Origin: Nitrospirales bacterium
GTDB lineage: Bacteria; Nitrospirota; Nitrospiria; Nitrospirales; UBA8639
DNA length: 64,000 nucleotides
Direction: 5' to 3'
NCBI GenBank assembly: GCA_021603905.1
Contig: BQIU01000008.1
Coordinates: 1-64,000 of the forward strand
The translations under genes were made by a program, and so were the position numbers. The notes beneath the pieces are model-generated. The model made no database searches and had not been told where the DNA came from. It saw only the letters and a program-made list of their open reading frames with translations. Numbering within the stretch: the first letter of the stretch is position 1; each line of letters opens with the position of its first letter. Positions 1 through 64,000 of this stretch are shown piece by piece.

Positions 1-267
1 AGCAACCATGCGCTTGGCAATGTCAATCATCGGTTGGGATGCGTCAATTGCTGTGATTCGTAAAGTCGGATGAGCCTGAGCCAGACGAATGGGAATGTCG
101 CCCGGGCCGCACCCCAGATCAACGACATGGGCGTTCTCTAACTCGTGGCCATGGGATTGCAGAAAACGATCGACAAAATCTTGATTTTCCTTTGAAAAGT
201 TTGCGGAGGCATAAATTTGTGCTTGTTCTGGGTCATCCATCAACTCAGGCTCGAGTAAGCGATTCAT
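1..267 (-). CDS. SAM-dependent methyltransferase, N-terminal part (runs off the window)
   Basis: Read by translating the reverse strand from an ATG at 265-267; 89 codons remain open to the window edge. Residues 48-57 read VVDLGCGPGD, the glycine-rich SAM-binding motif I of class I methyltransferases, and D75 in the next strand (ITAIDAS) is the usual ribose-binding acidic residue. The substrate cannot be told because the C-terminal half lies outside the window. The gene diverges from nothing nearby; the next gene on the same strand lies about 140 bases upstream. Confidence 0.85.
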   Translation of the reverse strand, partial: MNRLLEPELMDDPEQAQIYASANFSKENQDFVDRFLQSHGHELENAHVVDLGCGPGDIPIRLAQAHPTLRITAIDASQPMIDIAKRMVA

Positions 268-410
268 ATATCTGTCTCCATCAGGGCATTGTCTTCATTG
301 AACATGAGGACTCGGTCTATGCTGGACATTCTGCATCTAGAAGGCTTGTTCTACAAGGTGAGATGGTAGCGAGTCTTCTTAAAACGCGTCAAGCAGCTCA
401 CGCTGGGTTG

Positions 411-1184
411 TCATGAAACGATGTTCTGAATGAAGATCTTCAGTTGGTGAAAGTACGCTCGTCCGCCGACAACAGGGACGTCGTTGTGACTGGCTCCTCG
501 AACGGGATACCAATGTTTGGGTGGTTTTGCCGCTTTGTAGACTTGTTTCCCGAACTTAATTGGAACAATGGTGTCATTTTCTCCATGTATCACGAGGAGT
601 GGCCGTGAAATGTCAGGAAGTTTTTCGTTTAGATTAAATTGTGAATTCAGAAACCAGTGGGCCGGTACCCCGAAATAGTGATGATCAGCCATCGATTGAA
701 GAGAGGGAAAGGCCCCTTCCAAAATCAGTCCGGCAGCGGAACGTTGACGGAGGACTTCGCCAGCAACAGATGTTCCTAATGAACGTCCAAAGATCACGAG
801 GCGTTTAGGATTGACTTTCTTGTGTGTGCGTAGGAAGTCATAAGCGGTCAGGGCATCTTGATAGAATCCCGCTTCTGATGGAACTCCCGTGCTTTTTCCA
901 TATCCTCGATAATCAAAAATCATGACAGAAATGCCACGTCGATGGAGTTCGGAAATGTTTGAGAGGCGGTGGCTGATGTTTCCAGCATTGCCATGGCACC
1001 ACAAGAGCACTGGCTGCTTAGGTCCTGCATCAACATACCAACTATACAGATGTATATCTGAATCAACGGTCAGCCACACCTCTTCGAGTGGAAGGCCGCT
1101 GATGTGTCTCCATTGCTGTTCGTTCCAGGGAGATGGTTGAAAGACAAAGATGTTGTCAAACATCAAGGATTTCTCACTCCTCAT
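411..1184 (-). CDS. alpha/beta hydrolase (BEM46/YfhR-like serine hydrolase)
   Basis: A 257-residue alpha/beta-hydrolase. The oxyanion-hole segment HGNAGN is at 64-69, the nucleophile elbow GRSLG puts the catalytic serine at 135, and the remaining triad members are D204 (in HGENDTIVP) and H233 (in GASHND). DYRGYGKS at 91-98 is typical of the BEM46/ABHD12-13 group, whose substrates are poorly known (acyl esters or thioesters). There is no clear signal peptide, although the N-terminus is hydrophobic in places. The product is probably a cytoplasmic or membrane-associated esterase. It diverges from apaH with about 80 bases between the starts. Confidence 0.88.
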   Translation of the reverse strand: MRSEKSLMFDNIFVFQPSPWNEQQWRHISGLPLEEVWLTVDSDIHLYSWYVDAGPKQPVLLWCHGNAGNISHRLSNISELHRRGISVMIFDYRGYGKSTGVPSEAGFYQDALTAYDFLRTHKKVNPKRLVIFGRSLGTSVAGEVLRQRSAAGLILEGAFPSLQSMADHHYFGVPAHWFLNSQFNLNEKLPDISRPLLVIHGENDTIVPIKFGKQVYKAAKPPKHWYPVRGASHNDVPVVGGRAYFHQLKIFIQNIVS

Positions 1185-1267
1185 TTCTTCTCAGGGGCTT
1201 GTTTCCTCGCTCGTATCACGCTACGTTGTTATCATCATTATTGCAAATATTAATTGAATGAGATGCT

Positions 1268-2074
1268 ATGGCCACGTACGTGATAGGCGATATTCAAGGA
1301 TGCTTTAAAGCCTTACGCAAGCTGATGAAGCGAATCAAATTTGATGCCACAGGCGATCGACTGTGGTTGGTTGGAGATTTGGTTAATCGTGGCCCGGACT
1401 CGCTCGCTGTGCTTCGTTATATTAAAGAACTTGGGCCGGCAGCGGTCACGGTGCTGGGCAATCATGATTTGCATTTACTTTCGGTATGGGCTGGTATCGC
1501 CAAGTTACATCATAAGGATACCTTGGCAGAGGTTTTGTCTGCACCGGATTGTGATGAGTTGCTCACTTGGTTGCGCTTTCGTCCGATGATACATTTGGAA
1601 AACGGGTATTTGATGATGCATGCCGGACTCTTGCCTCAATGGACTGCAACGCAGGCTGTGACATTGGCACGTGAGGTGGAAGTTGCATTGCGAAGTAAGA
1701 ATTTTGTTGAGTTGCTGCCTTTCCTCTATTTTCGCCAGGCTGACCTTGTCTGGTCTAAAAAGCTGTCGTATCATAATCGGTTGAGTTTCTCAACGAATGT
1801 GTTAACGCGGTTACGGATGTGCTCAGCCGATGGTGTGCCAGACTTTTCCTTCAAAGGCTCGCCTGATCAAGCTGAGAAGGGCTTGGTTCCCTGGTTTCAA
1901 GCCCCTGGGCGATCGATTAGTGATGAAGTCGTCATTTTTGGTCATTGGTCAGCGTTGGGACTGTTTATTCATGACAAGCTCCTTGGCCTTGATAGTGGAT
2001 GTGTCTGGGGACAGGCTCTGACCGCACTTCGGCTTGAAGATCGAAAGCTTTTCCAAACCTCCTGTTCAAATTAA
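1268..2074 (+). CDS. apaH: bis(5'-nucleosyl)-tetraphosphatase, symmetrical
   Basis: This enzyme hydrolyses diadenosine tetraphosphate to two ADP, clearing a stress alarmone in the cytoplasm. At 268 residues it has the usual length. Metallophosphatase signatures are all present: GDIQG near the N-terminus (D8), GDLVNRGPDS at 36-45 (D37) and GNHD at 64-67, followed by downstream histidines (MMHAGL, FGHWS) that complete the dinuclear metal site. It stands alone between a hydrolase and a small zinc-ribbon gene, without the ksgA/apaG neighbours known from enterobacteria. Confidence 0.95.
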   Translation: MATYVIGDIQGCFKALRKLMKRIKFDATGDRLWLVGDLVNRGPDSLAVLRYIKELGPAAVTVLGNHDLHLLSVWAGIAKLHHKDTLAEVLSAPDCDELLTWLRFRPMIHLENGYLMMHAGLLPQWTATQAVTLAREVEVALRSKNFVELLPFLYFRQADLVWSKKLSYHNRLSFSTNVLTRLRMCSADGVPDFSFKGSPDQAEKGLVPWFQAPGRSISDEVVIFGHWSALGLFIHDKLLGLDSGCVWGQALTALRLEDRKLFQTSCSN

Positions 2075-2442
2075 TATGTTCGTTTCGAGCTGATCTCTCT
2101 TCTCTCCTTCTGTTCCTCAGATTGCCATCTTCTCTTATCTTTCGATTGACCTCATGACATTGAAATAGTGATTCCTCCCTGCTCATGGCGAGAACTTTGC
2201 TGTGTATCTGTTTAGATAACAAGTGTATCTAAACAGATTCGTTGAGATCAAAGAGTTCGAGATGCGTTGTTCCGGAATTTTGAAAACCCTTTAAGAACCG
2301 TTCTCTTTCAGCTGTTTTCTTGGGAAAAACCGCTTCGGCATCAGCCTTGCTTTTTCTTCCTATCGGGGCACAGCTCCTCATTGGTTTATGAAAGCTTGAG
2401 TGTCGGGATCCCTCAATAGTCTTGAAAGAAGGAGAACATTTG
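2075..2442. other. intergenic region downstream of apaH
   Basis: About 370 bases with no convincing gene. The only clear structure is a strong inverted repeat at 2206-2238, listed separately. A ribosome-binding sequence for the next gene lies at its right end. Confidence 0.6.
2206..2238. repeat. 13-bp perfect inverted repeat, 7-base spacer
   Basis: The arms ATCTGTTTAGATA (2206-2218) and TATCTAAACAGAT (2226-2238) are perfect reverse complements around a 7-base spacer. No T-run follows on either side, so it does not look like a standard intrinsic terminator. The size and AT-rich arms would suit an operator for a dimeric regulator, or an RNA hairpin after apaH. Confidence 0.6.
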
Positions 2443-2772
2443 ATGAAAAAAAAGTCTTTATCTAAACCATCTTTACCCCGAAAACGTCGAACTCGGTCAA
2501 TCCCTGGTGTACTTCCCGTAACCGAGGCACAAACGACATGGACTGCTAATGTAAAGTTGCATGGTCTTCACTCCCCCGCTGCGAGACGGTGCCCGAAATG
2601 TCGAGGATTGCTGACGGCTCAAGTTGTTGATCTCACAACGAAAAACGAAATCCGATGTATTAATTGCGGATGGCAACCACAGTGGGGAACGCGAGTGATA
2701 ACTGAGAGCGACGAAGTGAGATCAATTCGTCGTCTGACAGCGCAATTTTGCACGACTGACTTGGTCTCATAA
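2443..2772 (+). CDS. small basic protein with zinc ribbon
   Basis: A 109-residue product. The ATG at 2443 is chosen over an upstream in-frame TTG (2422) because GAAGGAG lies about 9 bases before it. The N-terminal 25 residues are very rich in lysine, arginine and serine, and the middle carries CPKC and CINC pairs about 20 residues apart, a zinc-ribbon arrangement. Nucleic-acid binding is plausible but not shown. I do not recognise the family. The gene stands alone with wide gaps on both sides. Confidence 0.6.
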   Translation: MKKKSLSKPSLPRKRRTRSIPGVLPVTEAQTTWTANVKLHGLHSPAARRCPKCRGLLTAQVVDLTTKNEIRCINCGWQPQWGTRVITESDEVRSIRRLTAQFCTTDLVS

Positions 2773-3035
2773 TTCTTTCTTCGGTAAGTCTTGAGTGAGG
2801 TGAGAGATGGGATAGGACAATGAGAGAATCTATAAAAACTGAATGGTCAGACATAGCACATTACAGTCATCGACGTTTGTCCAGATTTTTTTAGTGATAT
2901 TGATGACGAAGCGTTCGGATGAGATTATGGCTCAGGACTTGTTCCGGTAGCAGGATGGTATGTACAAGTATGCGGGACCATGTAGAATGGTCAGAGTAAC
3001 AATCAGATTCACGGAACCGTCATGGAGTAAAGACA

Positions 3036-4094
3036 TTGGATTCCCCGCTTCAAGAGAGTCGAAAGAATGTACCTAGAAGCCCTCATCAGGACTGGATTTT
3101 TTCATTTCTTGCTCCTAGATCACGTATTCATGACCTGTTGAATATCGGTCATTGGTTTTTTCGGAAAGGGAGTCCTTCCCTCCTGGTTGTGATTCTAGTT
3201 TTTCTTGGATGTCACTGGAACGTCTTCACACCTTCAGCGTTTGCCAAAACAGTTGTCATAGTCCAGTCCTCAGATATTAAGTCCTATGATCAAACTGTCA
3301 AAGCCTTCCTGAAAAATATCTCGCCGACGGTGCGGCATGTCGAACGGCTTTCGCTCCATGGAGATTTAACTCATGGAGAGCCCATAGTTAAAAAGGTTCG
3401 ATCGTTACAGGCAGACATTATCGTCGCCGTGGGCTTAAAGGCGGCACTTGTTGTTCGGCAGGGCCTGCCATCCATTCCTAGCATTTTTTGCATGGTGTTA
3501 GACCCTGCGAAGTACAACCTCACGAAATCGCATATGGCTGGAATTGCTTTAGAGATCCCCTTCGAAGACCAAATTCAATCCCTGCAGGATGTGGTGCCAA
3601 CGGTCAAGCGTGTGGGAGTTATTTACAATTCCCAGAAAACCGGGAGGATTGTACAGAAAGCGACGTCCCAAGCGAACGCTCTAGGGATGGAATTGGTGTC
3701 AAGGATGGTTTCGTCTGAAAAAGACGTGCCTGCCTCTCTTCGTGCCATTGTTCATAACATTGATGCGTTATGGTTACTTCCGGATAGTACGGTCGTGACT
3801 CCAGAGTCTTTTGACTTTCTCTTGCGGACCACTCTCGAGGCGAATATTCCTGTCATTGGATTTTCTTCTGATCTTGTTCGTAAGGGAGCGTTGCTCAGTG
3901 TGCATTTCAATTATGAAGATGTTGGAAAACAAGCTTCACGTTTAGCCGAAAAATTTCTCACTGGACAAAAATTTACGCCGGGAGTTGTCCTGTCTCCTGA
4001 ACCTTTGCGATTGGCCATTAACTTGAAAACGGCAAACTTTTTAGGCATCACGGTTGCACCCAATATTTTGACCAGGTTTCATAAAATGTATTGA
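3036..4094 (+). CDS. periplasmic ABC-type substrate-binding protein (PF04392-like)
   Basis: A 352-residue protein that starts with TTG preceded by GGAG (start uncertain). A long basic N-terminal region precedes a hydrophobic segment at about 47-67 ending in AFAK, a signal peptide or anchor. The mature part follows the type 1 periplasmic-binding fold of the ABC_sub_bind family: VVIVQSSD at the start, VAVGLKAAL, the GVIYNSQ inter-lobe strand and VIGFSSDLV. No transport permease or ATPase lies beside it. Instead a membrane sensor kinase begins 27 bases downstream, so it more likely presents a ligand to that kinase than feeds a transporter. Confidence 0.8.
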   Translation: MDSPLQESRKNVPRSPHQDWIFSFLAPRSRIHDLLNIGHWFFRKGSPSLLVVILVFLGCHWNVFTPSAFAKTVVIVQSSDIKSYDQTVKAFLKNISPTVRHVERLSLHGDLTHGEPIVKKVRSLQADIIVAVGLKAALVVRQGLPSIPSIFCMVLDPAKYNLTKSHMAGIALEIPFEDQIQSLQDVVPTVKRVGVIYNSQKTGRIVQKATSQANALGMELVSRMVSSEKDVPASLRAIVHNIDALWLLPDSTVVTPESFDFLLRTTLEANIPVIGFSSDLVRKGALLSVHFNYEDVGKQASRLAEKFLTGQKFTPGVVLSPEPLRLAINLKTANFLGITVAPNILTRFHKMY

Positions 4095-4121
4095 TTCTAT
4101 GAAACGAGCGCGAATGGAATT

Positions 4122-6401
4122 ATGGGTACTCCTCCTTCCTCAGGAATATTCTTCAGTAGTCTTCGAACCAAACTCGTCCTGTTTATTAGTTTAATTATCA
4201 TTGGGGTCTGTTCAGGCTTAAGCTGGTATTTCGTCAACCAACAGGCCTCATCAATGGAGAAGGCGTTACGGAAAACCGGAGCAATCCTGATCAAAAACCT
4301 TGTTCATAACGGTCGCTATGGTCTCATCACGCAAGATACGGTTTCTCTCGAGCAGGTTGTTGAAGGTGCCCTCTCGGTCGATGAAGTCGTGTATGTTGTT
4401 GTAACAGGGCCAACAGGGGAGCGATTAGTCGAACAGTCCAAAGGAGGCTTGGATGTGGCGCACCCTGGGAAGCGAGCTCTGGACCGACCGTTGCTTCCAA
4501 GCCCGTCTCTGACAACCGCGGCTCTTTCGGCGCCTGGCGATCAACCGATTGTCACGGTATTCACCGTGTCCAATAAAAAACAAGTAGGCGGTTTAATCAG
4601 TCCTGTGAATGCAGGATCAAGGCTGACCAAATCGGGAAGAACGAGGGAAACGCTGTATGATTTTGCGCTTCCTGTCAGGCGACAAACAAGTCCTGAAGCA
4701 CAATTTGGCCCCTTGTCATTAGAAGACCAAGAGTCGTCTTTTTCAATGCCTGAGCCCAGGCAACAATCTGAGGTGTATGGGGTTATCCATGTGGGCTTGA
4801 CGCAATCGTTGTTGATGAAAACCGTTGATACGATGATCTGGAATGTTATGGTCATGGCGGTCTTTATCATGATCGTCGGTATTGTCTTGACAGTCATGCT
4901 GGCTAACCAAATCATTCGACCATTGCGTAAATTAGCAGGGGTGGCGAAGCACATTGCCGCTGGAGATTTGTCACACTCAGTCAGAGCTCGTACTCGAGAC
5001 GAAGTTGGGCAACTGACGACGAGCATCAATCAGATGACCGTCTCCTTAAAGCAGCGTGAAGAGGCAATTTCAACATATGTCGAGACGATAACAAAGCAGG
5101 TCTCACAACTTTCAACTCTGAATCAGACGGGGGCTGCGATCGCGTCAACCTTGGATGTCGACCGATTGTTGGCAACGGTCCTCAAGCTCTTGGTCGAGAA
5201 CTTGGGGTTTGTAAGAATGGCCTTGGTCTTCTATGACCCGGAGCGTCGTATTGGACTCGTGTCCCAGGTCACGGGAGTTTCAGAGGAACTTGAGGACCTT
5301 GTGAAAGAATTTGAAATTCCTATAGACGGAAATGATGGAATTAGTGCGGATCTCTTAATTCGTGGAAAACCTGTCCTTGTCCAGGATATCGAGACCGTAA
5401 CTAATCGAATGTATTTTCCTGCCTTACGAGCCTGCCGAGAAGTTGGTGTTACTTCCTTTATCGTTGCACCACTGAAAAGTCAGGATCGTATCCTTGGATA
5501 TCTGGGAGCTGACAGGGGTATTATCCCCTGTACTCAGGAAGACTTAGATGTCCTCATGACCATTGCGAATCATGTATCAGTAGCTATTGATAATGCTCGC
5601 GCCTATCAAGCGCTTGGGCAATTCAATCAAACGCTTGAAGACCGAGTTCAGGAACGGACTGAGGCCTTACAGCAAGCGAATGAACGTCTTCGTGAACACG
5701 ATCGCCTCAAGTCCATGTTCGTCTCGATTGCTTCCCATGAACTTCGCACACCCATGACATCCATGAAGGGGTTAGTCGACAATATGCTCGATGGTCTCAC
5801 CGGTACCCTCAATGAACGTCAATCCTTCTATTTATCGCGTGTGAAGCGGAATCTTGAACGGCTGACACGAATGAGTAATGACCTGCTTGATCTCTCAAAA
5901 ATTGATGCTGGAGTCATGCAACTCAGTTGTGCTCCCCTATCTGTAGAAGACCTCGCCCATGAAGTTGTTGAAGTTATGCAACCGGTCGCAAGGCAAATAT
6001 CTCTGAATCTGGCCTTCGATGTGAATGCGCCTCTACCAACCATCCTGGGAGATCGAGATAAGCTCGATCAAGTACTCACGAATTTGATCAACAACGCGAT
6101 GAAGTTCTCAAAGCCGGGAACGGATGTCCAAGTCGGAGGACGTATACGAGATGATCACATGGTTGAGGTGTGTGTGAGGGATTCTGGTTGTGGGATTCCG
6201 GTCAATGAAATTCCTCATATTTTTGAACGGTTTTATCGTGGCGAGTCAGTGGTAGTGGAAGCTAGAGGGTCCGGATTAGGTCTTGCCATTTCCAAAAGCC
6301 TTGTGGAACTCCATGGAGGAAAGATCTGGGTGCAGAGTGAGGTTGGAGAAGGCAGTCAGTTTTTCTTTACGGTGCCTGTTGCCATGGTTACGACTGCGTG
6401 A
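4122..6401 (+). CDS. membrane sensor histidine kinase (HAMP-GAF-HisKA-HATPase)
   Basis: A 759-residue kinase with a transmembrane helix at about 16-36, a roughly 200-residue extracytoplasmic domain, a second helix at about 235-262, then HAMP (about 262-315), GAF (about 340-495), a short coiled coil and a catalytic core. The phospho-accepting histidine is H539 in SHELRTP. The N-box ([10 protein letters not shown]), DSGCGIP, FERFYRG and [11 protein letters not shown]-lid motifs are intact. It follows the periplasmic binding protein closely (probable operon) and converges on an NtrC-type regulator that may be its partner. The ligand is unknown. Confidence 0.93.
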
Positions 6402-6406
6402 CGACG

Positions 6407-6430
6407 AATCTCAAAGTTACGTGTGAGATT
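6407..6430. terminator. weak hairpin between convergent genes
   Basis: AATCTCA at 6407-6413 pairs with TGAGATT at 6424-6430 across a 10-base loop, just after the kinase stop codon and between two converging genes. The stem is short and the T-run poor, so it is at best a weak bidirectional terminator. Confidence 0.35.
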
Positions 6431-6483
6431 TCACATGTTAACTCTCCGACGAGACCTTGAACCTGAATCTTTACACTCAGTCG

Positions 6484-7902
6484 TCACGAATGTGCGGAAG
6501 GTTCGAGTTGAATATCCTTTTGTTTGAGTAGACGGGAAAGGTAAGTTCGTTGGAGTTGCAAGAGATCGGCGGCTTTTGTTTGACTCCAATTGCTTCGTCT
6601 AAGCGCCTGCTCAAGAATGTGCCGGCTATATTGTTCGATAGCTTCATGATAGGGCAGGTTTTCGCCATCTTGGAATGGATCGACTCCCCACGGACCTAAC
6701 CCTAATTGTTCAGGAACGATTTCTTCATCGATGCCGAGAACGACGGCACGCGCAATGGCATTGCTGAGTTCTCGAATATTTCCGGGCCAACTGTAACTTC
6801 GCATGGCCTTGATGGTCTCTTTCGTGAACGTTCGAGATGGTCGTTTCATCTCTCGAAGATGATAATCTAAGAAAAATTCAGCCAATGGGTTGATGTCATC
6901 GGGTCGTTCCCGTAGTGGAGGCAATGAGAGACTCACGACATTCAAACGAAAGTACAGGTCTTCACGAAAGCGCCCTTCTTTGACCGCCTGTTTGAGGTCT
7001 TTGTTGGTCGCGGCCAGCACTCGGATGTTTACTTTGACGAGGCGGCTTCCACCCACACGGTGAAATTCGTGATCTTGGAGGAGCCGGAGGAGTTTCGCTT
7101 GTAGTGTCAATGGCATATCGCCGATTTCATCAAGAAAGAGTGTTCCTCCATCTGCTTCTTCGAGCCGGCCTTTTTGTCGAGAGTCCGCTCCGGTAAAGGC
7201 TCCTTTTTCGTGTCCGAAGAGTTCATTTTCGAGGAGTGTTTCGTTTAATGCCACACAATTGATAATGCTGAACGGCATGGCATGACGAGGACTCCATTTG
7301 TGAATGGAACGAGAAAATAATTCTTTCCCTGTCCCACTCTCTCCTAGAAGTAAGACCGTTGCGTCGCAAGATGCGGCACGTTGGGCAAGTTCGATGATGG
7401 ACTGAATACTTGGGCTGTTGCCAACGATGGTGTTATATCGGCTTTCCACTTCTGTCCGAAGGGATGTGACTTGCTGCTTGAGGACTTCCCGTTCCATAGC
7501 TTTTTTGACCACAATCTCCAGATGGTCAAAGTCAATTGGTTTTGTGAGAAAATCGTAAGCTCCTGTTTTCATGGCCTCTACGGCATTTTCAATGGTGGCA
7601 TTGGCTGTCATCACGATAATTGGAAGATCTAAGGGTTGTTCCACCGTCTCCGATACCACCTGGTCTTTAGATTGGTGTGGCTGATCACCGTGGGGGAATA
7701 GATGATGAAGGACTTCGAGGCCGGACATACGGGGGAGAGTCAAATCGAGAAGAACGAGGTGGGGGGTTTCAAGTTCAATGGCGTCAATGGCCTGTTTCCC
7801 ATCTGCCGCCGGCACGGTGGTATATCCTTGTCCCTCCAAACGGTCCGTAAGCATGAGAACAATATCTGGGTCATCATCAACGATAAGAATTTTCTTTTTC
7901 AT
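6484..7902 (-). CDS. sigma-54-dependent response regulator, NtrC family
   Basis: A 472-residue regulator with receiver, AAA+ and Fis-type DNA-binding domains. The receiver has acidic residues at 9-11 and phospho-acceptor D53 in LLDLTLP. About 18 extra residues, rich in H, Q, S and E, sit before the fourth strand (LPIIVMT). The AAA+ domain has GESGTGKE (Walker A), the sigma-54 contact loop GAFTGAD and a Walker B in LFLDEIGD. The C-terminal helix-turn-helix reads AADLLQLQRTYLSRLL. AAGAGGG precedes the ATG. It should activate sigma-54 promoters; the convergent kinase is a likely partner. Confidence 0.95.
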   Translation of the reverse strand: MKKKILIVDDDPDIVLMLTDRLEGQGYTTVPAADGKQAIDAIELETPHLVLLDLTLPRMSGLEVLHHLFPHGDQPHQSKDQVVSETVEQPLDLPIIVMTANATIENAVEAMKTGAYDFLTKPIDFDHLEIVVKKAMEREVLKQQVTSLRTEVESRYNTIVGNSPSIQSIIELAQRAASCDATVLLLGESGTGKELFSRSIHKWSPRHAMPFSIINCVALNETLLENELFGHEKGAFTGADSRQKGRLEEADGGTLFLDEIGDMPLTLQAKLLRLLQDHEFHRVGGSRLVKVNIRVLAATNKDLKQAVKEGRFREDLYFRLNVVSLSLPPLRERPDDINPLAEFFLDYHLREMKRPSRTFTKETIKAMRSYSWPGNIRELSNAIARAVVLGIDEEIVPEQLGLGPWGVDPFQDGENLPYHEAIEQYSRHILEQALRRSNWSQTKAADLLQLQRTYLSRLLKQKDIQLEPSAHS

Positions 7903-7990
7903 GGCATATCCCTCTTAAGCAGTCATGAAGAGAAACCGTGAACAGCTATAAAAATGAAATAGATGCAATAAATACGCCGTATAATTTTTC

Positions 7991-8444
7991 TATAGCCGAT
8001 TCAATTAACTTCTATATTGTTTGAAGGTGGTCATGACGCTGGGTTACATGGATACCTGTAATGGTGGCACCAAAAGGATTATAGCGAATCCAATTAATTT
8101 CCAGTGGTGACTTTGGCGACGATTGTTGTATACCTCTTGCAGCATAAAAGGTGCTTACCATTGTGAGACCTGTTTGCCTCTGGAGTGTTAATTAGAGGTC
8201 GCCTAGACAACGTAATATTACGCCTCAAACATCGGAAATTATTTGAAATGGCTATAAGTCGCCACTTATGACTGACCATCAGTTACGCTTGGTCTTGTGA
8301 ATGATCGTATCTACTGAGGCCATCTATGATCACAATATTGAGTGGCCATACGAATTCTCAGTGAAGGTTGACCAGATATGACGAGTGGTGCATTGAACGT
8401 TCATGGCCTCAGCGCACCACTGGAACTTATTTGAATTCGCTATA
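7991..8444. repeat. TATAGC-ended repeat element (outer copy, ~454 bp)
   Basis: Left end TATAGCCGATTCAATTAA (7991 on) and right end TTGAATTCGCTATA (to 8444) match the ends of the element at 63148-63700. Blocks inside also match that copy: a segment beginning GCCATCTATGATCAC, CTCAGT, and CACTGGAACTTATTTG. A second element of the same family (8080-8256) lies within it, which suggests nested insertion. No transposase is encoded, so it is best described as a non-autonomous, MITE-like element. Confidence 0.65.
8080..8256. repeat. TATAGC-ended miniature element nested in the larger one (177 bp)
   Basis: It begins TATAGCGAATCCAATTAAT and ends AAATGGCTATA, so the ends form imperfect inverted repeats. 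Its right part (CGTAATATTACGCCTCAAACATCGG) is nearly the same as the right part of the 50125-50218 element. No coding capacity. Confidence 0.7.
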
Positions 8445-8540
8445 GTCTGTCGCAAACGGAACAATCTTGCAAGTCTTTTTTTAAAGATCGAGGATGCAAA
8501 GGGGGGTATGGAGATATGTGGTGCTCTAGGGTTTAGATCA

Positions 8541-9518
8541 CTAGGGGGTGATCTGTTCAATGATTGCCGCGGCCAATAATGGAACCATGATCTCATGATG
8601 TCCGACCAGTGAATATCCCTGTCCTCCTTTTTGAGTCGGACGCCGTACGACATTCGTCATGGGACGATAGTGAGGGAGGAAGTCCATATTCACCGTTGTA
8701 ATGTTCTTCAATGATCGCCCGAGATTTCGGCTCAAGGTTACGGTCTTGAGAAACACTTCAGGAAGCATCACCGCCGATCCGAGATTGATATAGACCCCTC
8801 CTTCCATGTCAGACACGAGAGAGACCAGTGTCCGAAAATCAACGAGCGATCCTCCTCCAATGGCCGCACCATCGGCTGATGGATGCATGTGGATGATGTC
8901 AGTTCCCATGGCGACATGCACCGTAATCGGAATCCCTAATCTATGGCCTGTTACCAATAGACTTCTTTGACGATGTGGGAATTGTCTTGGGTGTTTGGTC
9001 ATATAGCGACCAACGGCCTCTCCGATTCCGAGCCCAGTCTTCCACCCCTCAAGAATGGCAGAATTTAAGATATGTCCTGTATCTTCGGCCATACCGAATC
9101 GGCCAGAGTCGATTTCTGCATCGACTTCCTCTGAGGTGTGTCCAAGGTAGGCGAGTTCAAAGTCGTGGATAATGACGGCTCCATTCACGGCGACGGCTGT
9201 GATGATGTTCCGCTTCATGAGATCAATCAGAATGGGATTGAGTCCGACTTTTGTCGGGTGGGCTCCCATGCCGAGGATGACAGGTTTTCCTCGTCCCCGT
9301 GCGCGGACGATAGCACGAACGACAGCACGAAGTGATTTCACAGCAAGAAAGTCGGGAAGGGTATCGAGAAAACTTCGAAAGCTTTTGCCCCGGCGCCAAG
9401 ATACCGCGAAGTCGGCAATATTGACCTTGCTGTGACGCGAGGAAAGCGGATACGTCTGAATCCTGGACAGGTTCAGCGGTTTACCGGACGTTGTGGGCGA
9501 ATTACGTCGTTTGGGCAA
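8541..9518 (-). CDS. deoxyhypusine-synthase-like protein of unknown function
   Basis: A 325-residue protein. By eye the order of motifs resembles deoxyhypusine synthase: a strand and turn at 80-93 (VILGMGAHPTKVG), an NGAVIIHDFELAYLG segment at 112-126, IPITVHVAMGTDIIHMHP at 196-213 and INLGSAVMLPEVF at 244-256. The catalytic lysine expected in the GGGxxKHH motif of true deoxyhypusine synthases has no equivalent here, so it is unlikely to make deoxyhypusine. The start overlaps the end of the GmhA-like gene by 17 bases, which suggests a linked role, perhaps in sugar-phosphate chemistry. Function unknown. Confidence 0.5.
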   Translation of the reverse strand: MPKRRNSPTTSGKPLNLSRIQTYPLSSRHSKVNIADFAVSWRRGKSFRSFLDTLPDFLAVKSLRAVVRAIVRARGRGKPVILGMGAHPTKVGLNPILIDLMKRNIITAVAVNGAVIIHDFELAYLGHTSEEVDAEIDSGRFGMAEDTGHILNSAILEGWKTGLGIGEAVGRYMTKHPRQFPHRQRSLLVTGHRLGIPITVHVAMGTDIIHMHPSADGAAIGGGSLVDFRTLVSLVSDMEGGVYINLGSAVMLPEVFLKTVTLSRNLGRSLKNITTVNMDFLPHYRPMTNVVRRPTQKGGQGYSLVGHHEIMVPLLAAAIIEQITP

Positions 9519-10083
9519 ACAGTCGCTCTTCTATGATTTCACATAATACATGGCCAAGAGTGATATGGCATTCCTGTATTCGAGCCGTCACCGTTGAGGG
9601 AACCTGAAAGCTGTAGTCCACCAGGTCCATTAATTGTCCTCCCGTTTGGCCTGTCCAGCCAATTGTGACAAGCCCTCGTTCATGAGCGACTTGAATACCC
9701 CTCAGCACATTTGGTGAATTTCCGCTTGTGCTAATGGCAATCGCGACATCGCCTTTATTCCCGTGGGCCTCAATCTGTCTGGAAAAAATATCGGTATATT
9801 CGTAGTCATTAGCAATACAGGTGAGCGCTGCCATATCAGTGGCTAAGGCCAAGGCAGGAAGAGCTGCACGATCGCGCTTGTACCGTCCAACGAACTCGGC
9901 TGCGATATGAGACGCATCCGTTGCACTGCCCCCATTCCCAAAAAGCAAGACTTTCCGGTTGTCATGGAATGCTCGAATGATAATCTGGGCGATGTCGATG
10001 ATTTGTTGAGCATAGGTTTGCACGAACCGACATTTAATATCGGCACTTGACTCAAAGGCCTCGACCACTAACTGTTTATCCAT
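9502..10083 (-). CDS. gmhA: SIS-domain sugar-phosphate isomerase, GmhA-like
   Basis: A 193-residue SIS protein close in length and motifs to sedoheptulose 7-phosphate isomerase, which makes D-glycero-D-manno-heptose 7-phosphate for lipopolysaccharide core. The phosphosugar-binding loops are GNGGSATDASH (49-59) and STSGNSPN (118-125). Likely catalytic residues are E63 and the QECHITLGH motif with E171, H173 and H177. Other heptose genes (hldE, gmhB) are not in the window. It is translationally overlapped with the deoxyhypusine-synthase-like gene, so a related DiaA-like or other ketose isomerase role remains possible. Confidence 0.85.
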   Translation of the reverse strand: MDKQLVVEAFESSADIKCRFVQTYAQQIIDIAQIIIRAFHDNRKVLLFGNGGSATDASHIAAEFVGRYKRDRAALPALALATDMAALTCIANDYEYTDIFSRQIEAHGNKGDVAIAISTSGNSPNVLRGIQVAHERGLVTIGWTGQTGGQLMDLVDYSFQVPSTVTARIQECHITLGHVLCEIIEERLFAQTT

Positions 10084-10252
10084 GATCAGTAGATTCTAGC
10101 AGGGTATTCGATAAAATTCACATCTTTCTTACTGAAATCATCGAACTTCCTCTCCCTTATCTAAGTGTAATTCGTGAGGAGAGAAGGAGTGATCTTATCA
10201 TGCGCACCGCACATTGTCGTGATACTGAAAGCCAAATACCTCTGTATAATTC

Positions 10253-10281
10253 TTGCTGCCTGGTACGTAGAATGCTATAGT
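10253..10281 (+). promoter_or_regulatory. sigma-70-type promoter for the CARF gene
   Basis: TTGCTG at 10253-10258 and TATAGT at 10276-10281 are separated by exactly 17 bases. The expected start of transcription (about 10288-10289) falls two or three bases before the GTG at 10291, which would give an almost leaderless mRNA. Seen by eye only. Confidence 0.5.
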
Positions 10282-10290
10282 TGGTGCATT

Positions 10291-11553
10291 GTGAGTGCTG
10301 ACGGGCCAGTCAAAGCCCTCCTTATCGCCATGGCGCAGGATCCTGCGCCAGCTGTGTGCTCTCTTCAACGCTTAATCCCAGAGCGATTGTGTTTCTTTCT
10401 TCCAGAATCGAGTAAGAAGTTGGTGGAGTCTGATGTCCACCCTCAACTTTCAACCATGCCACAGAAGTGGGATTGGATACTCACGCCCGATCCTGAAAAT
10501 TTTGCGCAGTCTCACAAAACGCTAGCCGAATTGTTACCCAAACTCTTGAAATCCTGGGACGTAAATCCTGGCGAACTTGTCATTGATATCACGATGGCAA
10601 CCTCGCCAATGGCTGCGGCCATGGTGTTGGTCGGATTTCCCTATACGGCCAAAGTCGTAACATTGAGTATAGCAAGTGCCGAAAGACAATCGGATTCAAA
10701 AGTGATGATGGCAGGAGAAGCGGCAAGAACCTGGATTCAGAGTAATCCATGGGATGAAGAGGCTTTCTCTATTCGACAGGAAGCTTCAGGCTATTTCAAT
10801 CAAGGGTCATATGTCGCAGCCGCGAAAGTGTTTCGTCGCATCGAAGCTCGAGTGAGCGGAGGACTGAAGCCTTTGTATCGAGCCCTGTCGGACATTTCAG
10901 AGGGCTATCGGCAATGGGAACAATTTCATTATCGCCAGGCTTGGGAAAAATTAAAAAGTGCGAGTAAGGCTCTTGATTTGGCTTCTGCCTGGGGTGGCCC
11001 TCCAGGGATTTCGTCTTTTTTAAGAGGCGTGAAAGAGAATGTTCGATTTCTTGAAAACATTGTTTTGGATCCAGCCGAAGTGAAAAGCAAGCTTGCACAA
11101 GATTTATTGGCCCATGCGAAGCGTCAGATCGAACAACAACATGATGCCGAAATTGCCATACGCGTATTGCTCAGAGGCCTGACCGCATCAGCGCAGGCTC
11201 GTCTGTTTCATACCTATCAGATAAAAAGTTGGGATGTGAAACTTGAACAACTCCCGAAATCCCTGCAAGAGATTTGTCGAAATTGTTATTTGAATGATGT
11301 GGATGGCAAACATCGACTCCCATTCCCTGCTCAGTTTCATGTGTTGGCCGAGCACCACGATATCATGGGAAAGACGTTTCTCTCAGAATGGCCAAAAATG
11401 AAAACGCTTATTGATGCCGCTGATCATGCGGTCTTGGGGCAAGGGTTTGAACCCGTCAAGGCCGAGCGTTTTCACCAACTCTATGACTTGGTGCTGAAAA
11501 TATCTGCTATTCATGAACGAGACCTTCCGCAGTTCCCTCCCATGGCGTTGTAA
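10291..11553 (+). CDS. orphan CARF protein, Cas02710-like, with eroded active-site motifs
   Basis: With the GTG at 10291 the product is 420 residues. The frame stays open upstream to 10174, but those residues precede the first CARF strand (VKALLIAM, 7-14) and a promoter lies just ahead of 10291. The N-terminal Rossmann-like domain has DITMATSPM at 99-107, where this CARF family usually has D-x-TGGTK-x-M. The linker (YFNQGSYVAAAKVF, GYRQWEQFHYRQAWEKL) and the helical C-terminal part (LLRGLTASAQARL, then HAVLGQGFEPV) match the TIGR02710/Cas02710 layout. The HEPN RNase motif, normally around RNxSILAHG, is replaced by ADHAVLGQG (377-385). Family members bind cyclic oligoadenylates made by type III CRISPR complexes; no CRISPR or cas genes are seen here. 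Confidence 0.65.
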   Translation: MSADGPVKALLIAMAQDPAPAVCSLQRLIPERLCFFLPESSKKLVESDVHPQLSTMPQKWDWILTPDPENFAQSHKTLAELLPKLLKSWDVNPGELVIDITMATSPMAAAMVLVGFPYTAKVVTLSIASAERQSDSKVMMAGEAARTWIQSNPWDEEAFSIRQEASGYFNQGSYVAAAKVFRRIEARVSGGLKPLYRALSDISEGYRQWEQFHYRQAWEKLKSASKALDLASAWGGPPGISSFLRGVKENVRFLENIVLDPAEVKSKLAQDLLAHAKRQIEQQHDAEIAIRVLLRGLTASAQARLFHTYQIKSWDVKLEQLPKSLQEICRNCYLNDVDGKHRLPFPAQFHVLAEHHDIMGKTFLSEWPKMKTLIDAADHAVLGQGFEPVKAERFHQLYDLVLKISAIHERDLPQFPPMAL

Positions 11554-11569
11554 CGCGAGTTTTCTTGTT

Positions 11570-11974
11570 ATGAACATCAGGATTTATTATGAAGATACGG
11601 ACTGTGGTGGGGTGGTGTACTATGCGAATTATTTAAAGTACTTTGAACGCGCTCGAACGCATTATTTAGAAGAACGCGGTTTTTCAGTTGCCGAACTCAT
11701 TGGGCAAGACACGGAGTTTAGGGTGACGCATGCTGAGGTCATCTATAAGTCGGCCGCCAAGTACGGAGACGATCTACAGGTTGAAACCACACTTTCAGCT
11801 AATCGTCGCATATCTTTGACCTTTTCTCATATCATTCGCGAATGTCATTCGCGTCGTGTCGTCGTCGAAGGTTCGGCGACATTGGTAGCCGTGAACGGCG
11901 CAGGAAAGGTGAAGCGTCTGAATCCCATCTTTCTCAATGGTCTTGGTTTCCAGGAGTCATCTCCTGGCTCCTAA
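11570..11974 (+). CDS. YbgC/FadM-type acyl-CoA thioesterase (hotdog fold)
   Basis: A 134-residue single hotdog-domain thioesterase starting at ATG 11570, 16 bases after the CARF gene; an in-frame ATG at 11513 inside that gene would add 19 residues that do not fit the family. The active-site signature is intact: YEDTDCGGVVYYANYLKYFERAR with the catalytic aspartate in YxDTD. YbgC proteins hydrolyse acyl-CoA or acyl-ACP thioesters and are often linked to the Tol-Pal envelope system, but no tol genes are nearby. Probably co-transcribed with the upstream gene. Confidence 0.9.
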   Translation: MNIRIYYEDTDCGGVVYYANYLKYFERARTHYLEERGFSVAELIGQDTEFRVTHAEVIYKSAAKYGDDLQVETTLSANRRISLTFSHIIRECHSRRVVVEGSATLVAVNGAGKVKRLNPIFLNGLGFQESSPGS

Positions 11975-12228
11975 AGTTTTTTAAAGGCCTGATTCTTCAC
12001 TGGCCAGTGTGAGCACTGCTCGTTCTATCAAAAATGACAAGTCGCAGAAGGCAATTTGATGGTATGCTGGTCTTTGGACGAGATGCTGTGTATTTTTATC
12101 AAATTGTATTCACGGATCGTAGGTGCAATATCAATCAGAAAGATTGCGACTAACATTTCCCTGAATAGTTGATGGATACGGTGAATGGTCTTGACATGAA
12201 TTATATTTAGATTTATTCGAAGCATAGA

Positions 12229-12242
12229 TTAATTATAATTAA
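12229..12242. promoter_or_regulatory. 14-bp perfect palindrome, Fur/PerR-box-like
   Basis: TTAATTATAATTAA is a perfect AT-rich palindrome ending 9 bases before the ATG of the broken Fur-family gene. Its composition and position resemble the self-regulatory boxes of PerR/Fur proteins. A TTGACA (12191-12196) lies upstream as a possible -35 element. Confidence 0.4.
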
Positions 12243-12251
12243 GGTGTTTCG

Positions 12252-12663
12252 ATGCGAGATTCAAAGCTTATTGCAGCAAAACTTGAAGAAGCCAGTGTTC
12301 AGGCAACGGCACACCCAATCGCCATTTATTAATATATGGTGTGTGAGGCTGGTCATCCGACAGGAGAAGAGATCAAAGACTGGGCTGACCACAATTTCCC
12401 GAAAATAAGTAACAACTGTTTATAACACGTTAAACACATTTGTGGCTGCGGGGCTCTTAAAAGAATATCGCTTCCCGAATACGTCGAAAGTGATTTATGA
12501 CTCGAATGTTGAGTATCACCATCACTTTTTTGATGACGAGACCGTCCAACTCATTGATATTGAGTCAGATATTGTTGAAGTGAAGGCCAAGTTGAAAAAA
12601 GAAATTCCAATCTCTCAAGTGCAAATACTGCTTCGAGGAACACGGCAAACAGTTCGAACGTGA
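12252..12663 (+). pseudogene. Fur/PerR-family regulator, broken by a stop and a frameshift
   Basis: Translation from ATG 12252 gives a Fur-type winged-helix N-terminus (LEEASVQATAHPIAIY) and hits TAA at 12330-12332 where family members read through. The same frame continues as MVCEAGHPTGEEIKDWADHN, the conserved recognition region, then fails near 12411-12416. Removing one A there restores TVYNTLNTFVAAGLLKEYRF and the rest, including the metal-binding EYHHHFFDDE, to TGA 12661. The product lacks the C-terminal CxxC pairs found in many PerR proteins. It lies just before a di-haem peroxidase, a sensible target for a peroxide-sensing regulator. Confidence 0.85.
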
Positions 12664-12711
12664 AATGTCGTTATATAGGTACTGATGATATGTCTCAGAA
12701 AGGAGATTGCG

Positions 12712-13788
12712 ATGAGACCGATGAATGAAGTGCGGACTAACTTGATGGGGGTGCTATTTTTGGCAAAAGGTGGCTTGTATACGGTCTTTATCGTGAGTTT
12801 ATTTTTAAGTTTTGCGGCTCAACTTCACGCTGAAGAGCCTTACGAACTGAAATTTCCTTTAGGATTGAAAAAAGAGTTAGCGGTGATTCCAGACGATAAT
12901 CCGATGACAAAAGAAAAAGTCGAATTGGGTAAACTACTGTTCTTTGATAGACGTCTATCCATGAATGACATTATTGCCTGTGCGAGCTGCCATATCCCGA
13001 GTTTGGCGTTTACGGATGGCCAACCTGTCTCAACAGGGATCAATAGTCAACAGGGTGGGCGTAGTGCTCCCACAGCCATTAATCGTGTCTTCAGTTCAGC
13101 ACAGTTTTGGGATGGACGAGCTGCGACACTTGAAGAGCAGTCAATCGGACCGTTAATCAATCCTATCGAACATGGATTTGTCAATCATGACGAACTCGTG
13201 GTGAAACTGAATGACATCGAAGGGTACAAGAAACTGTTTCAGAATGCGTTTAGTTCCGGCATTTCAGCGAAGACTATAGGACAGGCGATGGCCAGTTTTC
13301 AGCGCACAATTCTCTCAGGCAATAGTCCTTTTGATCAGTATAATTCAGGTGAAGACTCAGAAGCACTTTCAAGCAGTGCTAAAAATGGATTAGAACTTTT
13401 TCGTGGGAAAGCGCTCTGTTTTACCTGTCATTCTGGTGCGAACTTTTCTGATGAAAAATTTCATAATCTTGGTGTGGACTGGGATACGGATCACGTGGAT
13501 CTGGGGCGTTATGTGGTGACGAAAGATGCCAAAGATATGGGAGCATTTAAGACGCCTACGCTGCGAGAAATTACAAGAACCGCACCGTACATGCATGATG
13601 GTCGTTTTGCAACTTTGAGACAGGTCGTGGATTTTTACGATCAAGGTGGGATTGCGAATCCTCATAGGGATCCACTTGTGCAACCATTAAAATTAACGGA
13701 AACTGAAAAGAACGATCTTGTGACCTTCTTAGAGTCTCTCAATGGGGAAGGCTGGCAGATGATTCCCCCAATTGAATTTCCCCGGTAA
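12712..13788 (+). CDS. periplasmic di-haem cytochrome c peroxidase (CcpA/MauG family)
   Basis: ATG 12712 is preceded by AAAGGAG; an in-frame ATG at 12685 would lie upstream of this site. The 358-residue product has a hydrophobic signal segment at about 20-38 ending QLHAEE. Two c-type haem sites are visible: CASCH (C90, C93, H94) and CFTCH (C236, C239, H240). APYMHDGRF (291-299) near the C-terminus supplies the likely M294 ligand of the high-potential haem. The enzyme reduces hydrogen peroxide to water with electrons from small c-type cytochromes in the periplasm. A broken Fur/PerR-like gene lies directly upstream. Confidence 0.93.
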   Translation: MRPMNEVRTNLMGVLFLAKGGLYTVFIVSLFLSFAAQLHAEEPYELKFPLGLKKELAVIPDDNPMTKEKVELGKLLFFDRRLSMNDIIACASCHIPSLAFTDGQPVSTGINSQQGGRSAPTAINRVFSSAQFWDGRAATLEEQSIGPLINPIEHGFVNHDELVVKLNDIEGYKKLFQNAFSSGISAKTIGQAMASFQRTILSGNSPFDQYNSGEDSEALSSSAKNGLELFRGKALCFTCHSGANFSDEKFHNLGVDWDTDHVDLGRYVVTKDAKDMGAFKTPTLREITRTAPYMHDGRFATLRQVVDFYDQGGIANPHRDPLVQPLKLTETEKNDLVTFLESLNGEGWQMIPPIEFPR

Positions 13789-13852
13789 TGCTTCGTGTTC
13801 ATTGTGGTCAGGAATTAATTCTGAACGAACCAAAGTGTTGTGAGAGTCAATA

Positions 13853-14566
13853 TTGCCAAATACTGAAACACCTGAAAAGGGGAGACGTTCTGGCAGCTTG
13901 TTGAATCTCTCTCATCTTCCGTATCAAGAAGCCTGGGACTATCAGCGGAGGAGACTTCAGGAGAGAGCCGTAGATCGTTGTATTGATACATTACTGCTCG
14001 TAGAACATGAGCCCGTGTTTACATTAGGTCGAACGACTCAGGAGGAACATTGGAACGGAAAGGTTCGGTCTTTAACCGATCAAGGGTTCGCGCTCTATAC
14101 CATTGAACGAGGCGGGTCCGTGACGTATCACGGACCCGGGCAGGTCGTGGGGTATCCGATTGTCCGATTGCGAAATTTCTGTCAGGGACCAAAGGTCTAT
14201 GTTGGCATGTTGCAAGAGGTAATTATTCGTGTCTTAGCCGAATGGAACATTCAAGGCAAGCTGAAGGATAAATTTCCTGGAGTGTGGGTGGGGGAGGATA
14301 GCCCTGTTCTTGAAAAAATCGCCGCCATTGGCGTCCGTATCACGAAGGGTGTGACGATGCATGGGTTCGCATTAAATGTAAATGTCGACCTGAAACCTTT
14401 TGATTTCATTATTCCTTGCGGGATTGATGGCTGCCACGTGACTTCAATGCAACAATATCTTGGGAAACAGGTCAGTATGGTAAAAATCAGAGAGCAGCTT
14501 GCCTATCATTTCGCTGAAGTCTTTGGGCTCGAATGGAAAGAAACGTCTAGTCGTCTTCCAACTTAA
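13853..14566 (+). CDS. lipB: octanoyl-[acyl-carrier-protein]:protein octanoyltransferase
   Basis: LipB moves octanoate from acyl carrier protein to lipoyl domains of 2-oxoacid dehydrogenases and the glycine cleavage H protein, the first step of lipoate synthesis. The 237-residue product has RGGSVTYHGPGQ at 86-97, the catalytic lysine K155 in KIAAIGVR, and catalytic cysteine C189 in IIPCGI. The start is taken as TTG 13853; no ATG lies before the conserved LSHLPYQEAWD segment. No lipA was seen next to it. It converges on an SDR gene. Confidence 0.95.
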   Translation: MPNTETPEKGRRSGSLLNLSHLPYQEAWDYQRRRLQERAVDRCIDTLLLVEHEPVFTLGRTTQEEHWNGKVRSLTDQGFALYTIERGGSVTYHGPGQVVGYPIVRLRNFCQGPKVYVGMLQEVIIRVLAEWNIQGKLKDKFPGVWVGEDSPVLEKIAAIGVRITKGVTMHGFALNVNVDLKPFDFIIPCGIDGCHVTSMQQYLGKQVSMVKIREQLAYHFAEVFGLEWKETSSRLPT

Positions 14567-14624
14567 TTGGTCCACCCATCGGCTACATGCTCCTCTGTCT
14601 CGTCCTGAGCAGGTTGGAGTCGGG

Positions 14625-15359
14625 CTATATTCCCCATCCTCCGCTAATCTGAAGATTCGCCCCTGTGACATATCGCGCTTCATCAGAAAGTAAATACTGA
14701 ACGGCTGAAACCGTATCTGATATCTCACCGATGTATCCGGCTGGAATGTTCTTCTCTATACCATCGAGTTCTCCTGGTGGAGCGCTGCCTGAATCAATGT
14801 ACCCTGGCGAAATGGCGTTGACGGTAATGCCGTCTGGCGCCAACATTTTGGCTAAGGTTCTGGTCAAAATCACGACTCCAGCTTTGGCAATATAATGGGC
14901 TGTCACATGTGGTTGCGCTTCCATTTTGTCGACATTGGCCATTCCAAAAGAAATAATGCGTCCATATTTTCGAGCGCGCATGCCTGGTGCAACAGCTTGT
15001 GCAAGGTAAAACACTGGATCTAAGTTGTTCTGAATCATCTCAGTCCAACCTGTTGGGGTTTCTTTAAATAAGTTTACGCGGTGATATGGCCCAGCACCGT
15101 TAATCAAGGCATCGATCTGTCCCCAGGTGGACTCCACCTGCCGGACGAGATTTTTTACGGAATTTGGGTCAGAGACATCACACCGAATTGCCAGGGCACG
15201 ACCGCCGGACTCTTCGATCGTGTGTGTGGTTTGTTGAGCATCTTGTTCACTTGTCCGATAGCAAATGGCAACCGACCATTGCTTCGCTCCCAGTTCCAAG
15301 GCAATGCCCCTGGCAATTCCTCTAGCTCCGCCGGTAATTAACGCGACACGATTAGTCAT
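14625..15359 (-). CDS. SDR-family oxidoreductase, FabG-like, with displaced catalytic tyrosine
   Basis: A 244-residue short-chain dehydrogenase. The cofactor loop TGGARGIARG (9-18), the NGAG motif (87-90), S137 in ISFGMANV and the NAISPGYIDSG segment are typical of FabG-like NAD(P)H enzymes. The active site is unusual. Where FabG-type proteins have YxxxK, this reads HYIAK: the residue four before K159 is H155, and Y156 is shifted one place. This may be a real change in catalysis or a one-residue local shift. The substrate is unknown. The gene is alone and converges on lipB. Confidence 0.85.
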   Translation of the reverse strand: MTNRVALITGGARGIARGIALELGAKQWSVAICYRTSEQDAQQTTHTIEESGGRALAIRCDVSDPNSVKNLVRQVESTWGQIDALINGAGPYHRVNLFKETPTGWTEMIQNNLDPVFYLAQAVAPGMRARKYGRIISFGMANVDKMEAQPHVTAHYIAKAGVVILTRTLAKMLAPDGITVNAISPGYIDSGSAPPGELDGIEKNIPAGYIGEISDTVSAVQYLLSDEARYVTGANLQISGGWGI

Positions 15360-15513
15360 ACCTTCGCTCCCTTATGGTCTCAAGATATTTGTCAGGAAAT
15401 GGTGAAGACGACCGCCAGCGGTATTCTTGGATCAGTATAGGAGTTTAAAGTTAAAGGTTCAAAAATTCTGAGACTTTAAACTCGTAATTGTCTTGCAAAT
15501 GTAGAATGGAAAC

Positions 15514-16272
15514 TTATTCCCGGTTGACTAAACGGGTCGCAAGAGTTTTGAAGACGTGGTTTGTTCGTGAAGACACCGTTTTCTTCAATGAATGCGGAGA
15601 CTCCTTGATATAAAACTGTAAATCATCAATCGTATCCAGGTCTTGTTGTTGAGATAAGAGGGTGAGAGAAAGTCCTAGTTCGTTGGCTTTTTCTCTAGTG
15701 CGGTTGGTGACCTGATGGGTTGACCAGGGAATATTTGTAAATAACTCAGGCGCCGGTTTTTTCAGGCCAATCAAATAATATCCACCGTCTTTCGATGGAC
15801 CAATTACGACATCATGTTCTCGGAGTCCATGCCGTGCAGATTGGATCATATCGCTGGAAATAGTGGGAAGATCACTTCCAATCATCATCACGTACGCATA
15901 ATTCCGTGTAAAGGCCTCGCGAAACGCGTGCTCCATACGTTTTCCCAGATCGTCATCTGGAATTTGTTCCCACAGTTCTATGTGCTGTCTTGCCGAGACG
16001 GCCTGAAAAAACGGATGTTGTTTCGAAGGGGCACAGGCAAGAACACGATCGAATTCAACGAGATTCTTGGTTTGTTCTAGGGTGTCCATGACCAGGCTTC
16101 CGTGTAACGTCGCGGCTTCGTCTGGTGTCAGCGGCGGACTCAACCGAGTTTTGACTGATCCCGGAATTGGTGATTTGGCGAAAACTATCAGAGCCGACTG
16201 TGGAGGAGGTGATCCTCGACCACGAGTCTTATTGGGGAACTTTTTGTTTCGAGGCTTAGCGGATTGTGCCAT
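15514..16272 (-). CDS. TIGR04282-type glycosyltransferase (DUF2064)
   Basis: A 252-residue protein with the GT-A-like DUF2064 core starting at about residue 27: ALIVFAKSPIPGSVKTRLSPPL, the GSDLPTI segment with the metal-site aspartate, and GPSKDGGYYLIGL. These are hallmarks of the TIGR04282 family, named for an association with arsenosugar synthesis and always near a TIGR04283 partner. About 25 basic residues precede the core. The gene overlaps its partner by 17 bases. No arsenic genes (arsM, radical SAM ArsS) are seen nearby, so the true acceptor is unclear. Confidence 0.88.
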   Translation of the reverse strand: MAQSAKPRNKKFPNKTRGRGSPPPQSALIVFAKSPIPGSVKTRLSPPLTPDEAATLHGSLVMDTLEQTKNLVEFDRVLACAPSKQHPFFQAVSARQHIELWEQIPDDDLGKRMEHAFREAFTRNYAYVMMIGSDLPTISSDMIQSARHGLREHDVVIGPSKDGGYYLIGLKKPAPELFTNIPWSTHQVTNRTREKANELGLSLTLLSQQQDLDTIDDLQFYIKESPHSLKKTVSSRTNHVFKTLATRLVNRE

Positions 16273-16954
16273 AGAATTGTTGCAAGGTGTGTGGGCTGAT
16301 TCCCAGCCAATACAAGAATCTCAACGTCCACATATGAAGGATGGTTCGAAGTGGGCCATTGTGCTCCCACCGACGAAAGGAGGTTGTGACTTTCGAGTGA
16401 AGCGGAATAACCGATCCTGATTGTTTCAAACGGGAACTGAATTCGATATCTTCCATGAGGGGAATGTTTGAAAATCCCTTTAACTGTTGGAACGTGGTTC
16501 GTCGAACAAAAATGGCTTGATCTCCAGTGAAAATTCGACTCCAACGTGAGCGCCAATTCATCATTCGACTAATCACCCAGGCATATCCGCGGTCGATTTC
16601 GAATTGGACATCAAATCGCCCTCCGACATGGGTCTCTCCGTCCATGACTTCTGTGATGATACGACGAGCCTCCGGAGGGAGATGCGTATCAGCATGTAAG
16701 AAAATTAAAATATCAGATTGTGCAAACCATCCTCCTGTATTCATTTGGCATGCGCGGCCTTTCGCGGAGGTGAGCAGATGACCAGTTTGGGCATAGTGCG
16801 AATCAATGTAGGCTTGTACAATTTCTCGGGTGCGATCCTGACTCCCTCCATCCACAATGATGACTTCATCCATCTGTGGTTGGGGCAGCATGGATAAGGT
16901 GTTCAAGATGATCGTTTCTTCATTGAACGTGGGAATGATAACTCCAATCGTCAT
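16256..16954 (-). CDS. TIGR04283-type family 2 glycosyltransferase
   Basis: A 232-residue GT2 enzyme. The N-terminal GVIIPTFNEE and EVIIVDGGSQDRT strands and the FLHADT metal motif are intact, and GGRFDVQF follows as usual in the TIGR04283 family. A C-terminal hydrophobic stretch (MWTLRFLYWLG) may bring it to the membrane. It overlaps the DUF2064 partner downstream, and the two are presumed to act on one pathway, although the product in this organism is not shown. Confidence 0.9.
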   Translation of the reverse strand: MTIGVIIPTFNEETIILNTLSMLPQPQMDEVIIVDGGSQDRTREIVQAYIDSHYAQTGHLLTSAKGRACQMNTGGWFAQSDILIFLHADTHLPPEARRIITEVMDGETHVGGRFDVQFEIDRGYAWVISRMMNWRSRWSRIFTGDQAIFVRRTTFQQLKGFSNIPLMEDIEFSSRLKQSGSVIPLHSKVTTSFRRWEHNGPLRTILHMWTLRFLYWLGISPHTLQQFYGTIR

Positions 16955-17018
16955 CGTCGTAGCGCGAAAAGTGAAGATACGTAATTGAGAGGAATCTGTT
17001 CGGAATTCCTGAGTGCGA

Positions 17019-17465
17019 CTATTGTCCGGACGTTGGATTCTTTTGCGTTTTAAACATGAAGTACACGACCATCAGCACCGTGCCCCAATAAATGACATAG
17101 ATATGCCAAAAGAGAACTTCTCCAAAGTGAAAAAATGCCAATCCGCACAGCAGTGAAAAGGCGATAACGAGATAGCGAGTCGTCGAGTTTTCGATCGAAG
17201 AGTGAGCCCAAAGCGCCATGCCGCCAAAGTAGATGAACATCGGAAATACCGTAATTTCGGCACCTGTTTGTGCGGCAAGAAAGACTTGAAGAAATCCAAT
17301 AAACACCATCGCCGATCCAATCATTTTCATGGCGACACGCATTTGGAGATTTTCTTTGTCATCATCCTCTTCGCTTGGAGGTCGTGGTTGCCGCATGGGC
17401 GGTGATGGGGGAGTTGATGACGGTGTGGATTTTTGAGGATCTAATTCAGATGTCATGGTTACCAT
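17019..17465 (-). CDS. small integral membrane protein
   Basis: A 148-residue protein with a proline- and acid-rich N-terminal tail (about 1-40) followed by four likely transmembrane helices: MIGSAMVFIGFLQVFLAA, ITVFPMFIYFGGMALWA, YLVIAFSLLCGLAFF and IYVIYWGTVLMVVYF. No family is recognised. Its start overlaps the end of dcd by 7 bases, so it is the last gene of a kamA-dcd operon. Confidence 0.7.
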   Translation of the reverse strand: MVTMTSELDPQKSTPSSTPPSPPMRQPRPPSEEDDDKENLQMRVAMKMIGSAMVFIGFLQVFLAAQTGAEITVFPMFIYFGGMALWAHSSIENSTTRYLVIAFSLLCGLAFFHFGEVLFWHIYVIYWGTVLMVVYFMFKTQKNPTSGQ

Positions 17466-18622
17466 TTAAAGTGCTTGCTTAAGGTTAATCCCTGTTGGTG
17501 ATACGACGACCCCAAGGTCGATCCGTATAACTTCGTGGGTAGGTTCAGTAGTTTTTCATAGATGACTTTAAAAAATGTTTGACCGTCATAAATCAGAAAT
17601 GGGACATCGTGCGGGCGGACTTCCAACACCACTTGGGTCCCTTTTCGTTTGGCCGTGACCATGCCAAATCCAGGATCAAAAAATCCCGCATAATGGGTGC
17701 GGAGTTCCCCGCAAGCCGCTTCATATGCCACCATTTCTGAGGCATAGCCCGCTGGGACCTGGATTCGTTCTTTGGAGGCGAGAATATAAAACTCTTCGGG
17801 TTCTAGGAGAAGGGTATTTTTGGCATGGCGCGAAATCGGTTCCCAAAAGTCGAAGGCCGAATAATAGCCAATTTTTTGTAAATCGATCACATGGCTATTT
17901 TTTTTGGCCCGATAGCCAATGATGGTGTCGCCTGTATCAGGAGACCCTTGAAGATCAACACTTAGAAACAGCCCATGGTTGAGGTGGATATTTTTAGTCG
18001 GTAACGGCTTATTGGGACGGCTGGCTTCTCCATTTTGATAGAGTAGCGGAGTCTTTCGATGCACAGCTCGCAAGTCGGAATCAGAGACGGTCGGCCGTCC
18101 TATGCTGAGGCGCAGTTGGTTCAGGGATAATCCGGTTTGCACGCGGATGGTAAAAGAACGCGGAACGATCTCAAGATACAGCGGTCCTTCATACCCAGGG
18201 CGAATTTCATCGAATCCCACATTCCGATTGGTAATGACACGGGTAAAGATGTCGAGTCTTCCCGTCGAACTTTTAGGATTCGTTCTCCCACGTATAGTTT
18301 TAGGCAGTCGAAGATGTTCGAGCAGGGGAATCAGGTAGACATGACCCTTTTCGAGAATCGCTCCATTGGTAATGTCCATGTCATACATCACCAAATCCGA
18401 CTGAAAGGCCTCTTCCCAATGTGAGTGAGATCCAAAGGTGTCAGGGTGTTCTGGAAGAAAACTACTGATTAATCGATAGGCTTTTCGACCGAGCCGTAAA
18501 TCAAGACTGGCTGGTTGAAACTGTCCCTCGGTAATGGGAGGGGTAGAAGTAATGACACCCTCGGCTGCCAGTTCCTTGAGTCGCTGGTACGGAAGAATCC
18601 CTTGTTTTCGTGGGCCCGGCAT
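17459..18622 (-). CDS. dcd: 2'-deoxycytidine 5'-triphosphate deaminase, double-length form
   Basis: A 387-residue protein of the long Dcd family (PF06559), about twice the size of the E. coli enzyme. QPASLDLRLGRKAYR at 36-50 is the conserved nucleotide-binding start, and GRTNPKSSTGRLDIFTRV resembles the dUTPase/Dcd phosphate-binding SxxGR segment. A second Dcd-like half follows (EMVAYEAACGELRTHYAGFFDPGFG). It would deaminate dCTP to dUTP for thymidylate synthesis in the cytoplasm. It shares one base with the kamA stop codon (TAATG overlap), so translation is probably coupled. Confidence 0.92.
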   Translation of the reverse strand: MPGPRKQGILPYQRLKELAAEGVITSTPPITEGQFQPASLDLRLGRKAYRLISSFLPEHPDTFGSHSHWEEAFQSDLVMYDMDITNGAILEKGHVYLIPLLEHLRLPKTIRGRTNPKSSTGRLDIFTRVITNRNVGFDEIRPGYEGPLYLEIVPRSFTIRVQTGLSLNQLRLSIGRPTVSDSDLRAVHRKTPLLYQNGEASRPNKPLPTKNIHLNHGLFLSVDLQGSPDTGDTIIGYRAKKNSHVIDLQKIGYYSAFDFWEPISRHAKNTLLLEPEEFYILASKERIQVPAGYASEMVAYEAACGELRTHYAGFFDPGFGMVTAKRKGTQVVLEVRPHDVPFLIYDGQTFFKVIYEKLLNLPTKLYGSTLGSSYHQQGLTLSKHFKW

Positions 18623-19746
18623 TACAGATCGTCCATTGCTCCTGCGCTACAGGAGCCATTTGAAGTATGTGCGCCAACCATTGGAAGTTCTCGCTTCGTG
18701 TCTGGGCCGGGCTGAGGATAATGATAGGTCTTGTTTTCGTAATTTTTAAGTACCGCACCGTTTTCATCCAGGTGTAAAAGGTAATCGCTTGGAAGAATTG
18801 GGATTTTTCCACCTCCACCCGGGGCATCAATAACGAAATGAGGGACGGCCATCCCGCTTGTATGGCCTTGGAGCGCTTGAATAATCTTGAGTCCAGTTTC
18901 AACCGTCGTACGGAAATGATTGGTGCCTTTGGTCAGGTCAGCTTGGTAGAGATAATACGGTTTAACGCGTGCGAGCAGAAGCTGATGCATCAACTGTTTC
19001 ATCACCTCTGGATCGTCATTGACGCCTTTAAGTAAGACAGTTTGAGCACCCAATGGCACTCCGGCATCTGCCAAGCGTCCGCAAGCCTCTTTAACCTCAG
19101 GCGTCAGTTCATCCGGGTGATTAAAATGTAAATTCATGTAAATAGGATGATATTTTTTCACAATTTCACAGAGTTCCGGCGTGATGCGTTCTGGAAGCGT
19201 CCCTGGGACACGCGAGCCAAACCGTATGATTTCCAAATGGGGAATGGACCGCAGGGCTTTTAACACACGTTCGATCATGGGATCTGTCAAAAGCAATGGA
19301 TCGCCCCCAGACAAAATCACATCTCGGACTTCGGTGTGTTCGCGGAGATATGCTATGGCTCGATCCAGCTCACCTTTTTTCAAAAACCCTGGCTTTCCGA
19401 CCAAGCGTTTTCTGGTACAGAATCGACAATAGATAGGGCATTGGTTCGTCACCATGAGGAGGACTCGATCGGGATACCGATGAACTAAATGGGGAACAGG
19501 ACTGTCGGTATCCTCTTCCAATGGATCATCAGGCGCATCAATATCATCGAGTTCGATGGCTTCAGGAACCACTTGCTTCCAAATCGCATCGCCCTTTTCC
19601 TTAATCGTCGCTAGCACCGTGGGGGTAATTCGCATGCGGTAGGGACCCACCACATCTTCGATTTCTTTGGGGTCCACGCCTAGCTGCTTGGCTAAGTCTT
19701 CGGGTTTCGTGATGCTCTCGGCAAGAACACGTTTCCAATCATCCAT
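18622..19746 (-). CDS. kamA: KamA-family radical SAM lysine 2,3-aminomutase
   Basis: A 374-residue enzyme with the iron-sulphur/SAM motif C103-x3-C107-x2-C110 (CPIYCRFCTRKR), the ILSGGDPL segment, and a PLP-binding lysine at K314 in DAPGGGGKIPI. The architecture is that of lysine 2,3-aminomutase and related proteins, including EpmB, which acts on elongation factor P. The product is longer than EpmB and keeps the beta-lysine-type core, so beta-lysine formation is possible but not certain. It is the first gene of an overlapping operon with dcd and a membrane protein. Confidence 0.9.
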   Translation of the reverse strand: MDDWKRVLAESITKPEDLAKQLGVDPKEIEDVVGPYRMRITPTVLATIKEKGDAIWKQVVPEAIELDDIDAPDDPLEEDTDSPVPHLVHRYPDRVLLMVTNQCPIYCRFCTRKRLVGKPGFLKKGELDRAIAYLREHTEVRDVILSGGDPLLLTDPMIERVLKALRSIPHLEIIRFGSRVPGTLPERITPELCEIVKKYHPIYMNLHFNHPDELTPEVKEACGRLADAGVPLGAQTVLLKGVNDDPEVMKQLMHQLLLARVKPYYLYQADLTKGTNHFRTTVETGLKIIQALQGHTSGMAVPHFVIDAPGGGGKIPILPSDYLLHLDENGAVLKNYENKTYHYPQPGPDTKRELPMVGAHTSNGSCSAGAMDDL

Positions 19747-19796
19747 ATTGAGTTCCTCACTCTATCATGGTTTGCAGACTCTTCGACGACGTTGTT

Positions 19797-20045
19797 CTAA
19801 TTCCCTTCAGAGGGCTGCTCAGATGAATAGTCATCAAGATACGATAAGATCTCATGGGTTTCAGTTAAGACCTTCTCGTTATCGACCAACACGGGAACAT
19901 AATACTGTCCCGACACATCATGAACTTGCGTTCGAGAAAGCTGAAAGTCTGGAACAACCACACTTTCATAGGGGATGGCGAGATCCTCCAGCTTTTTCGT
20001 GACTTCAATACATTCGGGGCACCATCCGACGTGGTACAGCGTCAT
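19797..20045 (-). CDS. glutaredoxin-like protein (GST N-terminal fold)
   Basis: An 82-residue thioredoxin-fold protein. MTLYHVGWCPECIEV puts a redox CPEC pair at 9-12, YVPVLVDN carries the cis-proline, and ETHEILSYLDD is the usual glutathione-contact helix start. The size and motifs fit a monothiol/dithiol glutaredoxin or a stand-alone GST N-terminal domain. It lies about 50 bases upstream of kamA and about 60 downstream of the ATP-grasp-like gene, all on the same strand. Confidence 0.85.
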   Translation of the reverse strand: MTLYHVGWCPECIEVTKKLEDLAIPYESVVVPDFQLSRTQVHDVSGQYYVPVLVDNEKVLTETHEILSYLDDYSSEQPSEGN

Positions 20046-20108
20046 ATTATATCCATAGTGAAAAATGTAAATTTAGAAATGGCATATGATTGTTGACCGG
20101 ACAATTTG

Positions 20109-21578
20109 TCATCTTTCGTTTTGCACGTTACGATTTTTATTTAGTCCTGTTCCGCACGGCACCATGACGGCATCACGCATGCCATGGATAATTTTTTTAT
20201 CTTTTGGGCAGACGGTTGCCAGTATCCCTGAGAGTTTGGCTTCATCGCCAATGACACAATAGTATGGAGAAAGGCGAGCCCGTCCATCCATTGCAGTCCA
20301 ATCTTGTGTTTGCTCGTCATAGTACTCAACGGAATAGAGTTGGCCTTTATAAAATTCCTGAAGAATATACGGTGTTGTCGAAAATGAATCCAACCCATGT
20401 TCAATCGTCTGTGTCCACTCAGTTTGCGAACGATCATGACCAATGGAGACGCCACGACTTCCCCACGCCAGTTCGGAAAATCCTGAGGGTTTTATGACAT
20501 ATTGGCGTTCTTTTTGACTTGCTGTTCCTAGTGCGCGCCAATCGGAAATCGGTTGGTCCCCCAGGGTTAAGCCTGGAATGACCCCCATGGGCGGGATCGG
20601 CTGAGGATCAAGCACCCATGTGTGTGGCATAAGTCTTTTCAACGTCTGAAACGTTTCACCAGACAAGTGTGCCTTCCAATACTGTTCTAACATTGGGTGG
20701 TGAATCATGGCAAAAGCCAATTTTTCCTCAAGCCACGGTTTGTAGGGTGGTGTCACCGTTGTCAGCCCTTTTTTGGCAGCATACATCAATAATTCAAACT
20801 TCGGAATATTGGGTAAGTCAAAAAGTTCAAAAAATCGGTAGACAAGAGAAACCGGGCGTTCTCCGAATTGAGCAGGGAGGTAGAGCCCGTCGTCGTTAAA
20901 GCGCAGATCTTGCGGAGGCACGCAGGCAATGGCTAATCCTTGGTTCTTTAGCTGAAGTGTGAGCCACTGCATTTCCGCACGGTACGACTCAGATTCATCC
21001 GATACCACGATGGCGATTGTGGGCTGAGTGTCTTTTGTACGAGACAGGAGCATGGCGGCGAATCCTTGAGGTAGCCCATCGGCTTCCCCAACGACGTGTT
21101 CTCCCAATTCGCCATATGTGCGCGCCAAACTTCCCGTGAGACCCATGCCGCCTGGAACGGAATCAAGCTCCGTCATGATCATTCCATCGTCAGTGGGGAT
21201 AATGTCTGGACGGATGACATGAGGAACGACATTTTTAAAGCGGTTCATCCTGGCATATGCAAGGAGGGACTCAGGCTTGCCTTGATCAAAATATTGATGG
21301 ATCCAAGCCGGTTGCTGACCCTTGACGCTCTCTAGATAGAGTCGATTCAGTGTTCGATAAAATGCGAGTAAGTGGTGGCCGAGTTGTTCAAAAAATGTGA
21401 TTTCGGCTGAGGTGATTTGAAAGGGATGTCGGGCAATTCTCCAGGCATCGGCCTCGCCTTCTTGAAGGAGTCCATCATTGACCAGGGCATGACGAATGAC
21501 TGTATGTCGAGTAGACCCCTGGGATGAGGATTCTCGAGTGATAGTTGGACTTGGGGAAATTGTTCCCGTTGGTAACAT
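20109..21578 (-). CDS. ATP-grasp-like protein of unknown function
   Basis: A 489-residue soluble protein. MTELDSVPGGMGLTGSLA at about 135-152 resembles a motif of glutathionylspermidine-synthase-like and circularly permuted ATP-grasp proteins. YVIKPSGFSELAWGSRGVSIG in the C-terminal third looks like an ATP-binding strand with its lysine, followed by YILQEFYKGQLYSVEYYD. This points to an ATP-dependent carboxylate-amine ligase, but the family was not identified. The C-terminal tail after about 455 is polar and may be disordered. It lies upstream of a glutaredoxin-like gene on the same strand. Confidence 0.55.
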   Translation of the reverse strand: MLPTGTISPSPTITRESSSQGSTRHTVIRHALVNDGLLQEGEADAWRIARHPFQITSAEITFFEQLGHHLLAFYRTLNRLYLESVKGQQPAWIHQYFDQGKPESLLAYARMNRFKNVVPHVIRPDIIPTDDGMIMTELDSVPGGMGLTGSLARTYGELGEHVVGEADGLPQGFAAMLLSRTKDTQPTIAIVVSDESESYRAEMQWLTLQLKNQGLAIACVPPQDLRFNDDGLYLPAQFGERPVSLVYRFFELFDLPNIPKFELLMYAAKKGLTTVTPPYKPWLEEKLAFAMIHHPMLEQYWKAHLSGETFQTLKRLMPHTWVLDPQPIPPMGVIPGLTLGDQPISDWRALGTASQKERQYVIKPSGFSELAWGSRGVSIGHDRSQTEWTQTIEHGLDSFSTTPYILQEFYKGQLYSVEYYDEQTQDWTAMDGRARLSPYYCVIGDEAKLSGILATVCPKDKKIIHGMRDAVMVPCGTGLNKNRNVQNER

Positions 21579-21860
21579 AGGGTTATGCTTTTCTAAAAGA
21601 ATGAGTGGATTTCAAACGATGGAACCCCTCAACGTATGGAGTCGAGATGTGAGGGGCTGAGTCCCAATGTGCACGTATCGAGCATTTTGGGTCAAGTCAG
21701 AGGGAATCCGTCTCTATAACCACGATAGGCTAATAGACTGATCGTACCATGTGACTTCTAAATCAGACAAGGTAATGGGTGGGAGGAAGATTGATTGTTG
21801 CTCAAGAGGCGCCTCGGCGATTAGGATAACTTCATCATAGAAAACCCACGATTTCATGAC

Positions 21861-22472
21861 ATGAGTGCGGTTATGCCAGCATCCTCAATCCCACAGATCG
21901 TTCCATCGAAGATTTGCTTGAACTGTGATGTGTGTTGTCGATTCCCCGAACGAGAGAGTTTCCTTCGCCCGTTTTTCATGAAACTTGAAATACGGCAGGC
22001 CATAGAATATGGAGTAGATTCAAGGTTTTTCTCAAATCTAGGGGGATGCCAAGTGGATGTGGTACCGCATCCGTCAGGCGAAGGCTACCTCTGTCCCGCG
22101 TTTGACCCTGAGACATCTGAGTGCCGTATTTATAAAGTCCGGCCCTTAGACTGTCAAATTTATCCATTTGTCTTAATGTGGGATCAAGAGCATCAGTCCG
22201 TCCTCTTGGGCTGGGATACCAAGTGTCCGTTTTTATTGCCAGTGGATGATGGGTTTGAACCCCTCCGAGATGTGTCGAGTCTCCCCGTTGTCCCAACATT
22301 ACCAGCTGAAATGATGGATGCCGCACAAGAGATATTTGCACAATTGGAGGATGGTGATTTGTCGTCTCGTATTGTCGCTCATCCACATCTTGTGACACCG
22401 TTTCAGGTAGATGTAGTGGTGCTCCACCCATTACCACATCTCACGCAGGCTCTTGGTTTTGTGGATCATTAA
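21861..22472 (+). CDS. YkgJ-family cysteine-cluster protein
   Basis: A 203-residue protein with the cysteine pattern of the YkgJ/Fe-S oxidoreductase-like family: C19, C22, C25 and C26 (CLNCDVCC), then C78, C88 in CRIYKVRP, and C98 in LDCQIYPF. These cysteines are thought to bind zinc or an iron-sulphur cluster; no function is firmly assigned. A DUF2156 gene begins about 25 bases downstream, which suggests co-transcription. Confidence 0.85.
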   Translation: MSAVMPASSIPQIVPSKICLNCDVCCRFPERESFLRPFFMKLEIRQAIEYGVDSRFFSNLGGCQVDVVPHPSGEGYLCPAFDPETSECRIYKVRPLDCQIYPFVLMWDQEHQSVLLGWDTKCPFLLPVDDGFEPLRDVSSLPVVPTLPAEMMDAAQEIFAQLEDGDLSSRIVAHPHLVTPFQVDVVVLHPLPHLTQALGFVDH

Positions 22473-22497
22473 ATGAGTGCCATGACGTTAATATGGA

Positions 22498-23478
22498 TTG
22501 TCACTCATTGAAAGCCTACAGCACGTGTCACGCTGCTTGACCCCGCTCACCGTACATGACCGTGTAAGACTCGACCAGGCATTGCTGCATACTTGCGAGG
22601 GAGGGGCCACTTCACTGGCTACCTGGGCTTTTGCTCCGCACATCATTTGGCAGGAACTGTTTTCCTATACCTGGGCTGAAATTGATGGATGGTGGTGCCT
22701 TTTTGCTGAATATGGTGATGGAGTCTTTATGCCGCTACCGCCTCTGGGTCCGATTCCAAATGGTAAGCATCAGGCCTCCCGTCCATTCAAGGATGTGGTG
22801 AAGCATGTGGTTGAATACATGAGGGTAAAAAACCAAGGTACGGCTGTGACACGAATTGAAAATGTGCCGGAGGAGCTTAAGCAGGGCTTTCAGGAGTTGG
22901 GTTTTACCGTCGCGGAAAAGGATTCGGACTATCTCTATCGTCGACAAGACCTCGTGGATCTGAAGGGGGATCAATATAAAGTCCCCCGGGCATCCTTTAA
23001 CCGGTTTTGTCGTTCGCATCAAGCCCAGTATCGGTCGTACGAGGTGACCGATCAAGACGAATGCCTCGCACTCTTTCATCGGTGGGCTCTACAGAAGAAG
23101 GCCCAATACTCCGAGGCTGAAACGTCCTCAAACTCCATTGCGCGATACATGTTGCAAGATGCGGAGTCGGCGCATCGAGTCATCTTGAAGTCGTCGAATC
23201 TCCTGGGGTTAGTCGGACGAGTTGTGTGTATTGATGGTACGATTCGAGGATACACGTTTGGATATGAGCGGTCCTCAGACGTATTCTGTATATTGGTCGA
23301 GGTCGTGGACCGGACGGTCTATGGTGCCGCGCAGTTTTTGTTTCGAGAGTTTTGTCGGGAAATGGAACCATATGCATTTATCAACACGATGGATGATTCC
23401 GGTCTCCCGAGTCTCGCTTGTTCCAAGCGGGCCTATCGTCCGGTTCAGATGGTCCCCAATTATTTCGTAACTCCGTAA
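22498..23478 (+). CDS. DUF2156 (GNAT-like acyl/aminoacyl-transfer) protein
   Basis: A 326-residue protein starting with TTG 22498 (no in-frame ATG fits better). The segments FAPHIIWQELFSYTWAEIDGWWCLFAEYGDGVFMPLPPLG and the later RASFNRFCRSH, VCIDGTIRGYTFGYE and FINTMDDSGLPSLACSKRAYRP follow the DUF2156 pattern, a double GNAT fold shared with the catalytic domain of phosphatidylglycerol lysyltransferase (MprF). There are no transmembrane helices, so it is probably a soluble member with an unknown acceptor. Confidence 0.8.
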   Translation: MSLIESLQHVSRCLTPLTVHDRVRLDQALLHTCEGGATSLATWAFAPHIIWQELFSYTWAEIDGWWCLFAEYGDGVFMPLPPLGPIPNGKHQASRPFKDVVKHVVEYMRVKNQGTAVTRIENVPEELKQGFQELGFTVAEKDSDYLYRRQDLVDLKGDQYKVPRASFNRFCRSHQAQYRSYEVTDQDECLALFHRWALQKKAQYSEAETSSNSIARYMLQDAESAHRVILKSSNLLGLVGRVVCIDGTIRGYTFGYERSSDVFCILVEVVDRTVYGAAQFLFREFCREMEPYAFINTMDDSGLPSLACSKRAYRPVQMVPNYFVTP

Positions 23479-23565
23479 TTGGGTCCTTGTTCTGGTTCTA
23501 AGGGCCTCAGTATAATCGATGTGGATTCTGACGAAAGGGAAGTTTGACATGATGGGAATACAGGT

Positions 23566-24378
23566 ATGAAGGGTCAAGAATTAGATATTGAACAGTATCG
23601 TGTAACGGAGAAGCCGTTTTATGAAGAGGTTAACGGAGAGAAAGCTCTCTTGCAGATCGCCGCCGATAGTAAAATGCCTGTTATGTTGAAAGGTCCGACC
23701 GGATGCGGGAAAACCCGGTTTGTTCAGCATATGGCTCATGAGCTGGGTCGACCGTTGATTACGGTTGCCTGCCACGAAGATTTGACGGCTTCGGACCTTG
23801 TTGGTCGCTATTTACTCAAGGGAGAGGAGACCGTGTGGGTTGACGGTCCGTTGACCTTAGGGGTCAAGCATGGGGCGATTGTGTATTTAGATGAAATCGT
23901 TGAGGCTCGAAAAGATACGACGGTGATTATTCATCCGTTAAGTGATGATCGTCGGTTTCTTCCGCTTGAAAAGAAAGGTCAAGTCCTTGAAGCGGTTGAT
24001 GACTTCATGTTGGTGATTTCTTACAACCCGGGCTATCAAAGTGTCCTCAAGGAGCTCAAACAAAGCACGAAACAGCGTTTCGTCGCGATTGAATTCTCTC
24101 ATCCACCTAAAGAGATTGAAGTCCGAATTGTTGAGCATGAGGCGAAGGTCAGCAATGATGTGGCGAGGCGTCTTGTGAAGCTTGGTGAGAAGGTTCGAAA
24201 TTTGCGGAGCCATGGATTAGAGGAAGGTGTGAGTACGAGGCTGCTCATCTATGCCGGCACGTTAATTCGCCAAGGCCTGGCTCCAGATCGAGCCTGTGAG
24301 GCGGCGGTTACGCGACCGATTACCGATGATCAAGACATGCAACGAAGCATTCAGGAACTCGTCAAAGCCATTTTCTAA
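23566..24378 (+). CDS. CbbQ/NirQ/NorQ-type AAA+ ATPase
   Basis: A 270-residue MoxR-class ATPase. The Walker A loop GPTGCGKT is at 43-50 and the Walker B IVYLDE ends at D109-E110. [13 protein letters not shown] holds sensor-1, and the C-terminal lid is complete. Members of this family remodel rubisco (CbbQ) or help mature nitric-oxide and nitrite reductases (NorQ/NirQ), nearly always with a von Willebrand-domain partner (CbbO/NorD). No such partner and no cbb or nor genes are present here, so the target must lie elsewhere or be new. Confidence 0.88.
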
Positions 24379-24449
24379 TAACAGGATGATCCTCAATCCA
24401 TGACGATCAAGAAAGAGATAAAGATGATTGCCCATCGTCTGTGTCATAA

Positions 24450-24480
24450 GAGAGACGACAGGACTCGTCTCTCTTTATCA
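24450..24480 (+). terminator. intrinsic terminator after the AAA+ ATPase gene
   Basis: GAGAGACGA pairs with TCGTCTCTC around a 6-base loop, followed by TTTATCATCTT. It lies about 70 bases after the ATPase stop codon. Confidence 0.75.
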
Positions 24481-24641
24481 TCTTGACCTGATTGGAGATT
24501 GCCTAACAGACAGTGTTATGCTCAGCACCCTCTTGAGATTTTGTTGAACAGTCCTATTCTTGTTGATCCTTTCCATACTTGTGCTTATGGAGTGGCTTCA
24601 AGTGCTGTTCGATTTCGCCGTTCCACCAACATCTTCCCAGT

Positions 24642-24653
24642 CCCCCCCCCCCC
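24642..24653 (+). repeat. homopolymeric run of 12 C
   Basis: Twelve consecutive C residues in a non-coding stretch, preceded by CCCAGT and followed by a pyrimidine-rich TTCTCTTTCTTTTCC. Such tracts can vary in length by slippage. Confidence 0.8.
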
Positions 24654-24834
24654 TTCTCTTTCTTTTCCTAGAGTCTCCCACTATTCATCAACAAGAGGTG
24701 TTTGGTGGTGGTCCTAACGAGTGTCAGCGAGCAGACCCTTTCTATGCTCAATTTGAGGCAGGGTCAAAATCTTGATACAGTTCTCCTCCCCCTAAACATG
24801 TGTATGCATTAGGCAAGACTATGAGGTGGGCACA

Positions 24835-27800
24835 ATGCAGACGATGGCTATCTCCCGAACGCCGTTTACACAAGAATTCCTGATTGGATTATCTGTGGTG
24901 TTGACGGCTGTATTTTTTTTGATGGACGTGATGTTTCCGCTCGGTGTCGCTGGAGGGGTTCTCTACGTGACCGTCGTATTAGTGACCCTCTGGCTTCAGG
25001 GTTCACGCACGACTCTTGGCGCGGCCATGTTTTGCACGTGCCTGACAATCCTTGGCTATTTATTGTCGCCAGATGGCGGAGAACATTGGGTCGTGATTGT
25101 GAATCGAAGTTTTGCGGTCTATGCCATTTGGGTGACCGCTATCTTGACGATCCAATATAAGAACAGCATGACTCACCTTATTGAAGAACGGTCTTTACTG
25201 AGGCAGGTCGTCGATATGATTCCGCAGTGTGTGTTTCTTCAGTCGGCGAATGGACAGATCTTATTTGCCAATCAAGCGATGGCAGAAGTTTGCCGGACTA
25301 CCGTTGAAAAAATGGTAATGAAGGATCCTCAAGCTGCGTGGACAAGTCCAGTTATCGGGATAACCGACGAGAAGATGGACGAAGAAGTACTCAGAACATT
25401 CCAACGTCAATACATTCAGCATGAGTACGTATCGACCGTTGACCGGGGAATTCGTATCGTGGACTTCGTCAGGCAGCCTTGTCATGTTTCACAGGAACTC
25501 TGCGTGCTGACCGTTGGAATTGATCAGACTGATCAACAGGACATGAACGAGGATTTTCTGTTGACTCAACAGGTCTTTGAGAGTTTTCCTGGCCAAATTG
25601 CATTGGTTGATACGCAGTACCGTTACCGACGAGTCAATCCTGCCTATGAACGAATGCATGGGGTCCCTCGCGAAGAAATCGAAGGCACAATGGTTCGAGA
25701 CATGCTTGGTGAGGAGACCTTTCTCACCCTTGTGAGACCAAGGTTTGATGAAGCACTGTCGGGGGAGGAAGTGTCCTACGAATCATGGTTTACCTTTTCA
25801 CGAGCCGGTAAGCGATATATGTCGGTGACGTATTCCCCTCTCTATTCCGAAGCGGGTGAGGTTCATGAAGTGCTTGTCCACTTGCGTGATATGACGGAGA
25901 AAAAGTATGCCGAACAGGAACTCCACAATGTGGAAAACCGATTCCAAAAATACTTTGAGTCTGGATTAGTCGGTATGGCCATCTCATCATTGGGAAATGA
26001 CTGGGTGGAGGTCAATGATCGCTTATGCGACATGCTTGGGTTTACTCGTCAAGAATTAGAAGATAGAGACTGGAAGGAGTTTACACATCCTGAGGACCTG
26101 GATCTTGACCAAAAAATGTTTGCGCAAATTTTGTCAGGAAGTATTGAATCTTATTCTTTTGAGAAACGGTTTATTCACAAGCGTGGCCATATTGTTCATA
26201 CCAATCTCTATGTCAATAGTGTGTATAGTTCCGCAGGAACGGTCGAGTACATCATGTCGATGCTTGAAGATATCACCAAGCGGAAGGAAGCTGAGAACGC
26301 ACTCAGAGCTAGTGAAATGACGCTCAAAAGTTTCTTCGAAAGTTCTCCTGTCATGATGGGGATTGTGGAGCTGATCGGTGACGATATTCTTCACATCTCC
26401 GATAGCGCAGCCACCGGAGAGTTTTTTGGTGTTGACCATAAAACGATGAAGGATCGTTTTGGGAGTGAGTTAGGGGTTTCAGCTGAGCATTTAAAGATGT
26501 GGGTGAATCGGTATCGTGAGTGTATGTGGTCTGGAGAGCCGGTTTCCTTCGAGTATTGGCATGGTCTTCCTGAGCGCAAGCATTGGTTATCCGTAAATGT
26601 GACGCAGATTGATTGGGGCGAGACTCTCTGCCCTCGGTTTGCCTATGTGATCCAAGACATGACGGATCGCAAACAAGCCGAGCAGTCTCTTCAGCAGAAG
26701 GCGCTGGTGTTTGACACGATATCCGATGGGGTCATACTGACAGGTTTAGATGGTCGGATTCTTGATTGGAACCAGGGGGCCACGGAGGTATTTGGCTATG
26801 ATAAAGAGGAAATGCTCGGCCAGACTCCAGCCATGCTACATCATCCAGACGTTGCCGCTGCTTTGACGAATCAGATTATTGAGTCGGTCAAGCAAGAAAA
26901 GCTTTGGCGCGGAGAAATAAAGTTTATTAAAAAAGATGGGTCGCATGGTATTGCAGAAACCGTGGTCGTGCCGTTGTATGGGACCGATGGGGCAATGATT
27001 GCGGCGGTGGGTGCGAATCGAGACGTGACGGTTCGGAAACAGGCTGAACGCGAGTTAGAAGAGGCTCATAGTGTGTTGAGCAGACAGAATACTCTGCTTC
27101 AACAAGAAGTTGAAGAAAGAAAAAAACTACAAGACGAACTTCGCCGATATACGGCTGGCCTTGAAGCGGAAATCACTCAACGCAGTGAACGTATTCAAGA
27201 GCTTGAACAACGGCGCATGCAGGTTGAAAAACTGGCATCACTTGCTCAGATTGCGGCAGGTGTGGCGCATGAGATCAATAATCCTCTCGCATCTATCGGG
27301 CAAGCGATGCTCTTGGTGAGGCAGGCAGTCGACCCGGCGCATCCGCATTTTGAGTATATCGGACGAATTGATGAATGTGTGCGCCGTATGGCGAGTATCG
27401 TTCGACATATGTATGATTTATACCGTCCCCAACAGTCGGAGTTGGTCGCACAGGATATCGTGCCTATTGTGATTACGGCTATCGATATTATGCTACCAGC
27501 TGGAGAGAAGTGTCATGTGTATCTGAGATCTCAGCTTCCACGTCACATGATTTCGGTTGCATGCGTCTCGACAGAGCTTGTACAAGTACTCTGTAATTTG
27601 ATCCAAAATGCCTTGGATGCCTCAGCGCCTGAGCAAGTGGTGACGGTGAACATTGCAATGTGCGAAAAGTCGCTTGCCCTGTCCGTCTCTGACCAGGGAT
27701 GCGGCATTCATCCTGACGTCGTGTGTCATATCTTTGATCCGTTTTTTACGACGAAGGGTAGTCAGGAAGGGCAAAGTCTGGGCTTTGGGTTAGGGTTGTC

Positions 27801-27900
27801 GGTTTCTCGGAGTTTGATTGAGTCGATGGGGGGAACATTAAATTGTACATCAAATGGAAAACAGGGAAGCATATTTACGGTGATGTTGCCGCTACAGTAA
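24835..27900 (+). CDS. membrane-anchored multi-PAS sensor histidine kinase
   Basis: ATG 24835 follows GAGGTG by six bases; the in-frame GTG at 24826 is an alternative. The 1021-residue kinase has three to four N-terminal membrane helices (about 10-105), then about five PAS domains in tandem (roughly 110-740) with PAS-associated junctions such as DMTEKKYAEQEL and DITKRKEAENAL, a coiled coil, and a kinase core. The phospho-acceptor is H812 in GVAHEINNP. NLIQNALDAS, SDQGCGIH and GLGLSVSRS are intact ATP-binding motifs. A response regulator follows after 22 bases, so the two form a two-component pair. The signals are unknown. Confidence 0.94.
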   Translation: MQTMAISRTPFTQEFLIGLSVVLTAVFFLMDVMFPLGVAGGVLYVTVVLVTLWLQGSRTTLGAAMFCTCLTILGYLLSPDGGEHWVVIVNRSFAVYAIWVTAILTIQYKNSMTHLIEERSLLRQVVDMIPQCVFLQSANGQILFANQAMAEVCRTTVEKMVMKDPQAAWTSPVIGITDEKMDEEVLRTFQRQYIQHEYVSTVDRGIRIVDFVRQPCHVSQELCVLTVGIDQTDQQDMNEDFLLTQQVFESFPGQIALVDTQYRYRRVNPAYERMHGVPREEIEGTMVRDMLGEETFLTLVRPRFDEALSGEEVSYESWFTFSRAGKRYMSVTYSPLYSEAGEVHEVLVHLRDMTEKKYAEQELHNVENRFQKYFESGLVGMAISSLGNDWVEVNDRLCDMLGFTRQELEDRDWKEFTHPEDLDLDQKMFAQILSGSIESYSFEKRFIHKRGHIVHTNLYVNSVYSSAGTVEYIMSMLEDITKRKEAENALRASEMTLKSFFESSPVMMGIVELIGDDILHISDSAATGEFFGVDHKTMKDRFGSELGVSAEHLKMWVNRYRECMWSGEPVSFEYWHGLPERKHWLSVNVTQIDWGETLCPRFAYVIQDMTDRKQAEQSLQQKALVFDTISDGVILTGLDGRILDWNQGATEVFGYDKEEMLGQTPAMLHHPDVAAALTNQIIESVKQEKLWRGEIKFIKKDGSHGIAETVVVPLYGTDGAMIAAVGANRDVTVRKQAERELEEAHSVLSRQNTLLQQEVEERKKLQDELRRYTAGLEAEITQRSERIQELEQRRMQVEKLASLAQIAAGVAHEINNPLASIGQAMLLVRQAVDPAHPHFEYIGRIDECVRRMASIVRHMYDLYRPQQSELVAQDIVPIVITAIDIMLPAGEKCHVYLRSQLPRHMISVACVSTELVQVLCNLIQNALDASAPEQVVTVNIAMCEKSLALSVSDQGCGIHPDVVCHIFDPFFTTKGSQEGQSLGFGLGLSVSRSLIESMGGTLNCTSNGKQGSIFTVMLPLQ

Positions 27901-27922
27901 GAAGGGCTAAGGAGGATTCTTG

Positions 27923-28684
27923 ATGAAATCGGAAGGGACGATCCTATTGGCAGATGATGAAGAGACGTTTGCGAAGGCGACGCAGACGCTTCTCCTGGAT
28001 GAAGGGTTTTTATGCCATACCGTAGGAGATGTTCGAGAGCTCTCGTCGGCTTTAGAGAACAAGAGTTATGACCTTCTGATCACAGATCTGAAGATGCCTG
28101 GAAATCACGTGATGGAGATGGTAGATGAAATTCAGACTCGCTCAAAGATTCTACCCGTGATAGTGGTGACAGGCTATCCCTCTCTTGCTTCAGCCGTTGA
28201 CTCCGTTCGGTTAAACGTTCTTGAATATATCGTGAAGCCGGTGGACTATCCGCACCTACTCCAATCTGTTCGAAAAGGTGTTCAGTTCAAACGTCAATTA
28301 CAAACAGTTCATTCTGTGCGTACCTTGGCTCGGGAACGATTGGATCAATTGGAAGATATTGAGACCGCGCTTCTGACATTTGGGAATATTGGCGAAGAAC
28401 AATCAACAACAGGTACCGTTTCTAAACGGCCCTCCCTCCCGAGCCTGCAAGATCAGCTTCAAGAGCTTGTAGAACATTTAAGATCTCAATCTTTGCCAGG
28501 GCAGGATTCTCAAGCCAAAGCTTCTCAAGCGACAATCACTTCAGGCTATTTTCAACTACGCGAAGGTATTTACGAAACGATCCAAGTGTTGCAATTGACC
28601 AAAGGGAGTTTTCGATCCAAAGAACTTGCGAATCTTCGTCTTAAACTACAGGATCTCCTGAAGACGACAGACCCGAATCCGTAA
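27923..28684 (+). CDS. response regulator with C-terminal helical extension
   Basis: ATG 27923 sits 7 bases after AAGGAGG. The receiver domain has DDE at 11-13, phospho-acceptor D55 in LLITDLKMPG and the conserved lysine in VKPVDYP. After residue about 125 there is no DNA-binding or enzyme domain, only about 125 helical residues (LQDQLQELVEHLRSQ, LRLKLQDLL), probably for protein-protein contact. It lies directly behind the multi-PAS kinase and should receive its phosphate. Confidence 0.9.
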   Translation: MKSEGTILLADDEETFAKATQTLLLDEGFLCHTVGDVRELSSALENKSYDLLITDLKMPGNHVMEMVDEIQTRSKILPVIVVTGYPSLASAVDSVRLNVLEYIVKPVDYPHLLQSVRKGVQFKRQLQTVHSVRTLARERLDQLEDIETALLTFGNIGEEQSTTGTVSKRPSLPSLQDQLQELVEHLRSQSLPGQDSQAKASQATITSGYFQLREGIYETIQVLQLTKGSFRSKELANLRLKLQDLLKTTDPNP

Positions 28685-28868
28685 AAGAAATGAAATTTGT
28701 TCCTGCCAAACAACTCATACCTTTTGGGTGTGTTCGTCCGTTGTACCTGGTCTTATTTTGTGACGTTGACGCAACCTATCCAAATCTCAAAATTAGAGTT
28801 CATTTTTTAGCCTGGATTACTTTGATTGTGACAGTAACAGTAGGAAGAGCATTGATCAGCCCCAAACG

Positions 28869-29180
28869 CTATTGTGGTGTGATGCCTGGAATAATGTCCG
28901 TGATTTTCAGGAAGTCTAATGTTTGTTTCACCGACCCTTCGATCACACAGAGCCGTAAGTCTTTTGGAGGGTGCTGGCACTTTTGGTGAGCGACGATCAG
29001 AAGTCCAACGGCTGTGCTATCGATAAAAGAGACTTTCTGTAAGTCGATCACAATTTCTTCTGTGTTCGCTTCTTGAGCCAGCTGGAACGCCGTTAAAAAC
29101 TCTTCTCGCCTTCGCGAGTCAAGTCGGCCCCAAAGAGTGATGATCGTACGTTTATTTTCGGTAGTGAGGGTATATTCCAC
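28869..29180 (-). CDS. STAS-domain anti-sigma-factor antagonist-like protein
   Basis: A 103-residue single STAS domain (SpoIIAA/RsbV fold). ITLWGRLDSRRREEFLTAF is the first strand-helix unit, and FIDSTAVGLL at 52-61 holds the likely phosphorylated serine S55. Such proteins bind an anti-sigma kinase in a partner-switching cascade. No anti-sigma kinase or phosphatase gene lies next to it. It converges on the response regulator. Confidence 0.88.
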   Translation of the reverse strand: MEYTLTTENKRTIITLWGRLDSRRREEFLTAFQLAQEANTEEIVIDLQKVSFIDSTAVGLLIVAHQKCQHPPKDLRLCVIEGSVKQTLDFLKITDIIPGITPQ

Positions 29181-29885
29181 GCAGCATCACCAGTGAACAC
29201 TCGGTGGGGCAGGTCTCTTGTACTTCCGTCCACCAGTGATGAGTCGATTCGTCTCTCAAGTACTTTTCGGTTGCATGTGTTGCTTCCTGAAGAACCTAGA
29301 GATCAGCCCCTGTATAAAAACCTTTTTTCGACCATCTTGTCAAGTAGTTCGAGTACGCTCAACTCTTTTGGTCCGGGGTTATCTCGTCGTTGGCGTTGTG
29401 CCGCCTTCGCGCTGTTCGTGTGATTTAGTCCATCTTTCCTGTTAAAGCCGTTTCAGTTATACCGAAACGATAACGCGCCAACTTGTATAATTTTGATATC
29501 CAATACGTGATATCAAACGTCAATTATTGTCAGTACATTTAAGTGGGTATACCCTTTCGATGTTTGATGTGAGTCATGACGCTGGCTTGGCGACCTCAAG
29601 TCGACATCTCAGGGGTAGAACCGCGTTGAACGTCGGCTGCCTATTAGGGTTGCGCAGAGTTACGCAACAATCGTCGACAAGGCGACTTCGATTGACACTT
29701 CAAAGGGAGAAAAGAGTTCAACGTAGACTGCCTTTCAGCGATACCCGGGACATGCAACGATCGTAACCTAGGTCTCTAACTGGAGGTTAATTGGATTTGC
29801 TATAAATATCTTTAATTTTCTTCTCAATTTTCCGACAAGAAAGAGTGGGATTGTTTTGAGTCACATGATTCAAAGGAGCGAATCT
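29181..29885. other. non-coding region holding a TATAGC-type repeat
   Basis: About 700 bases between the divergent STAS and pentapeptide genes. More than half is repeat element 29446-29804; in the rest I see no gene. Confidence 0.55.
29446..29804. repeat. TATAGC-type repeat element (~360 bp)
   Basis: Begins AGCCGTTTCAGTTATACCGA, as does the copy at 63056, and ends TTAATTGGATTTGCTATA. Middle blocks are shared with 63056-63700: TTTTGATATCCAATACGTGA, ATGTTTGA.GTGAGTCAT.ACGC, and CAACAATCGTCG. An 8-bp inverted repeat TTGATATC/GATATCAA lies at about 29495-29518. There is no transposase. Short open frames in it are similar between copies because the DNA is repeated, not because they are genes. Confidence 0.7.
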
Positions 29886-30221
29886 ATGATTCCGAAAATA
29901 TCGAATGATCCGATGTATCAATTGCTTCGTGAAGGTAAGGTGAAAGACTTTAATGATCGGAGGGCGCTCGGAGAAAACGTGGATTTGACAAACTGCGACT
30001 TTCGAAACGTTGATCTGCGTGGATTGGATGCCAAGGGACTCAATTTATGCGGTTCCTATTTTCGACAGGCAGACCTTCGCGGCATCGATTTTTCTCAATC
30101 GCAGTTGGAGGGTGCCAGCATTAACGGTGCGCATATTTCTGGAGCATATTTTCCCAAAGAAATTAGTCCGGACGAGCTTCTTCTCTCCTTTCAACACGGG
30201 ACTAGGATGCGGTACTTGTAG
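29886..30221 (+). CDS. small pentapeptide-repeat protein
   Basis: ATG 29886 follows AAAGGAGCG. The 111-residue product has a short helical N-terminus (about 1-30) and then about ten pentapeptide units of the A(D/N)LxX type from 31 to 89 (VDLTN, CDFRN, VDLRG, LDAKG, LNLCG and so on), which form a right-handed quadrilateral beta-helix. The C-terminal part SPDELLLSFQHGTRMRY is conserved in a known small family of such proteins. The role is unknown. Confidence 0.88.
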   Translation: MIPKISNDPMYQLLREGKVKDFNDRRALGENVDLTNCDFRNVDLRGLDAKGLNLCGSYFRQADLRGIDFSQSQLEGASINGAHISGAYFPKEISPDELLLSFQHGTRMRYL

Positions 30222-30473
30222 GCGCAACCCTTCGGTATTGTTGACCATGCCTTTATCGTTGAGTCTGGTCTGAAGTGTCATGTGTGAAACGTGAATGCTC
30301 CTGACTAATTCCTCCCGCCTTCTTGATTGACACGATTTACTTCTCAACTTACACTCCATTTCCAGCACAAAGCTCCAAGGGTCGTATGCCTCGTTTTTTT
30401 CGAGTCTGACGTAATATGGTATTTTTCCTAGAGGCGACAGGCAATATCATTTTTCCGGAAAGGCGTCGGTTAC

Positions 30474-31358
30474 GTGATCATGACTCATCCACACAACATT
30501 ATTGCGATTGTTTACGATTTTGACCACACGCTGAGCCCACACTATATGCAGGATCACACTATTCTGCGACATGCCGGGATTGATCCAAAGGAGTTCTGGC
30601 CGAGTTGCACGACGTTGATTCATGAAAAGGGCTATGATCAAGAGTTGGCGTATATGAAGCGATTGCTTGAGCATAAAGCCATTCGTGCACTGTCGAACCA
30701 GGACTTGAAGAGCATGGGAGCCGATCTCACCTTTTTCCCAGGGGTGCCGGACTGCTTTGAAGAACTGAATGCCCTGTTTACTCCACAAGAATATGAGGAG
30801 CTTGGGATTCGATTAGAGCACTATGTGGTGAGTTCAGGGCTCAAGGCCATTCTTGATGGGAGTCACATCGCGCAATATGTGAAGGCAATTTTCGGTTGTG
30901 AGTTTGATGAAGATGATGGACATATCAGTTTTCCAAAGCGGACGATTAGCCATACACAGAAGACACAATTTCTGTTTCGTGTGAATAAGGGTCTATTAGA
31001 TTTGGATCAAGACGTGAACGATCATATGCCTGAAGAGATGCGGCGTGTGCCGTTTCGTCATATGATTTACGTCGGGGATGGGCCAACGGATGTTCCCTGT
31101 TTTACACTCATGAAGAAAAACGGGGGTTTTGCGGTGGCCGTCTATAATGCGGAAGATGATTCTCGACGTTCATTTGAAAAATGTTATCAATTGGCGCATC
31201 ATGCTGAGCGCGTGCATTTTATGGCTCCGGCGGATTATCGGGCAGGGAGTCATTTGCGGTTGATTTTAGAACAGCATGTCAAAGAAATTGCGAACGGGGT
31301 AATAGAAGAACGGAGGCAAGGCGTAGAAAAAGCCCGTGTCGCTGCACCAACACCGTAA
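30474..31358 (+). CDS. HAD-superfamily phosphatase
   Basis: A 294-residue haloacid-dehalogenase-fold protein. The nucleophile motif YDFDHTLSP puts the catalytic aspartates at 15 and 17. VVSSGLKAIL is motif II with its serine, and IYVGDGPTDVPCF is motif IV with two acidic residues. The layout is closest to phosphoserine-phosphatase-like type I HADs with a helical cap. The start is GTG 30474 or ATG 30480; no strong ribosome-binding site decides. The substrate is unknown. Confidence 0.85.
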   Translation: MIMTHPHNIIAIVYDFDHTLSPHYMQDHTILRHAGIDPKEFWPSCTTLIHEKGYDQELAYMKRLLEHKAIRALSNQDLKSMGADLTFFPGVPDCFEELNALFTPQEYEELGIRLEHYVVSSGLKAILDGSHIAQYVKAIFGCEFDEDDGHISFPKRTISHTQKTQFLFRVNKGLLDLDQDVNDHMPEEMRRVPFRHMIYVGDGPTDVPCFTLMKKNGGFAVAVYNAEDDSRRSFEKCYQLAHHAERVHFMAPADYRAGSHLRLILEQHVKEIANGVIEERRQGVEKARVAAPTP

Positions 31359-31519
31359 TGACATATCCTCGTTCTCGCGATAAATCCGTAAAATTTTCGT
31401 GAGAAATCTGTAAGGCGAGTGCTGTCCTCGTATTACAGAAGATTTTTGATGTAATATATGAATAGCAAGAAGTCATATTTCAGACCTTCTCTTCCACATA
31501 TGAAGGTCGGGAGGTGCCT

Positions 31520-32152
31520 ATGAAGTTATCGTACACTAATCACATATATCACAAACGTCAGCATGGACTTTTGATAGCAGGATCCATGCTATGTGCTGTA
31601 GTTCTTGTTCTGATGGTAAGCAAGAGTGCGTTAGCCGAAGATCCGTTCGGGCCAGCAACCCCGCCTCCTCAAGACTTCACGCAAAATTCTTACGATATGG
31701 CATTTGATCAAAAGAATTGGAAGCGGCCACAAGGCGTGTTTTCCTGGATCACGATGGCGCGTGGCTACCAAACTCCGTGGGATTCACACGGTCGGCCAGG
31801 CTGGCTGACCGATGATGCGTATGTCGAACCTGTTGATCCTGGGGTCTCAACGTTTACTCCGGACACCCAGGAAATTTTTATCGTATTCGAGGGGCAACCG
31901 CTTGATGCGCCTGGACAGTTTGCTGCCGCATGGCATCCAATTGTCGACGGGAAGCCTGTTGGCGAAGAACCGTTAGGCAAAGATGTCATTGAGTTAGAAA
32001 TGAATCAACGGTATGGGTATTTCATCATTTCGCCCTCAGACGAGAGGTGGAAGCCGGGTCAATATCTCGTCACGATTTATTATGGAAGTCCTGGGCAAGC
32101 GTTGCATGCCACGAATATTATTGGGACGATGACGTTCACCATTAGCCTGTAG
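31520..32152 (+). CDS. exported protein of unknown function
   Basis: ATG 31520 is preceded by GGGAGG. The 210-residue protein has a basic N-terminus, a hydrophobic core (LLIAGSMLCAVVLVLMV) and a cleavage site after SALAE, so it should be exported. The mature part, rich in proline, aspartate and aromatic residues, ends with an immunoglobulin-like strand pattern (GQYLVTIYYGSPGQALHATNIIGTMTFTI). I do not recognise the family. It converges on the helicase gene with about 40 bases between. Confidence 0.7.
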   Translation: MKLSYTNHIYHKRQHGLLIAGSMLCAVVLVLMVSKSALAEDPFGPATPPPQDFTQNSYDMAFDQKNWKRPQGVFSWITMARGYQTPWDSHGRPGWLTDDAYVEPVDPGVSTFTPDTQEIFIVFEGQPLDAPGQFAAAWHPIVDGKPVGEEPLGKDVIELEMNQRYGYFIISPSDERWKPGQYLVTIYYGSPGQALHATNIIGTMTFTISL

Positions 32153-32191
32153 TGCGGTAAGAGTCTTTTGGACATGCATTCTGTGTTGGGC

Positions 32192-33841
32192 CTAGGTTCT
32201 GGGTCGTCCTTTTTTAAACCCATGTTCGACCCAACGCTCAAGGAGACGCAAGCGTTTCTTGAGTTGACTGACGGTGGCCTGATTAATCGCAGTCCCGGTT
32301 GCGTCTTTCAATGCCGCATTGACTTGCCAATGGTTAAGGCGATCTTGCCTGCTTAGCTGAGACACGAGTTGTTTGTGTTGGTCTCGAAGTTGGCTCTTTT
32401 GCTCGAAGAGGGACAGTTCAGGTTCTGGAGTTGCGAGCGTAGCCGGTTCTTCTGGAAGTATCTCAGTGGGAGGAGGCTGTGGCCGAAAGAAATTCTGCTG
32501 AGACTCAGGAACTTCAGGATGGGTGAGGAAAAAGCTCCCTCCAATCCACTCATCCGCGTGTGCGATTCCCCCTAAGGGGGCAAAATCATCTTCCTGCTTT
32601 ACCTGTCGATCCGTAGGAGCGAGCGGCAGATCAACCAGTGACGATTGTTCTTTTAATGCATGGCTGCGTTCTTTGGTAATCTGTTTCGCATAGTGCACAA
32701 TCGTCGGATCTTGTGAAATGTAGAGGTACGACTTCCCATCCCGCCCTCCGTCTTCGTTCACTCGGACAAATCGTCCAACAACCTGGCGAAAATACATTTC
32801 CGTCAATACATTGGTCGCATAGACTCCAACCCGCAACCGAGGAATATCCACACCTTCACTGACCATATTGACGGCGACCAACCATCGTTGCCGACCTTGT
32901 GCAAATCGTTGGATTGTTCGATTCGCTGCCGGGTCGTCCGAAACGGCGACCTGAGCTCGCTCTCCTGTTAAGCGTTGAACCAGGGAGGCGATATCACGGG
33001 CATGATTTTGAGTCATGGCCACAATGAGCCCTCCGGCATGGTCATGACCTGCTGTGCGGACGGAGGAGAGACGTTCGTTGGCATCCTGAATGACTTCTCC
33101 CAGCCAACTGTCCTGGAGTAATGCGGTTCGGAGCCGTTCTCGACGCCAGGGTTTTTTGACTCCATCTCTGAACGTCGCATGTACCGTTTCGCCGCGGGAA
33201 GTCCAAGCCAGTTCTCCCTCATACGACGGAAAAATCACGGGCCGGCAGACACTATCCCGAAGGGCTTCAGGGTAGCCATATTGAAAGTCGGCGATACTGC
33301 GGCGTTCCTTGTCGTAACGGACGTACGGGATCGGGCTATCGTCAGTGCGGAAGGGTGTGCCTGAGAGTAAGAGGCGTTGAACGGCCGAGTCAAAGGCGAC
33401 TTGTAGGGCATCCCCCCATTCCTTTCCTTCTCCGGCATGGTGAATTTCATCAAAAATCACCAACGTTTTCGTTCGAAGGGATTGAGTGCGATAGCGTTGA
33501 GGTTCGAGGCAGACCTGTTGATAGGTTGTGGCTAACCCATGAAAGTCAGTCGCTTCCCGTTCCTGTTGATTTGACGACGTCGGATCAAGCTGAAGACCTT
33601 CCAAGTGGGCGGCCCTAGCCCATTGTTCACGTAGATGAGTCGTCGGACAGACGACCACCACTCGGTTCGCTCTTCCACTCGCGAGACCGTCATGCGCGAC
33701 GCGTAAGGCTAATCGCGTTTTTCCTGCACCTGGGGTGGCGACGGCTAAAAAGTTCGCTGTGGGATGAGAGGAGATTAATTGAAAGGCCTCTTCCTGCCAG
33801 GGGCGCAACGGGGATGTCCAAGGGCGTAAGGGTTTCGGCAT
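32192..33841 (-). CDS. superfamily II DNA/RNA helicase-like ATPase
   Basis: A 549-residue helicase. Motif I PGAGKTRLAL contains K41, motif II is DEIH at 131-134, motif III is SGTPFR (160-165) and motif VI is QVVGRFVR. The set resembles the XPB/type III-restriction (ResIII) branch. About 100 C-terminal residues after the helicase core are charged and glutamine/proline-rich with no domain I can name. No restriction or methylase gene lies beside it, but accessory defence-like genes follow upstream. Confidence 0.88.
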   Translation of the reverse strand: MPKPLRPWTSPLRPWQEEAFQLISSHPTANFLAVATPGAGKTRLALRVAHDGLASGRANRVVVVCPTTHLREQWARAAHLEGLQLDPTSSNQQEREATDFHGLATTYQQVCLEPQRYRTQSLRTKTLVIFDEIHHAGEGKEWGDALQVAFDSAVQRLLLSGTPFRTDDSPIPYVRYDKERRSIADFQYGYPEALRDSVCRPVIFPSYEGELAWTSRGETVHATFRDGVKKPWRRERLRTALLQDSWLGEVIQDANERLSSVRTAGHDHAGGLIVAMTQNHARDIASLVQRLTGERAQVAVSDDPAANRTIQRFAQGRQRWLVAVNMVSEGVDIPRLRVGVYATNVLTEMYFRQVVGRFVRVNEDGGRDGKSYLYISQDPTIVHYAKQITKERSHALKEQSSLVDLPLAPTDRQVKQEDDFAPLGGIAHADEWIGGSFFLTHPEVPESQQNFFRPQPPPTEILPEEPATLATPEPELSLFEQKSQLRDQHKQLVSQLSRQDRLNHWQVNAALKDATGTAINQATVSQLKKRLRLLERWVEHGFKKGRPRT

Positions 33842-34156
33842 TGAAAGCGTTAAGTTCCGAGTCTCTCAATTAGTGGTCAACAAAAAGGCGATACGATAAG
33901 GATTTTATGTCGTGAACGCAACCGGCGATGGTGGTTGAAATCAAGTATGAATGTTGGAGGCCTTCGTCGGTTGGGTTTATTCGTTCTTGGATGTCGTTGT
34001 ATCGTCGTTCATAGGTGTAATGAATGAGCAGTCTTGGTTAATTTTAGGGTCAGTAAAACAAGAGGATGGGTACCTTAGCTTCCTAATCAATTTCAATGTC
34101 GCATCTGCATTAGCTTTCGTGAACAATCTGATTGCTCATGCTGATCAATAACCTTA
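33842..34156. other. intergenic region upstream of the helicase
   Basis: About 315 bases. A short open stretch on the plus strand (about 33951-34151) would give a hydrophobic 66-residue peptide but has no ribosome-binding site and no known family. I see no gene or strong signal. Confidence 0.4.
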
Positions 34157-34360
34157 TCACGTATTTCTGTCTCGTCGAATGATCGAGACAGCTTCTCGTG
34201 GAGTCTTGAGCCCTAATTGCCGAACTTGCGACAATATTTGTGATGGTGTGAGTCGTGCAGGATCCTCTCCTTGCAGGGAACGGTGATGTTTCGCAGCTCG
34301 TTGACGAAGACGTAATATTAAGCGGTCAGGCACGTTTTTGAGAGATATGTTCGTCGGCAT
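34157..34360 (-). CDS. solitary FitA-like ribbon-helix-helix antitoxin, possibly shortened
   Basis: A 67-residue product. MPTNISLKNVPDRLILRLRQRAAKHHRSLQGE is the DNA-binding ribbon-helix-helix start of FitA/VapB antitoxins, and LRQLGLKTP-type sequence with EAVSIIRRDR is their toxin-binding tail. The linking region appears a little short. The expected PIN-domain toxin gene should follow on the minus strand but is not found in 33842-34156, so this is an orphan or a remnant. Confidence 0.7.
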   Translation of the reverse strand: MPTNISLKNVPDRLILRLRQRAAKHHRSLQGEDPARLTPSQILSQVRQLGLKTPREAVSIIRRDRNT

Positions 34361-34690
34361 GAGTTGTTTCCCATATGGATCTATACTAGATCATATTGCC
34401 TGAGTTTTCCGCATGGAACAAGTTGACGTAGTACAAAAAAAATGTTCGCGTAATAGAGTTGAGCGTCGAAAGCTGAGCCGCAGTATCGTAAGACCCGCAC
34501 CGGCAGAATATCCTCCAAACAGACGTAATGTATTATCGCTGCATCCGCTTGACTAATTAACCAAATCCGGTATTTTCATACTGGGTATTGTCGACGTGTG
34601 CATACAGGAATATGTGGAGCTTACCGAACGCGTGCAAACACCACAAACGAATATGAATGGATTTCTAACCGTAATTGGTGGAAATGAACC
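34361..34690. other. intergenic region before the STAND gene
   Basis: About 330 bases with no gene on either strand. A run of eight A lies near 34434-34441. No clear promoter pair with correct spacing was found. Confidence 0.4.
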
Positions 34691-36766
34691 ATGAGTTCCC
34701 CCGCTCCCCATACACCGGTACGTGTGTTCATTTCCTATGCCTGGGAGGATGACACCTATCGTGACTGGGTGGCTCAGTTGGCTGCACAATTGCGTGAGGA
34801 TGGTGTTGATGCACGCCTTGACCGTTGGCATGTGCAAAGAGGGCAAACCATTCCTGAGTTCATGAACAGCGAGGTACGGCAGGCAGACAAGGTGCTTGTT
34901 CTATGTTCTCCGAAATACCAAGAAAAAGTGCATGCAATGGAGGATGGTGGGGGTTCAACCGGGTCGGGCTGGGAAAGCATGTTGCTAGGCAGCGCGATGT
35001 TCACACAAGATGCCCGTAACAAAGCAGTGACTGCACTTGCACGAGGTGAGTGGACGACTTCAGCGCCATCCTTCATGCAGGGCTTGCCGTACGAGGACCT
35101 GACGCGGTTGGACAACACCGATCTTCGCCAGGCCTATACGTTGTTGTTACGAAGATTGACCAACACAACCGAAGCTGCGCCGCCCATACGATCACGGGAC
35201 ATTCAAGCACCCGATTCAGTCGCACCACTGTTAGGTGGACAGAGTTCAGAGACTCTCGCCAAGGACAGAAGCAGACTCCCACCCATTGTCACTCTCCCGA
35301 CGCGCCATCGGATGCCTTACCGTTCTCTGGGCAGTCGCTTTGCCGGTCGGATCGAACCGCTGTGGAATCTTCACGATATACTTCACCATGGCAATACCGC
35401 TGTTGTCGAAGGTGTGGGAGTTGTGAGTGGGGCCGGGGGATTAGGAAAGACCCAATTGGCAACTGAATATGTGCATCGGTTCGGTAACTATTATCCCGGT
35501 GGTGTGTTCTGGACCGACGCAGATCAAGGTTTAGCCACGGTTGTACAACAGATTGCCGACAGTGCGCGCATTGACATCAATGGTGCGTTACCCCTTAAGC
35601 AACAATGCGGAGTACTCTGGCAGAGCTTGGGCCAAACGCATGCTTCCACTCTCATTGTGTTTGATAATTTTTCAGAAACAGAGCCGTTAGCGCCTTGGCT
35701 TCCTGTTGTCGTGAATCTGAAAGTTCTTGTGACAACGCGTCGCAGGGATCTAGCCCATAGCAAGGTCCCTCTCGCATTCTTAACACAAGAAGAAGGGCTC
35801 GAGCTGCTGAACAGCGGTGACCGTATGTTTGGCCCTGAGGCCATACCGCTGATTGAGTCACTGGGTGGCTTACCACTCGCACTTGAGCTTGCCTGTCACT
35901 TTCTCAATCGAAGGCCAGCACTAGGGGTCAAGGCCTTGTTAGAAGAAATGACCAAACTCGGGGAAATCGCTGCTCTGAATGTGTTTACTGAATCTTATAA
36001 GGATGAACTTCCGACAGGGCATGAAAAAGCGATCGGGGCCACGTTTCAATTGAGTTGGAACTTGGTAGCAGAAGCCGAGCAGAAATTGCTGCGGCTGATG
36101 GCGTGGTGGGCGCCATCACCGACACCGAGACGGTTATTCAAGCGGGTCATGAGTGATACGTCGGATTCTGCGTTAACGAACCCTGTCGATGATGGCATTT
36201 CTGCGTTGGAACGAGTCTCGCTCGTGGAACTCGATGAAGACTATGATCCACAGATCCACCGGCTGGTGAGAGGGTTTGTTCGTGCGCAAACTTATGAAGA
36301 CGATGAAGAAATGAAAACACAAGCTGTCCGGGCCGTGATGGCGGAACTTTTACGCGCTCGAGCTGAAACCGACATGGCCGCATTGACTGAACTTGAAAAG
36401 GTCTTACCCCATGGGCAAATCTTGTTAGATTCTGAGATTGCTGAGCCCGAACAGGCGATCGACATAGCGACTTCTATGAGTTCGCACGAACGAAAACGGG
36501 GCCGCTATCAGCTCGCCAAGGCGGTAGGGAAACATGCCTTGGAGCTGGCCAGCCACGCCTATGAACCCGGCCATCCCAGTATTGCGATCAGGCAATCCAA
36601 CCTGGCGATGGTGCTGAAAGACCTGGGCGAGTTAGAGGAGGCCAAGACGTTGCTCATTCACTCGTATGAAGCCTTCAAAAATCTGCTGGGGAAAGGCCAT
36701 TCAAAGACCTTGACGGTCAAGGGCAACCTAGAAGGGGTTGAGTTGGAGATACAAAACATGGGCTGA
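34691..36766 (+). CDS. SEFIR-NB-ARC-TPR STAND protein (candidate defence gene)
   Basis: A 691-residue protein in three parts. Residues 9-150 form a SEFIR/TIR-like domain (RVFISYAWEDD, GVDARLDRWHVQRGQTIPEFM, ADKVLVLCSPKY). Residues about 215-480 form an NB-ARC-type ATPase with Walker A GAGGLGKTQ (247-255), Walker B LIVFDNF and the GLPLALEL motif. After a winged-helix-like region, about two TPR units remain at about 590-680 (RYQLAKAVGKHALELA, SNLAMVLKDLGELEEAKTLL). The layout is that of bacterial STAND NTPases in which the repeats sense a target and the effector domain responds. The TPR part is short for the class. Neighbours suggest an accessory region. Confidence 0.85.
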   Translation: MSSPAPHTPVRVFISYAWEDDTYRDWVAQLAAQLREDGVDARLDRWHVQRGQTIPEFMNSEVRQADKVLVLCSPKYQEKVHAMEDGGGSTGSGWESMLLGSAMFTQDARNKAVTALARGEWTTSAPSFMQGLPYEDLTRLDNTDLRQAYTLLLRRLTNTTEAAPPIRSRDIQAPDSVAPLLGGQSSETLAKDRSRLPPIVTLPTRHRMPYRSLGSRFAGRIEPLWNLHDILHHGNTAVVEGVGVVSGAGGLGKTQLATEYVHRFGNYYPGGVFWTDADQGLATVVQQIADSARIDINGALPLKQQCGVLWQSLGQTHASTLIVFDNFSETEPLAPWLPVVVNLKVLVTTRRRDLAHSKVPLAFLTQEEGLELLNSGDRMFGPEAIPLIESLGGLPLALELACHFLNRRPALGVKALLEEMTKLGEIAALNVFTESYKDELPTGHEKAIGATFQLSWNLVAEAEQKLLRLMAWWAPSPTPRRLFKRVMSDTSDSALTNPVDDGISALERVSLVELDEDYDPQIHRLVRGFVRAQTYEDDEEMKTQAVRAVMAELLRARAETDMAALTELEKVLPHGQILLDSEIAEPEQAIDIATSMSSHERKRGRYQLAKAVGKHALELASHAYEPGHPSIAIRQSNLAMVLKDLGELEEAKTLLIHSYEAFKNLLGKGHSKTLTVKGNLEGVELEIQNMG

Positions 36767-37087
36767 CTGCAATAAGTCGAGTTTTTTCTTTCGAAATGAT
36801 AGGGGCAGCTATCAACATGACCGGGCTGATCGCTGGTCATCGTGTGGCGTATATCATTAAAAATTTGGATCATCGACTATTGAGTGGGAAAGTTTTATTG
36901 AGGTCCAAATGCAACAGAAAGCCAAGAGATCAAGACATTTGCCCAAGAGATTCGGGTTATAGAAAATTAAAGCTCAGACGTATGCTGTCTCACCTTTGCT
37001 TCACCGATTTTCTCCAAAATGCCAAATGAACAATGTTCTGTTGAGCTATGCCTACCCTACAATATTTATATTGCAGAATATGAGGTA
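36767..37087. other. intergenic region downstream of the STAND gene
   Basis: About 320 bases, AT-rich, with no supported gene, between the STAND gene and a decayed gene fragment. Confidence 0.4.
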
Positions 37088-37260
37088 TCAGGAAGAAGAC
37101 GTTGGAGTCGTGGTTGAAGTGTTCTGATCTGAATCTGACTTTCGAGTCTGTATAATCTCTTCGAGTGTCAGTAACGCATTCCGGTCGGAGTTGGGTTAAA
37201 AGTCTTTGGGGAAACTGGATTGCGTAGGTGAGGCACTGCGCTTGTGTCCCAATTCGGCTG
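37088..37260 (-). pseudogene. decayed copy of the 3' end of the radical SAM gene
   Basis: Reverse-strand translation ends LLTLEEIIQTRKSDSDQ... with TGA at 37088-37090, matching the intact gene's LLTLEEILRTRKPKDSK... at 38648-38760. Further upstream the copy has a 2-base deletion and a TAA. DNA similarity runs over about 170 bases and fades near 37260. Confidence 0.8.
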
Positions 37261-37483
37261 GGACTGTCAGCCTTTGCTCAGGAGGAGTACGAATGATGAT
37301 TTTCCAATTCCATGCAGCGTTCTATTCAGACTTTCTCCGAAAATACAGTATCTCTATAAGAAAAGTGTGACAAAGATGGCGATATTCAATAAACACAAAG
37401 GGTTTTGATTCGTGGCATGCTGCAAGCCTGAGTTCAGATTAGTCTCAAAATATGACGGAGTTTGATATGTTGTGACACGACGA

Positions 37484-37774
37484 TCATTCAAAACGGCGGA
37501 TTGGTTGTGGTGGCGGTGGATATTGGCCAAGTTTTAAATGCCAATAGGCCCAAGAACGTGGATCGAAAATCCCAGGTGGAGCCTTGGCAAGGACTTCGCG
37601 TAAGTCATCATCGGACAGATACTGTTTGATCACTTTCATATCCTCATGCGTTCCATATGTCATTGCATAGGTGACAAACCGGATTGGATCAGTTAATGCT
37701 TCTTCCGGTTTCTCAAACCAGATGACTCGTTCTGCAACCTTTACTAATTCATCGGTCAGAGAAAGTGCTTTCAT
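37484..37774 (-). CDS. small partner of the AbiEii-like nucleotidyltransferase
   Basis: A 96-residue, mostly helical protein (MKALSLTDELVKVAERVIW, HEDMKVIKQYLSDDDLREVLAKAPPGIFDPRSWAYWHLKLG) with a proline-rich end. It overlaps the end of the nucleotidyltransferase gene by four bases (ATGA), so translation is coupled. The sequence does not look like the winged-helix AbiEi antitoxin; I infer a partner or antitoxin role from position only. Confidence 0.65.
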   Translation of the reverse strand: MKALSLTDELVKVAERVIWFEKPEEALTDPIRFVTYAMTYGTHEDMKVIKQYLSDDDLREVLAKAPPGIFDPRSWAYWHLKLGQYPPPPQPIRRFE

Positions 37775-38442
37775 CGTTTGTGCCTCTGGTCTTGACTGCG
37801 GTCAAGCTGGGGCAACCGATCCAGATCAACTGTGCGCACCGCATGCAGTAACCGTTCTTTGTGGTGAATCGGAACAGTTTGCAAATTTCCATCTTCATAA
37901 TAGGACAGGGCTTTTAATGTCAGTTGTGGGTTAAAGGACGGGCCGTATATCAACTTGGCGGCGGTCAGCGCTGTTGGCAAATCCGTCGCGTCCTTCTCAA
38001 TCATTGTAGACAAATCAATATAATCTTTTGCTTCTGCCCGTTGCTGCACTACGGCTGCCTTCATTCCGGCCAAATCAAGTAAAGAGGCAATTTTCACTCC
38101 ATTATCTTGAGCGATAAGAGGATCATTGATTGGTGAAAGGTTTGGGACGCCGAAAAACGAGAGCTGTACCAGACCACCACGCTCAACAAGACATGTGAGA
38201 GTATTTTGGGCTTGTCGTATAATTTCTGCGTCTTGTAAGAATGGTATGGTTGATGTGAGGTCTTGCGGTTGGACTTCTTGGAAGGCAAAGAAATCAAAGT
38301 CTATGGAAGGACGATGTCCGATTTGTAAGGCAATGGCGGTTCCACCATAGAGGGTAAATGAGCCTGGTAGATTAACCAGGTCATCCCACAACCGGCGTTG
38401 GGGGGATGGGAGAATGTCAAGGTACAGGCCGTGTGTTGCCAT
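37771..38442 (-). CDS. AbiEii/AbiGii-type nucleotidyltransferase (toxin-like)
   Basis: ATG 38442 is chosen because AGAGGA lies before it; the frame stays open to 38574, but those residues look non-coding. The 223-residue protein has the minimal nucleotidyltransferase core: YGGTAIALQIGHRPSIDFDFF gives GG at 33-34, then R44, S46, D48 and D50. KIASLLDLAGMKAAVVQQRAEAKDYIDL is the conserved helical segment of the AbiEii family. AbiEii toxins transfer nucleotides to RNA targets such as tRNA and cause abortive infection. The gene is coupled to a small downstream partner rather than an upstream AbiEi. Confidence 0.82.
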   Translation of the reverse strand: MATHGLYLDILPSPQRRLWDDLVNLPGSFTLYGGTAIALQIGHRPSIDFDFFAFQEVQPQDLTSTIPFLQDAEIIRQAQNTLTCLVERGGLVQLSFFGVPNLSPINDPLIAQDNGVKIASLLDLAGMKAAVVQQRAEAKDYIDLSTMIEKDATDLPTALTAAKLIYGPSFNPQLTLKALSYYEDGNLQTVPIHHKERLLHAVRTVDLDRLPQLDRSQDQRHKR

Positions 38443-38647
38443 AGTTCTGAAGTCCTCTTGTATATGTCGTTTAAACCATATAACAAGGCTGACGTGAAGG
38501 CCAATTTTTATTATGCTCCATATTTTAACAAAAAATATCAGGTCATACCCTATTCCGTTACGCCGAATATTCACATAACTTCATCCATTTAACTTCATAC
38601 ATCGATCTGCAGAATTTGGAGTAAGAAAACTGTCGTTGTATGAGATA

Positions 38648-40282
38648 TTAGGAGGAAGGCGTCGGTGTTGGAGATGGCGTAGACTGTTTGGAATCTTTCG
38701 GCTTCCGAGTCCGCAGAATTTCTTCGAGCGTCAGCAATGCATCTCGGCCGGAATTGGTTTCCATGCCTTTGGAAAGACTGGAGTCGGCGTAGGTGTGGCC
38801 GTGCTGTTGTGTGGCGCTTTGTTGACTGAGGCTGCCGGACCATTCTCGCGGGTCGCGCGAGCCGTGTTTACGATTCCAGGCTGAGAGACAGGCTTTGGCG
38901 ATGAGTTTATTGAGAGGGGCTGGATTGTAGAGGAGTTTTTTGATGTTCCACGGTGTGAGGCTGAGTGGATTGTAACCCGCGGAAAGATAGCCGTCAGAGA
39001 GTAATCGTTCTTCCAAATCGGTGTTGGGTTGCACGCCTAAGAAAAACATAAGCGGAAAGACGCGGTCTTCTCCAAGTATCGAGGCGACGGTTTTATACGA
39101 TTCAATGCTCTGCAGAAGTGTTTCTTCGGTTTCTTCTGGTGAATTCAGTGAATAGTTTAAAATGACTCTTCCGTTAAACCCTGCCTCTTGAAGATACCGG
39201 CACCCATCATAGAGATGTTCTAACTTGAAGCCCATGTGCAAGCTGTTCAGCACTTTTTGAGAGCCTGCCGTAATCGCGACTTCCAAGTCGCCAACGCCTG
39301 ATTTCACCATGAGTTTTGCGAGATCGGCATTAATGAGTGAAGTTCTCACATACCCGGACCATTCGATCTCTAATTTTTGATCAATAATCCGCTCCAGAAT
39401 TTCCGTACACTGGGGATAGGCATCTTTTCCGGTGATGAATTGCGCATCGGTGAACCAAAACCGACGGGCACCCCATTGGTGGTAGTACTGCGCAATATCC
39501 TTCACGACATTTTCTGCCGGCCGGTAACGCACACGTTTACCTTCGATGTAAGGGTAAAGACAAAAGGCGCAATCGTAAGGGCAACCCCGTTTACTCTGCA
39601 CGCCAATCGATTCGCCAATGTATTCTTGATATTGCGGAAAGATCGTCGTGAGATACGGAATATCGACAGTCAGGGAATCGAGCAGCGCCGGCGTATTCTT
39701 CGTGCCTTTTGTCACTGTGCCGTTTTCTTTGACGATAAACCGTTCTTCGCTTAATGATTCCCCATTCAGCACCTTGAGGATGGCATCTTCTCCTTCGCCG
39801 AGTATGCCAATGATCCCTTCCGGTAGTTTTCCGATGAGCTGATCGGCAAACGCGGTAAACGCTCCGCCGCCAATCATCATTCGGAGTGAAGGGAATTTTT
39901 TGTGGATGAGCCACGGATAGGACAGGTTGCTCCGAATATCCATGTAATAGCGATAGAGGTTGTGCAGTCCTTGAAATGAGGCGAGGACTCGCTTGAAAGG
40001 ATTACTGGAGTAGTAAAAGTTAAACGCATGTTCGAGCGAGGCGTCACCTTCATGTGGAGAAAAAATTTGAATATCGCGCCAGGAGAAGCAGACGAGTTCT
40101 GGTTGAAACGAGGTGGTGATATCCTGCAATGCTTGTTGTCGTTCATTCAAGGGATACAAAGACAAGTCAAGAATACGCTGCCGTACCTCGGGTCGTCGGC
40201 GGTGGATAAAGTCTGCAAGATAGGTAATCCCTGTTGGATAGACTTTTTTACAGGGGAGAAAAACGTAAAGTATTGAATTCAT
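38648..40282 (-). CDS. B12-binding-domain-type radical SAM protein
   Basis: A 544-residue enzyme. The N-terminal about 170 residues form a Rossmann-like domain of the B12-binding kind (YVFLPCKKVYPTGITYLADFI, MMIGGGAFTAFADQL, GIIGILGEGEDAIL), although no classic DxHxxG motif is visible. The radical SAM core holds C234-x3-C238-x2-C241 (CPYDCAFC) and runs to about 440. The C-terminal about 70 residues are low-complexity. The substrate is unknown. ubiE lies 6 bases upstream on the same strand. A decayed copy of the gene's end is found at 37088-37260. Confidence 0.85.
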   Translation of the reverse strand: MNSILYVFLPCKKVYPTGITYLADFIHRRRPEVRQRILDLSLYPLNERQQALQDITTSFQPELVCFSWRDIQIFSPHEGDASLEHAFNFYYSSNPFKRVLASFQGLHNLYRYYMDIRSNLSYPWLIHKKFPSLRMMIGGGAFTAFADQLIGKLPEGIIGILGEGEDAILKVLNGESLSEERFIVKENGTVTKGTKNTPALLDSLTVDIPYLTTIFPQYQEYIGESIGVQSKRGCPYDCAFCLYPYIEGKRVRYRPAENVVKDIAQYYHQWGARRFWFTDAQFITGKDAYPQCTEILERIIDQKLEIEWSGYVRTSLINADLAKLMVKSGVGDLEVAITAGSQKVLNSLHMGFKLEHLYDGCRYLQEAGFNGRVILNYSLNSPEETEETLLQSIESYKTVASILGEDRVFPLMFFLGVQPNTDLEERLLSDGYLSAGYNPLSLTPWNIKKLLYNPAPLNKLIAKACLSAWNRKHGSRDPREWSGSLSQQSATQQHGHTYADSSLSKGMETNSGRDALLTLEEILRTRKPKDSKQSTPSPTPTPSS

Positions 40283-40288
40283 AAAAGG

Positions 40289-41056
40289 TTATTTGACCGC
40301 AATGTGAATGGCTACAATGCCGCCGCTGAGGTTTTTGTAGTCAACGCGTTGGAAACCGGCCTTCAGTAGCAGCTCACGGAGTCGTTCTTGGTCGGGAAAT
40401 GTCCGAATTGAGGCCGGGAGATACTCATAGACCCCCGTCCCATCTCGAGCGACGACGGTTCCAACCCACGGCAGTAGTCGAAAGGAATACCAATCATACA
40501 GTTTGCGCAGGACCGAGGTGGTTGGCTGGGAAAATTCTAGGCACACAAATTGTCCGCCGGGCTTGAGGACTCGTCGAATTTCAGTAAACGCTTGTGAGCG
40601 ATTTCCCACATTTCGAATGCAAAATCCTGCTGTGACGGTGTCGAAGCTTTTGTCCTGAAAGGTCAGGTGCTCCGCGTTCATTTGAAAACAGGAAATGCGG
40701 TTGGATAATCCCTTGTTTTTGACCTTATCAAGGCCGACTCGAAGCATGGCTTCGTTGAGATCGGCGGCCACGACCTGTCCGGTCTGTCCCAGCTGTTGAT
40801 CCAAGAGTATGGCTAAATCTCCCGTTCCTGCCCCGAGATCCAAGGCTCGACCACCACTGACCGCCGAAATGCACTGCATGGCTCGTTTTTTCCAGTGATG
40901 ATGTAGGCCAAAGCTCAGAAGCGAATTATTGAGATCATAAAAACCGGCAATAGCCGTAAACATGCGTTGAACGGCTTGCTCGCGGGCTTGTCCCGTCCAG
41001 GTCGAGACCGATTGTGCGGTATCTGGCTTAGGGGGTTGTTCGAGAGTCGGGACCAT
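40289..41056 (-). CDS. ubiE: demethylmenaquinone/ubiquinone C-methyltransferase
   Basis: A 255-residue class I methyltransferase with the UbiE/MenG signatures: RMFTAIAGFYDLNNSLLSFGLHHHWKK at the N-terminus, SAM motif I LDLGAGTGD at 72-80, and CIRNVGNRSQAFTEIRRVLKPGG, which is diagnostic. It adds the ring methyl group in the last steps of respiratory quinone synthesis, at the inner membrane. The stop codon is 6 bases from the radical SAM start, so the two form an operon. Confidence 0.95.
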   Translation of the reverse strand: MVPTLEQPPKPDTAQSVSTWTGQAREQAVQRMFTAIAGFYDLNNSLLSFGLHHHWKKRAMQCISAVSGGRALDLGAGTGDLAILLDQQLGQTGQVVAADLNEAMLRVGLDKVKNKGLSNRISCFQMNAEHLTFQDKSFDTVTAGFCIRNVGNRSQAFTEIRRVLKPGGQFVCLEFSQPTTSVLRKLYDWYSFRLLPWVGTVVARDGTGVYEYLPASIRTFPDQERLRELLLKAGFQRVDYKNLSGGIVAIHIAVK

Positions 41057-41317
41057 CTAGAGGAGGTAGCACTCGCTTTCAAGGTTTGTCAAGGCGGATT
41101 GGGGAAGACTGGAACGCGTCGCTCGTGCCTGTGCGCTGTAGCGCTTTCAGCCGTCGTAGCCACTTCGGCGAAGTAGGCCCGGCGCGCAAGCGGGAATCGT
41201 ATCTCGAATTTCGTAAAAGCCTGATATGTCGGGCATTATTCGTTGAATATTTTGGTACGTGAAGTGCTTCTTATCCATTGGAATTGGAAAATCAAGAAAT
41301 AACCGAGCGTTATGACA
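41057..41317. other. intergenic region with a short palindrome
   Basis: About 260 bases; the middle is richer in G and C than its surroundings and holds the palindrome ACTTCGGCGAAGT (about 41160-41172). No gene seen. Confidence 0.4.
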
Positions 41318-42172
41318 TCAAGGTTTATGCCAGACGCTGACGATAGGCATCTCAGCCCGTGGTAACAGTGGTGGAATCGGTAGGGGGTGACTCTGTAATT
41401 GTAGTCCACTTCGTTGTGCAAAGTCGCAGGCCCACTTTGCCTCGTCTTCTCCATGGTTCATCATCAGAACAAACCCTTCCTTTCTGAGGCTTTGCGTCAT
41501 CCGTTCAAACAAGCGTTCAGGTTGAAAGACTTTGAGTGGCAATCTCCAGGCGACCAATGGCTCAGGTATGACAAATGGATAAAAACAGGTAATCCCATCA
41601 GCTGAGCCTGTGTAATCACAGAAGTCCATGACCGTATAGGAGGTATTGGTGAAGGGACGGATATAACATTGCGCATAGTCAAACCGACTATAGAAATTTG
41701 TATAGATCCGGTACCCCTCGAGTTCAATCCCCTGAAGTTGCCGGGGTTGAAAAAAGGCATGGAGGGCGGGGGCATAGTAAAAATTTAGTGACCCTACATC
41801 CACCATTTCTTTATGAAGGTCAGGATTCCAACAGAATTTCTCCTTGGTTTGATCGAGCAAGTCGAGATACTCATAATTTTCTAATGACGTCGAAACATGG
41901 AATTGGTTTTCGAATTGAATTCCGTATTTCATTTGAAGCGCCTCGATTCGACGTCGTTGCTGGGTTGTCAGTGATTTAGGCAGGGTACAGGCAGGCTGTT
42001 CGTGATAATGACGGCGAACCCACTTCAATCCTCGAGACACTTCATACCAACAACGGTAATACGTTGAACGAAGACGCAAGAGTGGTGATATGTAGGGAGA
42101 TGCTGTTGCAGGAGAGGGGGGCATCACGCCTATAGCCGTTTCTAATAACTTCCGATGTTTGAGGCTTAGCAT
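41318..42172 (-). CDS. methyltransferase-like protein with a repeat-derived N-terminus
   Basis: A 284-residue protein. MVDVGSLNFYYAPALHAFFQPRQLQGIELEG looks like a modified SAM motif I and II of a class I methyltransferase-like fold, and VLMMNHGEDEAKW fits a late strand. No specific family is recognised. The first 14 codons from ATG 42172 lie inside the 93-bp element 42131-42223, and a second in-frame ATG at 42122-42124 sits just outside it. The gene may therefore have started at 42124, or the element gave it a new start. Neither ATG has a good ribosome-binding site. Confidence 0.55.
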   Translation of the reverse strand: MLSLKHRKLLETAIGVMPPSPATASPYISPLLRLRSTYYRCWYEVSRGLKWVRRHYHEQPACTLPKSLTTQQRRRIEALQMKYGIQFENQFHVSTSLENYEYLDLLDQTKEKFCWNPDLHKEMVDVGSLNFYYAPALHAFFQPRQLQGIELEGYRIYTNFYSRFDYAQCYIRPFTNTSYTVMDFCDYTGSADGITCFYPFVIPEPLVAWRLPLKVFQPERLFERMTQSLRKEGFVLMMNHGEDEAKWACDFAQRSGLQLQSHPLPIPPLLPRAEMPIVSVWHKP

Positions 42173-42223
42173 TGCGCTGCGGCGTCTTAATAATTCAACT
42201 GGCCATTATCTGGATTCGCTATA
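42131..42223. repeat. 93-bp TATAGC...GCTATA miniature element
   Basis: TATAGCCGTTTCTAATAA at the left and TGGATTCGCTATA at the right. It is about 85 percent identical by eye to the reverse complement of 50125-50218. Non-coding and MITE-like. Confidence 0.8.
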
Positions 42224-42428
42224 GCTACGCACTTGTGTGGCCACAGAGTTTGGAAATTCAACAAGTTTCTGAGAAGGTGGGTTTTGTTCATCTCTATAGA
42301 ATATGTCGGTTAAAGAAAAAATTTCCTAAGCCGGACAATATTCAAGGAGGTTTGGGGAATGTAGAAGATCGTGCTGTCCTGGCACGCCAATCAAATTACT
42401 TTTCAGATGAACAATGGCGGTAATTTTG

Positions 42429-42992
42429 TCAGATATGAAGAATAGTGATTTTTCTGGTGTGCCAAATGATAGCGGCAACAGCTCCAGTGAGTGTAAGGAA
42501 CGTCATGCTGAGCCACAATATCGAGCTCACGATGTTTGTTTCCTCTGTTTTGGCAACAGGCTCATCTTTCTGGTGGACCACTAAATGATTGTTATTCAAG
42601 AGCGCTGCCGACTGGGGCACTTCAGGGTGAGGGAGTAATCGAAATGAAAAGAGCGGATGATCTTGGGCGTTGAGTGCTTGCGGAATTGCTGTGTAGAGGC
42701 GGCCGAGCGGAGTAAATTTAATTTCATACGTTAATGAATACAAAAGTGTGCTGAAAAATCTTGAGGCTTCGTTGAGAGAGAATGGTTCGGGCTCAAACCT
42801 GTTTGAAGGCTCTAGAGGTAAGGATTCTGCGGAGAGGGTGATTACTGAAAGGTTCTGCTGAGCGGAAGAAGTTTCTTGAGAATTGTCCTGTTTAATATTT
42901 GCTGGTTCGGTTCGTATTGGTACAGCAGCAGCTGACACGACGTAGAGTAGAATTGCTGCTACCGTGATGAAAAAGATTTTGTGGATACTCAT
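42429..42992 (-). CDS. membrane-anchored exported protein of unknown function
   Basis: A 187-residue protein. The N-terminus (IFFITVAAILLYVVSAAAVP) is a signal peptide or anchor, and a C-terminal helix (SSILWLSMTFLTLTGAVAAIIW) with a short basic tail gives a second membrane span. The middle about 110 residues are polar and rich in S, E, P and L and would lie in the periplasm. No family recognised. Confidence 0.6.
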   Translation of the reverse strand: MSIHKIFFITVAAILLYVVSAAAVPIRTEPANIKQDNSQETSSAQQNLSVITLSAESLPLEPSNRFEPEPFSLNEASRFFSTLLYSLTYEIKFTPLGRLYTAIPQALNAQDHPLFSFRLLPHPEVPQSAALLNNNHLVVHQKDEPVAKTEETNIVSSILWLSMTFLTLTGAVAAIIWHTRKITILHI

Positions 42993-43128
42993 CGAAACAG
43001 AAAAGCCTGGAGGGCTTTACATCAATCTATGGGTCATGCAGAAACCTTGGGGGTAGGGCGAGTATGATCGTTCCATATTCACAATGAAAAAATCAAGGGC
43101 TGGCACAGAAGCTTGAGATTTTCTATGC

Positions 43129-43299
43129 GGCAGGGTGTACAGAAAATATTGCAAACTCAGGCCTTCTCAGGTCAATCGACTGCTCGAACATTTCGTGGCA
43201 GGTACAACCGCTCGTATGGCCGCTGAGTTAGTGGGCATTCATCGCCATATTGCCCGTGTCTTCTATCAGCGCCTGCGGCAAATCTTCGAGTCGGAATGA
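43129..43299 (+). pseudogene. fragment of an IS1595-type transposase
   Basis: From about 43129 the plus strand reads ...YRKYCKLRPSQVNRLLEHFVAGTTARMAAELVGIHRHIARVFYQRLRQI and ends at TGA 43297-43299. This is the N-terminal helix-turn-helix region of IS1595/ISXO2-family transposases. The DDE catalytic part is absent, and no inverted repeats were found. Confidence 0.7.
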
Positions 43300-43323
43300 G
43301 CCTTCCCACGTCTATGAGTGCAG

Positions 43324-44505
43324 CTATTTGGATGGTGTCGGACGATACCGAAAGGCCCACACAGCGATGTGTTCGTCAGTAATCGCGGGTTTTTCAAAAT
43401 GCAGAAACACTTTCGCAACGGGGTCATATTGCGTGAGATAGTTCATGCCGAATAATGGCGGACTCTTCACGGGCAGTCTCTCCCATTGATGCCGTTGGCT
43501 TTTATAGAGAAACGTTGCACTTTTGCCTGATGAATTTTCGTATGGCGTAGGTCCGTCGTTCGCCAAATATAAAAGGACATGATGGTGGGTTCCGTATGCG
43601 ACCGCGGCTCCATTGGCGGGTAAGGGTGGTTGGTTAACCTTGACACGTTCCCATTGGGTCGATTGTGATGAGTAACTCCACAGTTCCTGACCACTATAAT
43701 TGTTCCCCAAAGACAACAATGAGTTCGTAAACGTATCGTAGACCAGTCGAAGGTGATATCCAGGGATGGAGGAAGCCCGGTGTGTGTCCCATTTGTGAGA
43801 CTGAGGGTCATAGTGATAAGTCCGTTGACCATCGTGACCAATAAAATGCTTTCCCGATGGGTCCCACGCGAATCCTCCGGCAAATAACTGGGGTGTTTGC
43901 GTTTGGATTAATTTCCAGGAACGTGTGTCAGGATTGTAGTGCCATGTGGAAGGTTTGAGGGATTGGTTCAGTTTTCCTCTATCTTTTAACTGTTGAATCG
44001 CTTGCGTGGCATGTTTGGGAAACCCGACAAGTACGAGAGTTTTTGTTGTTGGATCATAATCCCAGCCATCAAAAGCATGCATCGCCCATGGACGATTGGT
44101 CGATGTTGCAGGATAGCCTTGAGGCGTGACGCGATACGTCTCTAGCGAGTCGGCTTCATAATCCTGACTCCAGCCGAGGTCCGTGAGGCTGAAGCGATAG
44201 ACGCTGTTGTCGTAATCCTTGTCATGAGTATCGGCTCCAAAGAAAAAGACCGTCCTTCTCTCTGCGGCAAGAGTCGAAGCCCCATGAAACACTTTTCTCG
44301 GTGAGTCACCACAGGTAGATACGTTGACCCATTCATTGGCTGGCATCATGTTCCAGTCAAACGGCGTACAGACTTGATGCGACTCGACCTGCGCATGACT
44401 AAAGGGGACAGGGTTGGTTAGACAGAGTGCGGTAACCATGGCCGCTATCGCGCATAACCTGTTGAGGGATAGTCGGGGGTGGGGGGAAAGAAAAAAATTG
44501 AACAT
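43324..44505 (-). CDS. secreted Kelch-like beta-propeller protein
   Basis: A 393-residue protein with a signal peptide (LCAIAAMVTALCLTNPVPFSHA, cut near residue 39). The mature part has repeated strand units with tryptophan and paired aromatic residues (VFHGASTLAAERRTVFFFGADTH, WDYDPTTKTLVLVGF, FAWDPSGKHFIGHDGQRTYHYD, LVYDTFTNSLLSLGN), as in Kelch or related galactose-oxidase propellers. Function is unknown; neighbours are surface-sugar enzymes, so a role in binding or changing glycans at the cell surface is possible. Confidence 0.65.
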   Translation of the reverse strand: MFNFFLSPHPRLSLNRLCAIAAMVTALCLTNPVPFSHAQVESHQVCTPFDWNMMPANEWVNVSTCGDSPRKVFHGASTLAAERRTVFFFGADTHDKDYDNSVYRFSLTDLGWSQDYEADSLETYRVTPQGYPATSTNRPWAMHAFDGWDYDPTTKTLVLVGFPKHATQAIQQLKDRGKLNQSLKPSTWHYNPDTRSWKLIQTQTPQLFAGGFAWDPSGKHFIGHDGQRTYHYDPQSHKWDTHRASSIPGYHLRLVYDTFTNSLLSLGNNYSGQELWSYSSQSTQWERVKVNQPPLPANGAAVAYGTHHHVLLYLANDGPTPYENSSGKSATFLYKSQRHQWERLPVKSPPLFGMNYLTQYDPVAKVFLHFEKPAITDEHIAVWAFRYRPTPSK

Positions 44506-44655
44506 CGGTCAAGGTGATGTGCTGAACATGTGCTTCTAATCGGGGGTCAAAAACTGCAGCCCTTAGTGTCTGGCTCCTATAGGGCCGAACCAATACATTG
44601 TCAGCGTCACTCATGCTTCGTGTCCCTTCGTATGGTCAAAGACATGAATGGAAGT

Positions 44656-45795
44656 CTATTTGGTTATACTATAGTTTTGTTGAAAATCCCAATCCCTGAT
44701 GTTGTGGTTTGAGGCAGGGCTCTTGTGTACTTGGGGAGTTGCCTCTGGATAAGGAAAATATTTCTTGAGTCTATTTATCGGCTTTTCGAGAACGTGCCAA
44801 GAGAGTGACGCGACAAGAATTGTGGAAATCATTAACATCACCATATTAACAAGAACGTGTTCGGTTTGAGTGATTCCCCAGACCTCATACAGTGCCCATG
44901 GTATGAAGAGGTGATAGAGATAGACGCCGTAACTGATTTTTCCGATATACAGGAGAGGTTTCCAATTCATGATGATACCAACTGGTCCAGTGAAACCTTT
45001 GGCTGCTCCTGCGACAAACCAAATAAAGGCGATAGAAAGTAATGTATTATCAAACACATAGAAATATGTTGTGTCCATCAAGAGGGGAGTCATCATCGGG
45101 AGAAAAAGGAAAAGTCCACGACCAGTACTTTGCAATCCAGGAATGTCTTTCTTGTTGTGAATGAGCCAAGCCAAAAGGGCTCCCCACCCTAAACTGTCAA
45201 TTGAAGACAAGGTGAATGTATAGAATTCAACGCCTTCATGAGATCCAAGGGTTGCGATATATCGATAGAACGGTGCAGCCACAATTGTCAAAACAATGAC
45301 CCAGTGAATTCGTTGTTTTGCCATAAACAACATGACAAATGGCCAGATGAGATAAAATTGGGCCTCCACAGCCAATGACCAGAGATGTGCAGTCGTCGAG
45401 GGATAAAACCCAAGCTTGATAAAGAGCAGGTTTGACATATATGTCGCATACCACCATGCTCCAGACAGTACGTCCGTATTTCCGGCAACCATTGCCAACA
45501 GCAGTGCAACATAATATACCGGTGCAATCCTGAGTGTGCGTCGTGCGTAAAATTGACAACATGCAGAAATTTTTCCTTGTCCTAACTGTTCAGTGCGGTT
45601 TCGCGAATCAAGGAGAATGCCTGTGATTAAGAACCCACTCAAGACAAAGAAGAGTCTGACTCCGTAATACCCCAGCCCCATGGACTCGCTTACCGGATAA
45701 AAATGGTGAATAAGCACGGCAAGGACCGCAAAGGCACGTAGCGAATCGAGCTGCAGCATGTACTGAGAATGAGTATGTCGTGTGGATGTTGGCAT
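44656..45795 (-). CDS. acyltransferase 3 family membrane protein (OafA/YrhL-like)
   Basis: A 379-residue integral membrane protein with about ten helices. The N-terminal QLDSLRAFAVLAVLIHHFYPV carries the conserved R20 and the histidines H30-H31, and GVRLFFVLSGFLITG is the family's signature. Members O-acetylate or otherwise acylate sugars on the outer face of the membrane, using a cytoplasmic acyl donor. It sits among glycosyltransferase and export genes, so it likely decorates the glycan made there. Confidence 0.92.
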   Translation of the reverse strand: MPTSTRHTHSQYMLQLDSLRAFAVLAVLIHHFYPVSESMGLGYYGVRLFFVLSGFLITGILLDSRNRTEQLGQGKISACCQFYARRTLRIAPVYYVALLLAMVAGNTDVLSGAWWYATYMSNLLFIKLGFYPSTTAHLWSLAVEAQFYLIWPFVMLFMAKQRIHWVIVLTIVAAPFYRYIATLGSHEGVEFYTFTLSSIDSLGWGALLAWLIHNKKDIPGLQSTGRGLFLFLPMMTPLLMDTTYFYVFDNTLLSIAFIWFVAGAAKGFTGPVGIIMNWKPLLYIGKISYGVYLYHLFIPWALYEVWGITQTEHVLVNMVMLMISTILVASLSWHVLEKPINRLKKYFPYPEATPQVHKSPASNHNIRDWDFQQNYSITK

Positions 45796-45967
45796 ATGGC
45801 CGTTTCAGATGACTTGAAGAATCCTCACATTCTGGCAAGATGTGGGCAACTTGAAAGACCTGTCTGACGAGTTGTCGGCAAGGGGGCAAGTCAACTCATC
45901 GGGCACAAGCCTTCAGTCGAGCGATGCTCTCAAGGTTTCAGGTATCGTGTTATGTGTTTTTTTATAC

Positions 45968-46828
45968 TCAGGGTTTCTGGAAGACCACATGTCCCCAAAG
46001 CCAATCGTCTTCCCAAACTTGCACGAAGCCGTGACGCTTCAAGCATTGAAACGTTGGTTTGAAATCCTGAACAATGTGTTGTGGACGGTCATCATCCATT
46101 TCAGAGGCTAGTCGGGCAAAAAAGAATCCTCCAGGCTTTAACGCATCAGAAATTCTCTCAATAGTTTCAACGGGGTCAACCAAATGTTCAAAGACATCCA
46201 GGGCGGTTATCATATCAAAGGCGTGGCTCGGCAGAGAGCTGATTTTGAGGTCGATGAATTTCGCGGACAGCTTTCGAGTTTCAAGGCGCCATTGACTAAA
46301 TTGTTGTAGCGGAGAACTGATGTCTGCCAGTGAGACATCGCATCCATCACGAGCGAAAAGAATTCCGCCAGAACCCACTCCGGCGCCAAAGTCCAGATAC
46401 TGCTGACAGCCATGGTTTCTGGCAAACTCCAAAGCGGTGACGTAGGCGAGTGGCGAGGAGTCTTCGGTTAAGGTATGCCACCACATTAATTCATAGATCG
46501 TCGTGTGGCTCTCGTCATAATATTGTTCGACAGATTTTCGATTACTCAATCCAACCTTGTTCTGCCATTCGGCTTTGAGGTTTGGAACCGCCAGTTGGCA
46601 CCGGGTTCTAATTTCAACGGCGTCTTCGCACCCCATGTATTGTCCAAGTTCCCACAAAATGCTTTGTTGAAGATCCGGCTGATTCTCTAACCGTAGGGCG
46701 TTGTTCCATAGACTTCGATAGGTATTGAGCAGGCGTTCCTGTTCGATGTAGCAGTCTTGTGAGTTGAAGTTATCCTGGTCAATACGTTGCCACAATTCTT
46801 TGACTTGATCAGGCATCAGTTTGAGCAT
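45968..46828 (-). CDS. class I SAM-dependent methyltransferase
   Basis: A 286-residue protein. The N-terminal about 130 residues are helical and not recognised. Then comes the SAM-binding core: YLDFGAGVGSGG at 144-155, DVSLADISSPL, ITALDVFEHLVDPVETIERISDALKPGGFFF. It may methylate a sugar in the glycan region. Its downstream neighbour (acyltransferase) is on the same strand about 170 bases away. Confidence 0.88.
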   Translation of the reverse strand: MLKLMPDQVKELWQRIDQDNFNSQDCYIEQERLLNTYRSLWNNALRLENQPDLQQSILWELGQYMGCEDAVEIRTRCQLAVPNLKAEWQNKVGLSNRKSVEQYYDESHTTIYELMWWHTLTEDSSPLAYVTALEFARNHGCQQYLDFGAGVGSGGILFARDGCDVSLADISSPLQQFSQWRLETRKLSAKFIDLKISSLPSHAFDMITALDVFEHLVDPVETIERISDALKPGGFFFARLASEMDDDRPQHIVQDFKPTFQCLKRHGFVQVWEDDWLWGHVVFQKP

Positions 46829-46896
46829 GGTGTTCCTCCGTCCTTACAATAGTGTTGTCATTTATACATGCTACACAAGAGGAAGAGCCGTCATGA

Positions 46897-48111
46897 TCAT
46901 GTGTCATGATCTGGAGACTCTGGATCATTGAGTGCTTGTTCGATCAGTTGGTTGAGTACGATGTCTGAATGAAAGTGTTCTTCTGCGATCATGCGTGCAG
47001 CTTTCGCATGTTGTGTATAATTTGCTTCAACGTCGCGCAGAGCTGTAACCGCTTCTTCGAGATTTGTGTAGGTCAAAAGCCCTTTCCCGACCGGAAGTTT
47101 TGAAGAGAATGCGGTATCTTGAGTGACAACAGGTTTGCCAGCTGCGAGATAACACGCACTTCGACTGCTAAACCAGCCGCTACGCATCGCCACGTAGACG
47201 TGTTTGGCTGGAGAAAACTCCCCAGATGATCCTGCGATGAAGTCTTGGTATTGGTTCGGCGTCACGCTCACCGTTTCTCCTTCTAACACATGCCATCCGT
47301 GACTGAGCAGTCGCTGTATTGGGGCCTTGTCGTCCCCCACAGCCACCGTGAACGGTAAGCCCGTTCGCTGAGGCAACTCAAACACTTTTTCGAATTCAGC
47401 CCCTTTACTCTTATATTCGATGCCCTTGTACATCAGCTTTCCCTTAAATGGATTCCATGTCATCACCGTCGTCCATGACGCCGACTCGGGAAGACGTTTC
47501 GCCAAGACGTGTTCCCATACATCTAAAACGATCGGCACGCGTGTGATATGCCAGGACAATCCCATCTTGGGAATACGGCAATCGTGAGAATGGATATTCT
47601 CGGCCAATGTAAAATACCTATCGTGGGCTGCCACCGTTTCGCACCACTGTTGGACATTTTGAGACCATGTTGGCCGTTCGCTCATGACAATTTGATTGTA
47701 GCCGGGATCGGTATCGAGAAAGGCTTTGATGCACCGTGGGGAAAGGTTGTCGGGAATCGTACAGGCACCGCTGACGTTCAGGAAAAGATCAGCCGTTTTG
47801 GCGATGTCATTGAACGCGCCTTGATCCATTCCAAAGCGTTCTTCGTGCAAGTGGAAATACTGCCATCGCTCTTTAAGATCCGGGGCATAGCGCTGAAAAA
47901 AATTACTGATGAACTCTGCTGAATAGGTACCTTCCGGCACCGTTGTTTTTTTGAGAGGGTGATAGGGCCAGCACCATGAATCTTCGTAGTAACAAACGTC
48001 ATGTCCCAATCGTGCGAGACCAATGACATATTGCAGGTAATCCCACGCGACCCCTCCAATCGGATAGAGACCAACCAGGCCAGTGACAATGATACGAAGT
48101 CGCTGCTTCAT
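46897..48111 (-). CDS. GT-B-type glycosyltransferase family protein
   Basis: A 404-residue protein. The N-terminus IIVTGLVGLYPIGGVAWDYLQYVIGLARLGHDVCYYED is the donor/acceptor start of a GT-B fold, and the C-terminal half has YVAMRSGWFSSRSACYLAAGKPVVTQDTAFSSKLP, close to the E-x7-E region of family 4/CgeB-like enzymes. Sugar donor and acceptor are unknown. It sits between the ABC exporter and a methyltransferase, all on the minus strand. Confidence 0.82.
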   Translation of the reverse strand: MKQRLRIIVTGLVGLYPIGGVAWDYLQYVIGLARLGHDVCYYEDSWCWPYHPLKKTTVPEGTYSAEFISNFFQRYAPDLKERWQYFHLHEERFGMDQGAFNDIAKTADLFLNVSGACTIPDNLSPRCIKAFLDTDPGYNQIVMSERPTWSQNVQQWCETVAAHDRYFTLAENIHSHDCRIPKMGLSWHITRVPIVLDVWEHVLAKRLPESASWTTVMTWNPFKGKLMYKGIEYKSKGAEFEKVFELPQRTGLPFTVAVGDDKAPIQRLLSHGWHVLEGETVSVTPNQYQDFIAGSSGEFSPAKHVYVAMRSGWFSSRSACYLAAGKPVVTQDTAFSSKLPVGKGLLTYTNLEEAVTALRDVEANYTQHAKAARMIAEEHFHSDIVLNQLIEQALNDPESPDHDT

Positions 48112-48202
48112 CGTGTTGATGGTCTTCTATCAATCATCATGGAGTTTCTGCACATCAAAGCTTTTAAATCGTCAAGAATCATGTTCTATTGTGAAAATTG
48201 GG

Positions 48203-50077
48203 TTAGATTGGGACTTCACGTGTGGCAGATGATTGGATGCCGACCTGTGTGCAATAGAGTCGTGCGTAATGTCCTTCTAGTTTCAACAAGTCTGTGTGGG
48301 TTCCACGTTCCGCAATCTTTCCGTCTTGAAGGACCACAATCTGATCGGCATCGCGCACGGTTGACAAGCGATGCGCAATGATCAGTGTTGTTCTGTCTTT
48401 CATGAGTCGTTGCAGTGCTTCCAGGACTTGTTGCTCGGTTGTTGAATCTAAGGCACTGGTTGGTTCATCCAGAATCAGGATTGGAGCATCTTTTAGAAAT
48501 GCACGCGCTATCGAGAGACGTTGTCGTTGACCGCCAGAAAGTGTGACGCCACGCTCGCCAATTTGTGTTTCATAGCCATGTTCAAGAGACAGAATAAAGT
48601 CATGGGCTCCGGCAGCTCGCGCTGCTGCTTCGATTTCGTCATTCTTGGCTTGTGGGCGACCGTACGCAATGTTTTCGCGAATGGTTGAACAAAACAAGAC
48701 GGGCTCTTGTAACACCAAGGCAATGTTTTGCCGTAAGGATTCTAACGTCACATGTTGTAAGCGAGTGCTGTTGAGTCGCAGATGCCCTTGTGTCGGATCG
48801 TAAAATCGAATCACGAGATTCACTAATGTAGTTTTTCCCGCGCCTGAATGGCCGACGAGCGCCATTGTCTGTCCTGCTGGAATCTCCAGGCAGATATCGT
48901 TCAACACGCGCTTTCCCGTGTTGTAGGAAAAGCTGACATGGTCGAATGTGATTGGGCCTGCCGTTTTTACCGGAAGAGGGGTTGCGCCGACTTGATCTCT
49001 GACTTCTGGGGTTTGATTCAGAATATTCAAGACCCGGCTTGCACCTGCCGCGGCGTTTTGCACAGTGGCTGCGGTATAGGCCAAGGTTTCGAGTGGCTTG
49101 TATAACATGGCCAGATAGGAGACGATCAGGACGATGTCTCCAACGGTAAGCACGTCTTGAAGAACCCGCCATGCCCCGATGCCGATGACGGCTGCTGTCC
49201 CGACAGCCAGTAATAGTCCAACGATGGCTTGCGAGCCGCTCTGCAATACCGTCAATCGTAATTTGGCACGAAGACTGGCGTCTGCGTCGTGACCGAAGCG
49301 TTGGCTCTCTGAGGCTTCTCGTCCGAAGGCTTGTACCGCACGGATGGATGATAAGGTTTCTTGGACTCGGGTACTGATGTCGCTGTCTCGTTGTGCCGCT
49401 CGTAATGATCGATCACGCATGGGACGATCCAATTGGCGAATCAGGATCAGGAGCGGTATGCCGATAGCTACGGCCACCAGCGTCAGCAACCAATCAACAT
49501 AGAGCATGATGCCGGTAATGCCGAGTAATGTGAATGAGGACAAGAGTGCCGGAATGAGGCCGGTGTTAAATAGGGCCTGAACGCAGTAGGTGTCCCATGT
49601 CACTCGATACAGGGAGTCCCCAACTGTTGTCGTATCATGGAAGGTGAGTGAGAGTCTCTGAAGGTGATCAAACAGACGACATCGCAATCGAAACACCATA
49701 CGGAGGCCGATCGCCACGAGGATATAGGTGCTCAAGACCGTTAATCCGCCCATGAGGAGCTGAATGAGCAAAATTCCAGTGCAGAGAATAAGCAGAAGAG
49801 CCATTTCGTTGTTTGTAAATAGCCATGGCATCAAATGTGTGATCCAAGTGGTGACGTGGGTGACTGCCGCCGGGGCATCGTGATTTCCGAGCACTGAATC
49901 AACGACAAGCTTCAAGGGCCATGGTTGCAGGAGTGCAAACGCGGATCCGCCAAGCAGAAGCAGAACTCCCAGCACGATTTTGACTTCTTCTCCACGACCA
50001 CAGAGACGAAGGAGCCAGATGGAGAGTTTCCATGTGCTGGCGTGCTGGCGTGTGTGAGGGTGATCGTGTTGCGTCAT
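48203..50077 (-). CDS. ABC exporter, fused membrane and ATPase domains
   Basis: A 624-residue half-transporter with six membrane helices between about 30 and 330, then an ATPase domain: Walker A GHSGAGKTT near 408-416, Q-loop LQEPVLF, signature LSGGQRQRLS and Walker B ILILDEPTSALDS. Such type IV exporters move lipids, lipid-linked sugars, cyclic glucans or drugs out of the cell as homodimers. The nearby glycosyltransferase and GT2 fusion suggest a glycan or glycolipid cargo; this is inference. Confidence 0.92.
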   Translation of the reverse strand: MTQHDHPHTRQHASTWKLSIWLLRLCGRGEEVKIVLGVLLLLGGSAFALLQPWPLKLVVDSVLGNHDAPAAVTHVTTWITHLMPWLFTNNEMALLLILCTGILLIQLLMGGLTVLSTYILVAIGLRMVFRLRCRLFDHLQRLSLTFHDTTTVGDSLYRVTWDTYCVQALFNTGLIPALLSSFTLLGITGIMLYVDWLLTLVAVAIGIPLLILIRQLDRPMRDRSLRAAQRDSDISTRVQETLSSIRAVQAFGREASESQRFGHDADASLRAKLRLTVLQSGSQAIVGLLLAVGTAAVIGIGAWRVLQDVLTVGDIVLIVSYLAMLYKPLETLAYTAATVQNAAAGASRVLNILNQTPEVRDQVGATPLPVKTAGPITFDHVSFSYNTGKRVLNDICLEIPAGQTMALVGHSGAGKTTLVNLVIRFYDPTQGHLRLNSTRLQHVTLESLRQNIALVLQEPVLFCSTIRENIAYGRPQAKNDEIEAAARAAGAHDFILSLEHGYETQIGERGVTLSGGQRQRLSIARAFLKDAPILILDEPTSALDSTTEQQVLEALQRLMKDRTTLIIAHRLSTVRDADQIVVLQDGKIAERGTHTDLLKLEGHYARLYCTQVGIQSSATREVPI

Positions 50078-50124
50078 CAGTGTGTTTGTCAGATAGCCAT
50101 GAGGTTGAACATATATTTTTTATC

Positions 50125-50218
50125 TATAGCGAATCCAATTAATTTTCAGCTGAATTATTAAGACTGCCACAGCGTAATACTACGCCTCAAGCATCGGAAG
50201 TTATTAGAAGCGGCTATA
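50125..50218. repeat. 94-bp TATAGC...GCTATA miniature element
   Basis: Begins TATAGCGAATCCAATTAAT and ends AAGCGGCTATA. It is an inverted copy of 42131-42223 (about 85 percent identity by eye), and its right end is shared with 8080-8256. Confidence 0.8.
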
Positions 50219-50269
50219 GGTTCATGTGCGGATAGGCAAACAATCGTGGATTCTCAGGAAGCTCTCGGG

Positions 50270-52867
50270 CTATTTGACAAGTACGGCAGGCTCAGGAAAT
50301 AACGAATCTTGATTGTCCACGTCCGATTCCGGACGCATATCACATTCGATGGTTGCCATCAAGCCTTCCTTGGTGGCAAGTGCCGCAGACGAGTATTCCT
50401 GTTGAGTTCTCAGCATGAGTAAAAGGAACGAGCTCATCAAGATAGTGCCAAATATCCATGCATGATCAATCAGCGCCCATGTTCCCAGCAGTCCTAATGC
50501 GGCAATACATGCGACGGAAATTTTTGAATAGATTGGCCAGGTTCGGCAATGAATCAGCTGTTTCCCCTTGCCATGTTCTTCAATCACCATTCGAACACGG
50601 CTTCCTCCGAGCACTCCAGGCTTGATATGTAAATCCCACCGATCAAAGTCGCCTCCCCGCTGTACCGCCATTCGTTTTTCCTGAATAATATTCTCTATTG
50701 TCTCCAATCGATCAGGGGGAGCCTGCCATTGTTCACTCCACGCGGTAAATCTATGAGCTGATGGTAGGAGCAATTTTTCTGTGAGATGTGTTCTCCAGGG
50801 AGTTAAGCCTGAAGACAGTCGTCCCGTTAAGCGTGCAATCGGTTGGAGCAGGTGCAGTCCTGCCGTCACGAATTTTGATCGAAGACGAAGAAACGGTGAG
50901 TGTGGGACTTCGAACGGACATTTGTGGGCTTGTCGAAAGGCCAGGAACGCTCCGGTGCCAAGCGCCCCGACGAGAAGAGGAATGGCAATGGAAAGTGGAG
51001 TCCATATCAAGCCAAATATTGAAAGGATGGCGAGTGCCGCGACGGCTAAATTCCACTCAGGCATTTGTACGAGGGAGAGGGTCGTTGACGGACTTCCCTG
51101 GTACAGCAGTTGAAATGGTGCACTTCCCCACACGCCATGGTATATGCGTGATGCCCTCCACGAACAGGCGTTTGCACTGCCCTTGCCATAGAGCCGACCC
51201 TTCCATGATAGATGTCCAGCGACATTGTATTTTTGGGGCCATTTTTTTTCTAACAACGCTTCGGCCCGACCGTATCCGCGTTGTTGTTTCCAATAGGTGC
51301 GAATGGAGTTTCGCCGATGATGCCAGACCTGGGCGGATGCATGAAACCCGATCGTCCATCCCTGTTCTTGTAAGCGCCAGCACATGTCAACGTCATCGCC
51401 CGCTGTTCGGTATTGTGGATCAAATCCGCCTATAGCTTGAAGGTGACATTTCCTGAAGGCCATATTACATCCTGGTATGTGTTCAGCAAGCTGGTCGTCG
51501 AGTAGAACATGAATGGGGCCACCAGGAGCGTGCGCCACACATTCTGCAATCCAGCCGTCGTCTTTTGGTGGAAGGTTAGGTCCACCGATGGCGGCATGTG
51601 ACGTTGTGAGAAACATATGTGCGAGATAGGTCAGCCAATGAGGATCGGGGTAGGCATCGTCATCGGTGTAGGCGATAATCTCTCCCGAAGCGGCATACAT
51701 TCCCGTGTTTCTGGCGTTGCTGAGTCCTTGGTTGGTCGTACTGATCACGCGGTAAGGGTATTCATTCGCGATATCTTCTGTATTGTCCGTTGACCCGTCG
51801 TTGACGACAATGACTTCATACTGCGGATAGTCCAGCCGCTGAAGGGCTTCGAGGCAATCACGTATCGTCCGCGATCCATTATAGCTACAGACGACGACAG
51901 AAATTTTTGGCCATTCCTGTTTGGGAAGAATCGGGAAATCTTGAAACGCGGCTTCAACTGACGCAAGGGCTGGCTTAGGTTGTCTTAAGCGGTCGGTTAG
52001 CCCAAAGTCCCAATCTTCTATTTCTTGGCCTCCACAATACCATTCGTCTGTCCAAGCAAAGGCGAATGCTCCAGCACCTCCGGCAGCTCCAACCGTACGA
52101 ATCTGCCAGTCCAGCACCTCGGCTTGCCTGTCTTGCCCGTTTCGTAGGCTGTCTAACCCGATTTCAGCGAGGACCAGAGGGCGATCGCCGGCAATGTTCT
52201 GCAGGCGTGCGAGGTAGGCAATGAGCGTGTCTTGTTGTTCGAGGTAGACATTAAAGCAGATAAAATCGAGGAAGGGCAGCTCTAAGTATTCAGTTGTGGG
52301 ATAGTTGACATAGGTAACAAGCCCTTGTGGATCTTCAGATTTGACGATAGTGTAGAGCTGTTCCAGAAAGCGTTCTATTTTTTGTTGACCATACCAGCGA
52401 ACGATCGGGCCAGGTATTTCGTTGGCTAATGAATAGGCCAGCACGGCCGGATGTCCAGCGCAACGTTGGATTGATTCTCGGACACGGTGTTTGATGGAAT
52501 GGACAAGTTGTTTATCATCTAAGAAGGTGACGAACTGGTCCCACCACAGGCCAACGAGCACGAGCAATCCGTGGTGATACGCGAGATCCAGTAGCCACCG
52601 AGGGGGTAATGTATAGGTTCGGATGGCATTGAACCCGTGCGAAGCGATACGAATGAAGTCTTGTTCTACCGCGATGGGATTCGGAAATAAGTCCCCTTCC
52701 ATATTGGGCCGAAACGTGCCGTAAGTAATCCCTCGAATCCATAACTTGGTATGGCCCCTGTATAAAAACTTCCCATGAATCCGTGGTCGTTCTACTTCTG
52801 CTGATGGAGGTAAAGGAACGTTATTTGGCTCTGAGCGAAATGATAAAATGGGATCATGAAAAAGCAT
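50270..52867 (-). CDS. glycosidase-like domain fused to a family 2 glycosyltransferase
   Basis: An 865-residue protein. Residues about 36-310 look like a GH2/GH5-type (beta/alpha)8 barrel: RGITYGTF, a likely acid/base E150 in LANEIPGP and a likely nucleophile E235 in LAEIGLDS. Residues about 321-560 are a GT2 domain: ISVVVCSYNG, VVNDGSTDNTE, NQGLSNARNTG and the metal-binding TDDD (401-404). Two membrane helices lie at about 645-690 and two more at about 795-835. It may build a glycan and trim or transfer it. The ABC exporter and GT-B gene lie downstream on the same strand. Confidence 0.85.
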   Translation of the reverse strand: MLFHDPILSFRSEPNNVPLPPSAEVERPRIHGKFLYRGHTKLWIRGITYGTFRPNMEGDLFPNPIAVEQDFIRIASHGFNAIRTYTLPPRWLLDLAYHHGLLVLVGLWWDQFVTFLDDKQLVHSIKHRVRESIQRCAGHPAVLAYSLANEIPGPIVRWYGQQKIERFLEQLYTIVKSEDPQGLVTYVNYPTTEYLELPFLDFICFNVYLEQQDTLIAYLARLQNIAGDRPLVLAEIGLDSLRNGQDRQAEVLDWQIRTVGAAGGAGAFAFAWTDEWYCGGQEIEDWDFGLTDRLRQPKPALASVEAAFQDFPILPKQEWPKISVVVCSYNGSRTIRDCLEALQRLDYPQYEVIVVNDGSTDNTEDIANEYPYRVISTTNQGLSNARNTGMYAASGEIIAYTDDDAYPDPHWLTYLAHMFLTTSHAAIGGPNLPPKDDGWIAECVAHAPGGPIHVLLDDQLAEHIPGCNMAFRKCHLQAIGGFDPQYRTAGDDVDMCWRLQEQGWTIGFHASAQVWHHRRNSIRTYWKQQRGYGRAEALLEKKWPQKYNVAGHLSWKGRLYGKGSANACSWRASRIYHGVWGSAPFQLLYQGSPSTTLSLVQMPEWNLAVAALAILSIFGLIWTPLSIAIPLLVGALGTGAFLAFRQAHKCPFEVPHSPFLRLRSKFVTAGLHLLQPIARLTGRLSSGLTPWRTHLTEKLLLPSAHRFTAWSEQWQAPPDRLETIENIIQEKRMAVQRGGDFDRWDLHIKPGVLGGSRVRMVIEEHGKGKQLIHCRTWPIYSKISVACIAALGLLGTWALIDHAWIFGTILMSSFLLLMLRTQQEYSSAALATKEGLMATIECDMRPESDVDNQDSLFPEPAVLVK

Positions 52868-53519
52868 GAAGACAACACCCCCTGAATGAAATGTAGTAAT
52901 TGCGGAGGAGAAAAAGGGCCATCATTGAGTTGAGACGTGTGATTTGTGGTTATCATGTTTGAATGAAGGCTGAAGAAGTAATGTGAACGAGAACGCTGTT
53001 GCGATCCATTTCTGGGAATAAATTGGAGTATGCTGTCGATCTTCTAAAGAGGAGGGGCCCGCAAATTCGTATCAACGTATAATCAAAAGCAAGTTAAATA
53101 CCACGGTCAGGAAAGTGAATATCCGGATGATATTGTTTGAAAATAGGCTAAAGCCTACGATATGTAGTGTATTGGTTGGTGCTTGTGGTGTGAGCGGTGT
53201 ACGTGATCTCCCTTCATAAAAATCAAGTTTTGAATGGATTCACAGTCATTGGAATTACGTAGGTCTATTGTTTTTAGTGAGTTTATATACGTAGGTGTTA
53301 ACGGTGAATCCTGTTGACTCACGAGTGGAAAGGACTGAACCGTAGGCGAAAAGCCTTATCGGAAAATCTTAAGACTCCGGCAGGTCTGTAATGGATTTTC
53401 CTTTTTCTTGACCATACTCAGAGAATGTGGTTCATAGGCGGTATTGAACATCTTGGACACGATCGGGTCAATTTCCCAGGTTGTCGAGGGAGCCTAAAAG
53501 ATGATGAAAGGAACTGGCA
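52868..53519. other. long intergenic region with possible structured leader
   Basis: About 650 bases without a gene between divergent genes. At 53300-53400 there are short adjoining stems: GTGA/TCAC, CCG..GGC-GAAAA-GCC..CGG, and AGAC/GTCT. They lie about 120-200 bases before the thioredoxin-like gene. No known riboswitch consensus was recognised. Confidence 0.4.
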
Positions 53520-54056
53520 ATGCGATCTCAAGGGTTGACGTTGACAGGAATATTCTTAGCTAGTTGTGTTTGTGCCATGATGGGGTTGACCAGTAGTCCG
53601 CAAGTCCATGCACGAGTTGGCACTCAAGCTCCTGAGATTACCAATGAAACGTGGTTAAACTCGGAGCCGCTTCGGCTGGCGGATCTTCGCGGAAAAGTGG
53701 TGATGGTCGAGTTCTGGACTTTTGGATGTTGGAATTGCCGTAATATTGAACCCTACGTCAAGGCCTGGCATAAAAAATATGCAGAGCAGGGGTTAGTGGT
53801 GATTGCCATCCACTCGCCAGAGTTTCAATATGAACATGATGTAAATCGAGTTGAGGAGTATATCAAGAAAAAACAACTATCCTATGCGGTACCGATTGAT
53901 AATGATTTTGATACATGGCGTAAATTTCGAAATCGCTATTGGCCGACGCTCTATTTGGTTGATAAAAAAGGAGTCATCCAATACACGCGAATAGGTGAAG
54001 GAGAATATGAAACAACCGAGAGAGAAATCCAACGGCTATTGGCAGAGTCCAACTAA
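53520..54056 (+). CDS. exported thioredoxin-like protein (TlpA/DipZ C-terminal type)
   Basis: A 178-residue protein preceded by GAAAGGA. The signal segment (LTGIFLASCVCAMMGLTSS) contains two cysteines (16 and 18) and ends near VHARVG. The redoxin fold follows: VVMVEFWTFGCWNCRNIEPYV with the active-site pair C70-x2-C73 (CWNC), VIAIHSPEF, and YWPTLYLVD with the cis-proline. It probably acts in the periplasm in disulphide exchange or cytochrome c maturation. It stands alone downstream of a long non-coding leader. Confidence 0.9.
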   Translation: MRSQGLTLTGIFLASCVCAMMGLTSSPQVHARVGTQAPEITNETWLNSEPLRLADLRGKVVMVEFWTFGCWNCRNIEPYVKAWHKKYAEQGLVVIAIHSPEFQYEHDVNRVEEYIKKKQLSYAVPIDNDFDTWRKFRNRYWPTLYLVDKKGVIQYTRIGEGEYETTEREIQRLLAESN

Positions 54057-54168
54057 CCTGTCCAGAGAAAAAATGTGGAGAAGCACGCAACCTCCGTGGC
54101 TAGATCGTTAGGAGTTCGGCAGCTTTCCTGAGGTGTTCCGGTATGAGTTCAGACAAAAGGGAGGGAAA

Positions 54169-54525
54169 TTACTTTGTGCGTCTGGAAGAATTTCGTTTGT
54201 TCTTTGTCTTCGCTTGAATGGCAGCTTCATAAGAGCGCTTAGCCCATACGGCTGCTTCGTCTGGATCATCAAGCATTTCATCAGGAGCCAGGTAGTATGA
54301 CATCTTGACCGCCTTGTTGTCTTTTTCATATTCAAACGGCCTCAGCCCTCTCGCCTCGAAATTTTTGATCAAGCCACCGTTGGCCTTGAGGTAGAGTGTC
54401 TCCTGGGCGACAAGTCCGAACATCGTTCCCTTGTGATAGATTCCGTATCCCCCGAACATCTTTCGCGCCTCAATTGCGCCAAAATGTACGAAGACTTCTT
54501 TGAGATATTCAACAAATTCATTCAT
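54169..54525 (-). CDS. TfoX/Sxy N-terminal-domain protein
   Basis: A 118-residue protein; KMFGGYGIYHKGTMFGLVAQETLYLKAN and MSYYLAPDEMLDDPDEAAVWAKRS are the conserved blocks of the TfoX N-terminal family. The family takes its name from a competence regulator, but many stand-alone members like this one have no shown role. The tail is basic (KNKRNSSRRTK). It converges on the thioredoxin-like gene. Confidence 0.88.
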   Translation of the reverse strand: MNEFVEYLKEVFVHFGAIEARKMFGGYGIYHKGTMFGLVAQETLYLKANGGLIKNFEARGLRPFEYEKDNKAVKMSYYLAPDEMLDDPDEAAVWAKRSYEAAIQAKTKNKRNSSRRTK

Positions 54526-55035
54526 GCTTCACATTGCAGGTATTGTGTCAATTTGCATTGAGGTCAGTAAAGGTGTTTTTCTCAGTGGGCTGTTCGGCAA
54601 ATCCTCGTTCGGCTCGTGCGGTTGCGGTGACAGTACATGGGACTCTGACCATGTCTGACATCAATACGCGAATGCCTCACCTCTATCGTCATCTCAGAAG
54701 TTCCTTGATTTCCTAGCGTTGATGGGCATTCTTCTTTAGAGAGCTGCTTGCACTTACAGAAATATCCACGTTTGCCGTTGTGCATGGTCTTGTGATTTTA
54801 CGTCAATTTCAGTAGGGAATATGTGTTTCGTGCAGAAAAAACTGATATGCCTGACTTTTAAAAAAGTTCTCGTAACCGAAAAGAATAAGGTAACTCAAAG
54901 GAATCTTTCGCCAGCAATGTTCTTGGAGACACTTCATGATCGCATGCATGGAATTGCTTGGGGATGTGTAATTGAATGGCTGATAGATTTAGAGGTTGTA
55001 TCCACCAGTCGATATTTTCGAAAAGGAGAGAATCA
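54526..55035. other. intergenic region before the DUF2490 gene
   Basis: About 510 bases with short open frames only. None has a ribosome-binding site or a recognisable product. The right end carries AAAAGGAGAG for the next gene. Confidence 0.4.
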
Positions 55036-55749
55036 TTGAATATGCATCGGAAGTTTTTAAAGATGTTCTTTCGGTCTGTTGTGTTGGCATTTCTCGTATT
55101 TGGGAGTGTCGGTGGGGGAGTTTCACATGCAGAAACTGAGCATGACGGACAACTCTGGTTTCCTCTGTATAATCGATTTCACTTGCCAGGAAACTTCTTG
55201 GGGTGGGTTGAAGTGAATCCAAGATTTGGTGACAACGTGTCAGAAATTGATCAACTTCTTCTTCGCCCGGCGCTTGGTTATAAGCTTTCCGAGTCCTTTT
55301 CGATCTGGCAAGGGTATGCCTGGGTGACGAATTATGAACCGGGATTTCGTGATGAGCATCGTTTATATCAACAACTGAGCTATCGCCATGCCTTTACACA
55401 TTTAAAGATATCTAGTCGTACACGTTTAGAGGAGCGATTCATCCGGAATGCGAGAGGTACGGCTCTTAGAGTTCGTGAAATGGTGCGTGGAGATTTTCCT
55501 ATTGATTCGAACAAACAATGGGGAGTGGTGGTGTATGATGAAGTGTTTATTAATCTCAATACGCTCCTTGGTGGACCGGAGTCCGGGTTTGATCAAAATC
55601 GATTTTTTGTCGGCATGAATCACCGGTTCAATGATTCTCTCAGTGTGGATTTCGGATACCAGAATCAATCGATTAATCGAAGGCGAGGATCGGACGCCAT
55701 GAATCATATAATCTTGATTCAATGGTTCATTGATTGGGGAAAGAGTTAG
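55036..55749 (+). CDS. DUF2490 outer-membrane beta-barrel protein
   Basis: TTG 55036 lies 7 bases after GGAG and is preferred; ATG 55042 is two codons later. The 237-residue product has a signal peptide (FRSVVLAFLVFGSVGGGVSHA) and then the DUF2490 pattern: GQLWFPLYNRFHL, RPALGYKLSESFSIWQGYAW, RLYQQLSYRH and FFVGMNHRFNDSLSVDFGYQNQ. Alternating aromatic strands and the final IQWFIDW fit an outer-membrane barrel. Function unknown. Confidence 0.85.
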   Translation: MNMHRKFLKMFFRSVVLAFLVFGSVGGGVSHAETEHDGQLWFPLYNRFHLPGNFLGWVEVNPRFGDNVSEIDQLLLRPALGYKLSESFSIWQGYAWVTNYEPGFRDEHRLYQQLSYRHAFTHLKISSRTRLEERFIRNARGTALRVREMVRGDFPIDSNKQWGVVVYDEVFINLNTLLGGPESGFDQNRFFVGMNHRFNDSLSVDFGYQNQSINRRRGSDAMNHIILIQWFIDWGKS

Positions 55750-55819
55750 TAGATAGCTGCTTGAAGGGTCATCCTTTAGAATGAGAGCGTCATCCTACTT
55801 GACTCACGAAAGTTCTCGA

Positions 55820-56794
55820 TTAGCGCCATTGCCAACTATCAGGGAGAAACGTGTATAGCTCGATCATTAAACGAGCTCCATATGTGGGGCCAAAGTCTTT
55901 TCTATTGAGCTGATCGTTCCAGGTTTCAAGAGTGAAGGGATGAGCACGAATGGCAAGTGTGTAAAAGCGTTCTTCTAGCGAATCGCCAAATACGTCTAAG
56001 AAGATGCCGGAGTCCAGTGTCACACCAACTTCAACCTCAAAAAGTGGAAAATGATCATCCCGCATCCACCCATAACTGACTGAGCCCTGTGCGATGTGTG
56101 TTTCTGGAGCTAAGGCACGAAACGCAGCCCCTTCCCATATCCGTGAGTAGCGATACATCCCTGAAAATCGCAACGGTCCAAAAACTGAAACCCACCAGGG
56201 TTTTTCTGAGCTTGATGATCCATGAAGCATTTCGATGGGTGACCATCGGCGAATACCAAGTCGTCCAAATACTTCATGATACAAACTGCCGGAGGACACT
56301 CCTAGGCCGGCAAACGCAATCCTGTCGAGCGAGCCAAGCGACATCCATTTATTCACTGACCCAGTAATCATGAAATCTGTTTGTCGTCGTTTTTCACCGA
56401 CTGGGACTTTAGGAATCCTCTTCAGTCCTTCATGAACGATTTCGTTTTGGAGATATCGCGTGGGTTGATCTCGGGTTGGCCCTGCCCCAACCGTCAGGTT
56501 CGTGCTCCAACCGTTGAACTGTTCGAAATGTTCAGTCCAACTGAATGTGATTTGATTAAGGCCGATGGTTTCTCGAATGTCATTGAATCGCTCGCCTTCT
56601 CCATTAAATTCAGTAAATCGATTTAATGTGAGTCCCAATTGCAAGGTTGGGTGTTGGTCTGGATACGCGAGCCCGCCCCAATGAGCGTGCGGTGCAGGTG
56701 TTTCAGCGTAGACAATATTATAAGGCAGGAGAAAGACTATCAAGAGTGCCGATGTATATCCTATTTGACGAACATGGAGTAAAAATTTTCTCAT
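55820..56794 (-). CDS. outer-membrane beta-barrel protein, family unclear
   Basis: A 324-residue protein with a signal peptide (IGYTSALLIVFLLPYNIVYAE). The mature part has regular amphipathic strands (LQLGLTLNRFTEF, ITFSWTEHFEQFNGWSTNLTVGAGP, FMITGSVNKWMSL, LRFSGMYRYSRIW) and a C-terminal GARLMIELYTF, consistent with a barrel. It is not an obvious porin or LpxR by motif. It converges on the DUF2490 gene, the other barrel in the window. Confidence 0.65.
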   Translation of the reverse strand: MRKFLLHVRQIGYTSALLIVFLLPYNIVYAETPAPHAHWGGLAYPDQHPTLQLGLTLNRFTEFNGEGERFNDIRETIGLNQITFSWTEHFEQFNGWSTNLTVGAGPTRDQPTRYLQNEIVHEGLKRIPKVPVGEKRRQTDFMITGSVNKWMSLGSLDRIAFAGLGVSSGSLYHEVFGRLGIRRWSPIEMLHGSSSSEKPWWVSVFGPLRFSGMYRYSRIWEGAAFRALAPETHIAQGSVSYGWMRDDHFPLFEVEVGVTLDSGIFLDVFGDSLEERFYTLAIRAHPFTLETWNDQLNRKDFGPTYGARLMIELYTFLPDSWQWR

Positions 56795-57179
56795 GACGAG
56801 AGTTTGCCTATCGTGTAAAGCTCAAAAGGATCGTGTTGCGAGTGACCAGGCTCTGTTATCTCGTTGAAGGTTCTTGGTTGACGACAAACATGCATCATAT
56901 ACGGTATTCGGTGGTAAGAACTGTTTAATTGTGAGAAACGAGTGGGGAGGTAATGAATAGGTACAGACTTAACCCTAATTGCCTCTTATAATATTTTTAT
57001 AGGGAATTGTCCAGTCATCATGTGGTTGGATACGTCAGATTAGCCCGCCCCGCTAGTGCCCTTGAAGGGCGTTGGGATCAACGGTGTTGAGAGGCCTCGA
57101 AAGGGTGGCGAGGATGCCATGCCTGCTGGAGGTTGGGAAGTGCTAGCTTTTTGCTGTGTCGAAGGTCTTTTTGTGAAGG
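56795..57179. other. intergenic region between two minus-strand genes
   Basis: About 385 bases with no gene. A small hairpin GCCCTTGAAGGGC lies near 57058-57070 in a GC-rich patch. Confidence 0.4.
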
Positions 57180-57578
57180 TCAGATTGATGAAGATTCAAT
57201 GGCTTCATCCACAGTGAGAACCAGTTCTCGAAAATTACAAGGTTTATCGACAATCGCATAAGCCCCGAGTTCTATAGCCTTCTGTTTATCTTTAGACTTC
57301 AGGACTCCACTGAGCATAATCACTGGTGGGGCCGTCCCATTTTGGTTTCCATGGAGTCGTTCGAGTAATCGTAATCCGCTGAGCACTGGCATGTGGTAGT
57401 CGGCGATAATGAGGTCCGCGTGATTTTCTTCTATCCAGGCTAATCCTGTGGCCCCATTCTCAGATTCCGCGCATTCATATCCAGCAGATTCGAGCGCTGC
57501 TCGAACAGTCCTTCGAACAGCAGGTTCATCGTCAACGATGAGGACTCGCTTTTTCCTATGTTCAGTATGACGGACCAT
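57180..57578 (-). CDS. single-domain response regulator (CheY-like)
   Basis: A 132-residue receiver domain with DDE at 16-18, phospho-acceptor D60 in LIIADYHMP, the conserved serine in VIMLSGV and the lysine in VDKPCN. There is no output domain, so it works by binding partners or in a phosphorelay. No kinase gene is adjacent. Confidence 0.92.
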   Translation of the reverse strand: MVRHTEHRKKRVLIVDDEPAVRRTVRAALESAGYECAESENGATGLAWIEENHADLIIADYHMPVLSGLRLLERLHGNQNGTAPPVIMLSGVLKSKDKQKAIELGAYAIVDKPCNFRELVLTVDEAIESSSI

Positions 57579-57928
57579 CCTATGTGCTCGTCAAATCGTT
57601 GTGATAGGGACCATGAAGAATGCCTGCCACGTGTTTCGTTAAATATACTTTATTTTTCATGTGCTTGGCTATTCGAAACCGCATGTTCCTTTTGGTCACA
57701 AGAAGAGGGTCGATCATGTCTCGTAAATTTCGACTAGCAAACTGCCTAAGTTTTGAGCAAATGCGTGAAGAGAGTTCGCCCGTAGCGATGAAGAATTGTT
57801 ACTCCTAAATTTCCAACAGGGTCATTGGTCGTGGGGGAAGTTTTTGAAATCTATTTATCCAAAAGCAGACAAATGTGTGCGAGACGATCAGCAATGTTTA
57901 TCATGGTTGTTCAATTTGTGAATTCTTC
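57579..57928. other. intergenic region with no supported gene
   Basis: About 350 bases; short open frames on the plus strand lack ribosome-binding sites and known families. Confidence 0.4.
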
Positions 57929-58255
57929 ATGGCAGGCATGGCTGTGGTGAGGAATCGTATCAAATATCGAGTCGAGCATCGAATCAAGATTTATCCGCAG
58001 TGGTTTTGGCCTCTTGTGGTGATGACGCTGCTGAACAGCAGTTGTGCCAGCGTTGATTTCGGATTGTACAAACCTGGAGGAACAGAGGAGGACTTTAGTC
58101 GCGATGAAACTGAATGCCGGAGAAGTCTGGGGTTGGGAGGAGAGAGTCGTATCGATCCTTCGCAGATCCTAGTTTTCTTTATCCCACGCTATAAAGATGA
58201 AGTGAGAGACTGTCTGCAAAAAAAAGGGTGGAGTTTACGTCCACAAGGGATGTAA
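57929..58255 (+). CDS. putative lipoprotein of unknown function
   Basis: ATG 57929 gives 108 residues (the frame is open to GTG 57875). A basic N-terminus precedes WFWPLVVMTLLNSSCASVDFGLYKPGG; the cysteine after a hydrophobic stretch suggests a lipoprotein, although the lipobox is imperfect. The mature part ends DEVRDCLQKKGWSLRPQG, a pattern common in small envelope lipoproteins. No family recognised. Confidence 0.5.
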   Translation: MAGMAVVRNRIKYRVEHRIKIYPQWFWPLVVMTLLNSSCASVDFGLYKPGGTEEDFSRDETECRRSLGLGGESRIDPSQILVFFIPRYKDEVRDCLQKKGWSLRPQGM

Positions 58256-58389
58256 GCCGTAAAGTACGCTTCAAAATAAACTGGTTTTGTTCAATCATTC
58301 CCAATCTCTTACATGACTCACACCTTGTTTATGGGTCCAGGCACCACCATCTACACACATTGAGGTAAAGGTGAGTGTGAAAGAGAATT

Positions 58390-58899
58390 TTAGTAGCCTG
58401 CTGACTGAGTGAGTTTGTTCTTTTCATAGATGTGATACGGCACAATATCACAGGGAGATCCATCACCTTGTTGATCAATCCACATATCAAATGCTCCGTC
58501 ACGATCGCCATCTTCCCAATATAATAGAGGGTACTCTTTGGTTTCGACGACGGTATTCCAATATTCGTTGTATTCTGAAATCACAATCTGACGGGCGGTT
58601 TTGTAATCAATGGTTCCATTTTGCTGCAAAGAATACGATCTCGTATACAAGCCCGTGATGATATTGACATCTTCGTTGACTAGGAAATCTTCTTCTGGTT
58701 CTGGGTGTAAGGTTTTGCGAACGGACGTCCACGTCTGCGTGTCCGATGTATGGACCCAGGCACATTGATTGTGACGATCGTATGAATCATCCGGTCCGGC
58801 CCGTGCTGACTCCAGCCCTTGGACGGCGGTGACCAATATGACTCCAAAGAATATTCCGATGAAGGTGTCGAAATGTTTTTTATGATTTGACTGTCTCAT
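58390..58899 (-). CDS. small exported protein with Asp-rich loop
   Basis: A 169-residue protein with a signal peptide (FIGIFFGVILVTAVQGLESARAG). The mature part has WEDGDRDGAFDMWIDQQGDGSPCD near the C-terminus, an aspartate-rich loop like dockerin or EF-hand calcium sites, and two cysteines. No family recognised. Confidence 0.6.
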   Translation of the reverse strand: MRQSNHKKHFDTFIGIFFGVILVTAVQGLESARAGPDDSYDRHNQCAWVHTSDTQTWTSVRKTLHPEPEEDFLVNEDVNIITGLYTRSYSLQQNGTIDYKTARQIVISEYNEYWNTVVETKEYPLLYWEDGDRDGAFDMWIDQQGDGSPCDIVPYHIYEKNKLTQSAGY

Positions 58900-59622
58900 G
58901 ATGCTGTCCTTCCTTTAACGAATATGCAGATCTTGGTGTATGTCATCGTAGTCTGAAACTTGATGCGCGCTAATGTATGTACAGAGCAACCCATGTGCCA
59001 AGAAGTGTTGAGGCATTCTGTGTGTGGGAGGTAGGAGATACGTTCGGGTTGGTCAAGCAGGGACGATGGGCGCCGCGAATGCGAAGGTATGGTGAAAATT
59101 CTTACACGCTTGTGACCTAAATTTCCTTTCAACTCTCAGTGGTTTATGTAATGGATCGGTCAAGGAACGCTGCAGCTTTTATGATTGTTTTTCCCAGCAG
59201 AATAGATCCATATCTTTATGCTACAGAAGGAATTGCTCTCATTAGTTATGGGGGCAAGATGATTTATCTTCAGTGTTTGACTATTTGACTGATTCATTAT
59301 TCATGTCACTGGAATATCTGTTGTCATACGAGAGTGTATCTGATTCGATACAACTGCTGTCCCAATGAGAGATGACAATCTCTACTTTGTAGACATTCAA
59401 TATAGCGTATTTCGGCATAGCGGTACCGTGATGAAGAGAATTTCAGAATTTGTGGAAGTCGAGTGATATCCGCTCAAGTGGTTCACTTTATGCACTTGTA
59501 AGGAAACACCTGTGACGAGGACGGTGGGGTTAACACAATATCTGCCCCTCTCGTTTCAAAATGCCATGCCGCATTGGTGAGTAATACAACATGAATTATC
59601 CACCTACTCTGTGAGGGACATC
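58900..59622. other. long intergenic region with no supported gene
   Basis: About 720 bases between divergent genes. Open frames on both strands are short and without ribosome-binding sites or known motifs. No repeat of the TATAGC family was found here. Confidence 0.45.
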
Positions 59623-59940
59623 ATGTTTTCCACACTTATACCCTGCTTATTTGCTGCCTATCTGTATGGTGGGACAACGATGACAGCATATGATTACAAG
59701 CCTGTTCACATTGCTCCGCAGGAATGTCAATTCAAGGCCTATATTTCGGATGACAAAAATTTGACACTGATCCTGCTCAAGCCGAGCCTGGCCGCAACGA
59801 CGGAGGCTCAAATTCGTGTCGAAATCCCCATGCCGAAAAGTGATGGCTGGAAGCGATTTCAATACTGGTGGGGGTCTGACCGTGCCTATATTGAAGGCAA
59901 AGAAGTGTTCATTAAGCATGGACCCGTTAGTGTATATTAG
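59623..59940 (+). CDS. small exported protein of unknown function
   Basis: ATG 59623 follows GAGGGACATC; an upstream GTG at 59611 would include this site. The 105-residue product begins MFSTLIPCLFAAYLYGGTTM, a weak signal sequence, and has strands such as CQFKAYISD and AQIRVEIPMP. No family recognised. Confidence 0.5.
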   Translation: MFSTLIPCLFAAYLYGGTTMTAYDYKPVHIAPQECQFKAYISDDKNLTLILLKPSLAATTEAQIRVEIPMPKSDGWKRFQYWWGSDRAYIEGKEVFIKHGPVSVY

Positions 59941-60211
59941 GAGTGACTGGACAGTATCGGGTTCAGAAAATATTCTCATTTATTTGTGTCAAGATTCCCT
60001 GTTTTGAGCAATGTTCTGTTACAGTAAACTCTCCAGCATGTATGCTCTCTTAGCCGTTTCTGTTGTTCATCCGTCATTGAGGATGGCAAGGTGTGGGTAA
60101 AGAATGCAGTCTGCGTTCTCAAGTGTTGAACTCTTAGGGTCGTGCGTGCTCCGCCTTTTTTTTCTTTAAAATTTCATTAACTCCAAGAAGAGGGCTTAGA
60201 TTTTCACTTCT

Positions 60212-62707
60212 ATGATTTCTACGTTCGTGAGGTTCTACAAAAAGACTGTCATTGAAAAGCCGTGGTTCGCATTAACGGCGGTCTTTCTGCTTTTCTCTTT
60301 TTTCATCGTCTACAGTACTGATCTTAAACTTGATGCTTCATCGGAATCGATCGTGTTGGAAAACGATCAAGACTTGAAATATTACCGTTCAACCCTCAAC
60401 ACCTATGGGTCAGATGACTTTCTGATCATTACCTACTCGCCTAAAGCGGACTTATTTTCAGAAACGTCTCTTGCGCAACTCAAGGCACTGCGTGATGCAT
60501 TGTCGAAACTCAAACGCGTAGAGTCCGTGGTGACCATCTTAGATGTGCCGTTACTCAATAGTCCGAAAGTCACGATTTCCGATCTGACAGATGGAGCGCC
60601 GATTCGAACGCTGGAAACGCCTGGAGTCGATATCGACTTGGCTCGTCAGGAATTCTTGGAAAGCCCCATTTATCAAAACAATCTCGTCAGCCCTGATGGA
60701 CGAACAACAGTGCTTCAAGTCAATTTTAAATCTGATAAGCACTATCAGGACTTGTTGCAGGCCAGAAATCAACTTCGAGAAAAGAACGTGGCCTCGGGGC
60801 TATCGGCTGAAGAGCAAAGCAAGCTCCAAGCCCTGTCTGTCGAATTTGCTGATGCCCACGCACAAATCGTCGATATGCAAAGTTCGAACGTTCGGCACAT
60901 ACGGGAAATTATGGAACCATTCCGTGATCAGGCTCAACTGTATCTCGGCGGAGTTCAGATGATCACGTCGGATATGATTAGCTTCATTGAGCACGATATT
61001 GTCGTATTTGGATTTGGGGTGACTGGTCTCTTGATATGTGCGTTAGCGCTGTTTTTTCGAAAAATCAGGTGGGTGCTCATTCCGATGTCGTCATGCCTCA
61101 TTTCTGTCTGTCTCATGGTCGGCCTACTTGGATTTTTTGACTGGCATGTGACGGTGATCTCATCAAACTTTACCTCGCTGCTACTCATTGTCACCATGTC
61201 GTTGAGCATTCATCTGATTGTGCGATATCGGATTTTCCGTGAACAGCAACCGGCAGAGAGTCAGAAAGCTATTGTCTTCGAGACGATGAACACGATGCTC
61301 ATGCCGTCGTTCTTTACCGCCATGACCACGATTGTGGCGTTCTGTTCGCTTGTTGTCAGTAATATTCGTCCTGTGATTGATTTTGGTTGGATGATGACGA
61401 TGGGCATTGCCGTGGCCTTTGTCCTCAATTTTATCTATTTCCCGTCCGTCTTATCCCTCCTTCAACCCGAGAAGATTGTTGCACGGCGGGACTTAACCAG
61501 AAGATTCACTGCTAGCATTGCGTCATGGACACTTGATCATGCGAAGTTGGTGATTGTTGGGTGTGCCGTTCTCGTTTTACTTGGAATTATGGGTATTTTG
61601 AAATTAGAAGTGGAGAACCGATTTATTGACCACTTTAAGAGTTCGACCGAAATTTATCAGGGCATGGAATTGATAGACTCACAATTAGGCGGGACGATTC
61701 CTCTTGATATTATCATTGAAGCGGATGATGAATTTTATGCGTCACAAGGGAAAGGCCAGGAACAAGATGATCCGTTTGACGATCCCTTTGCCGAAGAAGG
61801 AAATACTGAAAAAATTACCTATTGGTTTAATGGTGATCGGTTAGCGGTGGTCGAAGAAATCCATGATTACTTAGAGCAGCTGCCTGAAGTTGGGAAAGTT
61901 CTTTCGATCGCCACCGGCATGAAAGTGTTTAAACAACTCAATGACCAGAAAGTGCCGGAGGATTATGAATTAGCTGTTCTACGAAAATGGACCCCAGACG
62001 ATGTGAAGGACGCATTAATGAATCCCTACCTCTCTCCCGATGGGAATGAGGTTCGAATTAGCATGCGTCTTATTGAATCGGCGCCTACGCTTAAACGAAA
62101 ACAACTCATTGAACAGATTAAATCCTATCTTATTGATGAGATGGAATTCTCTGAAAAGAATGTACATCTGACGGGAATGGCCGTGCTCTATAATAATTTA
62201 CTTCAGAGTCTCTATACATCTCAGATTCTGACATTGGGAGTGGTGTTTGTCAGTATTTTGGTGATGTTTATGATTGCCTTTCGTAATCTAGCTATTTCTC
62301 TCATTGCCATCGTTCCCAATATTCTGGCGGCAGGGGTCGTGTTGGGAGTCATGGGTTGGCTTGGTATTCCGCTGGATATGATGACCATTACCATTGCGGC
62401 CATTGCCATTGGTATCGGAGTGGACGACACCATTCATTATGTTCACCGGTTTCAAGTGGAGTATCCCACCTATCAGAATTATCGAGAAACAATCAAAGCC
62501 TGTCATAATAGTATCGGTATCGCGATGTACTATACGTCACTCATTATTACAGCGGGCTTTTCAATCTTGGCTTTTTCAAGTTTTATTCCAACGATTTATT
62601 TTGGTGTGTTGACAGGGGTGGCCATGCTCACGGCACTCATGAGCAATCTCACATTACTTGCGGCATTGCTTCTTGTGTGGAAACCGCTAGGGCCAGAGGC
62701 CGGTTAA
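60212..62707 (+). CDS. RND/MMPL-family exporter
   Basis: An 831-residue transporter with one N-terminal helix (about 15-34), a large periplasmic loop, five helices at about 255-420, a second loop and five to six helices at about 670-825. The two halves are repeats. The second loop holds an acidic stretch (QDDPFDDPFAEEG). The membrane segments GIGVDDTIHYVHRF and MSLSIHLIVRYRIF match the MMPL/HpnN-like group that moves lipids, hopanoids or other hydrophobic cargo. It is alone, followed by a DUF4177 gene. Confidence 0.9.
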   Translation: MISTFVRFYKKTVIEKPWFALTAVFLLFSFFIVYSTDLKLDASSESIVLENDQDLKYYRSTLNTYGSDDFLIITYSPKADLFSETSLAQLKALRDALSKLKRVESVVTILDVPLLNSPKVTISDLTDGAPIRTLETPGVDIDLARQEFLESPIYQNNLVSPDGRTTVLQVNFKSDKHYQDLLQARNQLREKNVASGLSAEEQSKLQALSVEFADAHAQIVDMQSSNVRHIREIMEPFRDQAQLYLGGVQMITSDMISFIEHDIVVFGFGVTGLLICALALFFRKIRWVLIPMSSCLISVCLMVGLLGFFDWHVTVISSNFTSLLLIVTMSLSIHLIVRYRIFREQQPAESQKAIVFETMNTMLMPSFFTAMTTIVAFCSLVVSNIRPVIDFGWMMTMGIAVAFVLNFIYFPSVLSLLQPEKIVARRDLTRRFTASIASWTLDHAKLVIVGCAVLVLLGIMGILKLEVENRFIDHFKSSTEIYQGMELIDSQLGGTIPLDIIIEADDEFYASQGKGQEQDDPFDDPFAEEGNTEKITYWFNGDRLAVVEEIHDYLEQLPEVGKVLSIATGMKVFKQLNDQKVPEDYELAVLRKWTPDDVKDALMNPYLSPDGNEVRISMRLIESAPTLKRKQLIEQIKSYLIDEMEFSEKNVHLTGMAVLYNNLLQSLYTSQILTLGVVFVSILVMFMIAFRNLAISLIAIVPNILAAGVVLGVMGWLGIPLDMMTITIAAIAIGIGVDDTIHYVHRFQVEYPTYQNYRETIKACHNSIGIAMYYTSLIITAGFSILAFSSFIPTIYFGVLTGVAMLTALMSNLTLLAALLLVWKPLGPEAG

Positions 62708-62761
62708 AGTCTAATGCAGGATATTGTGCGTTGACGGGTTTTAACTAGGAAATCAGGTGCT

Positions 62762-62986
62762 ATGGCGATTGCTCGTGAGTACAAGGTTGAAGTGATTACG
62801 GAAGGCGTGCTGGGCAGCTTACTGTTCGGGGCCAGTAAATTACCGATCGAAAGAATGGAAGAACGCATGAATGAACTCGGTCGGCAGGGTTGGGAAGTGA
62901 CATTTATGGTGATCGAAAAGAAACGACTTCTGTTATTCTGGGAACGTGAGGCGGCCGTTATTACGTTCTCACGTGCACGCTCATGA
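62762..62986 (+). CDS. DUF4177 small protein
   Basis: A 74-residue protein. EYKVEVITEG, MEERMNELGRQGWEVTFMVIEKKRLLLFWER is the DUF4177 pattern of one helix between strands, function unknown. It lies about 55 bases after the MMPL transporter on the same strand. Confidence 0.8.
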   Translation: MAIAREYKVEVITEGVLGSLLFGASKLPIERMEERMNELGRQGWEVTFMVIEKKRLLLFWEREAAVITFSRARS

Positions 62987-63055
62987 GAGGCTTCGATCCC
63001 CTTTCTTCCAATAGTGAAAAGGGATGGGCACATGCGGATGACTCTCAATAGGTGC

Positions 63056-63700
63056 TATAGCCGTTTCAGTTATACCGAAACAATCAAGCGCTAACTTGTA
63101 CAATTTTGATATCCAATACGTGAGAGAAACCGTCAATCATTGTCAGTTATAGCCGATTCAATAATTTTTCGTATTCTTGACACATTGGATATCGCGTTGA
63201 CAGTCCTCATGGTTGAGCTGGAGCGTATTTGTAATCGCTATAATCCAAGCGGGTATAACCTTCCAATGTTTGAAGTGAGTCATCACGCGGGCTTGGCGGC
63301 CTCAAGTCTATACCTCAAAGGCAAGACCGCGTTGGACGTCGGCTCCCTATTGAGGTTACGTAGGATCACACAACAATCGTCGCTACTAGGACACCTGTAA
63401 CCCTCATGGTTCGTCTGCCGAGTGCGTCTCAGTAAGAGTTGGACTGACAAAGAGCACTGGTGTGATACGCGTTCGTGTCCTAGGCCATCTATGATCACGC
63501 TATTGAGTGACCCTAACGATTCTCAGTAAAAATTGAACATACAAGGCCCGTAGTCCATTGGGCGTTCGTGGTCTAGGGCCACTATGACCACTATAGTGAG
63601 TGACTCTAGCGATTCTCAGTAAAGATTGAAACGTCAAGGTCAATAGTGTGTTGAGCGTTCGTGTCCTAGGCACCACTGGAACTTATTTGGATTCGCTATA
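63056..63700. repeat. compound TATAGC-type repeat with internal ~94-bp tandem units
   Basis: Begins TATAGCCGTTTCAGTTATACC (63056), has a second TATAGCCGATTCAAT end at 63148, and ends GGATTCGCTATA at 63700, one base before the stop codon of the next gene. CTCAGTAA recurs at 63428, 63522 and 63615, marking three degenerate tandem units of 93-94 bases that share CGTTCGTG and CTAGG. The parts match 7991-8444 and 29446-29804. Confidence 0.7.
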
Positions 63701-63701
63701 G

Positions 63702-64000
63702 TCAAGCCAATTCAATCACGGCGGCAGGTGCAGCCGTCATCACGGCCTGAATACTCTTCTTCATTGAGGGTTTCGAGGCATACATTTCGCTCTTACCGAT
63801 CGGCTGCATGTTCTTGGCAATCAAGACAAAGTAGTGTTTCCCGTTCTTTGCAACCTTCTCTTCGTATTGCTTGGACAGCTTCGCGTTGGTTTTGACTGAC
63901 GTGATGGCCCGACGAGCACCCGATGGTGAATGATAGCCTTGGCTCGCGAGAATAATTTCTCCACTCCGAGCCTTTAAGCGAAAATACGCTTTCCCATTCT
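63702..64000 (-). CDS. DUF1508 (YegP-like) protein, C-terminal part
   Basis: Read on the reverse strand from the window edge to TGA at 63702-63704. The visible about 99 residues hold two DUF1508 repeats, NGKAYFRLKARSGEIILASQ and NGKHYFVLIAKNMQPIGKSE, each followed by a helix. The role of this family is not settled. The stop codon abuts the right end of the repeat element at 63700. Confidence 0.88.
   Translation of the reverse strand, partial: NGKAYFRLKARSGEIILASQGYHSPSGARRAITSVKTNAKLSKQYEEKVAKNGKHYFVLIAKNMQPIGKSEMYASKPSMKKSIQAVMTAAPAAVIELA

Follow-up and report, generated by a model that had tools for sequence, protein, structure and literature searches.

The window, the whole stretch of 64,000 nucleotides analysed here, holds on its plus strand an open frame whose GTG start at 10291 is used by homologues too, and whose product is a genuine CARF-6H-HEPN (TIGR02710) protein. 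The features of the locus are given below; the neighbour counts refer to the 96 orphan loci compared in the next section and are lower bounds for the two divergent genes upstream, owing to short flanks.

8541..9518, minus strand: GSU2086 family protein gene, conserved and divergent neighbour (at least 70 of 96 loci)
9502..10083, minus strand: gmhA-like SIS-domain isomerase gene, conserved and divergent neighbour (at least 74 of 96 loci)
10291..11553, plus strand: CARF-6H-HEPN gene, putative pseudo-ribonuclease, GTG start, 420 amino acids, stop codon included in the coordinates (profile matches)
10291..10734, plus strand: CARF (Rossmann-like) domain, about residues 1-148, boundaries approximate (TIGR02710 match, AlphaFold2 secondary structure, entropy)
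10333..10341, plus strand: former CARF motif I (GG[ST]), residues 15-17, now AQD (column counts; motif as defined for Thermus thermophilus Csm6 in PMC10897365)
10591..10605, plus strand: former CARF motif II (TGGTK), residues 101-105, now TMATS, with S105 aligned to K137 of T. thermophilus Csm6
10780..11040, plus strand: Csm6 6H helical domain, residues 164-250 (Pfam PF22205; entropy)
11092..11502, plus strand: Csm6-type HEPN domain, residues 268-404 (Pfam PF09670)
11182..11184, plus strand: residue 298 (T), aligned to E332 of T. thermophilus Csm6, the partner of the catalytic Arg; loss limited to the window's genus
11419..11445, plus strand: former HEPN R-x6-H site, residues 377-385, now ADHAVLGQG, with R415, N416 and H422 of T. 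thermophilus Csm6 replaced by A, D and Q
11570..11974, plus strand: YbgC/FadM-type acyl-CoA thioesterase gene (ybgC), 16 bases past the CARF stop (TIGR00051 above cut-off)
11952..11972, plus strand: terminator-like stem-loop with T run at the end of ybgC (pattern match only)

The protein scores 105.3 bits against TIGR02710 (cut-off 83.9), over residues 20-404 and model positions 2-380 of 384, and the Pfam matches to Csm6 6H and Csm6 HEPN both exceed their own cut-offs. The PADLOC model PDLC01812 ("CARF1--CARF_HEPN") matches it end to end with 597 bits. An AlphaFold2 monomer model, built from a shallow alignment of 16 sequences, is of moderate confidence (mean pLDDT 73, pTM 0.58), and its best PDB fold is T. 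thermophilus Csm6 (TtCsm6; 5fsh, Foldseek E 1.6e-10); a profile of the family matches the same TtCsm6 structures with E 2e-18. The three-domain CARF, 6H and HEPN architecture found with Pfam, AlphaFold2 and Foldseek bears out an earlier note on this DNA, which had assigned the gene to the TIGR02710/Cas02710 CARF-HEPN family.

Downstream, ybgC follows on the same strand at 88 of the 96 orphan loci. The gap between the two genes has a median of 25 bases and is at most 60 bases at 49 loci; it exceeds 250 bases at about one third of them, and given these wide gaps the association with ybgC might reflect no more than synteny. In the window, the only terminator-like hairpin found in this gene pair lies at the end of ybgC, with none between the CARF gene and ybgC, a pattern match that is consistent with a joint transcript. 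Upstream, the GSU2086 family protein matches NCBIfam NF052581 (431 bits) and no Pfam family at E 0.001, and the first 17 bases of its gene are shared with the end of the gmhA-like gene. At about 43 loci of the other main Nitrospirales family (e.g. L005-L016), a band-7 (SPFH) gene that is absent from the window separates the gmhA-like gene from the CARF gene; in L010, a locus that was checked, it adjoins an NfeD gene.

Loss of sensing and catalytic residues

Residue numbering was transferred through a profile alignment with the TtCsm6 structure 8jbb. Positions 105, 103, 298, 377, 378 and 384 of the window protein correspond to K137, G135, E332, R415, N416 and H422 of TtCsm6, and carry S, A, T, A, D and Q, respectively; CARF motif I (G58/T59/S60 in TtCsm6) has become AQD. 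In TtCsm6, the K137A substitution wholly abolishes both cA4 binding and RNA degradation, R415, N416 and H422 are parts of the R-x4-6-H site, and E332 holds R415 in the resting state (EMBO J. 2023, PMC10897365). The hallmarks of a Csm6 governed by cyclic oligoadenylate (cOA), namely CARF motifs I and II and the HEPN R-x4-6-H, are represented in the window protein by AQD, TMATS and A377...Q384. Given the behaviour of the TtCsm6 mutants and the replacement of residues at all six positions, we infer that the window protein neither binds cA4 nor cleaves RNA in the manner of Csm6, and the same mutants suggest loss of activity for the orphan family as a whole. The two eroded motifs, TMATS at residues 101-105 and ADHAVLGQG at 377-385, lie exactly where the earlier note had placed them, and the structural modelling and alignment that it had proposed as a check returned a CARF/HEPN match in which the key residues are lost.

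To place this erosion in a wider context, 96 distinct full-length Nitrospirales proteins (the orphans) were compared column by column with 22 canonical homologues, which comprise same-phylum copies scoring far lower with the orphan-family HMM and a Thermus reference encoded beside cas1 and cas10; the two sets were split by score, not by motif. Lys105, Gly103, the catalytic Arg377, Arg292 and Asp288 are each present in all 22 canonical proteins and in none of the 96 orphans. His384, likewise found in 22 of 22 canonical proteins, is kept by 83 of the 96 orphans and is lost solely in one subclade of the window's family (groups g1, g5, g7 and g8), where the window protein and its relatives carry Q, N, Y or G instead. 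Glu298 is present in 22/22 canonical proteins versus 91/96 orphans, its loss being confined to the window's genus. Since Arg377 and Lys105 are absent throughout, while His384 persists in most copies, the losses of Arg and Lys are ancestral to the order Nitrospirales and that of His384 is local; the window protein is the most eroded member of a family that was probably already dead. The earlier note was right about the erosion, but its sharing across the order, the distinction between an ancestral Arg loss and a local His loss, and the purifying selection described below had gone unseen.

The CARF loop of the orphans mostly retains D99, T101 and T104; G103 is replaced by A, S or T, K105 by P, A, S, V or T, and residue 102 is highly variable (G, R, M, S, D, N and others). 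The sole change of D99 to A among the 96 occurs in L095, the orphan of a genome (G251) with two canonical copies. We also considered whether the active site had moved, as the earlier note had allowed that the key residues might be present elsewhere in the protein. The canonical R-x6-H with its Arg at 377, found in 22/22 canonical proteins, occurs in 0/96 Nitrospirales proteins, and a scan of all proteins yielded only one other recurrent R-x(4-6)-H, R278-x5-H284, which is present in 56/96 and is not conserved.

Distribution, selection and separation from type III CRISPR

A TIGR02710 profile search over 396 genomes of the phylum was positive for 27 of the 29 genomes belonging to the window's family (f1) and for 105 of the 109 in the other main family (f2), or 132/138 for the two together, nearly all in single copy. 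Family f3 has a match in one genome of three; the three genomes of family f4 gave none, nor did those listed from the remaining orders of the class. These family tallies are counts from listed rows, which include a small number of matches that are partial or (in G325, for instance) solely canonical. A Nitrospira MAG contig (L017, 1-1738) with a partly frame-shifted match and seven stops in one frame is excluded from all counts. In the tree, the orphans form one clade (SH-aLRT 100), within which f1 (98) and f2 (91) are each monophyletic, as vertical descent would predict. The orphan is near-universal in the order Nitrospirales, where it is passed on vertically and is usually present as a single copy. 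The sister group of the orphan clade (support 99) consists of three copies from family f21 of the same phylum, with both motifs intact; less confidence attaches to this deep placement than to the orphan clade itself, because support is by SH-aLRT alone and long branches occur among the distant canonical rows. As for a mobile origin, the family had no match in phages or viral contigs, and plasmids yielded only remote TIGR02710 relatives from Thermus and Rubrobacter, at about 22-25% identity.

The frame is open in all 96 distinct full-length copies. Omega lies between 0.07 and 0.14 in the window's genus and its relatives (median 0.093, from 406 pairs), and values for the neighbouring genes, ybgC and that for cytochrome c peroxidase, are similar. 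Across 50 non-redundant orphan proteins, 54 positions are invariant. Some of the fixed residues are new: position 383 is Gly in 96/96 orphans and Ala in all canonical copies (A383G), and W60, D61 and W89, all within the CARF half, are invariant residues specific to the orphans. R278 and R295 are present in 96/96. Mean entropy in the orphans is lowest in 6H (1.06), followed by HEPN (1.10) and CARF (1.57), whereas among the canonical proteins it is 6H that varies most (2.31 vs 1.89 and 1.88 for the other two); it is the ranking of domains that can be compared here, as absolute values from sets of unequal depth cannot. This change in the order of constraint suggests that the functional surface has likely shifted away from the CARF pocket. 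Judged by these substitution patterns, the orphan is under strong purifying selection, with constraint rebuilt rather than relaxed. The suggestion in the earlier note that this is a domesticated CARF protein is strongly supported, at the level of the order.

The earlier note had seen no cas gene or array in the window, and had called for a genome-wide search for type III loci; the window indeed has no CRISPR array, and its genome (assembly about 91% complete) lacks Cas10, Cas1 and RAMP genes. Three genomes of the same genus, 98-100% complete, have no Cas10 and no RAMP proteins. Cas10 scores above cut-off in 13/197 Nitrospirales genomes (0/5 in the window's genus), and is present in 16/19 genomes with canonical copies, many of which have Cas10 or RAMP genes at most 20 kb from the canonical copy. 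Unlike a type III ancillary gene, the window gene neither lies in a Cas10 locus nor shares its genome with one. Across 109 loci (1.06 Mb), no CRISPR array was found near orphans; two flagged loci were rejected as an N run and a GC-rich repeat, and the same scan recovered arrays near the canonical copies L142 and L143. Both kinds of protein occur in six Nitrospirales genomes (G127, G218, G251, G263, G271 and G379), where the canonical copies keep the HEPN motif and the CARF lysine; the orphan is only about 20-23% identical to canonical paralogues of the same order. Two of these genomes, G251 (L035, L094, L095) and G127 (L054, L121), have canonical CARF-HEPN copies less than about 12 kb from Cas10, plus the dead orphan, and would be the best natural system in which to look for cross-talk between the two kinds.

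What the orphan protein may do

It is very likely that the orphan is dead and decoupled from type III immunity. On balance, we favour the view that this Csm6 relative, catalytically dead and blind to cOA, has been exapted to bind or regulate without catalysis. A TIGR02710 CARF-HEPN enzyme would have been fixed in an ancestor as a chromosomal gene outside cas loci, and would then have lost, on the Nitrospirales stem, the lysine that binds cA4 and the catalytic arginine of its HEPN domain; this order of events, with capture as a chromosomal orphan first and loss of sensing and catalysis second, is plausible. Thereafter, the gene has been inherited vertically as a single-copy, near-core gene, mostly just upstream of ybgC. 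By analogy with Csm6, the orphan is presumably a homodimer, in which the conserved 6H core and a re-sculpted HEPN groove could bind a partner, either RNA or protein, with the CARF half retained chiefly for folding and dimerisation and its ligand possibly changed. The binding role is suggested by conservation alone, and we put forward the binding-scaffold mechanism tentatively, with rather less assurance than the loss of activity. The protein is probably a CRISPR-derived, near-core housekeeping factor of the whole order, with a new binding surface formed by 6H and the HEPN groove and no role in CRISPR immunity, perhaps an RNA-binding or YbgC-linked metabolic regulator.

The most serious competitor, though an unlikely one, is a re-tuned sensor, in which CARF now recognises a small molecule other than cyclic oligoadenylate and relays the signal to a partner via the dead HEPN dimer. 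Retention of the DxT and T104 of the CARF loop in most orphans means that some ligand may still be bound; G103 and K105 have been swapped for a limited set of residues, and W60, D61 and W89 are invariant in the CARF half. However, CARF is the least conserved of the three domains, and the wide variation at residue 102 would be odd for a ligand loop. The idea in the earlier note that the protein senses something other than cyclic oligoadenylate is therefore possible, but weakened. A different kind of retention, that of His384 (83/96) and its partner Glu298 (91/96), means that some residual RNA chemistry may persist outside the window's subclade. An RNase of altered chemistry, in which these two residues together with R278 or R295 (both 96/96) would give weak or differently regulated cleavage, also finds a parallel in HEPN families listed as lacking the Arg but having the His (Anantharaman et al. 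2013, PMC3710099). We nevertheless regard it as improbable, as the catalytic Arg is missing in 96/96, the alternative R278-x5-H284 is not conserved, and replacement of the His in the window's subclade, and of the Glu too in its genus, has not obviously been accompanied by a loss of constraint.

The remaining explanations fare worse. The earlier note had also raised an inhibitory CARF protein, and a dead Csm6 homologue could in principle act as an inhibitor or decoy of type III systems by sequestering cOA or forming inactive heterodimers with active Csm6, as the six genomes with both kinds might allow. As a general role this is unsupported and very improbable: few hosts have Cas10 above cut-off or a canonical paralogue, the lysine essential for cA4 binding is missing in all 96 orphans, and identity to same-order paralogues is low. 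Decay into a pseudogene, or a remnant of a lost type III system, would account for missing active-site residues and the lack of cas genes nearby, but 96 open frames, an omega of about 0.09, newly fixed residues and near-universal presence make it scarcely credible.

Comparison with known systems

CARF proteins have been studied almost exclusively as receptors of the type III CRISPR alarm, and members of the present family are not new: they are in PADLOC and are named "TIGR02710 CRISPR-associated" by NCBI rules. A literature search, with the main CARF classification paper outside its coverage, found no paper on this Nitrospira family, and a loss of both active sites that is under selection throughout an order seems not to have been described. 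Nitrospirales, the nitrite oxidisers and their relatives, are an environmentally important order, in whose genomes automatic labels for this gene ("CRISPR-associated", "Csm6", defence system) are misleading. PDLC01812, evidently built from close relatives, files the family as CARF-HEPN, and the loss of the active sites is unmentioned in the library.

The orphan shares the CARF-6H-HEPN layout and length of TIGR02710/Cas_Cas02710 proteins (Csm6 type, CARF1--CARF_HEPN) and scores above the family cut-off. However, the canonical members compared have TGGTK, GG[ST] and R-x6-H, and the window protein lacks all three. While the reference WP_011229155.1 (T. thermophilus HB8, pTT27) lies beside cas1 and cas10, the orphan is unlinked to cas genes and has become fixed throughout an order. 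T. thermophilus Csm6 TTHB152 (5fsh, 8jbb, 8jbc, 8jh1) is the best match both by structure and by profile against the PDB, and every one of its residues K137, R415, N416, H422 and E332 is replaced in the window protein.

The closest relatives are the three intact orphan copies of family f21 (L025, L026, L034), which are 35-37% identical and, unlike the Nitrospirales orphans, retain TGGTK and RNxSxLAHG. Cas10 is found above cut-off elsewhere in two of the three genomes, the third having a weak match only. At least two of these intact copies lie outside any visible cas locus (L135, L136; genomes G042, G017), beside nadK-like, rho, prfA, murA and his-type genes, as identified by reading the translations, with no array found. 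Catalytically inactive HEPN domains that also lack the Arg/His pair have been described and proposed to bind nucleic acids (PMC3710099). The same study marks the CRISPR-linked Csm6 (Cas_Cas02710) as motif-bearing, and the Nitrospirales orphans would represent a dead branch of that family. They are a clear natural example of how a suicide RNase can take on another life, with one step, the intact orphan copies, still visible in the sister lineage.
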